A DNA stretch of 45,495 nt, taken from the NCBI GenBank assembly GCA_902763865.1, contig CACWTR010000030.1:1-45495 (forward strand). The letters are read 5' to 3'. Of this stretch, positions 1-45,495 are shown piece by piece; within the stretch, counting starts at the first letter, position 1, and the number at the start of each line of letters is the position of its first letter. Both the position numbers and the translations under genes were made by a program. The notes beneath the pieces were generated by a model. The model made no database searches, was not told where the DNA came from, and was given only the letters and a program-made list of their open reading frames with translations. This DNA is from an uncultured Bacteroidales bacterium (GTDB lineage: Bacteria > Bacteroidota > Bacteroidia > Bacteroidales > Bacteroidaceae).

Positions 1-25
1 ACCCAAGGGAAGCCGACGCAGCCGC

Positions 26-937
26 GTGCTTTACGTCCTCCCCATGATTGCATTGGCGCTGAGTGCCTTTGCCACACCCGAGTTCCAAACGGCAACTGGC
101 CTCATCGAGCGAACCGTCAAGCCCTCCGCCTCGACCTTCACTCTGGAAGGTAAGGTGCCCAAAAGCCTTAACGTCAGTCACTACCTTATTTATATATGGG
201 ACTACGCTGAGCAAGGCGCAATGCCGCAACCTGTCGATACTGTTGAGGTCAGGAACGGACGCTTTGAATACTCCTGCAACTTGGACCAACCTTATTCGGG
301 CATGTTGCAGACCATACACAAAGACGGTACTGCAGGCAAATACTTCATCGAGTTTCTCTTCGTGCCTGGCGAGGAATGCAAGATTGACGTCCGGGGCGAA
401 GGCTTGAATGAGTTCACCCTCGGCGGCAGCAAGTTCTATCGCGACTGGGAAGCATTCGCTCAGTTCTACGAGAAGGCCAAGAAGAAGGCAATCGCGCTGA
501 ATGGCGCGGGTGATGATGAATACTTTGCCTCTATCGCCGACTACAATCGCAGACATAAAGGCGAGGAAGGTTCTCTCATGTACAGATGCATGTGGCTTGC
601 AAACTCCAATATGGACTTCTCCATTTTCGATGACATCCAAGGTGGCCGCTTCAAGCGCTACATCCAGCATCGCAAGATTCAGTATGGCAAAGAGACTGTC
701 ATCGACATCCACATCGACAGCGAGGACAAGCTCTCCTGCGGCGTCAACCAAGCCAAGCCGGAACCCGTCTCGCCCAAGGAGATGATGGAAATGCTCGCCG
801 GACACAAGGGCGAACCCACCGTCATCAACATCACTTCGGAAAAGGAATTAAGTCAGATGAAGCACGTCATCAGGGAAGCTTCAAGGAAGAACGAACACTT
901 GAAGATCAACTATGAAGTGAAGCCAAAGAACAACTAA
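26..937 (+). CDS. Exported DUF4369-type protein, start uncertain
   Basis: About 303 residues, beginning with a hydrophobic stretch (VLPMIALALSAFA) that reads as a signal peptide, so the product is probably periplasmic or surface exposed. Residues about 38-145 (LEGKVPKSL..., a run of beta-strands ending in LGGSKFYRDWE) resemble the DUF4369 domain that precedes thioredoxin-like domains in many Bacteroidetes proteins. No CxxC thioredoxin motif follows; the C-terminal half is charged and helical and is not recognised. The first possible start is GTG at 26, but the frame is open back to base 2 and gives a basic PKGSRRSR segment in front of the hydrophobic core. The true start may therefore lie outside the window. 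Function unknown; a role in redox or envelope stress is only suggested by the family. Confidence 0.6.
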   Translation: MLYVLPMIALALSAFATPEFQTATGLIERTVKPSASTFTLEGKVPKSLNVSHYLIYIWDYAEQGAMPQPVDTVEVRNGRFEYSCNLDQPYSGMLQTIHKDGTAGKYFIEFLFVPGEECKIDVRGEGLNEFTLGGSKFYRDWEAFAQFYEKAKKKAIALNGAGDDEYFASIADYNRRHKGEEGSLMYRCMWLANSNMDFSIFDDIQGGRFKRYIQHRKIQYGKETVIDIHIDSEDKLSCGVNQAKPEPVSPKEMMEMLAGHKGEPTVINITSEKELSQMKHVIREASRKNEHLKINYEVKPKNN

Positions 938-963
938 CGGTTTCTGAAGTTAATAAATCGGTG

Positions 964-1008
964 CACCAAACAGCTCCTGCGTCGGGACGGCGCGGGAGCT
1001 GTTTGGTG
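964..1008. terminator. Hairpin terminator between convergent genes
   Basis: An 18-bp inverted repeat (964-981 against 991-1008, CACCAAACAGCTCC... / ...GGAGCTGTTTGGTG) with one G-T pair and a 9-base loop. It lies 27 bases after the stop of the upstream plus-strand gene and downstream of the minus-strand lipoprotein operon, so it can serve both directions. There is no clear T-run. Confidence 0.75.
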
Positions 1009-1063
1009 GACGAAAAACGTTACTCGGGAGGCGGGGTATTATCCGCACAAGAGGTCCCCTCCC

Positions 1064-1543
1064 CTATTGCAGCTTGATGGCTACGGCGTGAAGCGTCTGG
1101 CGGCCTGAGTGGTCAGTAAGGCGAACCATGAAGTGGTAGTCGCCTGCATCGACATCGGCAGGGATGGGGATATCGATGCGTGCCGTGTAGGACTTGCTCC
1201 CTTGGGGAATCTCGAAGTCGCGGTTGTATCTCCAGGGGGCAACGGGCGACTTGTCGGGTTCCAGCTCGCAATCGACTGAAGTTGTGCCGTGCGTGTGGTG
1301 GTCGAAGTTGTCGTGTATCTCGATGTTGAAGGCACCGAGCTCTACGTTGTCGGTAAAGACGTAGTTGAAGGGAATCAGTTCGCCGCGCCGATAGACTTGG
1401 CAGTCGATGGGGTTTGCCGTGATGCCTTCGCCCGAGATGACGGGGTCGGTCATGTCCTTAGGATTGTCTCCTGTACTGTCTTCGGAGCTGCTGCATGCAC
1501 AGAGTGCGCACAGCAGCATAAGGATTGGTAATTTCTGTTTCAT
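1064..1543 (-). CDS. DUF4625 family lipoprotein
   Basis: 159 residues from the ATG at 1543 (MKQKLPILMLLCALCACSSSED), which has a good lipoprotein signal (lipobox ALCAC). A longer open frame exists upstream but overlaps the preceding gene, and the signal peptide decides this start. The rest matches the DUF4625 pattern: a beta-rich domain with a conserved His cluster (HDNFDHHTHG, about residues 75-84) and a C-terminal AGDYHFMVRLTDHSGRQT segment. It starts 4 bases after the stop of the lipoprotein gene before it and is the last gene of the operon that contains the TonB receptor. The His cluster and context suggest metal binding at the outer membrane; this is inference, as the family has no established function that I know of. 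Confidence 0.8.
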   Translation of the reverse strand: MKQKLPILMLLCALCACSSSEDSTGDNPKDMTDPVISGEGITANPIDCQVYRRGELIPFNYVFTDNVELGAFNIEIHDNFDHHTHGTTSVDCELEPDKSPVAPWRYNRDFEIPQGSKSYTARIDIPIPADVDAGDYHFMVRLTDHSGRQTLHAVAIKLQ

Positions 1544-1547
1544 CTTT

Positions 1548-1991
1548 TTATTCGTGATTATGGTGTTCATGTTCATCTTCCTCTTCCTTGGTGATGCTCT
1601 TCTTGGCTGTAGTGGTCTGCCCGAAGGCATCAGTCACGGTGAATTCCAGTATGTCGCCTTCCGTCAAGCCCTTGTCCGCGATGTCGAAATGCTTGTGGAA
1701 CTCGGGGACTTCCAGCACGCCGATATAGGCAACACCCGTCACCTTCTCGGTGAACTTCAGGGCTGAACCGTCTGCGCTGCGGACGCTGACGCTGACGGCA
1801 GCTGTCTTTCCGGGAGCCTTGACGTTGGCTTCCACGCAGAGTTCACTCTCTTCCTCGATGTTGGCTTCCGCTATCACGATGGTGGGAGCAGCAGGCTTTT
1901 CCTCTTCATTGCCCTTGCAGGAAATAAAACTCAGTGAGCATACACACAGGAGAGCCAAAGCAAAGCTCATATACTTATTGATGGTTTTCAT
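1548..1991 (-). CDS. Lipoprotein with His-rich C-terminal tail
   Basis: 147 residues. The N-terminus MKTINKYMSFALALLCVCSLSFISCKGNEEEKP is a lipoprotein signal with lipobox SFISC. The body is a single beta-sandwich-like domain (PTIVIAEANIEEE... LEFTVTDAFGQTTTAKKSI) similar in layout to DUF4625 proteins. The end is an acidic and His-rich tail, EEEDEHEHHNHE, typical of proteins that bind zinc, nickel or copper. It lies 45 bases after the TonB receptor stop and 4 bases before the DUF4625 lipoprotein, so it is very likely co-transcribed with both. Role inferred: surface or periplasmic metal-binding partner of the receptor. Confidence 0.8.
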   Translation of the reverse strand: MKTINKYMSFALALLCVCSLSFISCKGNEEEKPAAPTIVIAEANIEEESELCVEANVKAPGKTAAVSVSVRSADGSALKFTEKVTGVAYIGVLEVPEFHKHFDIADKGLTEGDILEFTVTDAFGQTTTAKKSITKEEEDEHEHHNHE

Positions 1992-2036
1992 TGTTGTAAT
2001 CTACTTGATTGTTTGTTACTGATTAAAGTTTGTCTG

Positions 2037-4121
2037 TTAAAACTCCAGCCCCAGCTTCATGGAGAAGTTGCGCCCGGGCTCGGGCACATCGATGAGCCGG
2101 TAATAGCTGGTGTGGTCGTAGTAGCGGCGGTTGAGCAGGTTGTCGGCGTGGAATGCCAAACTGAGCTTCGTTCTCCACAGCATGAAGTACTTTCCTGCCG
2201 AGAGGTTCAGCGTCCAGTAGCCCGGCGTGGGCTTCTCCGGCGGAACGATTTCATCCTGACGGCCAACGATGTGTGCATTCAGCGAGACGAATCCCTCCCC
2301 CTTCCAGTCGAAGCTGTACTTTAGTCCTGCATCGACGCTCCAGGGAGTGGAGAACGGCAGGGTGTAGCCTTTCTTCTCGCCCGACTTCTGACGCGCATAG
2401 AGATACTCGCCCTGGGCACTCAGTTCCCAGTGCTTGAGGAAGTGCCAGGCGGCCTGAGCTTCCAAACCGCAGCGGAGCACCCGGGCCTGCGTGTAGTGAT
2501 AGAGTTGCAGGCCTTCCACATAACGCGGTGTAGGGTTCAGGTAGATGTAGTTTGGGAAGTAATTCAGGTAGGGCTCCACTTGGAACTCCACCACGCCATT
2601 ATTCCACCCGATGGTTGCATCTACCTGGTACGACTCCTCGGGATTGAGGTCGGGGTTGCCGCGCTCGTATCGGAAGATGTGGTAGTTGATGCCATCGGCT
2701 CCCAGCTCCTTGGGTATGGGCATCCGGAAACTCTTCCCCACGTTGGCCTTCACGAGCCAGTGTCGCTTCACATAGTTCACGCCGGCTGACCACGTGAAGC
2801 TGTTGAAGTGGCGGCGCATGTCGGCAGAGCGCTCCTTGTAGGTAGGGACGTCATCCACGGGAGTCTCGAACCAGTCGCTGTAGCTGCGGATGTGTGTCTG
2901 CGCATAGTCATAGCGCACCCCGGCATTGAGCACGAGGTTCTCGCGCAGGACGTAGCGGTCACAGAGGTAGAGTCCAAAGGACCCTGTCTCGAAGTCGGGG
3001 ATGATGAAGCCCCATCCGCCACGGCGGTTGTGCTGGAATTCACCGCTCAGGCCGCCTTGCAGCTCATGTTTTTTCCACTCGCCGCGCAACAGGACGGATG
3101 CCGTGAAGGTGCTCTTGTTGAAGCGACGCTCCTTTGTCCCGTCGGGCTTTGGCATGTAGCCGTGGCTGACGGGTTCGGAATGCTCTTCGCGCAGGTTGTT
3201 CTGATAGGCCAGGTTGCCTTCTACGGAGAGGTGGTCGCCCTGCCAGGTCGTGTGGCTGAGGACCTTCAGATGGTTCACCCACTGATAGGGGAGGTCGATG
3301 TCGCGACGCGAGCGGTCGTAGTCGATACCACTCAGCCGCACCTCCAGGCCGTGGGCATCGGCAAAGAAGCCACTCTTGGCATAGCTGTCGGAGATACGCA
3401 GGTCCGTGTGGAAGCGGTTGCCCATGTATCCGACCATGAGGTTGCCGTCGCGTTCCGAACCAGCCGTGTTGCGGAGACAGCGGTCCTTCAGCCTTATCTG
3501 GTAGGAGTAGTACTGGATGCTGTCCGTAGGAACCTTATAGTCGGCATAGTCGATGAATGTACCACCCAGGCGGAAGAAGAATCTGCCGTGCAAGCCGCCC
3601 AATTGAGCCGACACACCAATCTGGCTGTTGTTTGTACGGCCAAACAGTTGTACGCGCCCTTCTATCGGATTGGCAGGCACATAGTTCGACTGCAGACTGA
3701 GCACGCCGCCAATGGCATCGCTGCCATAGAGCAGAGCTCCGGGGCCTTTGATGATTTCGGCTCGGTCCACGGCAAACTGGTCAATCTCCAGCCCGTGGTC
3801 GTCGCCCCACTGCTGTCCCTCGTGCTTGACATGGTCCTCGCTGACCACGAGGCGGTTGAAGCCGAGGCCCCGGATGATGGGCTTCGACTGTCCCGAGCCG
3901 ACGGACATGGCTTTCACGCCGGGGATGCCTTCGAGCGTCTGCATCAGGCTACCGGCAAAGTGGCTGCTGATGTAGTCACGATTCACCTGTACGGACGATT
4001 GCGACGAGCGCATCTGGTACTCGTGCTGCTGGTGTCCGGAGACGGTGACGGTTTCGAGTGTCTTCGTGGTGTCTGCCACGCCGCAGAGCGCGATGACTGC
4101 TGTCACGATATTGCTTATCAT
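2037..4121 (-). CDS. TonB-dependent receptor, probable metal uptake
   Basis: 694 residues from ATG 4121, preceded by a strong AGGAAAGG ribosome site; the open frame extends further upstream but that part has no signal peptide. A short hydrophobic start (MISNIVTAVIALCGVA) is followed by a TonB box-like TLETVTVSG (residues 21-29), a plug with PGVKAMSVGSGQSKPIIRG and AEIIKGPGALLYGSDAIGGV (about 122-140), and a beta-barrel ending in the usual aromatic residue (SMKLGLEF). It lacks the SusC-type N-terminal extension, so it belongs with the siderophore/metal/cobalamin receptors. A His-containing plug loop (EDHVKHEGQQWGDDHG, 95-110) recalls zinc receptors of the ZnuD type. The neighbours (Cys/His membrane protein upstream, His-rich lipoproteins downstream) support a transition-metal substrate. 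The exact metal cannot be read from the sequence. Confidence 0.85.
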   Translation of the reverse strand: MISNIVTAVIALCGVADTTKTLETVTVSGHQQHEYQMRSSQSSVQVNRDYISSHFAGSLMQTLEGIPGVKAMSVGSGQSKPIIRGLGFNRLVVSEDHVKHEGQQWGDDHGLEIDQFAVDRAEIIKGPGALLYGSDAIGGVLSLQSNYVPANPIEGRVQLFGRTNNSQIGVSAQLGGLHGRFFFRLGGTFIDYADYKVPTDSIQYYSYQIRLKDRCLRNTAGSERDGNLMVGYMGNRFHTDLRISDSYAKSGFFADAHGLEVRLSGIDYDRSRRDIDLPYQWVNHLKVLSHTTWQGDHLSVEGNLAYQNNLREEHSEPVSHGYMPKPDGTKERRFNKSTFTASVLLRGEWKKHELQGGLSGEFQHNRRGGWGFIIPDFETGSFGLYLCDRYVLRENLVLNAGVRYDYAQTHIRSYSDWFETPVDDVPTYKERSADMRRHFNSFTWSAGVNYVKRHWLVKANVGKSFRMPIPKELGADGINYHIFRYERGNPDLNPEESYQVDATIGWNNGVVEFQVEPYLNYFPNYIYLNPTPRYVEGLQLYHYTQARVLRCGLEAQAAWHFLKHWELSAQGEYLYARQKSGEKKGYTLPFSTPWSVDAGLKYSFDWKGEGFVSLNAHIVGRQDEIVPPEKPTPGYWTLNLSAGKYFMLWRTKLSLAFHADNLLNRRYYDHTSYYRLIDVPEPGRNFSMKLGLEF

Positions 4122-4422
4122 GAGTGTTTCCTTTCCTCTTTTACTGAGAATATGTGATTCTTTCTCGCTTTCGATGATGATGTGTCTCTTTCCTCGTGTA
4201 TTATGCGACCTTGCGTGGTGATACCTTCCAGCACGAGATGGCAAATGCCTGTTGCAGCAGGAGCTGTCAGGTGGACGGTCTCTGCGAGGACATCGTGTAG
4301 GTAATCTCTTGGAGGAAACAACTGGTCTGTCCGTCCGGCTGGGCCGGTTCTGACTGGCTCGTCTGTGCACAGAGCATACATACGGCTACAGCACTTGCAG
4401 CCAGCAAAAGGATACGCTTCAT
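4118..4422 (-). pseudogene. Small exported protein, apparent frameshift
   Basis: An ATG at 4422 with a good upstream GGGGAAAG site begins MKRILLLAASAVAVCMLCAQ, a clear signal peptide, and this frame stops at 4267 after 51 residues. A second frame, open from there to the stop at 4118, carries a plausible beta-rich continuation (VHLTAPAATGICHLVLEG, then ITTQGRIIHEERDTSS). Its stop TGA overlaps the ATG of the TonB receptor (ATGA), the usual sign of translational coupling. Together they would give a protein of about 100 residues broken by one frame change near 4270-4310. It could be a real mutation, a base-call error or a programmed shift; alternatively only the 51-residue peptide is made. Function unknown. 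Confidence 0.5.
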
Positions 4423-4496
4423 TTGCTTTCCCCAATAAATCAATAATCGGTCGGCACAGCCCGGAGACATTCGGGGCATGCCGACTCTTCACCACG

Positions 4497-4850
4497 CTAA
4501 AGGAGAAAGGCAGGGGGAGCACGCAGCCCCACTATTCCGACAAGGGCAGAAAGGATGCCCGCATAATGTTCACGGAAGGGAGCGCTGTGTTTGACGTTGT
4601 ACAAAAGAATCGCGGCTACCGTGGCGACTACCAGCGGAAGCGTCAGGAACTGACAGAGGACACAGACGTGCGACAACCCCGACAGCTGAATCAGGTGACC
4701 GTGACACTGGTGCTGCACGCACTCGTCGCACTCGATGGCCGTGTAGTCTTCGCCTGCACCGTGAACGTGAAGCGAAGCCAGGGCGAGCATCGGCACATAG
4801 ACTGCCAAGAGCAGCCAGGCGGCTATTTGTCTCTTCAACCTGACATTCAT
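4497..4850 (-). CDS. Cys/His-rich small membrane protein
   Basis: 117 residues with a hydrophobic N-terminal segment (about 8-27) and a second one (about 66-85). Between them lie many metal-ligand residues: H28, H30, C41-x-x-C44, H47, C49, H50, H52, H61, C63 and C66, ending in the motif HVCVLCQF. Small proteins of this style (H-x-C-x-L-C-Q-F at the edge of a membrane segment) stand in front of metal-related TonB receptor genes in Bacteroidetes as far as I recall, but I know no named function. It is the first gene of the operon, 75 bases before the small exported gene. A metal sensor, chaperone or membrane anchor are all possible. Confidence 0.75.
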   Translation of the reverse strand: MNVRLKRQIAAWLLLAVYVPMLALASLHVHGAGEDYTAIECDECVQHQCHGHLIQLSGLSHVCVLCQFLTLPLVVATVAAILLYNVKHSAPFREHYAGILSALVGIVGLRAPPAFLL

Positions 4851-4854
4851 GGGG

Positions 4855-4862
4855 CAAAGTTA
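4855..4862 (-). promoter_or_regulatory. -7 element of the metal operon promoter
   Basis: TAACTTTG on the minus strand matches the Bacteroidetes -7 consensus TAnnTTTG perfectly. It ends only 4 bases before the ATG at 4850, so the transcript would start at or near the start codon (leaderless or nearly so). The -33 element is weak (CTTTA about 19 bases upstream). Confidence 0.6.
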
Positions 4863-4969
4863 CAATATAAATTTGAAATACTAAAGCTTCTGGCATAAAA
4901 AAAATAGCAGCCGCGACTTATCGTTCTCTGCACTGTTCCTTTTCCGAATGAAGTGCAGGAGCAACACAC

Positions 4970-5087
4970 GTCACGACGTACATGGCTTTACCTCGTGAGG
5001 CAAACGCTTATACGTCGTGAGGTAAACGGCCTTGACTCGTGAGGTAAACGGCTTTGACTCGCGAGGTATAAGCCTGTACCTCGCGAG
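4970..5087. repeat. 22-bp phased array, CTCRYGAG core (locus 1)
   Basis: Five 8-bp cores (CTCGTGAG, GTCGTGAG, CTCGTGAG, CTCGCGAG, CTCGCGAG) start at 4992, 5014, 5036, 5058 and 5080, exactly 22 bp apart. A sixth, weaker copy (GTCACGAC) sits in phase at 4970. Between cores the linker resembles GTAAACGGC. The array is in the spacer between the divergent metal operon and nitroreductase genes. The rest of the 415-bp spacer (4863-4969 and 5088-5190) shows nothing recognisable. Confidence 0.85.
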
Positions 5088-5193
5088 GGGGAAAATGGCA
5101 CAAGGCAAAGCGCCTCCCCTCCCCTCGTTTTGACGCGCCTGCTGCAACGCATGAGCCGGAATTCTTAAACTTTGTTGTTTTGGGGGTCTGAAG

Positions 5194-5225
5194 TTGGCCT
5201 GTTAGCCGAATTATTCGTATCTTTG
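5194..5225 (+). promoter_or_regulatory. Promoter of the nitroreductase gene
   Basis: TATCTTTG (5218-5225) matches the Bacteroidetes -7 element TAnnTTTG, with TTG at 5194-5196 as a -33 element (21-base spacer, slightly long). It lies about 40 bases before the ATG at 5266. Confidence 0.6.
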
Positions 5226-5265
5226 CAGCAAGGAACCGTTATATATTCAAAAAAGACACAAAGCT

Positions 5266-5763
5266 ATGAGACTTGTAGAACTTGCAGAAAAGAGGTACAG
5301 CTGCCGGGCATACCGCAGCGACGAGGTGGAGCGCGAGAAACTGGAATACATCATGGAATGCGTACGGTTGTCGCCGTCTGCCGTCAACAAGCAGCCCTGG
5401 CTGTTCCGCATCGTGAGCTGCGACGAGGAGAAAGCAAAGCTCCGCCAGTGCTACAACCGCGAATGGTTCGGGACGGCACCGATGTACATCGTAGCCTCCA
5501 TCCTTCACGACGAGGAGTGGGTGCGGGCCGACGGCAAACGACATGGCGACATCGACATTGCCATCGCCGTGGAGCACCTCTGCCTGGCCGCTACGGAGCA
5601 GGGGCTGGGCACGTGCTGGGTGTGCAACTTCGATGCCACGCTATGCAAGCAGCTCTTCGGCATGGGCGACAATGAGGAACCCGCCGTGCTCATCCCCCTC
5701 GGCTATGCGGCAGACGAGCCGAAGGAGAAGAGACGTAAGGCCCTTAGCGAAATTGTGAGATAA
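5266..5763 (+). CDS. Nitroreductase family protein
   Basis: 165 residues, an FMN-dependent oxidoreductase of the nitroreductase superfamily. The N-terminal RYSCRAYRSDEV (10-21) and SPSAVNKQPWLFRIV (36-50) match the FMN-phosphate and ring-binding motifs of the family (R-x-S-x-R-x-[FY], then S-P-S-x-x-N-x-Q-P-W). The segment AATEQGLGTCWVCNFD (about 108-123) is the other family hallmark. The length is near the short end of the family (160-220). It is a single-gene unit, convergent with the V-ATPase operon and divergent from the metal operon. The natural substrate cannot be predicted; family members reduce nitro compounds, quinones or flavins with NAD(P)H. Confidence 0.88.
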   Translation: MRLVELAEKRYSCRAYRSDEVEREKLEYIMECVRLSPSAVNKQPWLFRIVSCDEEKAKLRQCYNREWFGTAPMYIVASILHDEEWVRADGKRHGDIDIAIAVEHLCLAATEQGLGTCWVCNFDATLCKQLFGMGDNEEPAVLIPLGYAADEPKEKRRKALSEIVR

Positions 5764-5846
5764 TAAAGAAGCAAGGAGCAAGGAGCTTCCGCCTGCGCCT
5801 GAGCGAAGCGAAGAAGGGGCGAGAAGAAGGAAGAAGGGGCAAGGGG

Positions 5847-5940
5847 CTGGTGGCAAGGAGCAAGAAGAAGGGGCAGGGAGCAAGAGAAATGTTTGGGCAC
5901 TTTGTATTCTCTTGCCCCCTGCCCCTTGCTCCTTGCCCCT
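5847..5940. terminator. Large hairpin between convergent genes
   Basis: A purine-rich half (GGGGCAGGGAGCAAGAGAA, 5870-5888) pairs with TTCTCTTGCCCCCTGCCCC (5907-5925) with one mismatch and an 18-base loop. Flanking GCAAGGAGCAAG and CTTGCTCCTTGC extend the stem after a small bulge. It lies between the stops of the nitroreductase (5763) and V-ATPase B (5960) and probably ends both transcripts. The preceding stretch (5765-5846) is low-complexity AAGGAGCAAGG/GAAGAAGG sequence of dispersed-repeat style. Confidence 0.65.
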
Positions 5941-5959
5941 AAAATATGTCGGAACCTCG

Positions 5960-7282
5960 TTACTTCCAGTAGATATCGGTGAACTCCTTCTTGATGTTCA
6001 CCTCCTCGAGCTTGAAGTACTTGCGGAAGAGGCTCCACGTCACGTCGAGCATCTCCTCGGTGTTCAGGTTGACATCGATGGCAAGGAGCTTGCTCGAGTA
6101 GTCCTTTGCAAAGTCGAGGCAACGGTTGTCGTAGTCGGTGAGGTCGAAGCCGTTCTCCAGCTTTGTCTTGGCATTGGCTGCGTCGGCATAGAGTCGGATG
6201 GCAGCGTTCATGACCTGGCTGTGGTCCTTGCGCGTCTTCTTACCTGCCACGAGCTGCTTCAATCGGCTGAGCGAGCGGAAGGGATCGACAATGACCTTGC
6301 CCACGTCGCTGTCGCGGCGCAGATAGAGCTGACCCTCCGTGATGTAACCCGTGTTGTCGGGCACGGCATGCGTGATGTCGCCACCCGAAAGCGTCGTCAC
6401 GGCGATGATGGTGATGGAGCCGCCGCCCACACTTTCGGGGAACTGCACGGCCTTCTCGTAAATCTTCGCCAAGTCGGAATAGAGCGAGCCGGGCATGGAG
6501 TCCTTCGACGGGATTTGGTCCATGCGGTTCGACACGATGGAGAGCGAGTCGGCGTAAGAAGTCATATCCGTCAGCAGGACGAGCACCGTCTCGTGCTTCT
6601 CCACGGCGAAATACTCGGCAGCCGTCAGCGCCATGTCGGGGATGAGAAGTCGCTCCACGGCAGGGTCCTCCGTCGTATTGATGAAGGAGATGATGCGGTC
6701 GAGCGCACCGGCTCCGGCAAAGGTGTTGCGGAAGAAGTAGTAGTCGTCGTTGGTCATACCCATGCCGCCCAAGATGATCTTGTCGGCCTTGGCACGCATG
6801 GCAACGAGGGCCATCACCTCATTAAAGGGCTGGTCGGGGTCGGCAAAGAAGGGAATCTTTTGGCCCGAGACGAGCGTATTGTTTAGGTCGATGCCGGCGA
6901 TGCCCGTAGCGATGAGCTCGCTGGGCTGCTTGCGGCGCACGGGATTCACCGATGGTCCGCCTATCTCCACTTCTTTGCCTTCAACCTCGGGTCCGCCGTC
7001 GATGGGTTTGCCGTAGGCATTGAAGAAGCGTCCGGCCAGCTGGTCGCTGACCTTGAGGCTGGGGCTCTTGCCGAGGAAGACGACCTCAGCGTTGGTAGGA
7101 ATGCCGCCCGTGCCTTCGAAGACCTGCAGCGTCACGTCGTCGCCCATTATCTTCACCACCTGAGCCAGTTTGCCGCCCACGGTTGCCAATTCATTGTAAC
7201 CAACGCCCTTCGCCTTGAGCGAACAGGTGGCCTTCGTTATCTGGCTTATCTTTGTATATACTTTCTGAAATGCTGTTGACAT
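5960..7282 (-). CDS. atpB: V-type ATP synthase subunit B
   Basis: 440 residues, the expected size for the non-catalytic nucleotide-binding subunit of the V/A-type ATPase head. Typical segments are LVSGQKIPFFADPDQPFNEV, DMTSYADSLSIVSNR and PGSLYSDLAKIYEKA, together with ITIIAVTTLSGGDITHAVPDNTGYITEGQLYL, which are characteristic of V-ATPase B. As expected for B it has no Walker A motif. It begins 6 bases after the stop of subunit A and is the last gene of the operon in this window: the D, I and K genes do not follow. The complex couples ATP hydrolysis or synthesis to ion movement across the inner membrane. Confidence 0.95.
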   Translation of the reverse strand: MSTAFQKVYTKISQITKATCSLKAKGVGYNELATVGGKLAQVVKIMGDDVTLQVFEGTGGIPTNAEVVFLGKSPSLKVSDQLAGRFFNAYGKPIDGGPEVEGKEVEIGGPSVNPVRRKQPSELIATGIAGIDLNNTLVSGQKIPFFADPDQPFNEVMALVAMRAKADKIILGGMGMTNDDYYFFRNTFAGAGALDRIISFINTTEDPAVERLLIPDMALTAAEYFAVEKHETVLVLLTDMTSYADSLSIVSNRMDQIPSKDSMPGSLYSDLAKIYEKAVQFPESVGGGSITIIAVTTLSGGDITHAVPDNTGYITEGQLYLRRDSDVGKVIVDPFRSLSRLKQLVAGKKTRKDHSQVMNAAIRLYADAANAKTKLENGFDLTDYDNRCLDFAKDYSSKLLAIDVNLNTEEMLDVTWSLFRKYFKLEEVNIKKEFTDIYWK

Positions 7283-7288
7283 AGTTGA

Positions 7289-9034
7289 TTATGAATTGAG
7301 CAAGCTCTCCACTTGCGATTTGAACTCATAGTACTGCTCGCTCTTATAGGCAGAATAGTTCATCTGCTTGCAGAGGTTGATGAGCTTCTTGAAGTAGTCG
7401 ATGACGTCGAGGAAGGTGTCGAACCGGTAGTCGTCCTTGTCACAAATCTTCGTCACGAGGTTGAGAATCTCTTCCTGACGCTCGAGGGGCGTCACGGCAT
7501 CCACCTCGTCGAAGGCATCCTGCTGGAGGATGACATAGTCGATGACTTCGGACTTCCAGAAGACGATGTGGTAATCGACAGGTACGCCGTCGTCGCCCAG
7601 GATGTTGATTTGCTCGGCAATCTCCTTACCGCGCTGCATGCGGGTCTTCAGGGTCAGAATCTTCGGAATCCACTCCTCGTTGATGTGCCCCTTGATGTAC
7701 TCCGCGAACTCGGGGTACTCAAGGTACTTGGAGTAGGAATCGATGGGGTTCACAGCCGGATAGCGCTTCTTGTCGGCACGGTCCTGCTCGAGGGCATAGA
7801 AGCAGCGGGCCACCTTCTTGGTGTTCTCCGTCACGGGCTCCTTCAGGTTACCGCCTGCAGGCGACACCGTGCCAAGGAAGGTGACTGAGCCTACTTTGCC
7901 GTTGTTCAGGATGACGTAGCCGGCACGTCCGTAGAAGTTCGAGATGAGGGCACCGAGGTCCATCGGGAAGGCATCGGGGCCGGGCAGTTCCTCCATGCGG
8001 TTCGACATCTCGCGCAGTGCCTGTGCCCAGCGGGAGGTGGAGTCGGCCATGAGGAGGACACGCAGGCCCATCGAGCGGTAGTACTCGGCCATCGTCATGG
8101 CTGTATAGACGGATGCTTCGCGGGCAGCGACGGGCATGTTGGATGTGTTGGCAATGATGATGGTGCGCTCCATGAGCTTGCGACCCGTGTGCGGGTCAAC
8201 CAGTTCGGGGAACTCGGTGAAGATTTCCACGACCTCGTTGGCACGCTCGCCGCAGGCAGCGATGATGACGATGTCGGCTTCTGCCTGCTTCGATATGGCG
8301 TGCTGCAGCACCGTCTTGCCTGTTCCGAAGGGGCCGGGGATGAAACCTGTGCCGCCTTCCACGATGGGATTGAACGTGTCGATGGTGCGGACGCCTGTCT
8401 CCAGCAGTTTGAAGGGACGGGGCTTCTCTTTGTAGTTGGTCATGGCGAACTTGACGGGCCAGTGCTGAACCATATCAACCTGGATGTCCTGCCCTTGTTC
8501 GTCGGTCAGAACGGCAATGGTGTCGTGAATCTTGTACTGACCCTTCTGGGCAACACTCTTGACCGTGGCCGTGCCTTCCATTTGGAAGGGAGCCATTATC
8601 TTCAGGGGCTGGTGGTTCTCCTCCACCTGTCCGAGCCAGTCGCTGGCCTGCACCTTGTCGCCTGCCTTGACGAGAGGTTCGAAGTCCCAGAGGCGTTCAC
8701 CATCGAGCGGTTCGGTGTATTCACCACGCTTGAGGAAGACGCCCTCCATCTTGTCGAGATCGTTCTGCAGACCATCGTAGTTATGGCTGAGCATACCGGG
8801 GCCGAGCTGAATCTCGAGCATGTGTCCTGTGAACTCTGCCTCGGCTCCTACCTTCAGGCCGCGGGTGCTCTCGAAGACCTGCACATATACGTCCTGGCCC
8901 ACCACCTTGATGACCTCTGCCATCAGGCGGTCGCCACCTGTCGTGATGTAGCATATCTCGCCTTGCAGCACAGGGCCATCCACTCGGAGCGTGACCATGT
9001 TGGCAACAACGCCACTTACAATTCCTTTTGTCAT
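7289..9034 (-). CDS. atpA: V-type ATP synthase catalytic subunit A
   Basis: 581 residues, typical of the catalytic A subunit. The Walker A motif GPFGTGKT is at 234-241, followed by [12 protein letters not shown] (259-270, with the catalytic Glu of the GER motif), then [16 protein letters not shown] with the P-G-P-D-A-F-P segment. The family-specific non-homologous insertion precedes the P-loop (about 115-190). Subunit A hydrolyses or makes ATP in the A3B3 head. It lies 48 bases after the DUF2764 gene and 6 bases before subunit B. The spacer 9035-9082 contains an AT-rich palindrome (ACGTTATAACGT). Confidence 0.95.
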
Positions 9035-9082
9035 TTTTATCTTGTTGTGTTTTGTTTATTCTTTCGTTATTACGTTATAACG

Positions 9083-9955
9083 TTATTTCGTTCCGCCTCT
9101 CTGAGCGAGGCCGGGAGCCTTGAATTCCTCTGGCACTCTTGCCTCGGAGCGCAGGTTGTCGATTATCCGGCGGAAGGTTTCCTTGCCCTTTTCGGGGTCG
9201 AGTTTTGCCCAGCGCTGCTGCATCTCGAGCTTACAGAGATAGGCAAAGACGGCTTCCATGCTGAAGGGTTCGAAGAAGGTGTGCTCGTCGAGCCACACCC
9301 ACTTGAAGGCATCTATCATCTTTTCCTTGCGGACGGGGTCTTCTTCATCGACTATCTTCATGAGCTGCGGGATATAGTCAAACTCGAGTCCGAGATTGAA
9401 GTCCTTTGTCTTGTTCTCGCGTATCATTTCCTGCACCTCGCCTTCGCCTTTGATGAAGTCGCCGACGCTCCAGCCCTGGCTGCGTGCTATCATGGCGGTC
9501 AGGATATTGGTGATGTCGAGGTTGAGCTTGTACCAGCGGCGCATCATGCGGTTGGGACAGGTGCGGATGGCGTAGTCGAAGAATTGGAAGGCCATTTCGT
9601 CTTCGGGGAAGTAGCCTGCCTTGTCCTTGTTGAAGTTGTACTCGCGGGCAAAGACGCTCATGAAGGACGGGTAACGATGGACGTTGAAGTTGAGTTCCCT
9701 TGCGCTGGTGATGAGGTCGCGGAACTGGTCGATGGTGAAGTTTCCCATTTGGTCGATATGTGCCTCGGGGTCCTTCAGCAGCTTGACCAGATTGATGCAG
9801 TCGAAGTGCAGGAAGAAGTAGAAGAGCAACTTCCTGTCGGACGGCGTGAGCACTTCTTCGCACTGCTCGCGCATGTCCTCGATGCTCATTCCCGGCTTTG
9901 CGTCCTGCAGGTCAATGTCCGGCAAGCCGGCTATCATGCAATAGTAGTTGGCCAT
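9083..9955 (-). CDS. DUF2764 protein, V-ATPase C-like subunit
   Basis: 290 residues of the DUF2764 family, which in Bacteroidetes sits between subunits E and A of the V-ATPase operon and is thought to stand in for subunit C. It starts MANYYCMIAGLPDIDL, a start typical of the family, and is mostly helical with conserved aromatic and acidic segments (LLFYFFLHFDCINL, NRMMRRWYKLNLDITNILTAMIAR). No catalytic motif is visible, in line with a structural role linking stalk and membrane parts. The function is inferred from context and family. Confidence 0.88.
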   Translation of the reverse strand: MANYYCMIAGLPDIDLQDAKPGMSIEDMREQCEEVLTPSDRKLLFYFFLHFDCINLVKLLKDPEAHIDQMGNFTIDQFRDLITSARELNFNVHRYPSFMSVFAREYNFNKDKAGYFPEDEMAFQFFDYAIRTCPNRMMRRWYKLNLDITNILTAMIARSQGWSVGDFIKGEGEVQEMIRENKTKDFNLGLEFDYIPQLMKIVDEEDPVRKEKMIDAFKWVWLDEHTFFEPFSMEAVFAYLCKLEMQQRWAKLDPEKGKETFRRIIDNLRSEARVPEEFKAPGLAQRGGTK

Positions 9956-9963
9956 GTAGTATT

Positions 9964-10058
9964 TTACGATTTTACAATTTCACAATTTTACAATTGTAGT
10001 CGTCGAAAGAGTGGCAGGGCTGTGCAATTGTCAAATTGTCAGGTTGTCAAATTGTCAA
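9964..10058. repeat. Imperfect palindrome of short TTGTCAAAT-type repeats
   Basis: The spacer between subunit E and DUF2764 has two halves of short repeats: (TTTTACAATTTCACAA...) at about 9964-9996 and (CAATTGTCAAATTGTC...) at 10025-10058. The reverse complement of the left half matches the right half except mainly at A/C positions, so a long hairpin can form in the mRNA. Such words are dispersed in Bacteroidetes genomes. Confidence 0.6.
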
Positions 10059-10059
10059 A

Positions 10060-10647
10060 TCAGAATAGCATTTCTACGAGCTGCGGACGCAGGAAGTTCT
10101 TGAAATACGTTTCGAACTCATCCTTGCCGAAGTTCACTTTGTAGCTGCCGTCGGCGGGCGCGATGGACAGCAGTGTGTCCTTGCCGTTGACCTTGTTGAT
10201 GGTCAGGCCCTTGTCGAGCAATGCCTTGGCTTTGGCTGCAAAGTATGCCTTGAGGCTGTCGGCCTCGCTGCTGGAGAGGACGGGGGGCTCGGCTTCGGTC
10301 CACTTCTGGGCCAAGGCTACGGCAAACTGGCCCAGGAAGTCGGGGTTTGCCGTCATCTCGCTGACAGCTTCTTTCACCACGCCGTCGGTCAGGACGTTGG
10401 TTATCTCGCTCTTGAGAGCGCTGAGGGCCTGGCCCGTGTACATCTTGAGTTCGTTGCGTGTGTTGGCTGCAGTCTCGGCGGCTTCCTTCTGTGCTTGCGC
10501 CGCAATCTCTTGGGCCTGCTGGCGGGCATCCTTCAGGATCTGTTCAGCCTGTTCCTTGGCCTGCTGGATGATGCGGTCAGCTTCGGCTTGTCCCTTCTCC
10601 ACACCCTCGCGCAGGATTTTCTCGGTGAGTTCTTGTATCTTTTCCAT
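10060..10647 (-). CDS. atpE: V-type ATP synthase subunit E
   Basis: 195 residues from ATG 10647 (MEKIQELTEKILREGVEKGQAEADRII). The open frame runs 8 codons further up, but that part has no support, whereas MEKIQELT is the usual E-subunit start. The N-terminal half is a long coiled-coil rich in Ala, Gln, Lys and Glu (AKEQAEQILKDARQQAQEI), the peripheral stalk. The C-terminal half is the globular part that binds the A3B3 head. It is the first gene of the V-ATPase operon; a promoter lies just upstream. Confidence 0.9.
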   Translation of the reverse strand: MEKIQELTEKILREGVEKGQAEADRIIQQAKEQAEQILKDARQQAQEIAAQAQKEAAETAANTRNELKMYTGQALSALKSEITNVLTDGVVKEAVSEMTANPDFLGQFAVALAQKWTEAEPPVLSSSEADSLKAYFAAKAKALLDKGLTINKVNGKDTLLSIAPADGSYKVNFGKDEFETYFKNFLRPQLVEMLF

Positions 10648-10680
10648 TAGTCTATTTGGTTTGTTTCGCAAATTACGGCA

Positions 10681-10712
10681 CGAAGATACGAAAATTCATT
10701 GGAATACCAATG
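10681..10712 (-). promoter_or_regulatory. Promoter of the V-ATPase operon, with palindrome
   Basis: On the minus strand TATCTTCG (10681-10688) is one base from the TAnnTTTG -7 consensus. TTG at 10708-10710 is the -33 element with the ideal 19-base spacer. A palindrome CATTGG-AATA-CCAATG (10697-10712) overlaps the -33 element and could be an operator. Confidence 0.55.
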
Positions 10713-10722
10713 CATATAGGCG

Positions 10723-10763
10723 AAAAAAAAGCCCTATCCGTCGTTTACCGAACAGAAGGGGCT
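10723..10763 (-). terminator. Terminator after the GH29 gene
   Basis: On the minus strand AGCCC (10759-10763) pairs with GGGCT (10730-10734), followed by a run of eight T (10723-10730). It sits 17 bases after the stop of the fucosidase gene and separates it from the V-ATPase promoter. The stem is short, but the T-run is good. Confidence 0.55.
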
Positions 10764-10779
10764 GTAGTGGAATGATGCT

Positions 10780-12153
10780 TCAATAGACTCCTACCTCCGA
10801 GAGGGCGAGTTTGCCGCGGTGCCGGGTTATGACGATGCGCACCTTTTCTGCCTTGACAGGTGGGAAGCGATGCTGCTTTACCCGGCACTCGGGGGCCGTT
10901 CCCTCGAAGAGCGTCTGCCAGCTGTTGCCTTGCTTGTATTCCAGCCTGTAGGTCTGCATACTGCCCTGCGTCTCCTCCACTATGGTGACGAGGGAGATGC
11001 TTTTCCGGCCTCCGAGGTCAACTTCCCACCAGGGCTCGCCGACGGAGGGATGGGAGGTCCATGCTGAAGAGAAGTCGTCGTCGTTGGCAAAGTCGCCGAT
11101 GCCGTAGTCATTGCTCCAGCTGTACTCCGTAGGACGATGCTTTGCGATGTTCTTCCCGACGATGGGGGCTTCGCAATCGGGTACGGGCTGCGTGGGACCC
11201 TCGTTGTGCCAGAGGCGGCCTATTTGCTGCAGGGCGTCGAGGGCGTTGTCGTCCATCAGGCCAGCTCTGTTCGGAGCGACATTGAGGATGAAGTTGCAGT
11301 AGGCATTATTATAGGGACGGATGTTCTCCTCCACGAGCCAGCGGACGTCCTTGAGTTGGTCGGTCGGCATGGATTCCTTCCAGAACCAGGTGCGCTGGAT
11401 AGGCAGGCAGGCCAGGGCGGGGAGGCGGTTCTCGCTGGTGCTTATCTTCTGGCCTGCTCCCTGCTCATAGCTCTTGATGTCCGTATAGAAGAGTGCTTCG
11501 CGGGGATACTTGGCGGCATTGAGGTCCATGACCAGGCAGTTGGGCTGGAGGCTCTTGACGAAGGCATATATCTCGGGGAAGGAGATTTCGTCGTAGGAGA
11601 TACGTGACCACGGAGCGTCCCACCCGTCGATGATGAGTGCGGTGATGTCGCCATAGCCAGTAAGAAGTTCCTTCAGCTGCGCCTTGATGAAGTCGGTATG
11701 CTTTCGCGGCTTGATGTGCCCCGGACGGATGCGGTGGTGCGTGTCGAGGATGCTGAAGTAGAGCATCACGGCGAGTCCCTCCTGCCGGAAAGCATCGACG
11801 TACTGCCGGACCACGTCGGTATGGGCCGGTGACTGCATGGAATTGTAGTCGGTCGTCTTGGTGTCCCAGATACAGAAGCCGCTGTGGTGCTTGGTCGTGA
11901 GGCAACCATACGTCATGCCGGCAGACTTGGCCGCCCTTGCCCACTGGCGGCAGTCGAGCTGTGTCGGAGCGAAAGCAGAAGCCGGCATGTCGGGGTCCGG
12001 CCAGTCCTCGGTGGAATAGGTCGGCATGTTGTAGTGGATGAACATGCCGAATCGCAAATCGACGAAGGCTTGCTGCAACTCGTGCAAGGTCTTCTGCTGG
12101 GCCGATGCAATGAGGGCTGTCAGCAAAAAGAGGGACAAGAAAATTCTTTTCAT
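10780..12153 (-). CDS. GH29 alpha-L-fucosidase with F5/8 C domain
   Basis: 457 residues. A signal peptide (MKRIFLSLFLLTALIASAQ) is followed by a GH29 barrel: FVDLRFGMFIHYNMPTYSTEDW (30-51), the sugar-binding KHHSGFCIWDT (88-98) and ALIIDGWDAPW (172-182). Asp176 is the likely nucleophile. Residues about 335-457 form an F5/8 type C (discoidin) domain (NIAKHRPTEYSWSND..., ...EPWWEVDLGGRKSISLVTIVE). It should release terminal alpha-linked L-fucose from glycans outside the inner membrane. It has its own terminator and a hairpin just before the start codon. It is the only glycoside hydrolase in the window and lies at the end of the SusCD/dockerin neighbourhood, which suggests fucosylated substrates. 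Confidence 0.88.
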   Translation of the reverse strand: MKRIFLSLFLLTALIASAQQKTLHELQQAFVDLRFGMFIHYNMPTYSTEDWPDPDMPASAFAPTQLDCRQWARAAKSAGMTYGCLTTKHHSGFCIWDTKTTDYNSMQSPAHTDVVRQYVDAFRQEGLAVMLYFSILDTHHRIRPGHIKPRKHTDFIKAQLKELLTGYGDITALIIDGWDAPWSRISYDEISFPEIYAFVKSLQPNCLVMDLNAAKYPREALFYTDIKSYEQGAGQKISTSENRLPALACLPIQRTWFWKESMPTDQLKDVRWLVEENIRPYNNAYCNFILNVAPNRAGLMDDNALDALQQIGRLWHNEGPTQPVPDCEAPIVGKNIAKHRPTEYSWSNDYGIGDFANDDDFSSAWTSHPSVGEPWWEVDLGGRKSISLVTIVEETQGSMQTYRLEYKQGNSWQTLFEGTAPECRVKQHRFPPVKAEKVRIVITRHRGKLALSEVGVY

Positions 12154-12168
12154 AGGGTTAGCGGATTC

Positions 12169-12188
12169 ATGGGGCTAATCAGCCCCAT
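12169..12188 (-). promoter_or_regulatory. Leader hairpin before the GH29 start codon
   Basis: A perfect 8-bp inverted repeat ATGGGGCT-AATC-AGCCCCAT ends 15 bases upstream of the ATG at 12153, where it could hide or present the ribosome site. No TAnnTTTG promoter was found in 12189-12280. Confidence 0.45.
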
Positions 12189-12280
12189 TGTTGCAACCGG
12201 GCACTTGGCACCATTTGATTAAATGTTTTCTGCAATCATACCACCTTCTCCCGTGTTTCCGACGTGTCGTACTCTTTAGT

Positions 12281-12442
12281 CTCACGAGTCGTGGCCTCTA
12301 AGCTCACGAGTCGTGGCCTCTAAGCTCACGAGTCGTGGCCTCTAAGCTCACGAGTCGATGCCCTTAAGCTCACGAGCCGTGGCCTCTAAGCTCACGAGCC
12401 GTTGCCCTTAAGCTCACGAGCCGTTGCCCTTAAGCTCACGAG
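12281..12442. repeat. 22-bp phased array, CTCACGAG core (locus 2)
   Basis: Eight perfect CTCACGAG cores start at 12281, 12303, 12325, 12347, 12369, 12391, 12413 and 12435, each exactly 22 bp from the next. Linkers vary between TCGTGGCCTCTAAG and CCGTTGCCCTTAAG. The array fills about half of the 319-bp spacer between the GH29 gene and the fasciclin gene. There are no unique spacers, so it is a pure tandem repeat. Confidence 0.9.
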
Positions 12443-12472
12443 CCGTGCACGGGGGGACAGTTCGATGGCGGC

Positions 12473-14632
12473 TTACCAGATGTCCTCCGGGTTCTCGGGG
12501 CTGTCGTAGATTTCCTTCGGGCAATACTCGAAGTAGTCGAGGTAGAGTTCCGGCCTTTCGAGGTCGAGCACTGATTTGAAGCGGACATAATACGTCTCGC
12601 CCGGGTCAAGCGTCTGGCGCACGATGATGTGGCGGCTGCAGTTTTCCTTGTCGCGTGCCGACTGGCTGTCCTGCTCGTGGTGGGCAGCCTTCATCAGGCC
12701 ATGATTGCGGAGCTTATGGTCGATCTCGATAATCTGGTCCTCGTCCTTGTCACTGTCGCGGAGGTCGCCCCACGATGCTCCTTCGCCGAAGAAGTCATAC
12801 ACGTTCTTGGTCATGTCGATAGGGATGCCGGCTACGGGCAGCTTCTCCGGGTCGCTGCCGAAATACACCTGCACCACGCCTCGGGCTGCGGTGGCAAGCA
12901 GCTTGTAGCGGAACTCGTAGGTGTTGCGCTTGGGGACGGGCGGCAGCTTGATTCTGACATCGAAGTGTCCCCATGCCTTGTCTTCGTCCTGGCAGTAGTT
13001 GGCCCAATTCGTCTTGTAGCCATTGTAGTGGATGAAGTGCGTCTCGTCGTTCAGGAACGTCATGTTGTCGAAGTACTGATAGAGGTTGTACAGGGAGACG
13101 AAGACGTGTTGGTGCCTGCCCTCGGAGCTGTCGGCACGGCGTATGCCATTGGTGATAGCCTCGGGGAAGAGCGAGAAGAGGTCGAAACGGATGCGCTCCT
13201 TGCCCATATCCTCGCTGGTGACATCGGTATAGGCCAAGGGCTGGTCGATGGGGTAGATGCAGGCATTGACGATGTCCGTCACCTCAACCATCGGGTGGCT
13301 CGTCTGGATGAGAATGCCCTGCTTTTCAGGGGCGCAGTAGCTTTCGTGACCGGTGGCGCCGGCAACGGGCAGGCCGTTGTCCCTTTCGGGGAAGCGGTTA
13401 AGGTAGATGCCGTTGCTCTCCAGGCTCTCGTAAATCTTTATCAGGCGGTCTCCGCCGAACACGGGATACCACTCGAAGACGGGAATGGTGTAGGGAGAAG
13501 ACAGCTTGTTCCAGTTGAAGCCTATCTCGTTGCAATGATAGACGAGCTTATTGGCCGGAATCCTCATGGGCAGTATGTGATAGACTGTCCACTGATAGAG
13601 CATGTTCTTCGGCGAGGTGTAGTCGGTGTTGGCCTGATAGCCATAGCCGCTATGGTACATATTGTGGGAGACAATCCAGTCTTGCAGCCTATCGACAGCA
13701 TCGGATGCAGTCGGGTCGATGCCTTGCGACTTCCAGTAGTCGTCGGTTTCGCAGAAGAACGTGAAACCGTACTTTCGATGCTCCGGAGCATGTGCATCCG
13801 GGTCGCCGGCGGTTCTGGACATGTCGCTGCCTCCCTTGCTTTCGTAGTCCTTCATGTTGAGGTCGTCGCCCATCTGCTGATAGAGTTGTTCGTAGGCCTC
13901 ATCGCGCACCTTGCTCAGCGTGTCGAGCAGTCCGCATGCCTGCAGAGCCTTGGCGAACATGAGGTAGCCTTCGCGCTTCTCGTCCAGTATGTTCTGTATG
14001 TAGCGGGCACACGACTCATCCTTGGGTGCGATAACCCTGTGCAGCCGGTGGAGCACGCCGTTGATGAGCGGAATGTCGCAGTTGACAGGGTCTATGCCAC
14101 AATCCTTGTCAAGATAGACGGTGTCGCTCTTGCTCCTGTTGACGGTGAGCTTGTGGTCATAGATGTTTGGCAGAGGGAACTGAGCATTCTCCTTTCCTTC
14201 GCCAAAGGAGTTAATCATGTCGATTGTATATCGTTGGGTCTCCGTGTCGTGGCCGTCGATAATCGTGTTGAGCACAACGACCTTACGGACGGAGTCCAGT
14301 TTTCTTTCATCGGGAAAGGCGTCCCACGAGGGTTCGCTGATCAGGCCTTGCGCCACCAGGTCGTTCAGGTAGTTGTCAATGGCCTTGTTGGTGAGGGCGA
14401 AGCAAGTAAAGTTGCCTCGTGCCGTCAGGAGTTGATAGACGGAAGACTGGCTCTTATTGCTCACTGGCACCAGTTTCGTCAGTTCGAGGTACTGCGAGTA
14501 TTCTGCATGTGCTTCAAGATAAGTGGCAACGGTATGTTCCCTGAAGACGTAGCGGGAGGAGGTATCAACTTCCTCTGAACAGGAACATACGATGAAGAGC
14601 AGGGCGGTAAGTATAAGGACAGACTTCCTCAT
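12473..14632 (-). CDS. Fasciclin (FAS1) domain lipoprotein
   Basis: 719 residues with a lipoprotein signal (MRKSVLILTALLFIVCSCSEE). The first FAS1 domain spans about 30-203, with the two family motifs FTCFALTNKAIDNYL (75-89) and INGVLHRLHRVIA (190-202). A second, degenerate unit starts near 222 (GYLMFAKALQACGLLDTL). The C-terminal 200 residues form a beta-rich region (NTYEFRYKLLATAARGVVQVYFGSDPEKLPVAGIPID) like those in fasciclin proteins of SusCD operons, though this gene has no SusCD directly beside it. FAS1 domains mediate adhesion, so surface binding to glycan or protein is a reasonable inference. It has a candidate promoter and follows a terminator, so it may be its own unit. Confidence 0.82.
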   Translation of the reverse strand: MRKSVLILTALLFIVCSCSEEVDTSSRYVFREHTVATYLEAHAEYSQYLELTKLVPVSNKSQSSVYQLLTARGNFTCFALTNKAIDNYLNDLVAQGLISEPSWDAFPDERKLDSVRKVVVLNTIIDGHDTETQRYTIDMINSFGEGKENAQFPLPNIYDHKLTVNRSKSDTVYLDKDCGIDPVNCDIPLINGVLHRLHRVIAPKDESCARYIQNILDEKREGYLMFAKALQACGLLDTLSKVRDEAYEQLYQQMGDDLNMKDYESKGGSDMSRTAGDPDAHAPEHRKYGFTFFCETDDYWKSQGIDPTASDAVDRLQDWIVSHNMYHSGYGYQANTDYTSPKNMLYQWTVYHILPMRIPANKLVYHCNEIGFNWNKLSSPYTIPVFEWYPVFGGDRLIKIYESLESNGIYLNRFPERDNGLPVAGATGHESYCAPEKQGILIQTSHPMVEVTDIVNACIYPIDQPLAYTDVTSEDMGKERIRFDLFSLFPEAITNGIRRADSSEGRHQHVFVSLYNLYQYFDNMTFLNDETHFIHYNGYKTNWANYCQDEDKAWGHFDVRIKLPPVPKRNTYEFRYKLLATAARGVVQVYFGSDPEKLPVAGIPIDMTKNVYDFFGEGASWGDLRDSDKDEDQIIEIDHKLRNHGLMKAAHHEQDSQSARDKENCSRHIIVRQTLDPGETYYVRFKSVLDLERPELYLDYFEYCPKEIYDSPENPEDIW

Positions 14633-14664
14633 TGTTGTAGTCGGGATAAATGTTTGTTAGAAGT

Positions 14665-14672
14665 AAAGATAT
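14665..14672 (-). promoter_or_regulatory. Candidate -7 element of the fasciclin gene
   Basis: TATCTTTA on the minus strand differs by one base from TAnnTTTG and lies 32 bases before the ATG at 14632. It touches the foot of the preceding terminator hairpin; no clear -33 element. Confidence 0.35.
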
Positions 14673-14707
14673 TCTCTTGGTCAGGCACGGGGCCTGACCA
14701 AGAGAAT
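14671..14707 (-). terminator. Strong hairpin after the 1708-residue gene
   Basis: A perfect 16-bp inverted repeat: ATTCTCTTGGTCAGGC (14671-14686) against GCCTGACCAAGAGAAT (14692-14707) with a 5-base loop. It lies 22 bases downstream of the stop at 14730. Confidence 0.75.
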
Positions 14708-14729
14708 GTTAGAGAGTTAACTGTGTCGA

Positions 14730-17700
14730 TTACTGCTGAGCCATGAGGTTGAGGACACTTACAAAGTCTGCAATGTCAACCTTGCCGTCGCCGTTGAGGT
14801 CAGCATCGGGATCGTCGTTTCCTGCAGCCATGAGGTTGAGGACGGAGACTGCATCAGCAATATCTACCTTGTCGTCGCCATTGAGGTCGCCCTCGGTTCC
14901 GTTGAGAGGCTTGCCGCCCTCGGCCTTCATCTGAGCCTTGGTGATGATGCGGAAGTTGCGTGCACCGAGCTCGAGAACGTCGTCGGCAGTTGCATTGTAG
15001 TTGATGTACCAGCGTACGCCGTGGTCAACGGCACTACCGAACTGCGATACCTTCACAGCCTTGGAGACATTGTAGTAAACCTTTGTCCACTCCTCTGTAG
15101 CGGGCAGAGTGGGAATTGCATCCTTCACGTCTGTCACGAGGCTGGGAGTCTCATAGTAGAAGAAGCCATTCTCGATGTTCTGCTTGGCAGTATATTCGAA
15201 GGTAAGGATGACTGCATCGTCGGCCAGAGGCTCGTAGATGTTGTGCAGAGAGAGGAACGGACGTGCACCCGTTGTGACGATGTTGAAGCCGAACTCTTCC
15301 TGCTGGAGGTCGCCGACCTTACCGTTGCCGGTCATCTCGAGATAGTCGGGGAATTCAGCGTAGAGCTGAGCCTTGGCAGCCAGGGCAGCTTCTGCGTCAT
15401 CATAAGCACCGGCGTTGAGGTTGTCGCGAACAGCATAGACAGCATCTTCCTCGGCATCGGAGTAGTTGGACCACTTCTCGTAAACCTTCTGCGATGCACC
15501 GAAGAGGGCGATGTAAGCCTGCTTCGTGTCGTAGATATTCTTCATGGTCTCGGAGATGATGCCTTCAGCTTCGTAGGTAGCAGCACCGCTGTTTGCAGCG
15601 AGAGTTGCCTTCTGTGCTGCACCGAAGTTAGGAGCGTCGGAGTAGTCCTCCAGCTCATCCACGCTGGATTTGTAGAGCTCGGTCAGGGTGTTGATACGTG
15701 CTGCGTTGTACTCAGCAACTTCTGCGAGAGCTTCGGCTGCGTCAGCTTCTTCCTCGCCGAGATAGGTGAGGGCGAAGTTGCCGACGCCTGTCCACTCGTT
15801 GCCCTTAGTGCCTTCGTTCTTCACGCCGATGGTCAGAGTGCCGTCGGTTACCTTAGCAACCATAGTGATGGCAAAGCGACCCTGTTCGAATGCGTTGGCT
15901 GCACCTTCGCAACCCCATACACCGTAGCCGTAAGTCTCTGTAGAGTCGGCGCTGTAAATCTGCTTGTCGGCGTAGGAGCCTGTCCAGGCTGTTTCCTCGT
16001 CGGCAGCTGCGTCCTCGCGGAGAACAGGAACGTAGGTGGCAATGTCGTTGGCGTATGCCATAGCTGCATAGTTGTAGCTCAGCATCTTTTCGTCGCCGTT
16101 GGCGCGATATGCGGCATTGAGCGTTACCTTGTAGAAGCCGTTCTTCAGGTTGGCAATGGTCTGGCTTACGTTGAACTTAGCGTTCACGTCGCAGAACTCA
16201 GCAGCGTAGATGTCGCCGCCGGCAGAAGCAGAGCGGAAGACGTAGCCGTCCCATCCTTCAGCCTCGCGACCGATGTTGACACCCTTCTCGTCCTTCAGCA
16301 TCTCGCCGGCCTTTTCGAATGTGCGGTTGACAATCAGGTCGGAGATTTCCATGCCCTTGCCGTAGCCTGCTGCAACGGCAGCAGCTCTCATAGACTGGAG
16401 GAATTCAACCTCAGCGGTGATAACGCTGTCGGCCAGTACATGCTCGTCATAGATGTAGGCGAAGGTACCGTTGGGATAAGTCTCGGAGGGCTCTTCCTCG
16501 GTTGTGATGTAGTTGACCAGCTTGGTCAGGGCCTCGCTCTCGGTCAGGGCGTTCTCTTCGAGATAAGTCTTGGTGTCTTCAACCAGAGCGTTGAGATCGG
16601 CATAGGCATTTGCACTTGCAGTGATCTGTTCGCGGAGAGTCTCGAGCTCGTAGTTGACACGGAAGAGAGCCTCCATGTTCTGGCACTCGTCGATTTCAGG
16701 AATTGTAGCCTCGTATTTGTCGAGGAGTTCCTGCTGTGCAACGATGTCCGTGCTGAAGTCTTCGGCTGCGGCCTTATACTCGTCCTTGATGGCATCGAAC
16801 TCTTCTTCTGTGCCGAAGTGGAGCTCGTTCATCTGAATCTGGGAACCGCTGTAAGCCTTTGTTACGACAACCTTGTAGTAGATGTACTCTTCTGTCGTCT
16901 CGGTGCTGAAGCCGAAGTAAGAAGGCTGAGCATTGACGGGATGCAGACGATCCTGTCCTACGTTCTCCTTGGAGTCGATGAGAACCCATCCTTCAGCGTC
17001 CTTGGTGGCATCGCCGTCGCCTTCGAAGTTAGCGCCGTAGATGTACCATGTGCCCCAGTTACGTCCGGTGTAGGTGCCGGTGTCGTTGCCGGTGGTCAGT
17101 GTATAGAAGAAGGGATTCGTCTTGTCAACGGTACGGAAGATGATGTAGGTGTTGCCGTTGGCATCAGAATTGCCGCCCCACTTTGTAGCGGGATAGACAG
17201 GGCTGCCGTCTTCGTTCTTCTCTTCGCTGTCCTGAGCGTAGCCGTCGATGAGGTTGCCGTAGAAGCCGTCGCCCCATTCGCTTACGGTGTGACCGCCGAG
17301 CAGGATGTAGAGCTCTTCGTTGACAGCAGTGTAGATTCTTGTCAGGTAATCAGTCTCAGCCTTGATTCCATCGTTGTCGAGGGTACCGAGCTGAGTTTCC
17401 TCGTCGAGGATGTAGGCGTGAGTACCGCGGATGTACTTGGAGCAAGGTGCAATGTTCTCCGTGGTGTAGCCTTCCTGCCATGCAGCGAGGCTCTCGGATT
17501 CGATGCCGAGGTCCTGGATTTCTGCAAAGACGTCCTCGTATGCCAGGTAGAGGCCGTTGGACTCTTCGATGACCTTCTGCATGTCGGTCAGCTCGTTCTT
17601 GATCTTCATCAGGTCGGGAGCGTTCACGGTGTTGCAGAGTTCCTCGTACTTTTCCTTATAGCCATTGATGTAGCCGCCGTAAGCGGGCACGTAATCATCG

Positions 17701-19856
17701 GGGCTGTAGTCCTCGAACTCGGAAATGAAGCTTTCGCGGTATTCCTTGAGGTTGCCGATGTTGTAGAACGTGAACTCGTTCATCTGCATGCCGCCGGTCT
17801 GATAAACCTCAATCTTGAAGTATGTGTAAGGCACGGCGCAACCCTCGGAGAGGTAGATGTAGCTCTCGAAGAGGCTGGTGGTCTTCAGAATGTCGGTGCC
17901 TACGTTGTTCTTCTCGTCGATGAGCACCCACTTGTCGGAGTTCTTTGTGGCCTCTTCGTCGCTGTCGAAGTTGGCGGCAAAGATCTTCCAGTTCTTCCAG
18001 TTACGGTCGGGATAAGAGCTGGTGTCGCCACCGGTGACGAGGCCGTAGTATGTGGGCTGAATGGGTTCGTTCTCATTCGTGTCAGCGTTCACGCTCTTGA
18101 AGATGAGGTAGCGGTCGCCGCTGGTGGCTGTACCCCACTTGGTGTTGTCGCGGTCGCCGTCAATGAGGGACTCGGGGCCTTCCTGTGCGTTCCAGTTGTC
18201 GGTTGTACCGCTGAGGAACTGATAGACGGCATAGATGGGTTCAACCTCGATGGCAGCGTGGTTGATGAGGTAGGCATTGATGCGGTTTGCCTCAGCCTGA
18301 GCCTCAGCGCCGGTGAGCTGACGATTGGCCTTGATGTAGGCAAGGTTGCCGACGGGATAGTCATCGTTGGGAGCAACGACGTCGGTCTCGCTCATCCATA
18401 CATTCATGTAAGCAATTGCTTCTTCGGTGAGGTTGTTGCCCTCGATGGCATAGGCGGCTTGATTGCGGGCTGTCAGCAGCTCGGCGTAGTTACCGGCAGA
18501 AGCATTGATCTGGTTCTGCAAGTCACCAATCTTTGAGTTCAATGTACCCAGCTGAGAGGGGTCCTCGCAGGTATTGAGCTCAGCGATGAGAGCAGCCATC
18601 TGGTCGAGGAGGGCCTTCTCTGCGAAGAGGTCCGGGTTGAAGCCGGCACTTGCTGCATCGGCGAGGGCCGTGCGGTCAAGGATGAGCGTATAGACATCGC
18701 CCATCAGGAGGTCGGACATCTGCATAGTTCCGCCACCTACAATCTGGTCAAGCTCAACCTTGAAGTACCTGTACTCCGTAGTGTTCTCCTCGGAGAGGCT
18801 GAAGTAGGAAGAGGTCAAGTTGAGTGCAGGGAGCTGATTCAGGCCGGTACCGGTGGGTACGTTTGCCTTGTCGTCGATGAGTTCCCAGCTTGCAGATTCG
18901 CGGGTAACGTCTTCGTCGCTGGCAGCGTTCATGCCGTAAATCTGCCACTGCTTCCAGTTACGGTCAGGATACTGCTGCGTGTCGCCGGAAGTGGTCAGGG
19001 AGTAGTATGTGGGAGCCATAGCGCGGGAAGCCTTGAAGATGACGTAGCCGCCATTCTTGGTCTCGCCCTTATTCCTTCCCGTAAAGCCGCAGCACCACTT
19101 TGTGCCGCTGTTGGCATCGAAGAGGTTGGCGTAACCCTCATTGTTATAGCCGGCAGGGTCGCCTGCGAGAGCGTGGAAGTTGACGGGTTCGTCAACGCCG
19201 GTGGGCTTGTTGGCCTCGTCCTTCAGGTACTGCTCGAGGTCGCCGTATGAGCCCAGGCCGAATTCAGCCATCTGCTGGAAAACATCAGCATTGGCTACAG
19301 TCTTCTCCAGCTCAATCCAGAAATACTGGAAGGCCTCGGAACCGGTGTAGTCGAAGTTGAGGTTCACGGCTGTGGTATTCTTTCCGGGCAGGGGTTCGTC
19401 CTGCTTGCTGTCGATGAGCACCCAACCTTCGCCGCCGCGTACTGCATCGGCATCTGCGGCAAAGTTACCGCCGTAAATTTTCCATGTTGCCCAGTTACGC
19501 TCGGGATATTTCTCCGTGTCGCCGCCGGTGACAAGGAAATACCATTCGGGCACAACGGCCTTCTCTGCCTTCACGATGACCCACATCTTGTTGGCAGAAG
19601 CCTCTGTGTTGTTAGGCCAGGAGTCTTCGTCGCTGAGAGCCGGATCGAACCAGGCACCCCACTTGGTGTCGATTTTGGTGTCAACCAGCTTGGCATACGA
19701 CTCTGCATGTTCCACAGTAGCCTGGCCGTAGGAGAGCTGACCATCTACTGCTGTGAGCTTCACGTACTCCGCACGTGCACTCTGTGCTGTCACCATCATC
19801 GCCAGGGCGACAAGGCACGACCAAAGAGTGCTTGAAGATGTAATTAGTTTCTTCAT
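14730..19856 (-). CDS. Giant discoidin-like repeat protein with dockerin
   Basis: 1708 residues with a signal peptide (1-29). Four related beta-sandwich modules lie at about 30-205, 225-385, 540-700 and 855-1015. Each carries the signature DTxxYPxRNWxxWxIYGxN (111-132, 290-312, 609-630, 923-944) and looks like a variant of the F5/8 type C fold. Helical linkers separate several of them (about 395-540, 700-850, 1015-1165). Residues about 1165-1370 form a further carbohydrate-binding-like domain (NLKNGFYKVTLNAAYRANGD...). The C-terminus (1655-1708) is a dockerin: two Ca-binding repeats DLNGDDKVDIADAVSVLNLM and DLNGDGKVDIADFVSVLNLM. No catalytic domain is recognisable. It may be a surface scaffold or adhesin binding glycans. 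It has its own promoter and terminator. Confidence 0.82.
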   Translation of the reverse strand: MKKLITSSSTLWSCLVALAMMVTAQSARAEYVKLTAVDGQLSYGQATVEHAESYAKLVDTKIDTKWGAWFDPALSDEDSWPNNTEASANKMWVIVKAEKAVVPEWYFLVTGGDTEKYPERNWATWKIYGGNFAADADAVRGGEGWVLIDSKQDEPLPGKNTTAVNLNFDYTGSEAFQYFWIELEKTVANADVFQQMAEFGLGSYGDLEQYLKDEANKPTGVDEPVNFHALAGDPAGYNNEGYANLFDANSGTKWCCGFTGRNKGETKNGGYVIFKASRAMAPTYYSLTTSGDTQQYPDRNWKQWQIYGMNAASDEDVTRESASWELIDDKANVPTGTGLNQLPALNLTSSYFSLSEENTTEYRYFKVELDQIVGGGTMQMSDLLMGDVYTLILDRTALADAASAGFNPDLFAEKALLDQMAALIAELNTCEDPSQLGTLNSKIGDLQNQINASAGNYAELLTARNQAAYAIEGNNLTEEAIAYMNVWMSETDVVAPNDDYPVGNLAYIKANRQLTGAEAQAEANRINAYLINHAAIEVEPIYAVYQFLSGTTDNWNAQEGPESLIDGDRDNTKWGTATSGDRYLIFKSVNADTNENEPIQPTYYGLVTGGDTSSYPDRNWKNWKIFAANFDSDEEATKNSDKWVLIDEKNNVGTDILKTTSLFESYIYLSEGCAVPYTYFKIEVYQTGGMQMNEFTFYNIGNLKEYRESFISEFEDYSPDDYVPAYGGYINGYKEKYEELCNTVNAPDLMKIKNELTDMQKVIEESNGLYLAYEDVFAEIQDLGIESESLAAWQEGYTTENIAPCSKYIRGTHAYILDEETQLGTLDNDGIKAETDYLTRIYTAVNEELYILLGGHTVSEWGDGFYGNLIDGYAQDSEEKNEDGSPVYPATKWGGNSDANGNTYIIFRTVDKTNPFFYTLTTGNDTGTYTGRNWGTWYIYGANFEGDGDATKDAEGWVLIDSKENVGQDRLHPVNAQPSYFGFSTETTEEYIYYKVVVTKAYSGSQIQMNELHFGTEEEFDAIKDEYKAAAEDFSTDIVAQQELLDKYEATIPEIDECQNMEALFRVNYELETLREQITASANAYADLNALVEDTKTYLEENALTESEALTKLVNYITTEEEPSETYPNGTFAYIYDEHVLADSVITAEVEFLQSMRAAAVAAGYGKGMEISDLIVNRTFEKAGEMLKDEKGVNIGREAEGWDGYVFRSASAGGDIYAAEFCDVNAKFNVSQTIANLKNGFYKVTLNAAYRANGDEKMLSYNYAAMAYANDIATYVPVLREDAAADEETAWTGSYADKQIYSADSTETYGYGVWGCEGAANAFEQGRFAITMVAKVTDGTLTIGVKNEGTKGNEWTGVGNFALTYLGEEEADAAEALAEVAEYNAARINTLTELYKSSVDELEDYSDAPNFGAAQKATLAANSGAATYEAEGIISETMKNIYDTKQAYIALFGASQKVYEKWSNYSDAEEDAVYAVRDNLNAGAYDDAEAALAAKAQLYAEFPDYLEMTGNGKVGDLQQEEFGFNIVTTGARPFLSLHNIYEPLADDAVILTFEYTAKQNIENGFFYYETPSLVTDVKDAIPTLPATEEWTKVYYNVSKAVKVSQFGSAVDHGVRWYINYNATADDVLELGARNFRIITKAQMKAEGGKPLNGTEGDLNGDDKVDIADAVSVLNLMAAGNDDPDADLNGDGKVDIADFVSVLNLMAQQ

Positions 19857-19938
19857 TTTGTTTGGTTTTTTGAAGTTAATAAATTGGGTTAATTACTGAT
19901 ATTTTCTGTTTCAGACATACGCTGGCGTTCCATTCTGG

Positions 19939-19959
19939 GCCTATCATTAGGCAAAGTTA
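19939..19959 (-). promoter_or_regulatory. Promoter and start-site hairpin, 1708-residue gene
   Basis: TAACTTTG (minus, 19952-19959) matches the -7 consensus. A palindrome GCCTA-TCAT-TAGGC (19939-19952) begins at its last base, so it covers the expected transcription start and may be an operator or a 5' stem-loop. Upstream, near 20003-20022, is a 10-bp direct repeat (CTTTTTAACT). The leader is about 90 bases. Confidence 0.55.
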
Positions 19960-20038
19960 TATCTTTTTACCAATCTTTTTGCTTTCCTTGACATACATTC
20001 GAGTCTTTTTAACTCTTTTTAACTTGTCTGTGCTTCTT

Positions 20039-23000
20039 TTAAGGTTTTTGTTTTAACAATTGTATCAGACGGACGAGATCTTGAGCATTTATTTTGCCAT
20101 CGGCGTTGATGTCGGCAGCTTCGGGATGGAAGTTCTCCACCGTTTTTCCTACGATATGGAGTCGGAGGGCATCGTAGTCGGAGGCATCGAGCAGGCCGTC
20201 GGCATTGACGTCGCCGGGCTGTGCAGGCTGCGGATAGGTGAAGAAGAAGTCGTAGGGCTGGAGGTTGGCAGCGCCGAGCGTAGCATCGTTCTCGCGGCGG
20301 TCGAGGAGGGTCCAGGCAGCATCGTCGGGCACTTCGCTGCGCGTGTTACTGCCCAGGAGCGACCAGGTGACGGGGTTGCGCCCGGGGTAAGTCTGCGTGT
20401 CGGCTGCCGTGGTGAAGCGGTAGCCGGAGAGCAGGACGGGCTGGCCGGCATCTATATATATATATAATGTAGTGCCGTTGGAGATGTAGCCGCAGTACTT
20501 GGTGGAGGTGTCATCGTCGAAGAGGTCGGCCTGGTCGTGGTCCTTGATGAAGGAGCCGGTGCAGGCGTAGAGGGCGAGTGGCTCCACTTCCTGCCCGTTG
20601 CGGTCGAGGAGGTCGAACTCGGAGAGCTGTATGGTGGAGCCGTTGGCTACGGCGTCGATGGCGAGCTGATAGTAGCGATGGCCGGGCAGCGACTTGACGA
20701 CGGTGACGGTGCAGGTGTCGCGCAGGGTGCTGACGTTGGGGGCGGACAGGATGACATGGGCCGTGCCGAGGCCCAGGGCCGTGACGTGTCCCTTGGCATC
20801 GACGGTAGCGACCGACTCGTCGGTGGAGGTCCACTGCAGGCGGAGGTTCTGCAGGGTGAGGGGTGCATAGCTGTAGCGGAGCTGCAGTTCGTCGCCGGGA
20901 AGGAGGGTGACGGAGTGCTGGTCGAGGATCAGCGACTCGAGGGAGCGCGGGATGTAGAAATCCACGGGCTTGTAGTTGGCCGCCGGCATGGTCCAGTCGT
21001 CGTCGCGCTCGTCGAGGAGCACCCATTCGGGGTCGTCGGGGTCGGAGAGAAGGGTGCTGCTGCCGTAGAGCTTCCAGGAGCAGGGGTTGCGGTCGGGGTT
21101 GCTCTGGGTGTCGTTGGCCGTATAGATGCGGTAGCCATAGACATCGACGTCGGTGCCGGCATCGAAGAGGAAGTAGGAGCTTCCGCTGAAGGGGCCGCAG
21201 TACTTGGAATAGACTTCATTGTCGGCAGCATTGGTCCAGCCTTCGCCGGAATAGGAGTCCTCGATGCCGGCATAGACGCCGAGGCTCTCCACCTCGGTGA
21301 GCGTCTCGTCGAGGATGTCGAATTCCGAGAACTGGAGGGAGCCGTAGCTGCCGCCTTGCAGCTGGGTGATGACGAGGTTGAAGTAGCGGTAGCGGGTGGC
21401 ATCGGCATTGATGTTGGTGTAGCGTCCGTCCTTTTCATAGACGATGCCGCTCGTCTTGCGCAGCACGGGCCAGGGGTCGTGTTCGCGTCCGTTGTCGAGG
21501 TTCTGTCGCCAGCGGTTGCCGCCGTCGCGGTTGAGCTGATAGCAGAGGTAGCCGTTGTCGGCCTGTGCGGGCGACATGCGGTTGGTCTGCATGGAGCTGT
21601 AGTCCCAGCAGTTGTCGATGGCGAGGCTCTTGGTGGCGAAGGCGAAGTCCTTGCCCTCGATGCCGCCGGAGACGGTGCCGGTATTGTAGCTGTTCGCCAC
21701 GGTCATCTTGCCAGCCGATGGGCCGACGAGTGCTGCCGCTCCCGTCGGGGCGGTGATGCTGCCGGTGTTGCAGCAGTCGGTGATGTTTATCGTAGCCAGT
21801 ACGCGACCTGAGCCGACGAGTGCGCCTGCCGAGCCTTCGGAGGCGGTGACGGTGCCGTGGTTCTCGACGCCGGAGATGGTGACGGTGCCGTTGCGTGCAT
21901 TGCCGGCCAGCATGCCGACGTTGTTGCGGCCCTCGGAGGAGCAGGTCTCGTCGAAGACGATGTTCGAGAGGGTGCAGAAGCCCAAGTGGGCGAAGAGGGC
22001 TACGGCGTCGATGCCGCTGAGGTGGAGGTTGCGGATGGTGTGTCCCTTGCCGTCGAAGCTTCCGCCAAAGAGGTTGCGCATCGTGCCGATGGGCTGGAAG
22101 TCGGCGTTGAACTCCTTCATGTCGATGTCGTTGACCAGCACGGCCTTGGCATCCGTCTCGCCGCCGTTCACCATCTGGCTGAAGATGCAGAGGTCCAGGG
22201 CTGTGGCAATCTGGTAGATGCCGTTCTCCTTGCGCACCTTGCCGTAGGAGAGCATGGTGTCCATCCATTCGACACGGTCGCGGACGAAGTCGCGGACGCG
22301 ATCTACCTCGGCTTCCCACGAGCCGGGGACGGCGGGGTTGAGCGAGAGCCACTGGTTGAGGTAGGGCCAGCGGATGAAGTTCAGTCCGGCAGAGGCGCGA
22401 ATCTCATTGCGAAGCGAATCGACGTCGGCTGCCACGGAGTCGGGCTCGAAATTGCCCTTCTTGCGGAGCTTGGCCCACATCTCCTGCAGCTGCGAGAAGA
22501 CCGACGGGTCGGAGAGGACGCGGGCCACGAACTGCGACCAGTTGCCGGTGTCGCGCACCGGGTAGGTCCAGTCCATGCGCTCGTTGGCGGGATAGGTGGT
22601 CTGGTCGTTCTCCAGGGCGAGGTCGGCATCCCAGACGGGGCCGACGTAGAAGTGGTCGTCGCCGCGCTCCTTGTAGAGGAAGACCTGGCAGAGCATGTCG
22701 GTGTTGCCGTTGAACTCGCTGGTGAGGAAGTGGCGCAGGAAGGTCTCCATGTCGAGCACCTGGCGCATGCCCTTCTCGGGGTCGGCATAGTCGGCGCCGA
22801 AGACGATGTTCTCCATCTGGTTCCACGCGCCGCGGATGTACTGGAACTGTGCCGGCTGCATGACGTCGTCGTCGGGTTCGTGGATGGAGACGGGGTTGCC
22901 GTGGGAGGAGTTGAACCAGTAGGGCTCGCGGCTGGCGTTGTTATCGACCTCCACGTAGTAGCCGCCCGTGATGGTCTCGGGGTCGGTGTCGGACTCCGTC

Positions 23001-23968
23001 ATCTCGGTGATGTCGATGCGCCCGCTGTGGACATCCACGTGGTCGGCCAGGGTGTAGGTGCCGTGATAGTCGCCGTTGACCAGCAGATCGACGACCTGGC
23101 TCCAGGGCGTCCACTGCATCTCGGCCCTCTTGGACATGGCCCAGGCCACAGGGTTGCGCATCAGCGTCTTGTCGCGATAGCTGTTGATGAGCACCCACTT
23201 CTTGGCCTTGACGGGCGACTCGTTCCGTCCGTCCTTCATGACGTGGTGGCTCTTGCCGTCGTTGTACTTCATGCGGAAAGCCTTGTTCTCGTGCGAGGCG
23301 GAGTAGTTGCCGCGGACGCGGAACAGGATGGGATACTCCTGCAGGCGGGTGCCGCCGTCGTAGATGAGCACGGACTGCGACTCGAAGTCCTCGCCGCGCA
23401 CGGTGGGCAGGATGTTGTCCTGGACGTGGATGCTCAGGGTGGGCAGGTTGGTGATCTGATAGAACTGGCTGTCGTCGCCCTCACCGGCGTGGCCGTAGAA
23501 CTTCAGCTCGGCTACGTTGCAGAAGGAGCCTGCGCCGCCCACGTAGCGGACATAGCGGAAGCCGCGGCTGACATTGATGTCGGCCCGCGTCTCGGACCCG
23601 TTGCCGGGCTTCGTGCTGATGAGGTGGAGCGGCAGGGCGTCCATGAAGTCGGGGCTGTTGGCTCCCTCGAAGAGGCTCAGCACCATGCGCTCGGCACCCA
23701 TGCTGCCCGGCGCCGGCGTGTAGCTGACGCGCGTAATGACGCAAGGCTCGCCCAGGTCCAGCCCCACCCACTGCATCTTGTCCGAACTGGTGCTGTAGTA
23801 GGTCGAGGCATTGCCGTCGAAGGCCATAGCTGCCTTGGTAGCTGTGCCGGAATAGATGAGCGTGCCCTTCAGCTGATGGTCAACAGACGAGTCGAAGGCA
23901 CGCAGCAAGGTTGCCGAAAGCAGGAATACAAGCAGGAAAGATGCCCTGCGCTTTATCACTTTGTTCAT
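20039..23968 (-). CDS. CotH kinase-like, GLUG, Big_2, dockerin protein
   Basis: 1309 residues with a signal peptide (1-24). In order: an F5/8 C domain (about 30-160); a CotH kinase-like domain (170-565) with KAFRMKYNDG (229-238) and VGPVWDADLALEND (442-455), matching the K-x-x-x-R-x-K-F and G-P-x-W-D-x-D motifs; GLUG-like repeats (600-780, LFGGSFDGKGHTIRNLHL); a discoidin-like module (855-1005); a Big_2 Ig-like domain (1010-1093, LRLQWTSTDESVATVDAKG); a second discoidin-like module (1095-1242); and a C-terminal dockerin (1250-1309, GDVNADGLLDASD and DINADGKINAQD). CotH proteins are atypical kinases known from spore coats; an exported bacterial version could phosphorylate surface or secreted proteins, but activity here is unproven. 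Single-gene unit with its own promoter. Confidence 0.83.
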   Translation of the reverse strand: MNKVIKRRASFLLVFLLSATLLRAFDSSVDHQLKGTLIYSGTATKAAMAFDGNASTYYSTSSDKMQWVGLDLGEPCVITRVSYTPAPGSMGAERMVLSLFEGANSPDFMDALPLHLISTKPGNGSETRADINVSRGFRYVRYVGGAGSFCNVAELKFYGHAGEGDDSQFYQITNLPTLSIHVQDNILPTVRGEDFESQSVLIYDGGTRLQEYPILFRVRGNYSASHENKAFRMKYNDGKSHHVMKDGRNESPVKAKKWVLINSYRDKTLMRNPVAWAMSKRAEMQWTPWSQVVDLLVNGDYHGTYTLADHVDVHSGRIDITEMTESDTDPETITGGYYVEVDNNASREPYWFNSSHGNPVSIHEPDDDVMQPAQFQYIRGAWNQMENIVFGADYADPEKGMRQVLDMETFLRHFLTSEFNGNTDMLCQVFLYKERGDDHFYVGPVWDADLALENDQTTYPANERMDWTYPVRDTGNWSQFVARVLSDPSVFSQLQEMWAKLRKKGNFEPDSVAADVDSLRNEIRASAGLNFIRWPYLNQWLSLNPAVPGSWEAEVDRVRDFVRDRVEWMDTMLSYGKVRKENGIYQIATALDLCIFSQMVNGGETDAKAVLVNDIDMKEFNADFQPIGTMRNLFGGSFDGKGHTIRNLHLSGIDAVALFAHLGFCTLSNIVFDETCSSEGRNNVGMLAGNARNGTVTISGVENHGTVTASEGSAGALVGSGRVLATINITDCCNTGSITAPTGAAALVGPSAGKMTVANSYNTGTVSGGIEGKDFAFATKSLAIDNCWDYSSMQTNRMSPAQADNGYLCYQLNRDGGNRWRQNLDNGREHDPWPVLRKTSGIVYEKDGRYTNINADATRYRYFNLVITQLQGGSYGSLQFSEFDILDETLTEVESLGVYAGIEDSYSGEGWTNAADNEVYSKYCGPFSGSSYFLFDAGTDVDVYGYRIYTANDTQSNPDRNPCSWKLYGSSTLLSDPDDPEWVLLDERDDDWTMPAANYKPVDFYIPRSLESLILDQHSVTLLPGDELQLRYSYAPLTLQNLRLQWTSTDESVATVDAKGHVTALGLGTAHVILSAPNVSTLRDTCTVTVVKSLPGHRYYQLAIDAVANGSTIQLSEFDLLDRNGQEVEPLALYACTGSFIKDHDQADLFDDDTSTKYCGYISNGTTLYIYIDAGQPVLLSGYRFTTAADTQTYPGRNPVTWSLLGSNTRSEVPDDAAWTLLDRRENDATLGAANLQPYDFFFTYPQPAQPGDVNADGLLDASDYDALRLHIVGKTVENFHPEAADINADGKINAQDLVRLIQLLKQKP

Positions 23969-23999
23969 GAATTATCCGATGTTATCTCTTTTACCCCAC

Positions 24000-24066
24000 G
24001 CGCATAAGTGCGCAAAAACGCCACAAAGTTAGCAATTTTTTCTGTAAAATGCTACTCTGTGGCGTT
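24000..24066 (-). promoter_or_regulatory. Promoter of the CotH gene with flanking inverted repeat
   Basis: TAACTTTG (minus, 24024-24031) is a perfect -7 element. A 9-bp perfect inverted repeat, AACGCCACA (24017-24025) and TGTGGCGTT (24058-24066), brackets it: one half touches the -7 element, the other lies at or above the -33 position. A second small palindrome GCGCA-TAAG-TGCGC (24000-24013) falls in the early leader. Confidence 0.6.
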
Positions 24067-24215
24067 ATTTTTTATAATTATCCTCAATCGAACAACCAAC
24101 GCCTTGAAAGGGCAGTAGGCTGTCAGCCCGGGGCATCGCCCCTTCTTTCGGAACTAATGAATAGTGGTACGATTGCGAGTAACCATAAAAAACATCGTGA
24201 CGTGTCGGCCTGCGA

Positions 24216-24289
24216 CTCACGAGGTGTAGGCCTGCGACTCACGAGGTGTAGGCCTGCGACTCACGAGGTGTAGGCCTGCGACTCACGAG
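24216..24289. repeat. 22-bp phased array, CTCACGAG core (locus 3)
   Basis: Four CTCACGAG cores start at 24216, 24238, 24260 and 24282, exactly 22 bp apart, with the linker GTGTAGGCCTGCGA. The unit closely matches that of the array at 4970-5087 (shared GACTC-n-CGAGGT and TA-n-GCCTG). It lies in the spacer between the CotH promoter and the end of the SusCD operon; 24070-24190 shows nothing recognisable. Confidence 0.9.
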
Positions 24290-24330
24290 GTGCTGTAAAG
24301 TTACTCGACTTTCGGAAGTAAAATGGAACA

Positions 24331-24393
24331 CAAAGACACGAAGACACAAAATCCCATCCTCCATGAACAGTTCTTTGTGTCTTCGTGTCTTTG
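24331..24393. repeat. Perfect 20-bp inverted repeat
   Basis: CAAAGACACGAAGACACAAA (24331-24350) is exactly reverse-complemented at 24374-24393, with a 23-base loop. The word is simple (GACAC/GAAGACAC) and of the dispersed intergenic hairpin type seen in Bacteroidetes. Confidence 0.7.
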
Positions 24394-24431
24394 AGGCGCT
24401 CACAATCTTCCCCGGACAGCAATAATTATGT

Positions 24432-24522
24432 AACAACGGATTACACAGATTGCACGGATTCAGGCCGTACAGATAATCAGCATGTAGGGGATAATCCGTA
24501 AAATCCGTGTAATCCGTTGTTG
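24432..24522. repeat. Imperfect ~30-bp inverted repeat of GATTACAC words
   Basis: The left arm (24432-24460, beginning AACAACGGATTACAC) pairs with the right arm (24493-24522, ending GTGTAATCCGTTGTT) with about 4 mismatches. It lies just beyond the SusD terminator, which carries related words. Confidence 0.65.
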
Positions 24523-24548
24523 ATTATTATGACGTACCCTCATGTGAA

Positions 24549-24593
24549 TAAAAAAAAAACGGATTCCACAGATATGAGGTCTGTGAAATCCGT
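24549..24593 (-). terminator. Rho-independent terminator of the SusCD operon
   Basis: On the minus strand a 14-bp stem (ACGGATTTCACAGA, 24580-24593, against TCTGTGGAATCCGT, 24559-24572, one mismatch) is followed by a run of about ten T (24550-24559). It is 34 bases after the stop of the last SusD gene. Confidence 0.85.
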
Positions 24594-24626
24594 CGTTAAG
24601 GTTATTTTATTAGATGGTTTCCTGCG

Positions 24627-27071
24627 TTATTCCGTGGGGATGGGAAGGAACCAGTTGGACTTGTCCTGAAGCCTGCGGCGAAGCTCGGGGTCGATTTCGC
24701 CCGTGTGACGCTTGGCGACGCGCGATGCGAGGTAGTCCTCGCCGCGACGCTGGGCGGCACGGTAGAGGTCGCTGAAGCGGGTGCCCTCGAAGGCAAGCTC
24801 CAGACCCATCTCGTCGATGATGAGGTCCTCGACGGCATCTTCCACGTCGGCATCAATTCTGCCGCTGTAGATGTCGTCGGCTGTCACGTCGCGATGGGTG
24901 TTCTCCTTGATCTTGTGTGCAACCTGGTCAACATAGTTGTAGGAAGAACGGATAGGCTCGCCTGTCAGAGGGCTGACGGGGTCCTGGGCAAGGAGGAAGC
25001 CGCAACCGCGCTGGTGAACGCCGATGGTGTAGAACTCGTTGGCACCGGTGCCGCCTTCCTCGAAAATGACATCCTGGGGATAAGGCATCGTACCCTGCTC
25101 TTTTCCATAAATTATCAGATAGCGGCTGTCGCCGGTCATGCCCTTGCTCATGTTGAGGTATTCCGTGTTGCGGGCACGCTGACGCTCGGCCAGGCTGATG
25201 TGGTAGCAAGCCTTCGTGCAGTAGTCGCTGGGCTTGTTCTCGAAGGCCGAGGGACCGGAGGGCATCCAGTAGATGTTGTTCAGGATGCTGGCACGCAGGG
25301 CTTCGTCGGTCAGGGCAAGCTCTTCCGGTGTAGCCAGGTTAGTCTTGTACCACTGCAGGAGTTCTTCCTCGGAGCGGAGGGCGTTGCTGCCGTCCCATCC
25401 TTCGGGAACATACTTGTTGGTGGCGGGGTCGCGGTAGCAGTAGAGCTTCTCGCCGGCCTTGACGGGATAGTCGTAGGTGTCGCCGCCGACAAGGGTGTTC
25501 ACGTTCTTATAGGAAGCCGTAACGGGGTCTGTGGGGTCCTCGGTGAGATAGTTGGGGTTGTCGCACAGGCCGCTCTTCAGGATGGCAAAGGCATAGCCCG
25601 GGAAGTGGGCACGGTTCAGAGCCTCGGCATAGCGAAGCCATACGGTGCTCTTGCGATATACCATAGGATAGACGGGTGTGAAGGAGCCGCCGGGATTCTG
25701 CTTGGCTACCATCTTGCCGTACATGGTGTTGTCGCCCACGCGGAAGGTCCACTGTGCACCGCCGGTAGAGGCTCCAATTACGTTGACAGCGCCAGCGATG
25801 CTGCTACTGCCGGTATTGGTGGAAGCATAGATCCAGGAGCGGCGTGCATCGCCTACGCGGAGGTCGCCGTGGCGCAGCTCTTCAAGGCTTTCGGGACGGT
25901 TAGCACCATCGATGATGTAAATCTCGTACTTCTGGCTGTCGCAGAGAGCTTCATAGCCGCGGCTGGGGATGAGCTCGCGCTCGTAGTTGCGAGTCAGGCT
26001 TACGCTGGCACCGGCATTCTCGTCGTTGGCGGTACGCATCGTGGCCTCGAAGCCGAACAGACGGCTGATGTCGGTCATCACCTTGCCTTCGAGCTTACCC
26101 TTGTTGCTGGGGATGCAGGTAATGGCCTCGCCCGTTCTGCTGACCGCAGACCTCTGGGTGTAAGGCACTCCGACATACGTGTAGGCCGGATAGTCCTGTC
26201 TGGAGATGTTCAGCCAGCCCTGGCTGTAGTAATTGCCGACGGCCAGCGGGCCGCAGCGGTTGGAGCTGAGGTAGTTGAAGTAGTGGAGGGCAGACTTCTC
26301 ATACTGGCCGCCAAGCAGGTAGAGGTCACCCAACACGATGGAGACGGGGAACAGGCACATGCTGCTGTGGCAGACATAGTGCGAATTGCTGGTGCTGACG
26401 TCGCCGTAGTTGTTGTAGTTAGGCAGGCCAAGGGTGCCGTCGTACTCGACATGCTCCACCTCCTCAAGCTTCGGGCCAAGCTCTTCGGCCAGCACCTGGG
26501 CATTGAGCAGCTTATGGTTCTTGTCGTTGAGGAAGGAGTTGATATTGTCGGTGGTGAGCATCGGTTCCGTATAGAAGGGAACGCGGTTCTCGCCGTAGGC
26601 ATAGAGCAGCTGCATATAGACCCAGGCACGGATGGCCTGCACCTGTGCATACTCCTTGATCATGTAGCTGACGCTGGTGCCGGTGGTGCGCGTCGTGTCG
26701 CACATGGCGATGTAGGCGTTGCAGCTGTTGATGACATGGTAATAGTCGCTGATCCTGAGGTAAGCGCAGGCACCGTCCTTCCAGTACCTCTCGGGGTCGG
26801 TGGTCTTGCCGAAGTTGATAATGGCACCGATGCTGTCGCTGACGAAGCTGGTCTCGTCAACCAGGTCGCCGCGGCACTCGTTCAGGATGACATAGCGCTC
26901 TGCAATGTTTTGCAGGGAGCGGAGGATACCCCAATAGGAGTAGAGGGTATCCTCGGCCACTGTATATGCGTGACGCTCGCTGTTGGGGGAGAGCATGTCC
27001 TGGCAGGAAGTGGAGAACATGCCAAGCATCAGGCCCAGCAACAGCATGCATATTGTTGATTTCCTTTTCAT
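24627..27071 (-). CDS. SusD-like outer-membrane lipoprotein (second pair)
   Basis: 814 residues from ATG 27071; an ATG three codons earlier (27080) is possible, but the AAGGA site at 27081-27085 is correctly spaced only for 27071. The start (MKRKSTICMLLLGLMLGMFSTSCQD) is a lipoprotein signal with lipobox FSTSC. The SusD/RagB pattern is clear: helical repeat segments such as YWKDGACAYLRISDYYHVINSCNAYIAMCD and YAQVQAIRAWVYMQLLYAYGENRVPFYTEP, and late in the protein DEMGLELAFEGTRFSDLYRAAQRRGEDYLASRV. It is about 250 residues longer than usual. It binds the substrate at the surface and acts as the lid of its SusC partner, whose gene lies directly upstream. Last gene of the six-gene operon. Confidence 0.9.
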   Translation of the reverse strand: MKRKSTICMLLLGLMLGMFSTSCQDMLSPNSERHAYTVAEDTLYSYWGILRSLQNIAERYVILNECRGDLVDETSFVSDSIGAIINFGKTTDPERYWKDGACAYLRISDYYHVINSCNAYIAMCDTTRTTGTSVSYMIKEYAQVQAIRAWVYMQLLYAYGENRVPFYTEPMLTTDNINSFLNDKNHKLLNAQVLAEELGPKLEEVEHVEYDGTLGLPNYNNYGDVSTSNSHYVCHSSMCLFPVSIVLGDLYLLGGQYEKSALHYFNYLSSNRCGPLAVGNYYSQGWLNISRQDYPAYTYVGVPYTQRSAVSRTGEAITCIPSNKGKLEGKVMTDISRLFGFEATMRTANDENAGASVSLTRNYERELIPSRGYEALCDSQKYEIYIIDGANRPESLEELRHGDLRVGDARRSWIYASTNTGSSSIAGAVNVIGASTGGAQWTFRVGDNTMYGKMVAKQNPGGSFTPVYPMVYRKSTVWLRYAEALNRAHFPGYAFAILKSGLCDNPNYLTEDPTDPVTASYKNVNTLVGGDTYDYPVKAGEKLYCYRDPATNKYVPEGWDGSNALRSEEELLQWYKTNLATPEELALTDEALRASILNNIYWMPSGPSAFENKPSDYCTKACYHISLAERQRARNTEYLNMSKGMTGDSRYLIIYGKEQGTMPYPQDVIFEEGGTGANEFYTIGVHQRGCGFLLAQDPVSPLTGEPIRSSYNYVDQVAHKIKENTHRDVTADDIYSGRIDADVEDAVEDLIIDEMGLELAFEGTRFSDLYRAAQRRGEDYLASRVAKRHTGEIDPELRRRLQDKSNWFLPIPTE

Positions 27072-27113
27072 CGTATTCATTCCTTAATTATGAATTATGA
27101 ACTGTGAATTATA

Positions 27114-30100
27114 TTAGAGGTTAATCGAGACGCCGAAGTTGAAGAAGCGTCCGCTGGGAAGAAGGCCGGTGTCGATGCCCTGATAGAGACTGCCGTTGCG
27201 GGAGCTCATCTCGGGATCGGTGCCCAGGTACTTGGAGACGGTGAAGACGTTGTTTGCCTCGCCCCATACCTTCAGGCCGAGCAGCCAGCTGTTGGTGTAA
27301 GGAATCTTGTAGGTGAGGCGCAGGGTCTTGAGCTTAAGGTAGCTGCCGTCCTCAATCCAGCGGTTGCTCATGCGCTCGTTGTTGCGCCACTCCTCGCTGT
27401 CGGTGTAGCAGGCACGGGGCATGTCGGTGTTCTGTCCCTCGTAGCTCCAACGGCGCAGGGCTGCAGTGGTCTGGTTGTAGGTCGTGTTCAGACCCTCAAG
27501 CTCGCTGCGCTGGTAGTTGTAGATGTCGTTGCCGATGCTGTACTTGAAGTTGACGTCGAGGCGCAGGTTCTTCCAGGTCAGGCTGGTGAAGAGGTTGCCG
27601 TAGAGGTCGGGGTTGGGATTACCGATGACCACCTTGTCGGCATCCGTGATGTAGCCGTCGCCGTCCTGGTCAACGAAGCAGACATCGCCTGCCTTGAAGT
27701 CGTAGGACTGCTTGTTCTCGTCCTTCAGGCCGGTAGGATACTTGAGGTAATCGTCGCCGTTCTTGCCGGCTTTTTTGGCATCTGCATCGCTGGCAAAGAC
27801 GCCTTTGGACTCCCAGCCGAAGAAGCTGCCCACGGGATAGCCGACTGCCGTCAGGACATTGGCATCGCCGTAGATGCTGGAGGTGTAGCCGTGGATGGTG
27901 TTGTAGAGCTGGCCGTCATGCGTGGTCTGCTTGATGTAGTTGTCGGGACTGTCGGGCAGGTCGGTGATCTTGTTGTTGTAGTGACCCATGCTGGCGCCAA
28001 TCTCCCACTTCCAGTTCTTCGTGTTGATGACGGAAGCGTTGACGTTGAGCTCGAAGCCGCGGTTCGTCAGGGCACCTTCGTTGGTCCAGTACTTCCTCAT
28101 GCCGGACATGTACTGGAGCTCACGGATGGTGAGCAGGTCGGTCGTCTTATGCCAGAAGACATCGATGCCTGCGGCGATGCGGTTGTTCAGGAACACACCG
28201 TGGAGGCCAAGGTTGAACTTCGTGGTGGTCTCCCACTGGATGGAGCTGTTCTCAATGTTGTTGAGGTAGAGACCTGCCACGTTGTTGAAGACCTTCATGC
28301 TCTCCCAGTAAGTGCGGGAAGCGTAGTAGTCGAGGTCGTCGTTACCGCTCTGGTCGAAGCCTGCCGTCAGCTTGAGGTAGTTGATGGCACCCTTCGTCTG
28401 GGGGAACCACTTCTCGTTGGTGATGAGCCAACCGAGCTGTATGGAGGGGAAGACACCCCAGCTGACACCGCCCATCTTGATGCCCGACTTGGTGTTCTTA
28501 CCGAAGCGGCTGCTGGTCTGAGCGCTTATGGTGAAGTCGGCGAAGTAGCGGTTTGCGTAGTTGTAGTTGGCATCGAAGTAGTAAGCCATGTCTATCCAGT
28601 TGTCATTCGTACCGTCATAGTTGAGGTACGCCATGTTCTTGTTCATGATAGGCAGCTTATCGTTCTCGTTGTTGTAACCACGCATGTAGTTGTAGCTGTA
28701 GGAATAGTTGTTGTAGCGCCAACCGCCAAAGACGTTGATGGTGTGGGCTCCGTAGTTGTTGCGCCAGTCAAGGCGAAGGTCGTTCTGCAAGGTGGTCTCC
28801 TTGGAGAAGAGCGTCTTCTGCACGGCATTGATGTCGCCCAGGTCCTTGAGGAAGTAGTTCGTCGTACCGTTGACGGGGAGGAAGTACTTCTCGCTGTTAC
28901 GCGTCATCAGGAAGTTGAAGCGGTCGCTGATGCTGAAGGTTCTTGTCACCTGATACTTGGGGCTGACGTTCAGGTCAATCTGAGTGGTCTGAGCGTGGTT
29001 CTTGCTCTCGCCGGGAGAGTTCTCCAGAATCCAGTAGGGATTACGCAGCGCCTCGTTGATGCCCCTGTTGCCGATACGGAGGGGGAACTGGAAGGGGTTG
29101 GCTACCCAGTTGCCGCCGTTCTTGGCATACTTGCCGGCATACTCATTGGAGAGCACAAGGCGGTCGGCAGAGTAGCGTGCGGTGGATGTCTCGTCGTAAT
29201 AATAGGCATAGGGGCTGATGAACGAAGCCTGGATAAGGCCAAGCACGTTGGGCGAACCGATGTTCTGCATGCTGTAGTCTTCGCTCCAACCGTTGTCGAG
29301 CACATTATAGCTGACCTGATTGTAGGCAATGTCCAAGCCGGTCTTGAGCCTAGAGAAAATCTGAATGTCGGTATTGAAACGCAGGTTCAGACGGTCGAAG
29401 CTGTTGCCCTTGGCAGGAGAGTTGCTCTTTGCATAGCCCAGGGAGAGGGCATACATACCGATATCGTCACCACCCTCGACGTTAATCTTGTAGTTCTGCG
29501 TCATGGCACTGGTGTAGAGGTCCTTCTGCCAGTCGGTGTTGTTGTTGAAGACGTTGCGGTAATAGTTGGAGGGACTCTTGTCCAGGAAGGGGAACGCACT
29601 GAGGGCATTGGCCGACATGTTCTTGACGGTGCTGACCATGTCGCTCAGATAGCTGCTGTACTGGTCGCCGTTGAGCATGGTGAGCTTCTTGGGCACTGTC
29701 TCCACGCCGCCATAGATGCGCACGCCGATCTTCGTGGCCATGCTCTTGCCGCGCTTGGTGTTGATGATGATGACACCGTTGCCGCCCTTGGCACCATAGA
29801 GGGCCGTACCGTTCTTGATGACCTGTACGCTCTCGATGTTCTCGGGATCGATGCCGGCAAGAAGGTTGTTGTAGAAGCCCTCGTGCATCGTCACACGGTC
29901 ATACTGTGGGTCGATCATGTTGCCGTCCAGGATGATGAGCGGCTGTGCATTGGCATTGATGGAGCTCACACCACGGATGGTGTTGTAGGTACCGATGCCG
30001 GGAAGGCCGTTGCGCAATACGGTGCGGACATCGCCCGAAAGCAGGCGCTCGATATCGGAATCGATGGAGACTCCGCTGCTCTCGTTGATATAGACTTTCT

Positions 30101-30554
30101 TCTCCGCAATGATGGATGTCCCATCGGTGAAGGAAGCGTTGAAGTCGCTGCTGATCAGGTTGGCATGTGCCTGGCCGTCCTTGACAGCCACCTGCAGGGG
30201 ATTGTATCCCTCGGCATAGACATAAACAGCGTCACAGAAGACAGGGATGGAGAGCTTGTAGGTGCCATCCTCGTCGGTCAGGGTGGAGTATCTCTCCAAC
30301 CCGAGGGCCTGGATGCGGACACCGCCCATCGGCTCGCCTGTGGCATCGTCGATGACGGAACCCCACACCTGCTTCATCTCGTAGGTCTTTTCTTTCTTTG
30401 GCTTAGCCGTCTTCTTGACAACGGCTGCCTCCTCTTCTTCTTCGTACTCATCCTGTGCAGAAGCGTTGGTGACGCAAAGACAGGTAAGTGCCGTGAAGCA
30501 TAGACTTATACCCAAAGTCCTATGCAAGAATGTAATGTTGAATATCTTTTTCAT
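27114..30554 (-). CDS. SusC-like TonB-linked transporter (second pair)
   Basis: 1146 residues. A signal peptide (ending about residue 33, NASAQ) is followed by an acidic/basic low-complexity stretch (DEYEEEEEAAVVKKTAKPKKEK), then a carboxypeptidase-like beta domain (VWGSVIDDATGEPMGGVRIQA). The TonB plug has the SusC-type motif YNTIRGVSSINANAQPLIILDG and DPENIESVQVIKNGTALYGAKGGNGVIIINTKRG. A long barrel follows, ending FFNFGVSINL. It should import an oligosaccharide or glycopeptide captured by the SusD protein encoded 42 bases downstream. The charged stretch before the first domain is unusual for the family. The substrate cannot be named. Confidence 0.93.
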   Translation of the reverse strand: MKKIFNITFLHRTLGISLCFTALTCLCVTNASAQDEYEEEEEAAVVKKTAKPKKEKTYEMKQVWGSVIDDATGEPMGGVRIQALGLERYSTLTDEDGTYKLSIPVFCDAVYVYAEGYNPLQVAVKDGQAHANLISSDFNASFTDGTSIIAEKKVYINESSGVSIDSDIERLLSGDVRTVLRNGLPGIGTYNTIRGVSSINANAQPLIILDGNMIDPQYDRVTMHEGFYNNLLAGIDPENIESVQVIKNGTALYGAKGGNGVIIINTKRGKSMATKIGVRIYGGVETVPKKLTMLNGDQYSSYLSDMVSTVKNMSANALSAFPFLDKSPSNYYRNVFNNNTDWQKDLYTSAMTQNYKINVEGGDDIGMYALSLGYAKSNSPAKGNSFDRLNLRFNTDIQIFSRLKTGLDIAYNQVSYNVLDNGWSEDYSMQNIGSPNVLGLIQASFISPYAYYYDETSTARYSADRLVLSNEYAGKYAKNGGNWVANPFQFPLRIGNRGINEALRNPYWILENSPGESKNHAQTTQIDLNVSPKYQVTRTFSISDRFNFLMTRNSEKYFLPVNGTTNYFLKDLGDINAVQKTLFSKETTLQNDLRLDWRNNYGAHTINVFGGWRYNNYSYSYNYMRGYNNENDKLPIMNKNMAYLNYDGTNDNWIDMAYYFDANYNYANRYFADFTISAQTSSRFGKNTKSGIKMGGVSWGVFPSIQLGWLITNEKWFPQTKGAINYLKLTAGFDQSGNDDLDYYASRTYWESMKVFNNVAGLYLNNIENSSIQWETTTKFNLGLHGVFLNNRIAAGIDVFWHKTTDLLTIRELQYMSGMRKYWTNEGALTNRGFELNVNASVINTKNWKWEIGASMGHYNNKITDLPDSPDNYIKQTTHDGQLYNTIHGYTSSIYGDANVLTAVGYPVGSFFGWESKGVFASDADAKKAGKNGDDYLKYPTGLKDENKQSYDFKAGDVCFVDQDGDGYITDADKVVIGNPNPDLYGNLFTSLTWKNLRLDVNFKYSIGNDIYNYQRSELEGLNTTYNQTTAALRRWSYEGQNTDMPRACYTDSEEWRNNERMSNRWIEDGSYLKLKTLRLTYKIPYTNSWLLGLKVWGEANNVFTVSKYLGTDPEMSSRNGSLYQGIDTGLLPSGRFFNFGVSINL

Positions 30555-30584
30555 AATTCTGCTAACGTATTACTATGGGACAAG

Positions 30585-32555
30585 CTAATCTTTTCTCTTC
30601 AGTATAACCTTATCAATGATGATGTCATACACGTAAGCCTCGCCTTCCGGAGCCTTGCCCGGCTTGGCCCATTCCAGTGTCAAAGTGGGATAGGAGTAGA
30701 GCATGTTCTTGTAGGAAACGGGGAACTCGTAGTCCTCGAAGATCGTGACCGTATCAACCTTGGCGCTGTTGAAAGTAACGGCTTTCGAGGTCAGGCTCGT
30801 CGTTTTGTCGGCCTTGCCGTTGTTGTTGGTAATCGACACCTTGAAGGAGTACTGGCCGAGCTTGGCAATGCTGTCAACGTATTGTCTGTTAATATCGCCC
30901 TTCTTGAGGTAATAGGTCGTATCACTGTACTCAACGCCGTCGATAATCGTGTCGTTGACGAGGGTGTCAATTGCCAGATTGTAATACTTGAACGGAACAT
31001 TGGAATAGGAAGCCAAATCAAGGTAAGAAAGGCTGATATCGACCTTTGCACCTGCATTGGCACTGTAGGGAGCCAGATGGTAGAAGTTGTTGTTGCTGAC
31101 CTTACCATAGATGCTTGTGATGTCCTTGAAGTTGTCGTTGGAGAAGGTGTATCTGTCGGTACGGGAACCAACCTTATACTTACTGCTGTTGGTTCTGTTG
31201 TAGAAGACACCGTTGTTCTCGATCTCCACCTCGACGTCGGGTGTATAGAACTCCTTGGGGAAGTTCCAGGAATTCACCTCGTAGGCGATACCGTTACTCA
31301 TCTCCTTCGCCTGTGCATCGAAGAGGGATGAGGGATTCCAGTCGCCAACCGTGCGGAGCGTGTCACCAAAGGTGTTGAGCATATACGACTCGGGACCGTC
31401 GAACTCGTTCTTACGGGAATCGAACATATCAAGTTTCCACATCTCGCCGCCCTTAGTCTTAGGCTGCTTGTTGATGTTGAAGACCAGAGGAGAAATGATG
31501 TCCATCTCGACACTGAGCTTCTGCAGCGAGTCGGGATTGACCTCAATCTTCAGGTCCTTCGTCTCGCCCTCGTCGCCCTTGGACTTGTCCTCGTAGGTGG
31601 TGCCATAGACGTGGGATGCTGCCAGCTTGTTGTAAGCCTGCTCCCAAGCTGCGTCGGTAGGCATGAGCATAACGAATGCCGAGTCCTCGTGGTTGATGGC
31701 AGCACCAAAACCGGCCTTAGCCATCTGCCAACGGTCGCTGCCACTTTCCAGATTCAGCTTGGTTGACAAGAAGAGCAGGTTGGTTGTGAAATAAACACTG
31801 TCAACGTATGTCGGGTTGCCGTTTTCGTCGGGCTTGCCCTCGATACTCTGACCCTCCGAGAAGTAGGTCGTGTCCTGCTTGACAACATACTGGCTGAACT
31901 TCGTGTCCGGTGTTCCGAACTTGAGGTGCTCGTAGAGGTTGTAACGGAAAGGTGTGACACCCTTGATGACGTGCATCACGCCATTGGCCGTTGGGATGTT
32001 GTACTTCTCCCTGTCAAGGGGAATTCCTTCGATGGTCAGGTTACCCTTGTCGAAAGTCAGGTTCTTGCCGTTGATCATCTTCACCGTATCAACGCCGGGT
32101 TCGGAAATGTTGTGACGCCACAGGGCAATGTGATTGCCCAGGAACTGCTGCTGGACATTGTAACCACCCACGATGCTGGAACCATCGCCATCTGCACGGG
32201 AGTTCGTCAGCATGTCCATCCATTTCTGATACTCTGCTTCTGAAAGGGCATCGTTGTCTGGTACCCATACGGTATTCACCTGTCCTCCGCTGAGAATGTC
32301 GGCATAGCTATAGGTCTCTACCATGTGGGTATTGTCTTTGTAATACTTTGCATTACGGACGATGTCGGCAAAACGGCTGAACTCGGGATGCTTCTCAGAG
32401 TCGCTGATAATATCCCACAGCGTTTGCGTCGTCCCGGAAACGGACTCACCGCTGTTGTAGTGGTCGTCCCACGTATCAGTACAACCGGGAACTGCCGTCA
32501 GGACTGTACCCACAACGATTGCACCGATGTACCTGTTTATTCTGTTATTAGCCAT
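30585..32555 (-). CDS. Fasciclin (FAS1) lipoprotein of the SusCD operon
   Basis: 656 residues; lipoprotein signal MANNRINRYIGAIVVGTVLTAVPGC with Cys25. A first FAS1 domain (about 40-205) shows VNTVWVPDNDAL and ANGVMHVIKGVTPF. A second follows with SAFVMLMPTDAAWEQAY (about 290-308) and a long insertion. The C-terminal part (about 480-650) is beta-rich. Placed between the first SusD and the second SusC, 30 bases before the latter. FAS1 proteins in such operons are presumed surface adhesins or accessory substrate binders; this is family and context inference. Confidence 0.82.
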   Translation of the reverse strand: MANNRINRYIGAIVVGTVLTAVPGCTDTWDDHYNSGESVSGTTQTLWDIISDSEKHPEFSRFADIVRNAKYYKDNTHMVETYSYADILSGGQVNTVWVPDNDALSEAEYQKWMDMLTNSRADGDGSSIVGGYNVQQQFLGNHIALWRHNISEPGVDTVKMINGKNLTFDKGNLTIEGIPLDREKYNIPTANGVMHVIKGVTPFRYNLYEHLKFGTPDTKFSQYVVKQDTTYFSEGQSIEGKPDENGNPTYVDSVYFTTNLLFLSTKLNLESGSDRWQMAKAGFGAAINHEDSAFVMLMPTDAAWEQAYNKLAASHVYGTTYEDKSKGDEGETKDLKIEVNPDSLQKLSVEMDIISPLVFNINKQPKTKGGEMWKLDMFDSRKNEFDGPESYMLNTFGDTLRTVGDWNPSSLFDAQAKEMSNGIAYEVNSWNFPKEFYTPDVEVEIENNGVFYNRTNSSKYKVGSRTDRYTFSNDNFKDITSIYGKVSNNNFYHLAPYSANAGAKVDISLSYLDLASYSNVPFKYYNLAIDTLVNDTIIDGVEYSDTTYYLKKGDINRQYVDSIAKLGQYSFKVSITNNNGKADKTTSLTSKAVTFNSAKVDTVTIFEDYEFPVSYKNMLYSYPTLTLEWAKPGKAPEGEAYVYDIIIDKVILKRKD

Positions 32556-32602
32556 ATCGTTTATGTCTTATATAACTGATATATCTTGTTACTTTCTCTC
32601 TC

Positions 32603-34651
32603 TTACTGCTCGTACTTCGACTTGTTCCATACGGGATTCTGCTCAATGGCACCCTCGCTGGCCTTTACCTCCATGTAGTAGATGGGGTTGTACAGGCCGT
32701 AGCGATTCTTGAAGCGGTTCTTCAAGGTGGTGGCAAAGTTGCTGTTGCCTCCGGCTGAAAGGAACATGTCAACCATTGTCAGCATGCCGGTATAGCCGTT
32801 CTGTACAGGCCACTCTTCCGTGGATTCCCTCGGGTCCTCGGGATCACCGGGCTTGCCGTCGGACTTCGGGCCTGCTGAACAACGCTCGGCAAAGCGAACA
32901 AGGTCAAACCAACGCTTACCTTCACCGATAAGCTCTATCTGGCGCTCGTTCATGACTGCAATGATGGAGGCGTTGATGTTCTTCAAGCCGTTCTGAGTGT
33001 CTCTGGTGCTACCGGTGTAGGTGTTACCGGCAGAAGCAGTTGTAGCCGTTGCATCCTGTCCGGGAACAAATGAACCCGAGGCAGAAGAACTGTAATTATA
33101 GAAAGAACGACGGTGAATGGCATTGCAAATAGCCATTGCATTCTTGTATTCCTTGCCGGACGTGTTCTTAGCCATGCAAGCGTAAGCTTCAGCCTGGATA
33201 AGCATCACATCGGTCATACGATAGATAATCCAGTTGTGTTCCTCGTCCGACAGATACCTCACGCTCTTAATCTCACGGGTATTGCCGGAAGACTCCATGT
33301 TGAGGATGTTGTTCGTAGGAAGCTGGTACTTCACGCAGTACGTACCGTTGCTGCCAGAACCTGAACCGCCGCTGGAGATTAAGTTGCCCGTGGTGAGCTG
33401 AGACTGACAGCAGGTCCAGACGCGGGAGTCCCACTTACCGCCATCGGTGTCGGTCTCGCCGGTCGTGCCGCCATTGAACAACAAATCCAGTGATTCCTTG
33501 TTCGCCTGCAGGTGAGTATCCGAGGCAGAACCAAAGAGGCTGTTCACAATAGTGTTCTTCAAATTATCTGAGATTCTGTACTGAAGCTCGAATATGCTCT
33601 CCGCACTGTTGCCTAAAGTAAAGATGGCTGTCTGTGCTTCCAACCTTGGAACAGATGTCTGAAGGAAGGTGTTCTTAATCATGTTGTAGTTGGAAAGGCC
33701 GGCTTCGGTGTAAGCAGGATTAGAGATCTTGGAGAGGCCGTAGTCGAAGTATTCATCGCTGGTAGTCATCAGACCACCGATGTTGATTCTCTCGTCCCTG
33801 TTCTGGCGAGCCAGACTCAGAAGACTCATCTCGGCATAATCGACAGCCTTCTGATAGTCCTCGGTCACGTCGTGAGGCACTTCCTGTCCGTTGACAAAGT
33901 CGTTGCCTTTCTTACCGTGACGGCCTTCGTGCAGGGAGCCGCGCCAGAGGTACATGTCAGCCAGCATAGCGTAGATAGCAGAGTTGGTAATCATGCCCTT
34001 GGAGTCGGCAACATCGCTGAAACGCTGACGGGCCCTACCGGCTACGCTCTCGCAGTCTGCGATAATGGAGTCAAGTACCACGAGCTGATTGGTGAGAGGG
34101 AAGTGCTCGACTTCCGCATCCTTGTTAATCACCTTTGTCGTGTAAGGTACATCCTTGAACGCACGAATCAGATAGAAGTAGTTCAGGGCTCGGAGTGCAG
34201 TCATCTCAGCCTTCATGTAGAGCCACTCGCTGGTGGTGAACTGCTTGTCCTTCGCAAGAACTTCCTCTCCGTGCTGAAGCACCTTGTTGCAATAGTTGAT
34301 TGTCGTATAGACACCGCCCCAGTCGAAGACACTCATGCTGGAGTCAGGCATACCGTTCTGAATCTCCATATACATATTGTGTTCATCTCTGTTGTTGCCC
34401 TGGAAGGCAGTGTTCTCTTTGAAATTATCGGAGCGGAGTTCGCCCCACAGGACAAGCTTCGAGACGGTGTTTGCCATTTGACGGTATGCACCGTTGCGAA
34501 CACCCTCCAGGTCATTCTTGTCTTCCCAGAAATTCTCTTCTACAACACGGTCCTGCGGGTAAATGGTCAGCCAGTCCGTGCAGGATGATGTGCTGACGGA
34601 CAACAGTCCCGTGAGGCAGACTGTATAATATATGTTCTTTAAACTTTTCAT
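32603..34651 (-). CDS. SusD-like outer-membrane lipoprotein (first pair)
   Basis: 682 residues from ATG 34651 (MKSLKNIYYTVCLTGLLSVSTSSCTDW, lipobox STSSC); a GTG three codons upstream is the only alternative. SusD/RagB hallmarks: VVEENFWEDKNDLEGVRNGAYRQM near the start, then EWLYMKAEMTALRALNYFYLIRAFKDVPYTT, and IIAVMNERQIELIGEGKRWFDLVRFAER near the end. It pairs with the SusC encoded immediately upstream (13-base gap) and captures substrate at the cell surface. Longer than the usual 500-600 residues. Confidence 0.93.
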   Translation of the reverse strand: MKSLKNIYYTVCLTGLLSVSTSSCTDWLTIYPQDRVVEENFWEDKNDLEGVRNGAYRQMANTVSKLVLWGELRSDNFKENTAFQGNNRDEHNMYMEIQNGMPDSSMSVFDWGGVYTTINYCNKVLQHGEEVLAKDKQFTTSEWLYMKAEMTALRALNYFYLIRAFKDVPYTTKVINKDAEVEHFPLTNQLVVLDSIIADCESVAGRARQRFSDVADSKGMITNSAIYAMLADMYLWRGSLHEGRHGKKGNDFVNGQEVPHDVTEDYQKAVDYAEMSLLSLARQNRDERINIGGLMTTSDEYFDYGLSKISNPAYTEAGLSNYNMIKNTFLQTSVPRLEAQTAIFTLGNSAESIFELQYRISDNLKNTIVNSLFGSASDTHLQANKESLDLLFNGGTTGETDTDGGKWDSRVWTCCQSQLTTGNLISSGGSGSGSNGTYCVKYQLPTNNILNMESSGNTREIKSVRYLSDEEHNWIIYRMTDVMLIQAEAYACMAKNTSGKEYKNAMAICNAIHRRSFYNYSSSASGSFVPGQDATATTASAGNTYTGSTRDTQNGLKNINASIIAVMNERQIELIGEGKRWFDLVRFAERCSAGPKSDGKPGDPEDPRESTEEWPVQNGYTGMLTMVDMFLSAGGNSNFATTLKNRFKNRYGLYNPIYYMEVKASEGAIEQNPVWNKSKYEQ

Positions 34652-34664
34652 TGTCGTCACGATT

Positions 34665-37600
34665 TTAGAAACCTAAGGTTAAACTACATGTGAATGACTT
34701 CGTACGAGGTGTGCGGTTGTTGTCCTTCGATACGGCAAATCCCAGGGGAGAGACGTCGGGGTCAACACCGGTGTATTTGGTCCAAACCCAAAGGTTGTTC
34801 AGGGACGCAAACAGCTTCAGCTGATTGATATGATACTTCTTCAGTTTCTTGGGGTCGAAGTCATAGCTCAGCTGGATGTACTGCAGACGCAGATAGTCAC
34901 CATTCTCTACATAGCGGTCGCTGGGCAGTGAGTTGTAGCTCTGGAAGCCCTGTACATTGCTCAAGGCACGCGGCACGACTGTGTCGTCGCCGTTCTTGCG
35001 CCAACGCCATGTTGTTGCGAAGCTCTGGTTCTGGTTCGTCAGCATGCTCTCAAGGTTCATACGAGCCATATTGACAATCTGGTTGCCGATACGGAAGTTG
35101 AAGCCTGCGTTGAGAGAAAGTCTGCCGAAGTAGAGGTTGAGGCCGAAACCACCATTGCACTTGGGGTTGGAGTTGCCGAGGTAAACCATATCGTAGCGGT
35201 CAATCTGACCATCATGGTTGATATCCTCATAGACGGCATCACCGCCCTGGAACTGGTAGCGATAGGTCTCGTTGTAGCAGTAGTACATCGGAAGGGGTAT
35301 TCCCTTGGCGTCGGTCAGCATACGTCCGTCGGCATCGTAAGCGATGGGGCAGAGGGGCGTTGCGCCGGAAGCCAGGACCTCAAGCTGACCACCCTGACGA
35401 CGTGCGTCGGCTGCAGCGGTGTTGATGACGTTGCCGTTTATATCCTTGCCTGTACCGTTGCCCCAAGCAATACCCAGATTCTTTGCTTCCTGTTCTGTGC
35501 GTCCGTTCTGATCGACTTCTGCATAGCCGTATGCATTGACAGAAGAGGTGGTAATGCCATTGTGGTCGTAGTCATACTTATATACGCCCAAGTAGTGGAG
35601 GCCGTAGATAGAACCGAGGGCATTGCCAATCTGCACGCGCTGGTTGTAGTTCAGGTTGCCGGGCTGGTATGTCTCACTTCCGTTCAGGCTTTCCAGGATG
35701 ATGGGATTCATCTCCTCAACCTCATTGAAGTTCTGTGCGATATTGCCACGCAGCTTCAAGGAGAACTTGCCGATTTTGCAAATTTTGGCGGTCGAGAAGT
35801 TCAGCTCCCAACCCTTGTTGCGGAGGACACCTGCATTCACCTTTGCCAGGTTGGAGAAGCCGTTGGCGCTGGGGATGCGGAGGTTGTCCATCAGCAGGTC
35901 TGTGGTTCTGTGGTCATAGATTTCACCTTCGAATGTAATAATATCCTTGAAGAAGCCGAGGTTGAAACCGAGGTTGAACTTACGTGTCTTCTCCCAACGG
36001 AGTTCGCTCAGGGAGAGGTTTTCCGGAGTGATGACCTGATGGCCGTTGTAGTAGCCGTTTGTTGCATACTTGTTGTACTGGTTGTTGCCAGCACCGCCGA
36101 GACCGGTAATACCCCATGAACCGCGGACTGCCAACATGCTCAGCCACTTGCTGCTCCACTTCATGAAGCCTTCGTCGATGAGGTTCCAACGCACACCGAC
36201 AGAGGGGAAGAAGCCGTACTTGTGGCCGCGTCCGAACTGTGTGCTGCCGTCCCAACGGACTGAACCGTCGAAGGAGTACTTACTCTTGTAAGAATAGTGA
36301 ACCTGTCCGTAGAAGCTCTGGCTTCTCCACTCGTTGTTGCCGGAGGATGCAGAGCGAAGCAGGGCTACGACCGTGGGGTCGGTAATGTTGTTAGGTACGT
36401 TCCAGAGGCCCAGGTCCTGTGAACTGCTGTTACCGATAGCCATTTCGAATCGTGCCAGAGCGCTCAGGCTGTGGTCGGTGTTCTTGAATGCAGAGTAGTA
36501 GCGCAGGTCATGACGGGTAGTGAACTCCAGAGACTTGCTTTCGTCGTTGCTGACGTAGTTTCTTTCGTTGGGAATAGGATTGTCCTGGCTGAACTTGGCC
36601 TGGTTGTCGCCGCCCCATACCCAGGACATGGGTCTGAGTTCGCTGGGACAGTACTGGTCATTGCTGGTGTTGTAGATGTTGAGCTGCACGTCGCCGACAT
36701 AGTTGAGGCGATGCTGCGTATCTTCCTTACCAAGCAACTTGTACTCAATGCTGAACTGCGGTGTCAGGTTGTACTGTTTCTGTTTCCACCATGCTTTCAT
36801 AGCACGTGCAACGGGGTTGCCGTTCTTGAACATATCCCTGAACTCCCATGATGTCTGGTAGCTGTTGTTCGTTGTACCGCTGGAACCGCCCGTGCCATAC
36901 ACAGCAGCGAGGGGAAGCATGTTGAAGTAGTTATCAGTCTCGTAGGAGAGGAGAGTCTCAGGGTCGATTCTGTACTCCATGACACTCATGTTGGGCATAG
37001 CGTTGTATGCTCTGGACAGGATGTCGTTACCGTAGTTCTTATTGTTGGTCGTAAAGGCCAGGTTGATGTTACTTGAGAACTTGATGCGGTCGCTGACCCA
37101 GTAGTCCAATGCCGTGGAGCTGGTGAAGCGGTCGAGCTTCTGTCCGATGATGGAACCGGTGCTCTTATCGTAGTTGGCACTGATACGGAACGTAGCCTTT
37201 TCGCCACCACCGGAGAGGTTGATGGTGAACTTGTGTTCCTGACCGAACTGCTGCACCTTCTTCACCCAGTCGGTGTTCTTGTTGTAGTGGTTGAAGATGT
37301 AGCGCTTGTCCTCCAGATAGTCCAGCTCCCACAGCTCGGTGGGCTTGTGGTTGGGGTTGTAGTAGGCTTCCTTCAGCATCATGGTGTATCCGTCACCATT
37401 GAGCATCTCGTATCCTTCGGGCTGCCATGTTCCGCTGAACTTGTAGGTGAAGTTGACGCGGGTGGGACCACGATGGCCGCGACGTGTCTTGATTTCGATG
37501 ACACCGTTAGAGCCGTTGGCACCCCACTTGGCGGTACTTGCTGCATCCTTGAGGACTGTGATGCTCTCGATATCTTCGGGGTTCACCTGAAGCAGGGTAG

Positions 37601-38261
37601 AGAACTGTTCCTCGTTGTCCATGTTAGCAAAGTCGTACCTGTCCTTTTCGTCTTCGGGAATTTCGAAGATGTGGTCGTTGAGGACAATCAGAGGCTGTGC
37701 GTTGCCGTTGATGGTAGAGGTACCACGCAGGCGCATCGTCGTACCGGAACCGAGGTTACCGGAGTTGGGCACGATGTCAAGGCCGGCAATCTGACCCTGG
37801 AGGGCCTGATCGACGGACTCGAAGGCAAGGCCTTCCATGTCGTCCATCTTGAAGATCTGGACTGCACCGGCATATTCGCGGGCAGGAATTTCGAGGCCGG
37901 TTGTGGGTGCATTCTTCTTACCCGTCACCGTAACCTCCTGAATGGTCTTGGTATTGTCTTGCAGGAGGATGTTGAACACACTCTTTCCGCTGCCTATCTT
38001 CTGGCTGTGCTTCTTGTAGCCTATGAAGGTAACTTCGAGGGTATTGTTCGGGTCCTTGATATTCATGGTGAAGTTACCATTCATATCTGTGATGGCCTGA
38101 CTGACAATACGGTTATTCTTATCTATCTCCTTGACGTTGGCACCCATGATGACATCAATATCATCAGAAACGGTACCAGAAATACGCCGTTGCTGTGCGC
38201 TTGCGGGTAACGCCATGAGTGCGACTACCCAAAGCAGAAAAAGCTTAGTTATTTTATTCAT
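34665..38261 (-). CDS. SusC-like TonB-linked transporter (first pair)
   Basis: 1198 residues. A signal peptide (MNKITKLFLLWVVALMALPASAQ) is followed by a carboxypeptidase-like regulatory domain (RRISGTVSDDIDVIMGANVKEIDKNN... FIGYKK, about 24-100) and a plug with the SusC motif MRLRGTSTINGNAQPLIVLND and NPEDIESITVLKDAASTAKWGANGSNGVIEIKTRRG. The barrel ends SFTCSLTLGF. The second gene of the operon, 13 bases after the large fasciclin gene. It imports the substrate captured by the adjacent SusD using TonB energy. Confidence 0.94.
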   Translation of the reverse strand: MNKITKLFLLWVVALMALPASAQQRRISGTVSDDIDVIMGANVKEIDKNNRIVSQAITDMNGNFTMNIKDPNNTLEVTFIGYKKHSQKIGSGKSVFNILLQDNTKTIQEVTVTGKKNAPTTGLEIPAREYAGAVQIFKMDDMEGLAFESVDQALQGQIAGLDIVPNSGNLGSGTTMRLRGTSTINGNAQPLIVLNDHIFEIPEDEKDRYDFANMDNEEQFSTLLQVNPEDIESITVLKDAASTAKWGANGSNGVIEIKTRRGHRGPTRVNFTYKFSGTWQPEGYEMLNGDGYTMMLKEAYYNPNHKPTELWELDYLEDKRYIFNHYNKNTDWVKKVQQFGQEHKFTINLSGGGEKATFRISANYDKSTGSIIGQKLDRFTSSTALDYWVSDRIKFSSNINLAFTTNNKNYGNDILSRAYNAMPNMSVMEYRIDPETLLSYETDNYFNMLPLAAVYGTGGSSGTTNNSYQTSWEFRDMFKNGNPVARAMKAWWKQKQYNLTPQFSIEYKLLGKEDTQHRLNYVGDVQLNIYNTSNDQYCPSELRPMSWVWGGDNQAKFSQDNPIPNERNYVSNDESKSLEFTTRHDLRYYSAFKNTDHSLSALARFEMAIGNSSSQDLGLWNVPNNITDPTVVALLRSASSGNNEWRSQSFYGQVHYSYKSKYSFDGSVRWDGSTQFGRGHKYGFFPSVGVRWNLIDEGFMKWSSKWLSMLAVRGSWGITGLGGAGNNQYNKYATNGYYNGHQVITPENLSLSELRWEKTRKFNLGFNLGFFKDIITFEGEIYDHRTTDLLMDNLRIPSANGFSNLAKVNAGVLRNKGWELNFSTAKICKIGKFSLKLRGNIAQNFNEVEEMNPIILESLNGSETYQPGNLNYNQRVQIGNALGSIYGLHYLGVYKYDYDHNGITTSSVNAYGYAEVDQNGRTEQEAKNLGIAWGNGTGKDINGNVINTAAADARRQGGQLEVLASGATPLCPIAYDADGRMLTDAKGIPLPMYYCYNETYRYQFQGGDAVYEDINHDGQIDRYDMVYLGNSNPKCNGGFGLNLYFGRLSLNAGFNFRIGNQIVNMARMNLESMLTNQNQSFATTWRWRKNGDDTVVPRALSNVQGFQSYNSLPSDRYVENGDYLRLQYIQLSYDFDPKKLKKYHINQLKLFASLNNLWVWTKYTGVDPDVSPLGFAVSKDNNRTPRTKSFTCSLTLGF

Positions 38262-38274
38262 AGTCGGGATGATT

Positions 38275-41200
38275 TTATTGGATAGCGTATCTCTTTAAAT
38301 ACCTTCTGGCAGAAACGATGTCCTTCCAAGTGCTGTCGTGACGTCCGTCGGCATCCAGGGCCACATGGTTCAGGTAGCCGGGGATGGAGTGTATGACGGC
38401 GGCACTGGAGGAGTTGATGGTGATACCTCTCATTGCCACGTTGATGGGTGAGTTGTTACAAGAGATGTCGCGTGCCAGGACGTTCTTCTCTCCTACCGTG
38501 ACGAAGCTGGTTGCCATGCTGTTGTTGTTCTTCTTCCAGGTTACGTCGTCGCAGACGCGAAGGTCTGTTCCGTCGCCATTCTTGACGCGGTCAACGTGAA
38601 TCTTGCAGAAGAGTTCCAGGTCCTTGTCGTAGCTGGAGGTAACCATTTCGTTGGGGGCGAGTTCGGTCTTGTCGGCAAACACGGAGTTGTCGGCGAAGTG
38701 ATAGCGCACAAAGTTGGTCAAATAGGTGATTTTGGCAGCGATACGTACACTGTCGGCTGCTGTTGCAAGCTCGGTGGTGTAAACGGGTGCGCCCTCGTCA
38801 TCGACCTTGGGATTGCCTTCGTCGTCAACGTCTTGCTTGCAGTGGCTGAGATAGTCTGCTTCGATGTCTTCCCATGTGGGGAGTCCTGCTGCAACAGCTT
38901 CCTTCACGGCGTCATTCGTGGGAACGAAAACGGTATAGCGATAGTTGTTGAAGAACTGGACATTGTAGTCGAGGCCGTTGTCGGAAATGAAGATCTTGAA
39001 CTTCTTGAGTGCTGACTGGCGCTTGGCGGGAGCAAGTGTTCCTTCTACGAGGCCGCATCCGATGATGTAGTCTTCGTATGCGTCGGCCTTACAGAGATTG
39101 TAGAACTCGCTGTAGGGAGTCTCGCCACCCGTGCCGGGAATCTTGGTCGCCATGTCGAGGTCGTTGGTGAAGATGCTATATACACTGCGGTACGTAGGAA
39201 CAAGGGGAGCATTGATGACAAAGGTGTAACCGTTGTCGGTTTCGTTGGGCTCCTCAATCTTACACTCGGTGACGCCGGGCGTTGTGCTGACGATTCCGTG
39301 GCGCTCGTTTTCGAGCTGGAAGCCGCCCTTGATGGCAACGATTTTGTCTTCGGCATCGCGCTCGATCTTCACGGCATTACCATTCTTGGAGAGGTAGTAC
39401 TCGGGGAGAGGATCGGAGGTGGGGATGCCATAGTACTCCTGTGTGGGCAGCTTCTTGTTGTTGGCGTTGCTGTGGTCCATGGGGTTCGTGCCGTCGTGCA
39501 CGATGGTATGGCTCTCCAGGATGTCCTTCAGACGGTTCTTGATCTCATCATTGGTATAGTTGTTCGTACCTGCGATGATGGAGCCGATGGTGCCGATTCT
39601 CTCATCGTCGGGCCCTGAGGTGTTGTAGGGGCAGTAGTAGTTTCTGAATCTGAGCTTGACGGGGAAGGAACCGCCCACGAAGTAGAACTCGAGTGCACGG
39701 GGCTGGCGGCTCTTCATGCTCGCGGGATCATAATAATAATAAAGTGCAGCGTCGGTGGGAAGCAAGAAGGTGAAACGGCTCTGCATGGCCTTCAGGTATG
39801 CATAGTAGTTCAGCTCCATGTAGTCATCGTAGATGGCGGAGCGCATGATCTTGCTGACATTGGAGATGTTTGCAGGTGCAGTCACCGAGCGGTAGTCGGC
39901 GGGCACGCAGGTGCGGTTCATCACATAGACAACGCCGTTGCTGGCAATGAGCGTAGTGTCGAGGTCCACGTCGCGTGCGATGTCAACGTCCTCGAACAGA
40001 GGCTCCATTGCATCATCGGTCAGCTTGTTCCACTTGCTGGGAATGGAGTTGACGAATGAGCGCTGCATGAAGTTATTGATGAGGGCGTCGATGACACCGA
40101 TGGGGATGCAGTCAATCTGCTTGTAGAGTCCCTCGACGTCTCCTTCAGCGGGAGCGACCCATTCGATAGCTTCCGGAGTACCCTCCTTGGCATAGTAAAC
40201 CTTCAGGAGTCGCTGTCCGGAACCTTGTGTGAAGTACCACCACATCTGTTCGTCGCTGGGAACGAAGATGGCAGCCATATCCTTGCGGACATCCAGTTCG
40301 TCGTAGTATCCATTCCATCCCGGATCGAACTTCAGACCGTGAACACCGGTCGGGGCGTTGTTCTTATAAGGATTGTATGCTGCATAGAGATGGTTGGCAT
40401 CGGGTCCTGGCTCGAACTTGGGAATCTCGCCGGTACTGGGGTCACGCCTTACGAGTCCGGCCTTGACGGAGTAGTTGTTGTCGGAGAAATACCTCTTTAT
40501 AAATACAGAGTCTCTTTCTCCGAAGTCCGGATTGACCTCGCGGTATGCCTGCGTAATCTGTGCGCAGTAGAAAGGCGCACTGAAACGGTCGAGGATGTGG
40601 CTGAAGATGTTTGTCTTGCCGTTGGTGCGGATGACCTCGGCCATGTTCGTAAGCGGGCAGAGGGGCTTCTCGGTGACGTTGACGTAACCGTTCTCGCAGA
40701 CGGCATCCTTGTCCTTCAGGAGGGCATCATAGATATATACGTCGCTCGTAGCGCGCGTGTGACCCATAATTTTAGCGAAGTCGTCGGGGCCCTGGTCCTT
40801 GAAGTTGTTTCTGGACATGTGCTCAGCGGTGAAGTGGAGCATCATGGGGACGGTGGAGTCGGTAGCCAGATAGAGGCCGTTGCCACCATTCTTGGCGCGG
40901 AAGCGTTCCCAATAGTCCTTGTCGGTACCGCCGTCGTAGTAATAGTTGTAGCTGGTGGGCAGTTCATCGGGCCCAAGCTTTGTGATGGAGTCCGTCACCA
41001 GCACGTCCGTGTAGCGACGCATGTACTCGCCTCGTGTGGGAGAGTCGTTGCCGTTGGACTGGCTGCTGGCCAGGTTTTCCATGACGATGGCGTTGTTGAG
41101 CATGCTGGTGTGAACCAGCAGTTTTTTCTGAGAGCGGCTCAGGTTCTCATAACTGGTGGCATAGTGCCACGGGTTGGCTTCGGGCAACTTTGCGTTGGCA

Positions 41201-41508
41201 GCGAAGAACGCGTCCCACGCGGAGTCGTTGGCGACGAAGACGGTTTTCGAGCCTGTTCGGCTCAGCACGTCTGTCAGCGGGCGTTCTCCTTCGCGATTAA
41301 CATCCTTATCTGCCAGCAACCTCAGATAGGTTCTGTAGTTGCCTTCTTGCTCCAGGCGTTCGTAGATGCTTGAGTTAAGCCAGCTCGGTTTCTCGTCGTC
41401 CAAGATGAACTCGTCCTTACAAGCATACATCAGCCCGCAAGCTGCCAGCAGGCATACCACCCGTGAGGAATGTCTGCTCCATTTGCTTAAACGGTTTGTC
41501 ATACGCAT
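38275..41508 (-). CDS. Large multi-fasciclin lipoprotein, operon head
   Basis: 1077 residues, with a lipoprotein signal ending in LMYAC30 (a second ATG at 41502 would also keep it). Several FAS1-like units are visible by their motifs: SKTVFVANDSAWDAFFAAN (about 88-105), NGVVYVMNRTCVPADYR, FTFLLPTDAALYYYYDP and YTVFVPTNDAVKEAV, ending in a FAS1-like SSAAVIHSIPGYL. Several units have long insertions. It is the first gene of the FAS1-SusC-SusD-FAS1-SusC-SusD operon. A role as a surface adhesin or substrate-presenting protein is inferred from the family and the place in the operon. Confidence 0.82.
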   Translation of the reverse strand: MRMTNRLSKWSRHSSRVVCLLAACGLMYACKDEFILDDEKPSWLNSSIYERLEQEGNYRTYLRLLADKDVNREGERPLTDVLSRTGSKTVFVANDSAWDAFFAANAKLPEANPWHYATSYENLSRSQKKLLVHTSMLNNAIVMENLASSQSNGNDSPTRGEYMRRYTDVLVTDSITKLGPDELPTSYNYYYDGGTDKDYWERFRAKNGGNGLYLATDSTVPMMLHFTAEHMSRNNFKDQGPDDFAKIMGHTRATSDVYIYDALLKDKDAVCENGYVNVTEKPLCPLTNMAEVIRTNGKTNIFSHILDRFSAPFYCAQITQAYREVNPDFGERDSVFIKRYFSDNNYSVKAGLVRRDPSTGEIPKFEPGPDANHLYAAYNPYKNNAPTGVHGLKFDPGWNGYYDELDVRKDMAAIFVPSDEQMWWYFTQGSGQRLLKVYYAKEGTPEAIEWVAPAEGDVEGLYKQIDCIPIGVIDALINNFMQRSFVNSIPSKWNKLTDDAMEPLFEDVDIARDVDLDTTLIASNGVVYVMNRTCVPADYRSVTAPANISNVSKIMRSAIYDDYMELNYYAYLKAMQSRFTFLLPTDAALYYYYDPASMKSRQPRALEFYFVGGSFPVKLRFRNYYCPYNTSGPDDERIGTIGSIIAGTNNYTNDEIKNRLKDILESHTIVHDGTNPMDHSNANNKKLPTQEYYGIPTSDPLPEYYLSKNGNAVKIERDAEDKIVAIKGGFQLENERHGIVSTTPGVTECKIEEPNETDNGYTFVINAPLVPTYRSVYSIFTNDLDMATKIPGTGGETPYSEFYNLCKADAYEDYIIGCGLVEGTLAPAKRQSALKKFKIFISDNGLDYNVQFFNNYRYTVFVPTNDAVKEAVAAGLPTWEDIEADYLSHCKQDVDDEGNPKVDDEGAPVYTTELATAADSVRIAAKITYLTNFVRYHFADNSVFADKTELAPNEMVTSSYDKDLELFCKIHVDRVKNGDGTDLRVCDDVTWKKNNNSMATSFVTVGEKNVLARDISCNNSPINVAMRGITINSSSAAVIHSIPGYLNHVALDADGRHDSTWKDIVSARRYLKRYAIQ

Positions 41509-41582
41509 TTGTTTATTTTAGTTTTTTGTTATTTTTCACGTTTGGGGGTCCCGTTTTGTGCTATAATGTGCACTCAACAGAG

Positions 41583-41612
41583 CAAATTTAGGCATTTTTT
41601 AACGAAGCGCAA
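41583..41612 (-). promoter_or_regulatory. Promoter of the six-gene SusCD operon
   Basis: On the minus strand TAAATTTG (41583-41590) is a perfect TAnnTTTG -7 element and TTG (41610-41612) is the -33 element, with the ideal 19-base spacer. The expected leader is about 70 bases. A palindrome CCCTTAAAAGGG (41614-41625) sits directly upstream of the -33 element. Confidence 0.75.
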
Positions 41613-41625
41613 TCCCTTAAAAGGG

Positions 41626-41859
41626 AAAAAGCCCCTCGTTTTAAGGTTATTTAACAAATGAAGGTTAAAATTATTCAACGGGCAGGCTTTTGAGGTGGAT
41701 TTTTACGTGTTTGGGGTGTAAAAAAAGGATAAAAGGAAGAGGTTTGGCTGAAGGTGCTGTTTCCGACGCTTGCCGTGAGGGAAAAAGGGCGCAAGGAGAA
41801 GGGAGAAGAAAACTTTCCGATTTTTCATGACACAACCTTCTCAGAGGGTTGAGTACAAA
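41626..41859. other. Spacer without a gene
   Basis: Between the operon promoter and the protease terminator the sequence is A- and G-rich on the plus strand, with no open frame of note. Only a small inverted repeat CAACC...GGTTG (about 41834-41851) was seen. Confidence 0.5.
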
Positions 41860-41899
41860 ATCAGCGAGGCACTGCAGTAAGCTGCAATGCCTCGCTGAT
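41860..41899 (-). terminator. Terminator of the M6 protease gene
   Basis: A 12-bp inverted repeat ATCAGCGAGGCA (41860-41871) / TGCCTCGCTGAT (41888-41899) with a further inner CTGCA/TGCAG pairing. On the minus strand it is followed by TTTTG. It lies 24 bases after the stop at 41923. Confidence 0.75.
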
Positions 41900-41922
41900 G
41901 CCGTAGTCTGCCGGACGGGGTG

Positions 41923-44208
41923 CTAACGTGCCATGCGGACTTTGCCGTTTTGAATATAGATGCCTCGCTGCGGCAGGCGTTGAAGCCGACGTCCGTTCAG
42001 GTCGTAGATAACGCCCTCATCTCCATCGGGAATGGATGCTGAGACACTTTCCACGGCAGCAGCGATATCGACGGACATCCATTCCGACCAGGCGGATGAG
42101 CCGTCGTCGCAGACAGCCTGCACGCGATAGCTGTACAGGTCGGACGTGATTGGAGAAAGGGTGTAGCTGGTCGAGGTGAGGCCCTGTATGGTAGTGACTT
42201 CCTTAGCGAGTCCACTCATGTCCATAATATTGACATTATGGAGATATAAGCGCTTCTGCCTTGCAAGGGAAGCGAACTTCACGCGGCAGCCGGAAGGGAT
42301 GTCCTCGAAGGTGAGGCTGTAAGTGGCACTCTGGTCTGTCAGGGGAACCTTCTGAGAGGCAAGTGTCTTGTTGTCGGCGGAAAGGATGGAGACGGCCACG
42401 CTGCTGCCGTCCGTGCCGTAGGAGGCGGCATTGAACTCGACGGTGAGCGTGCCGGGCTTGCTTTCGAAGGCAGGGGTCATGAGGTAGCCCGTGTTGCCGT
42501 TGGCGCCGATGCGGACGGAGGTGCCCATCGTCCCGTAGGTATTGGAGACGGCCCATCCCTTAGCCTGCGTGTAGTTGCCGATGATGCTATTAGTGATGGT
42601 TGCGCCTTCGCTCACTGCACTGAAGCCGGAGAAGTCTTCGGCAAAAACGGTGGCTGGTCCTTCCTTGTCGGAGATGGACTCTACTTCCAGGGTGTAGGTG
42701 ACAGCTCCGGGCACCTCTATCCAGTTGGCGGTGAAGCCGTCCTCGGAGATATCTGTCGGGGAGCTGATTTCGGGCATGGGGAGTGCCGCGTAGTCGCCGT
42801 AGATGAAGGATATCTTGCCGCCGGCGCTCTCTTCGATATGATGAATGAGGTTCGGGTGAACCTTGGTGCCGTCCTTCTCCTTCGTGAACCAGGTGAGGGG
42901 CTGCACACTCCTAACCCTACGCAAGCCGGGATAGGGGTCGCCGGCCTCGTCTTCTTCACTGATCTGGTAGTAGTTCCCGTAGTATGTTTCCATGAGGACT
43001 CCCACCTGTCTGTCGGCAGGCAGGAAGGTCATGCGCTGGTGGTCCGGGTCGGCGTTGACGGTGTTATAGCTCCAGACTGCTTGGCTATAGTCAATGTGCC
43101 AAATCATGAGTCCGTGTCCGCCGTTGCCGGTGCCGAAGGTGGTCTGCTGACGGTTCTCGAGGATATAGTACTCGTTGGAATTGCCGGAGTTGCGGATAAT
43201 GTAGGCCACGCCCTCCTCGTTGATGGCGGGCATGTCCTTCACCTTGCGAGGCTCCGTGAGCGGTTCGAGGTCAATCCATCCGGCAAGCCAACGCTCGTAG
43301 GCAGTATAGGGGGATGGCACTTCGCCGATGTTCCAGGGACCGTTGTAGCTGCCTCCGTCCATCACCTCCCACCTCTGTCCGGCTGTTCCACCGTTGTACT
43401 CGGTGTCGTAGAAATCGGGGTAGCCGAGGCAGTGGCTGAACTCGTGGCAGGCGGTGCCGATGCCTTCCAGTGTTGTGCCGTCGGCCAGCTCGTTGGAGGT
43501 GGCGTAGGTGTCGATATAGACATTGTCCAGGCGCTGCATACCCGAACCGCAGCCATAGGCTTTTGCTCCGGTGAGCGACCATTCGTGGGGCCAGATATAA
43601 CCAGACTCCGTGTCGCTCGTTATGCCTGCGAAGATGACATAGACCTGATCCACCTCGCCGTCGCCGTCCCAGTCGTAGTCAGCATAGTTGACCTCCGGGT
43701 TTGCCAGCTTCAGCGCCTCGATAACCATCTCGGGTGCGCGGTCGTCGAGGCGGGAGTTTGGCGGCGTGCCATAGTAGTTGTGCTTTTGGGCGACTTCCAG
43801 CGGGCCGATGACGTCGAAATCGATGGTCAGCAGTCCATAGCTCTGTTCGCGGAAGTAGTCGCGTACGGAGCCGACATGGTTGTCGAGCGAGAAGCCCTCG
43901 CCGTTGAAGCGCTCGTTCCACTGCTTGGCTGCGCCGTTCTGCATCTTCATGTCCGGAAACTCGACGAGCAGGACGAGTCCGCGCTGGCTCTCCGGCTGCG
44001 TCCGGACGCGAAGGGGGCCGCGGCTGTGGCGACGGGAGACATTGGTCTGACGCATCCTTTCGAGGCGGACCATTCGGCGCTCGCCCACTCCGGGCAGGCG
44101 GTGAGTATGGTGTGTACGACGCTGCGGAACAGTCCCCCTCAGGGGCTGGGCACCGGCAAGGAGGGAGCACATGAGTGCTGCAAAAAGTGCTGGTAAGAAT
44201 CTATTCAT
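41923..44208 (-). CDS. M6 family secreted metalloprotease
   Basis: 761 residues with a signal peptide (1-20, ending LLAGAQ) and a basic, probably cleaved pro-region (about 21-75). The catalytic domain carries the zinc motif HEFSHCLGYPD (255-265, HExxHxxGxxD), preceded by a Ca-binding-like DYDWDGDGEVDQVYVIFAG and followed by YNGGTAGQRWEVMDGGSYNGPWN, as in the immune inhibitor A/M6 family. After about residue 500 come fibronectin-like and jelly-roll-like regions. The last residues (VIYDLNGRRLQRLPQRGIYIQNGKVRMAR) look like a C-terminal tail of the type IX secretion style. Probable role: extracellular protein breakdown. It has its own promoter and terminator. Confidence 0.88.
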   Translation of the reverse strand: MNRFLPALFAALMCSLLAGAQPLRGTVPQRRTHHTHRLPGVGERRMVRLERMRQTNVSRRHSRGPLRVRTQPESQRGLVLLVEFPDMKMQNGAAKQWNERFNGEGFSLDNHVGSVRDYFREQSYGLLTIDFDVIGPLEVAQKHNYYGTPPNSRLDDRAPEMVIEALKLANPEVNYADYDWDGDGEVDQVYVIFAGITSDTESGYIWPHEWSLTGAKAYGCGSGMQRLDNVYIDTYATSNELADGTTLEGIGTACHEFSHCLGYPDFYDTEYNGGTAGQRWEVMDGGSYNGPWNIGEVPSPYTAYERWLAGWIDLEPLTEPRKVKDMPAINEEGVAYIIRNSGNSNEYYILENRQQTTFGTGNGGHGLMIWHIDYSQAVWSYNTVNADPDHQRMTFLPADRQVGVLMETYYGNYYQISEEDEAGDPYPGLRRVRSVQPLTWFTKEKDGTKVHPNLIHHIEESAGGKISFIYGDYAALPMPEISSPTDISEDGFTANWIEVPGAVTYTLEVESISDKEGPATVFAEDFSGFSAVSEGATITNSIIGNYTQAKGWAVSNTYGTMGTSVRIGANGNTGYLMTPAFESKPGTLTVEFNAASYGTDGSSVAVSILSADNKTLASQKVPLTDQSATYSLTFEDIPSGCRVKFASLARQKRLYLHNVNIMDMSGLAKEVTTIQGLTSTSYTLSPITSDLYSYRVQAVCDDGSSAWSEWMSVDIAAAVESVSASIPDGDEGVIYDLNGRRLQRLPQRGIYIQNGKVRMAR

Positions 44209-44280
44209 TATATATAATATGTATTACGCGCGAAGCAAACAATACATCCGCAAAACGCGGATTTTTCGGCTTGTCGCTTG

Positions 44281-44288
44281 CAAAGGTA
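44281..44288 (-). promoter_or_regulatory. -7 element of the M6 protease gene
   Basis: TACCTTTG on the minus strand matches TAnnTTTG and lies 72 bases before the ATG at 44208. No clear -33 element. It faces away from the thiD promoter 44 bases to its right. Confidence 0.55.
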
Positions 44289-44332
44289 CAAAATAATTCT
44301 CAATTCATAAGGCGTAAGTCACTTTTTCTTCG

Positions 44333-44340
44333 TAACTTTG
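44333..44340 (+). promoter_or_regulatory. -7 element of the thiD gene
   Basis: TAACTTTG matches TAnnTTTG and ends 8 bases before the ATG at 44349, so the leader is very short or absent. Confidence 0.55.
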
Positions 44341-44348
44341 CGGCCTGA

Positions 44349-45176
44349 ATGGAAAAAAAGATAAAAACCGGCAAGGTATTCCTCATTGCAGGCAGCGAGC
44401 CGCTGGGGAGTGCAGGCGTGCAGGCCGACATCAAGGCCATCACCCGTTGCGGCGGCTGGGCGGCTGCGGCACTGACCTGCATCGTGGATGAAGACGTGAA
44501 CCGCATCAAGGGCATACACCACCTGCCCACCGACCTGATTGTCTCTCAGGCCGAGTCGTTTCTGAGCACCGTCGGTGCCGACTGCATCAAGACGGGCATC
44601 CTGCCCACCGAGGAGATTATCCGCGCAGTGGCCGGCGTACTGAAGACCCTGCCAAACCTCCCCTTAAAAGGAAAGCTTGATAATTCTCTCCCCGTACGGG
44701 AAGGCCGGGAAGGGTCTTGTCCCATCCTCATCGACCCCGTCATCGTGAACTTTGCCGGCGAGCAGCTTGTCAGCGACGATGCCATAGCCGCCTACAAGAA
44801 CGAGCTGTTCCCCATCGCCACCCTCATCACGCCCAACGTGCGCGAGGCGGAGTTCCTGTTGGGACACGCCATCAGCGACCCTGAGCAGGACCTGCGCAAG
44901 CTGAGCGAATGGGGATGCAGCGTGCTGGTAAAGAGCGTAGAGAAGGGAAAGTATCTCGTTGATTACCTCTACGACCACACGACCGGTGTGCTCACCCCTC
45001 ACCCCAAGAAGAGACTCGAACTGGACGACCGCAACGGCACGGGCGACACGCTGGCAAGTGCCATTGCCACGTACCTGGCGAAAGGCGACAGCCTTACAAC
45101 CGCCGTCGAGCGTGCCGAAGCCTATATGAGCTACTTCCTGGCCGGTCCGCGTTACTACATCAGCGTCGGACTATAA
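44349..45176 (+). CDS. thiD: Hydroxymethylpyrimidine (phosphate) kinase
   Basis: 275 residues of the ThiD/PdxK ribokinase-like family, which phosphorylates HMP and HMP-P in thiamine synthesis. Family motifs: IAGSEPLGSAGVQADIKAI (13-31, usually GSDSSGGAGIQADIK), ADCIKTGIL, ILIDPVIV, LITPNVREAEFLLG and the anion hole NGTGDTLASAIA (229-240). The change GSD to GSE and the altered glycine-rich segment could mean a shifted substrate, for example pyridoxal. Between VLKTLP and ILIDPV (about residues 102-124) is a 23-residue insertion, PLKGKLDNSLPVREGREG in part, that looks like a repeat inserted in frame. Thiamine genes are not visible nearby. Single gene, divergent from the protease. Confidence 0.85.
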   Translation: MEKKIKTGKVFLIAGSEPLGSAGVQADIKAITRCGGWAAAALTCIVDEDVNRIKGIHHLPTDLIVSQAESFLSTVGADCIKTGILPTEEIIRAVAGVLKTLPNLPLKGKLDNSLPVREGREGSCPILIDPVIVNFAGEQLVSDDAIAAYKNELFPIATLITPNVREAEFLLGHAISDPEQDLRKLSEWGCSVLVKSVEKGKYLVDYLYDHTTGVLTPHPKKRLELDDRNGTGDTLASAIATYLAKGDSLTTAVERAEAYMSYFLAGPRYYISVGL

Positions 45177-45222
45177 ACCGCCGCCGCAAAATCCCAAACC
45201 CCAAGCAACGTGTCATAAAGTT

Positions 45223-45304
45223 ATTTTCAAAGTTTGAAAATCAATTTTCAAGCTTTGAAAATTAATTTTCATGACGTGAAAATTAATTTTCACGTCATGA
45301 AAAT
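45223..45304. repeat. 21-bp phased palindromic array (locus 4)
   Basis: GAAAAT words start at 45236, 45257, 45278 and 45299, exactly 21 bp apart, in an alternating palindromic pattern. 45265-45304 is a perfect 40-bp palindrome (left arm ATTTTCATGACGTGAAAATT). 45223-45262 is a near-perfect one built on TTTTCAAAG/CTTTGAAAA. It lies 46 bases after the thiD stop; 45305-45430 shows no gene. Confidence 0.88.
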
Positions 45305-45432
45305 AGTTTTGTGTCACGTTGAAACGACTTTCAGAAGGCTTTGCGAAGGGGTTGGCGACCTTTGAACAAGGATTTTGCTGCCGGGCGGATACAAAAAGAG
45401 GATGTGTCAAAACAATGAAAAAGTTTCCAAAC

Positions 45433-45495
45433 CACGAATTGCACGAATTACACGAATTTATAATTAGCTGACAAACAGCAGTTGAATAATTCGTG
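45433..45495. repeat. Inverted repeat of CACGAATT words, cut by window end
   Basis: CACGAATT occurs three times in a row with small spacers (from 45433), and the reverse AATTCGTG appears at 45488-45495, where the window ends. It looks like the left arm of a dispersed hairpin of the same style as the one at 24432-24522. Confidence 0.5.

Follow-up and report, generated by a model that had tools for sequence, protein, structure and literature searches.

Palindromic arrays with a constant 22-bp step, species-specific cores and conserved intergenic positions in a genus of Bacteroidaceae: a candidate phased operator lattice

The window analysed here (45,495 nucleotides, contig CACWTR010000030.1 of assembly GCA_902763865.1, an uncultured Bacteroidales bacterium) carries three arrays of the near-palindromic core CTCRYGAG at an exact step of 22 bp, and arrays with the same step but other cores lie between genes, at conserved positions, in most sampled genomes of its genus. 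Spacing, symmetry and position are kept, while the sequence of the units turns over from species to species. An initial annotation of one of these arrays had described its spacing; to this we add a second centre of symmetry within the linker, a core that turns over from species to species, and array positions that are conserved. We propose that the arrays may act as phased operators of a dimeric DNA-binding protein, and weigh this proposal against mobile palindromes, minisatellites grown by slippage and RNA hairpins.

The initial annotation had claimed a 22-bp array at locus 1, and the array is there as described (Table 1), with six cores starting at 4970, 4992, 5014, 5036, 5058 and 5080, of which four are perfect and two are imperfect (4970, GTCACGAC, two mismatches; 5014, GTCGTGAG, one mismatch). 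CTCRYGAG occurs 16 times in the window against 4.51 expected, a number of at least 16 being reached in none of 100 dinucleotide shuffles, and every one of the 16 sites lies inside the three arrays (4992-5087, 12281-12442 and 24216-24289). Twelve neighbouring pairs are exactly 22 bp apart, and not a single such pair arose over 200 dinucleotide shuffles. A comparison of the window with Rfam gave no matches. Array 1 is also present in a near relative, the Bacteroidales bacterium UBA3297 (L083), which is 94.6% identical at the DNA level over 2139 columns; all six cores are kept there, but two of the units are altered. Because the left neighbour of array 1 is conserved and the ORF opposite to it (4365-4898, plus strand), which is broken by stops in six of seven relatives' matches, looks like an antisense shadow, the gap at locus 1 is taken as divergent.

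Table 1. Positions of the arrays and adjoining genes in the window
Feature	Position	Strand	Description
Array 1	4970..5087	.	six cores, one every 22 bp, four being exact CTCRYGAG; linkers of type GTAAA-NNNN-TTTAC
Array 2	12281..12442	.	eight exact CTCACGAG, 22-bp step, 30 bp past the stop of 12473-14632(-)
Array 3	24194..24289	.	four exact CTCACGAG (24216-24289) and a degenerate core at 24194, 22-bp step
Left neighbour of array 1	4497..4850	-	117-aa protein; no Pfam family; in 15/41 same-genus genomes including the source genome
Right neighbour of array 1	5266..5763	+	nitroreductase-family protein; PF00881, E 4.6e-28
Gene with array 2 on its 3' side	12473..14632	-	719-aa protein; no Pfam family

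Across the source genome, the two-core pattern of CTCRYGAG at 22 bp was matched 128 times and its reversed-pattern control not once, so that a 22-bp step arising only by chance, which the initial annotation had named as the outcome that would overturn it, does not apply. The sampled loci and the window together hold 41 arrays of 2 to 10 copies each (128 pairs), and among 138 neighbour spacings of up to 230 bp, 128 measure 22 bp, eight 44 bp, one 66 bp and one 47 bp. Read outward from the core, the half-site is roughly YGAG-[CTG][CT][AGT][AT][AT]-GG. The linkers had been described as varying, which is partly right, but they retain a second, GGCC-like centre (GGCC in 67 and GCCC in 34 of 183 linkers); within 131 distinct linkers the two halves gave no consistent excess of co-variation over random pairing. 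Units within one array are often near-identical. Thirty-nine of the lag-22 arrays in the source loci contain CTCRYGAG and two do not, one of the latter (L129) having another core that is palindromic by eye.

CTCRYGAG pairs are scarce in the genus, being found in six of 61 genomes including the source genome, and the step was surveyed motif-free as self-similarity at lags 14-30 over 593 kb from ten same-genus genomes (the window and nine relatives). The survey returned 66 arrays at lag 22, five at lag 21 (none inside genes, five between them) and at most two at each other lag. Although 88.6% of the surveyed 593 kb is coding, 65 of the 66 lag-22 arrays fall between called genes and one within; the second outcome that would have told against the initial annotation, arrays coding in a conserved gene, thus does not apply either. 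Over 1523 kb of same-genus stretches the count at lag 22 rose to 112, compared with ten each at lags 18 and 21, nine at 27, five at 24 and two at 20. A slightly lower threshold gave 115 arrays over 19 of the 21 sampled genomes, with no array detected in G031 (60 kb) and G068 (20 kb). That so strict a step is not due to chance is borne out both by the 12 pairs in the window, against none in shuffles, and by this genus-wide excess at lag 22 despite differing sequences. Selection on spacing, which had been suggested, is supported as one of two causes: the spacing is strictly kept, either by selection or by some spacing-faithful process.

Beyond the genus, 380 kb from other genera of the family yielded eight arrays at lag 22 and three at lag 21, and 250 kb from other families yielded no lag-22 array. 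The triple CTCRYGAG pattern was matched in five of 251 family genomes (86 times in the source genome, 39 in G303 and twice each in G154, G127 and G388), and the reversed triple pattern GAGYRCTC in six other genomes (G103 50, G227 7, G287 3, G242 2, G257 1, G132 1). The reversed control pattern is itself palindromic, so that it is no clean control outside the genus; its matches, including the 50 triple 22-bp arrays of G103, which belongs to another genus, show another core filling the identical 22-bp geometry. In B. ndongoniae and other Bacteroidales, CTCRYGAG arrays were located via motif and step and are uninformative on step preference; among the motif-less arrays of those 100 CTCRYGAG-selected loci, 24 stood at lag 22, and no other lag between 18 and 26 had more than six. 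B. ndongoniae probably belongs to the same family, as G303 and L016 have the same linkers. Two 23-bp tandem arrays (CTCACAAGTTTGTCAGTTTTTA-like) were seen in G054, a genome of another family (L260, 8223-8309 and 9623-9764).

The symmetry of the units was measured about local axes in 113 of the 115 arrays (two with N were dropped), using five flanking positions and leaving out the central pair. The best axis pairs 3.98 of five positions (3.31 in shuffled units), and the axis 11 bp away pairs 2.57 of five (1.59 in shuffled units, 1.21 at other axes). A second axis at 11 bp follows from period and symmetry together; what the test adds is the symmetry of the linker itself. This local-axis test was devised after a stricter whole-unit palindrome test on TRF period-22 consensus units, in which only 20 of 74 were singly significant, so that the data themselves guided its choice. 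Unit symmetry is imperfect. At the centre of the unit stands GT or AC in 48 of 113 arrays, and one of GT, AC, GC or AT in 68; the stems, read by eye, vary by species (GCACC in G024, TCAAC in G077, GCCGC in G075).

Most arrays stand just after a gene's 3' end, and divergent gaps have fewer of them. Among 223 gaps of at least 40 bp in ten genomes, as delimited by a crude gene caller that may misplace gaps, arrays occupy 15 of 28 convergent, 44 of 166 tandem and five of 29 divergent gaps. The caller's own call at locus 1 is the antisense ORF 4566-4898 (plus strand); the gap counts place this locus among the divergent gaps, while the terminator and mispair counts given below still include it as tandem. 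Of the 44 arrays in tandem gaps, 35 are closer to the upstream stop than to the next start, the medians being 56 bp and 146 bp respectively with locus 1 still counted as tandem. A crude gene caller assigned the 41 source arrays to 23 tandem and 10 convergent gaps, two divergent gaps, three overlaps with ORFs and three contig edges; one array of the source genome (L139, contig C26, 2964-3037) lies within a called long ORF (1988-4507) whose frame is open throughout. The initial annotation had spoken of a divergent promoter region, which holds for the gap at locus 1, but divergent gaps are where arrays are scarcest in the ten genomes, so that a general link is not supported and locus 1 is atypical. 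Arrays were found in six of 18 divergent, six of 14 convergent and 10 of 43 tandem gaps in 18 array-selected loci of B. ndongoniae, and in four of 18 divergent, six of 13 convergent and 21 of 57 tandem gaps in 30 loci of a second Bacteroides; since B. ndongoniae does not avoid divergent gaps, their avoidance is established for the genus only.

Positions are conserved where sequences are not. Orthologues of the 719-aa gene served to compare the gap of array 2 across species, and this gap carries other 22-bp palindromic arrays in relatives, built on CCGCACGCGG-like units in G075 and G026, on CACGTG in G035 and on CCCTATAGGG in G005. Some gap families of at least three members are rich in arrays (8/8, 7/9, 4/5 twice and 3/4 twice) and others poor (0/10, 1/9 and 0/6). 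Among 235 conserved non-divergent gap pairs, counted without the two genome pairs that share a core, both members have an array in 66, one member in 46 and neither in 123. Permuting arrays within each genome and gap-length class gave 33.6 ± 5.4 both-array pairs, and none of 5000 permutations reached 66, an excess that is strong and carries no formal probability, as gap pairs are non-independent. Part of this conservation could reflect only that such gaps tolerate repeats.

Comparison of the units themselves gave a mean agreement of 13.0 of 22 positions between different gaps of one genome and 11.5 of 22 between genomes at the same gap (10.99 without the close pair G012-G023), against baselines of 11.0 (unrelated pairs) and 10.06 (shuffled units). 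Homogeneity within a genome is strong in G026 (17.9), G035 (15.7) and G008 (15.1) and weak in G005 (11.5), G076 (11.9), G012 (12.1) and G034 (12.2). Close relatives retain sequence in place (19.0 for G012-G023 and 19.3 for G026-G075), and this, together with the likeness within genomes, points to arrays that are inherited in place and later changed along with the others of their genome.

We infer from these data, with about an even chance of being right, that the arrays form a phased operator lattice of a putative sequence-specific dimeric DNA-binding protein. A step that stays fixed while the sequence varies points to the helix, the symmetry to dimers and the sharing of units across a genome to a trans-acting factor; dyad-symmetric sites at a fixed helical step, the feature expected of phased operators, are what the spacing and symmetry data contain. 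Cooperative protein binding to a phased array, as first suggested for locus 1, would be the reading that fits the strict step best, and helical phasing fits a spacing that stays fixed under changing sequence better than a sequence-level cause does. Dimers of the putative protein would occupy the palindromic core, with the next dimer each 22 bp (about two turns) on the same DNA face, and the symmetry centre of the linker, one turn off, would serve as a contact or partner site, such that the protein lines up along the DNA. The specificity of the protein would drift between species and the arrays would follow, the core changing genome-wide while spacing and positions stay. As for function, a boundary or architectural role between transcription units would be the likeliest, because the arrays stand mostly just past gene 3' ends, and is the weaker part of this lattice reading. 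Geometry and positions kept while sequence is turned over at many sites at once are the expected signature of a co-evolving trans-acting factor, one seldom so clear in bacteria. Should the lattice reading be confirmed, a large group of gut bacteria would prove to have a protein of chromosome architecture or boundaries, and its species would provide a natural set of shifts in protein-DNA specificity.

A wider reading, which we hold only tentatively and consider rather less probable than the lattice itself, is a family-wide chromosome-organising system, in which each member of the clade would have hundreds of 22-bp two-fold symmetric lattices at transcription-unit boundaries, a fast-evolving protein coat and concerted turnover of the units at fixed positions. 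Its genome-wide concerted turnover would be comparable to that of eukaryotic satellite DNA and its coevolving binding proteins.

The rival that survives best, and still an improbable one, is that the arrays are REP-like selfish palindromes, non-autonomous and spread by a transposase (e.g. RAYT of the Y1 family), with one family per species and the gaps behind genes tolerating insertion. The arrays are indeed palindromic, intergenic and species-specific, as REPs are in the accessible portion of the REP literature (PMC3733652); a Y1-type transposase gene of the source genome lies 196 bp from an array, and RAYT loci of the genus hold nine period-22 arrays per 97 kb against 63 per 1173 kb in ordinary stretches, a mild excess. 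Against such spread, Y1_Tnp matches occur in only 62 of 139 genus genomes and exceed the cut-off in 53, no match was found in the array-bearing G077, G008, G023 and G069, and the Y1 transposase of the source genome is flanked, by eye, by other palindromes. No GTAG or CGTC tag is constant among the units of the 41 source arrays. Arrays also recur in orthologous gaps far more often than chance predicts, which is not expected of new insertions. With RAYT-less genomes bearing arrays and only a mild excess near RAYT, RAYT is not supported as the driver of the arrays. Flanks of a common mobile element were sought by all-against-all BLAST of 400-bp flanks of the 41 source arrays; similarity was confined to a minority and varied in distance and orientation, with no common leader seen. 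Some source arrays with GTAAA-type linkers end alike when read by eye.

Somewhat less probable again are ordinary minisatellites, in which a chance palindrome would have grown by replication slippage with 22 bp as a preferred slippage or hairpin step and with neither protein nor function. The near-identity of units within single arrays, the range of copy number from 2 to 10 and the altered pair of units in an otherwise retained six-copy array of UBA3297 would suit such growth. Slippage, however, predicts a spread of periods and not a single one, and leaves unexplained both the avoidance of genes (one of 66 arrays inside) and a core that is common to different gaps of one genome and differs between species.

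Least probable of all, and quite unlikely, are RNA elements (transcription terminators or message-protecting 3'-UTR hairpins), since the nearness to upstream stops in tandem gaps (35/44) and the frequency in convergent gaps (15/28), which would suit them, come with no preference of mispairs for a strand, as expected of a DNA-level and not an RNA-level element (G.T 96 against A.C 91 on the sense strand, no wobble bias; 18 arrays leaning one way, 21 the other and four tied; GT 11 and AC 14 at the centres of the source tandem arrays), and with a fixed 22-bp step that RNA hairpins do not require. In 45 tandem gaps with an array, a simple hairpin-plus-T scan placed a terminator ahead of the array in 10 and within or behind it in 13, compared with 25 of 75 array-less gaps, and an ordinary hairpin stands ahead of the array in several orthologous gaps read by eye. 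Arrays thus neither replace nor enrich terminators, and an intrinsic terminator or RNA hairpin is not supported.

The phased lattice proposed here resembles several known repeat systems in part. Iterons are direct repeats of plasmid origins, about two helical turns apart and bound cooperatively by protein, and belong to one replication origin, whereas the present arrays are spread over dozens of intergenic gaps and differ in symmetry as well. DNA uptake sequences, with dialects in Neisseriaceae and Pasteurellaceae, are short genome-wide motifs recognised by protein and variable between species; the likeness lies in the species-varying motif, but uptake sequences do not form phased tandem arrays. 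CRISPR arrays have unrelated spacers between near-identical repeats and stand beside cas genes; the linkers, unlike such spacers, recur and are symmetric.

BrickBuilt, a minisatellite/MITE of Porphyromonas gingivalis, and tagged REPs are the nearest relatives, and both differ from the arrays in features compared here. As far as the accessible portion of its description goes (PMC4596501), BrickBuilt consists of short intergenic tandem repeats at 19 sites in one strain, with a 23-nt unit, a leader, a tail and terminal inverted repeats, and its reported range is confined to P. gingivalis and P. gulae. It shares with our arrays an occurrence in Bacteroidota, many intergenic tandem sites, variable copy number and the possibility of a rho-independent terminator standing before the element (PMC4596501, same portion). 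The present arrays, in contrast to what that portion describes, have a 22-bp step in the source and related genomes, two symmetry centres and genus-wide sequence turnover, and no leader or tail common to the 41 source arrays was seen, flank similarity being local and restricted to a minority; the G054 arrays noted above have the step length of BrickBuilt. REPs, in the accessible portion of PMC3733652, are tagged with GTAG or CGTC and mostly occur as pairs, either head-to-head or tail-to-tail. Palindromic, extragenic, many in copy and divided into species-specific families, REPs and BIMEs resemble the present units, which differ from that account in being tandem at one fixed step and tag-less, with several array-bearing genomes lacking RAYT. 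Searches of the open-licence PMC literature found no such arrays named in Bacteroidales apart from the P. gingivalis work, and the text of PMC2267715 has no occurrence of Bacteroides, Porphyromonas, Prevotella or tandem. The arrays are classed here as a variant of extragenic palindromic repeats, though they may well prove to be a system of their own.

Other repeats were observed alongside the arrays. The Y1-type (RAYT-like) transposase gene of the source genome (L121, contig C4, 3180-4080) has another palindromic family (CCAGGGCATCGCCCTGG-like) on both flanks, and a sequence similar to this family adjoins array 3 of the window (24090-24180). Further intergenic repeats with 7- to 9-bp tandem units are located in the window at 5764-5940, 24328-24391 and 24436-24517, their two blocks being mutually inverted in the manner of long hairpins. 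Finally, palindromic tandem units of a second type (TTTTCA...TGAAAA), spaced at 21 bp, occupy 45223-45304 of the window, and relatives have period 21 as well, though rarely.
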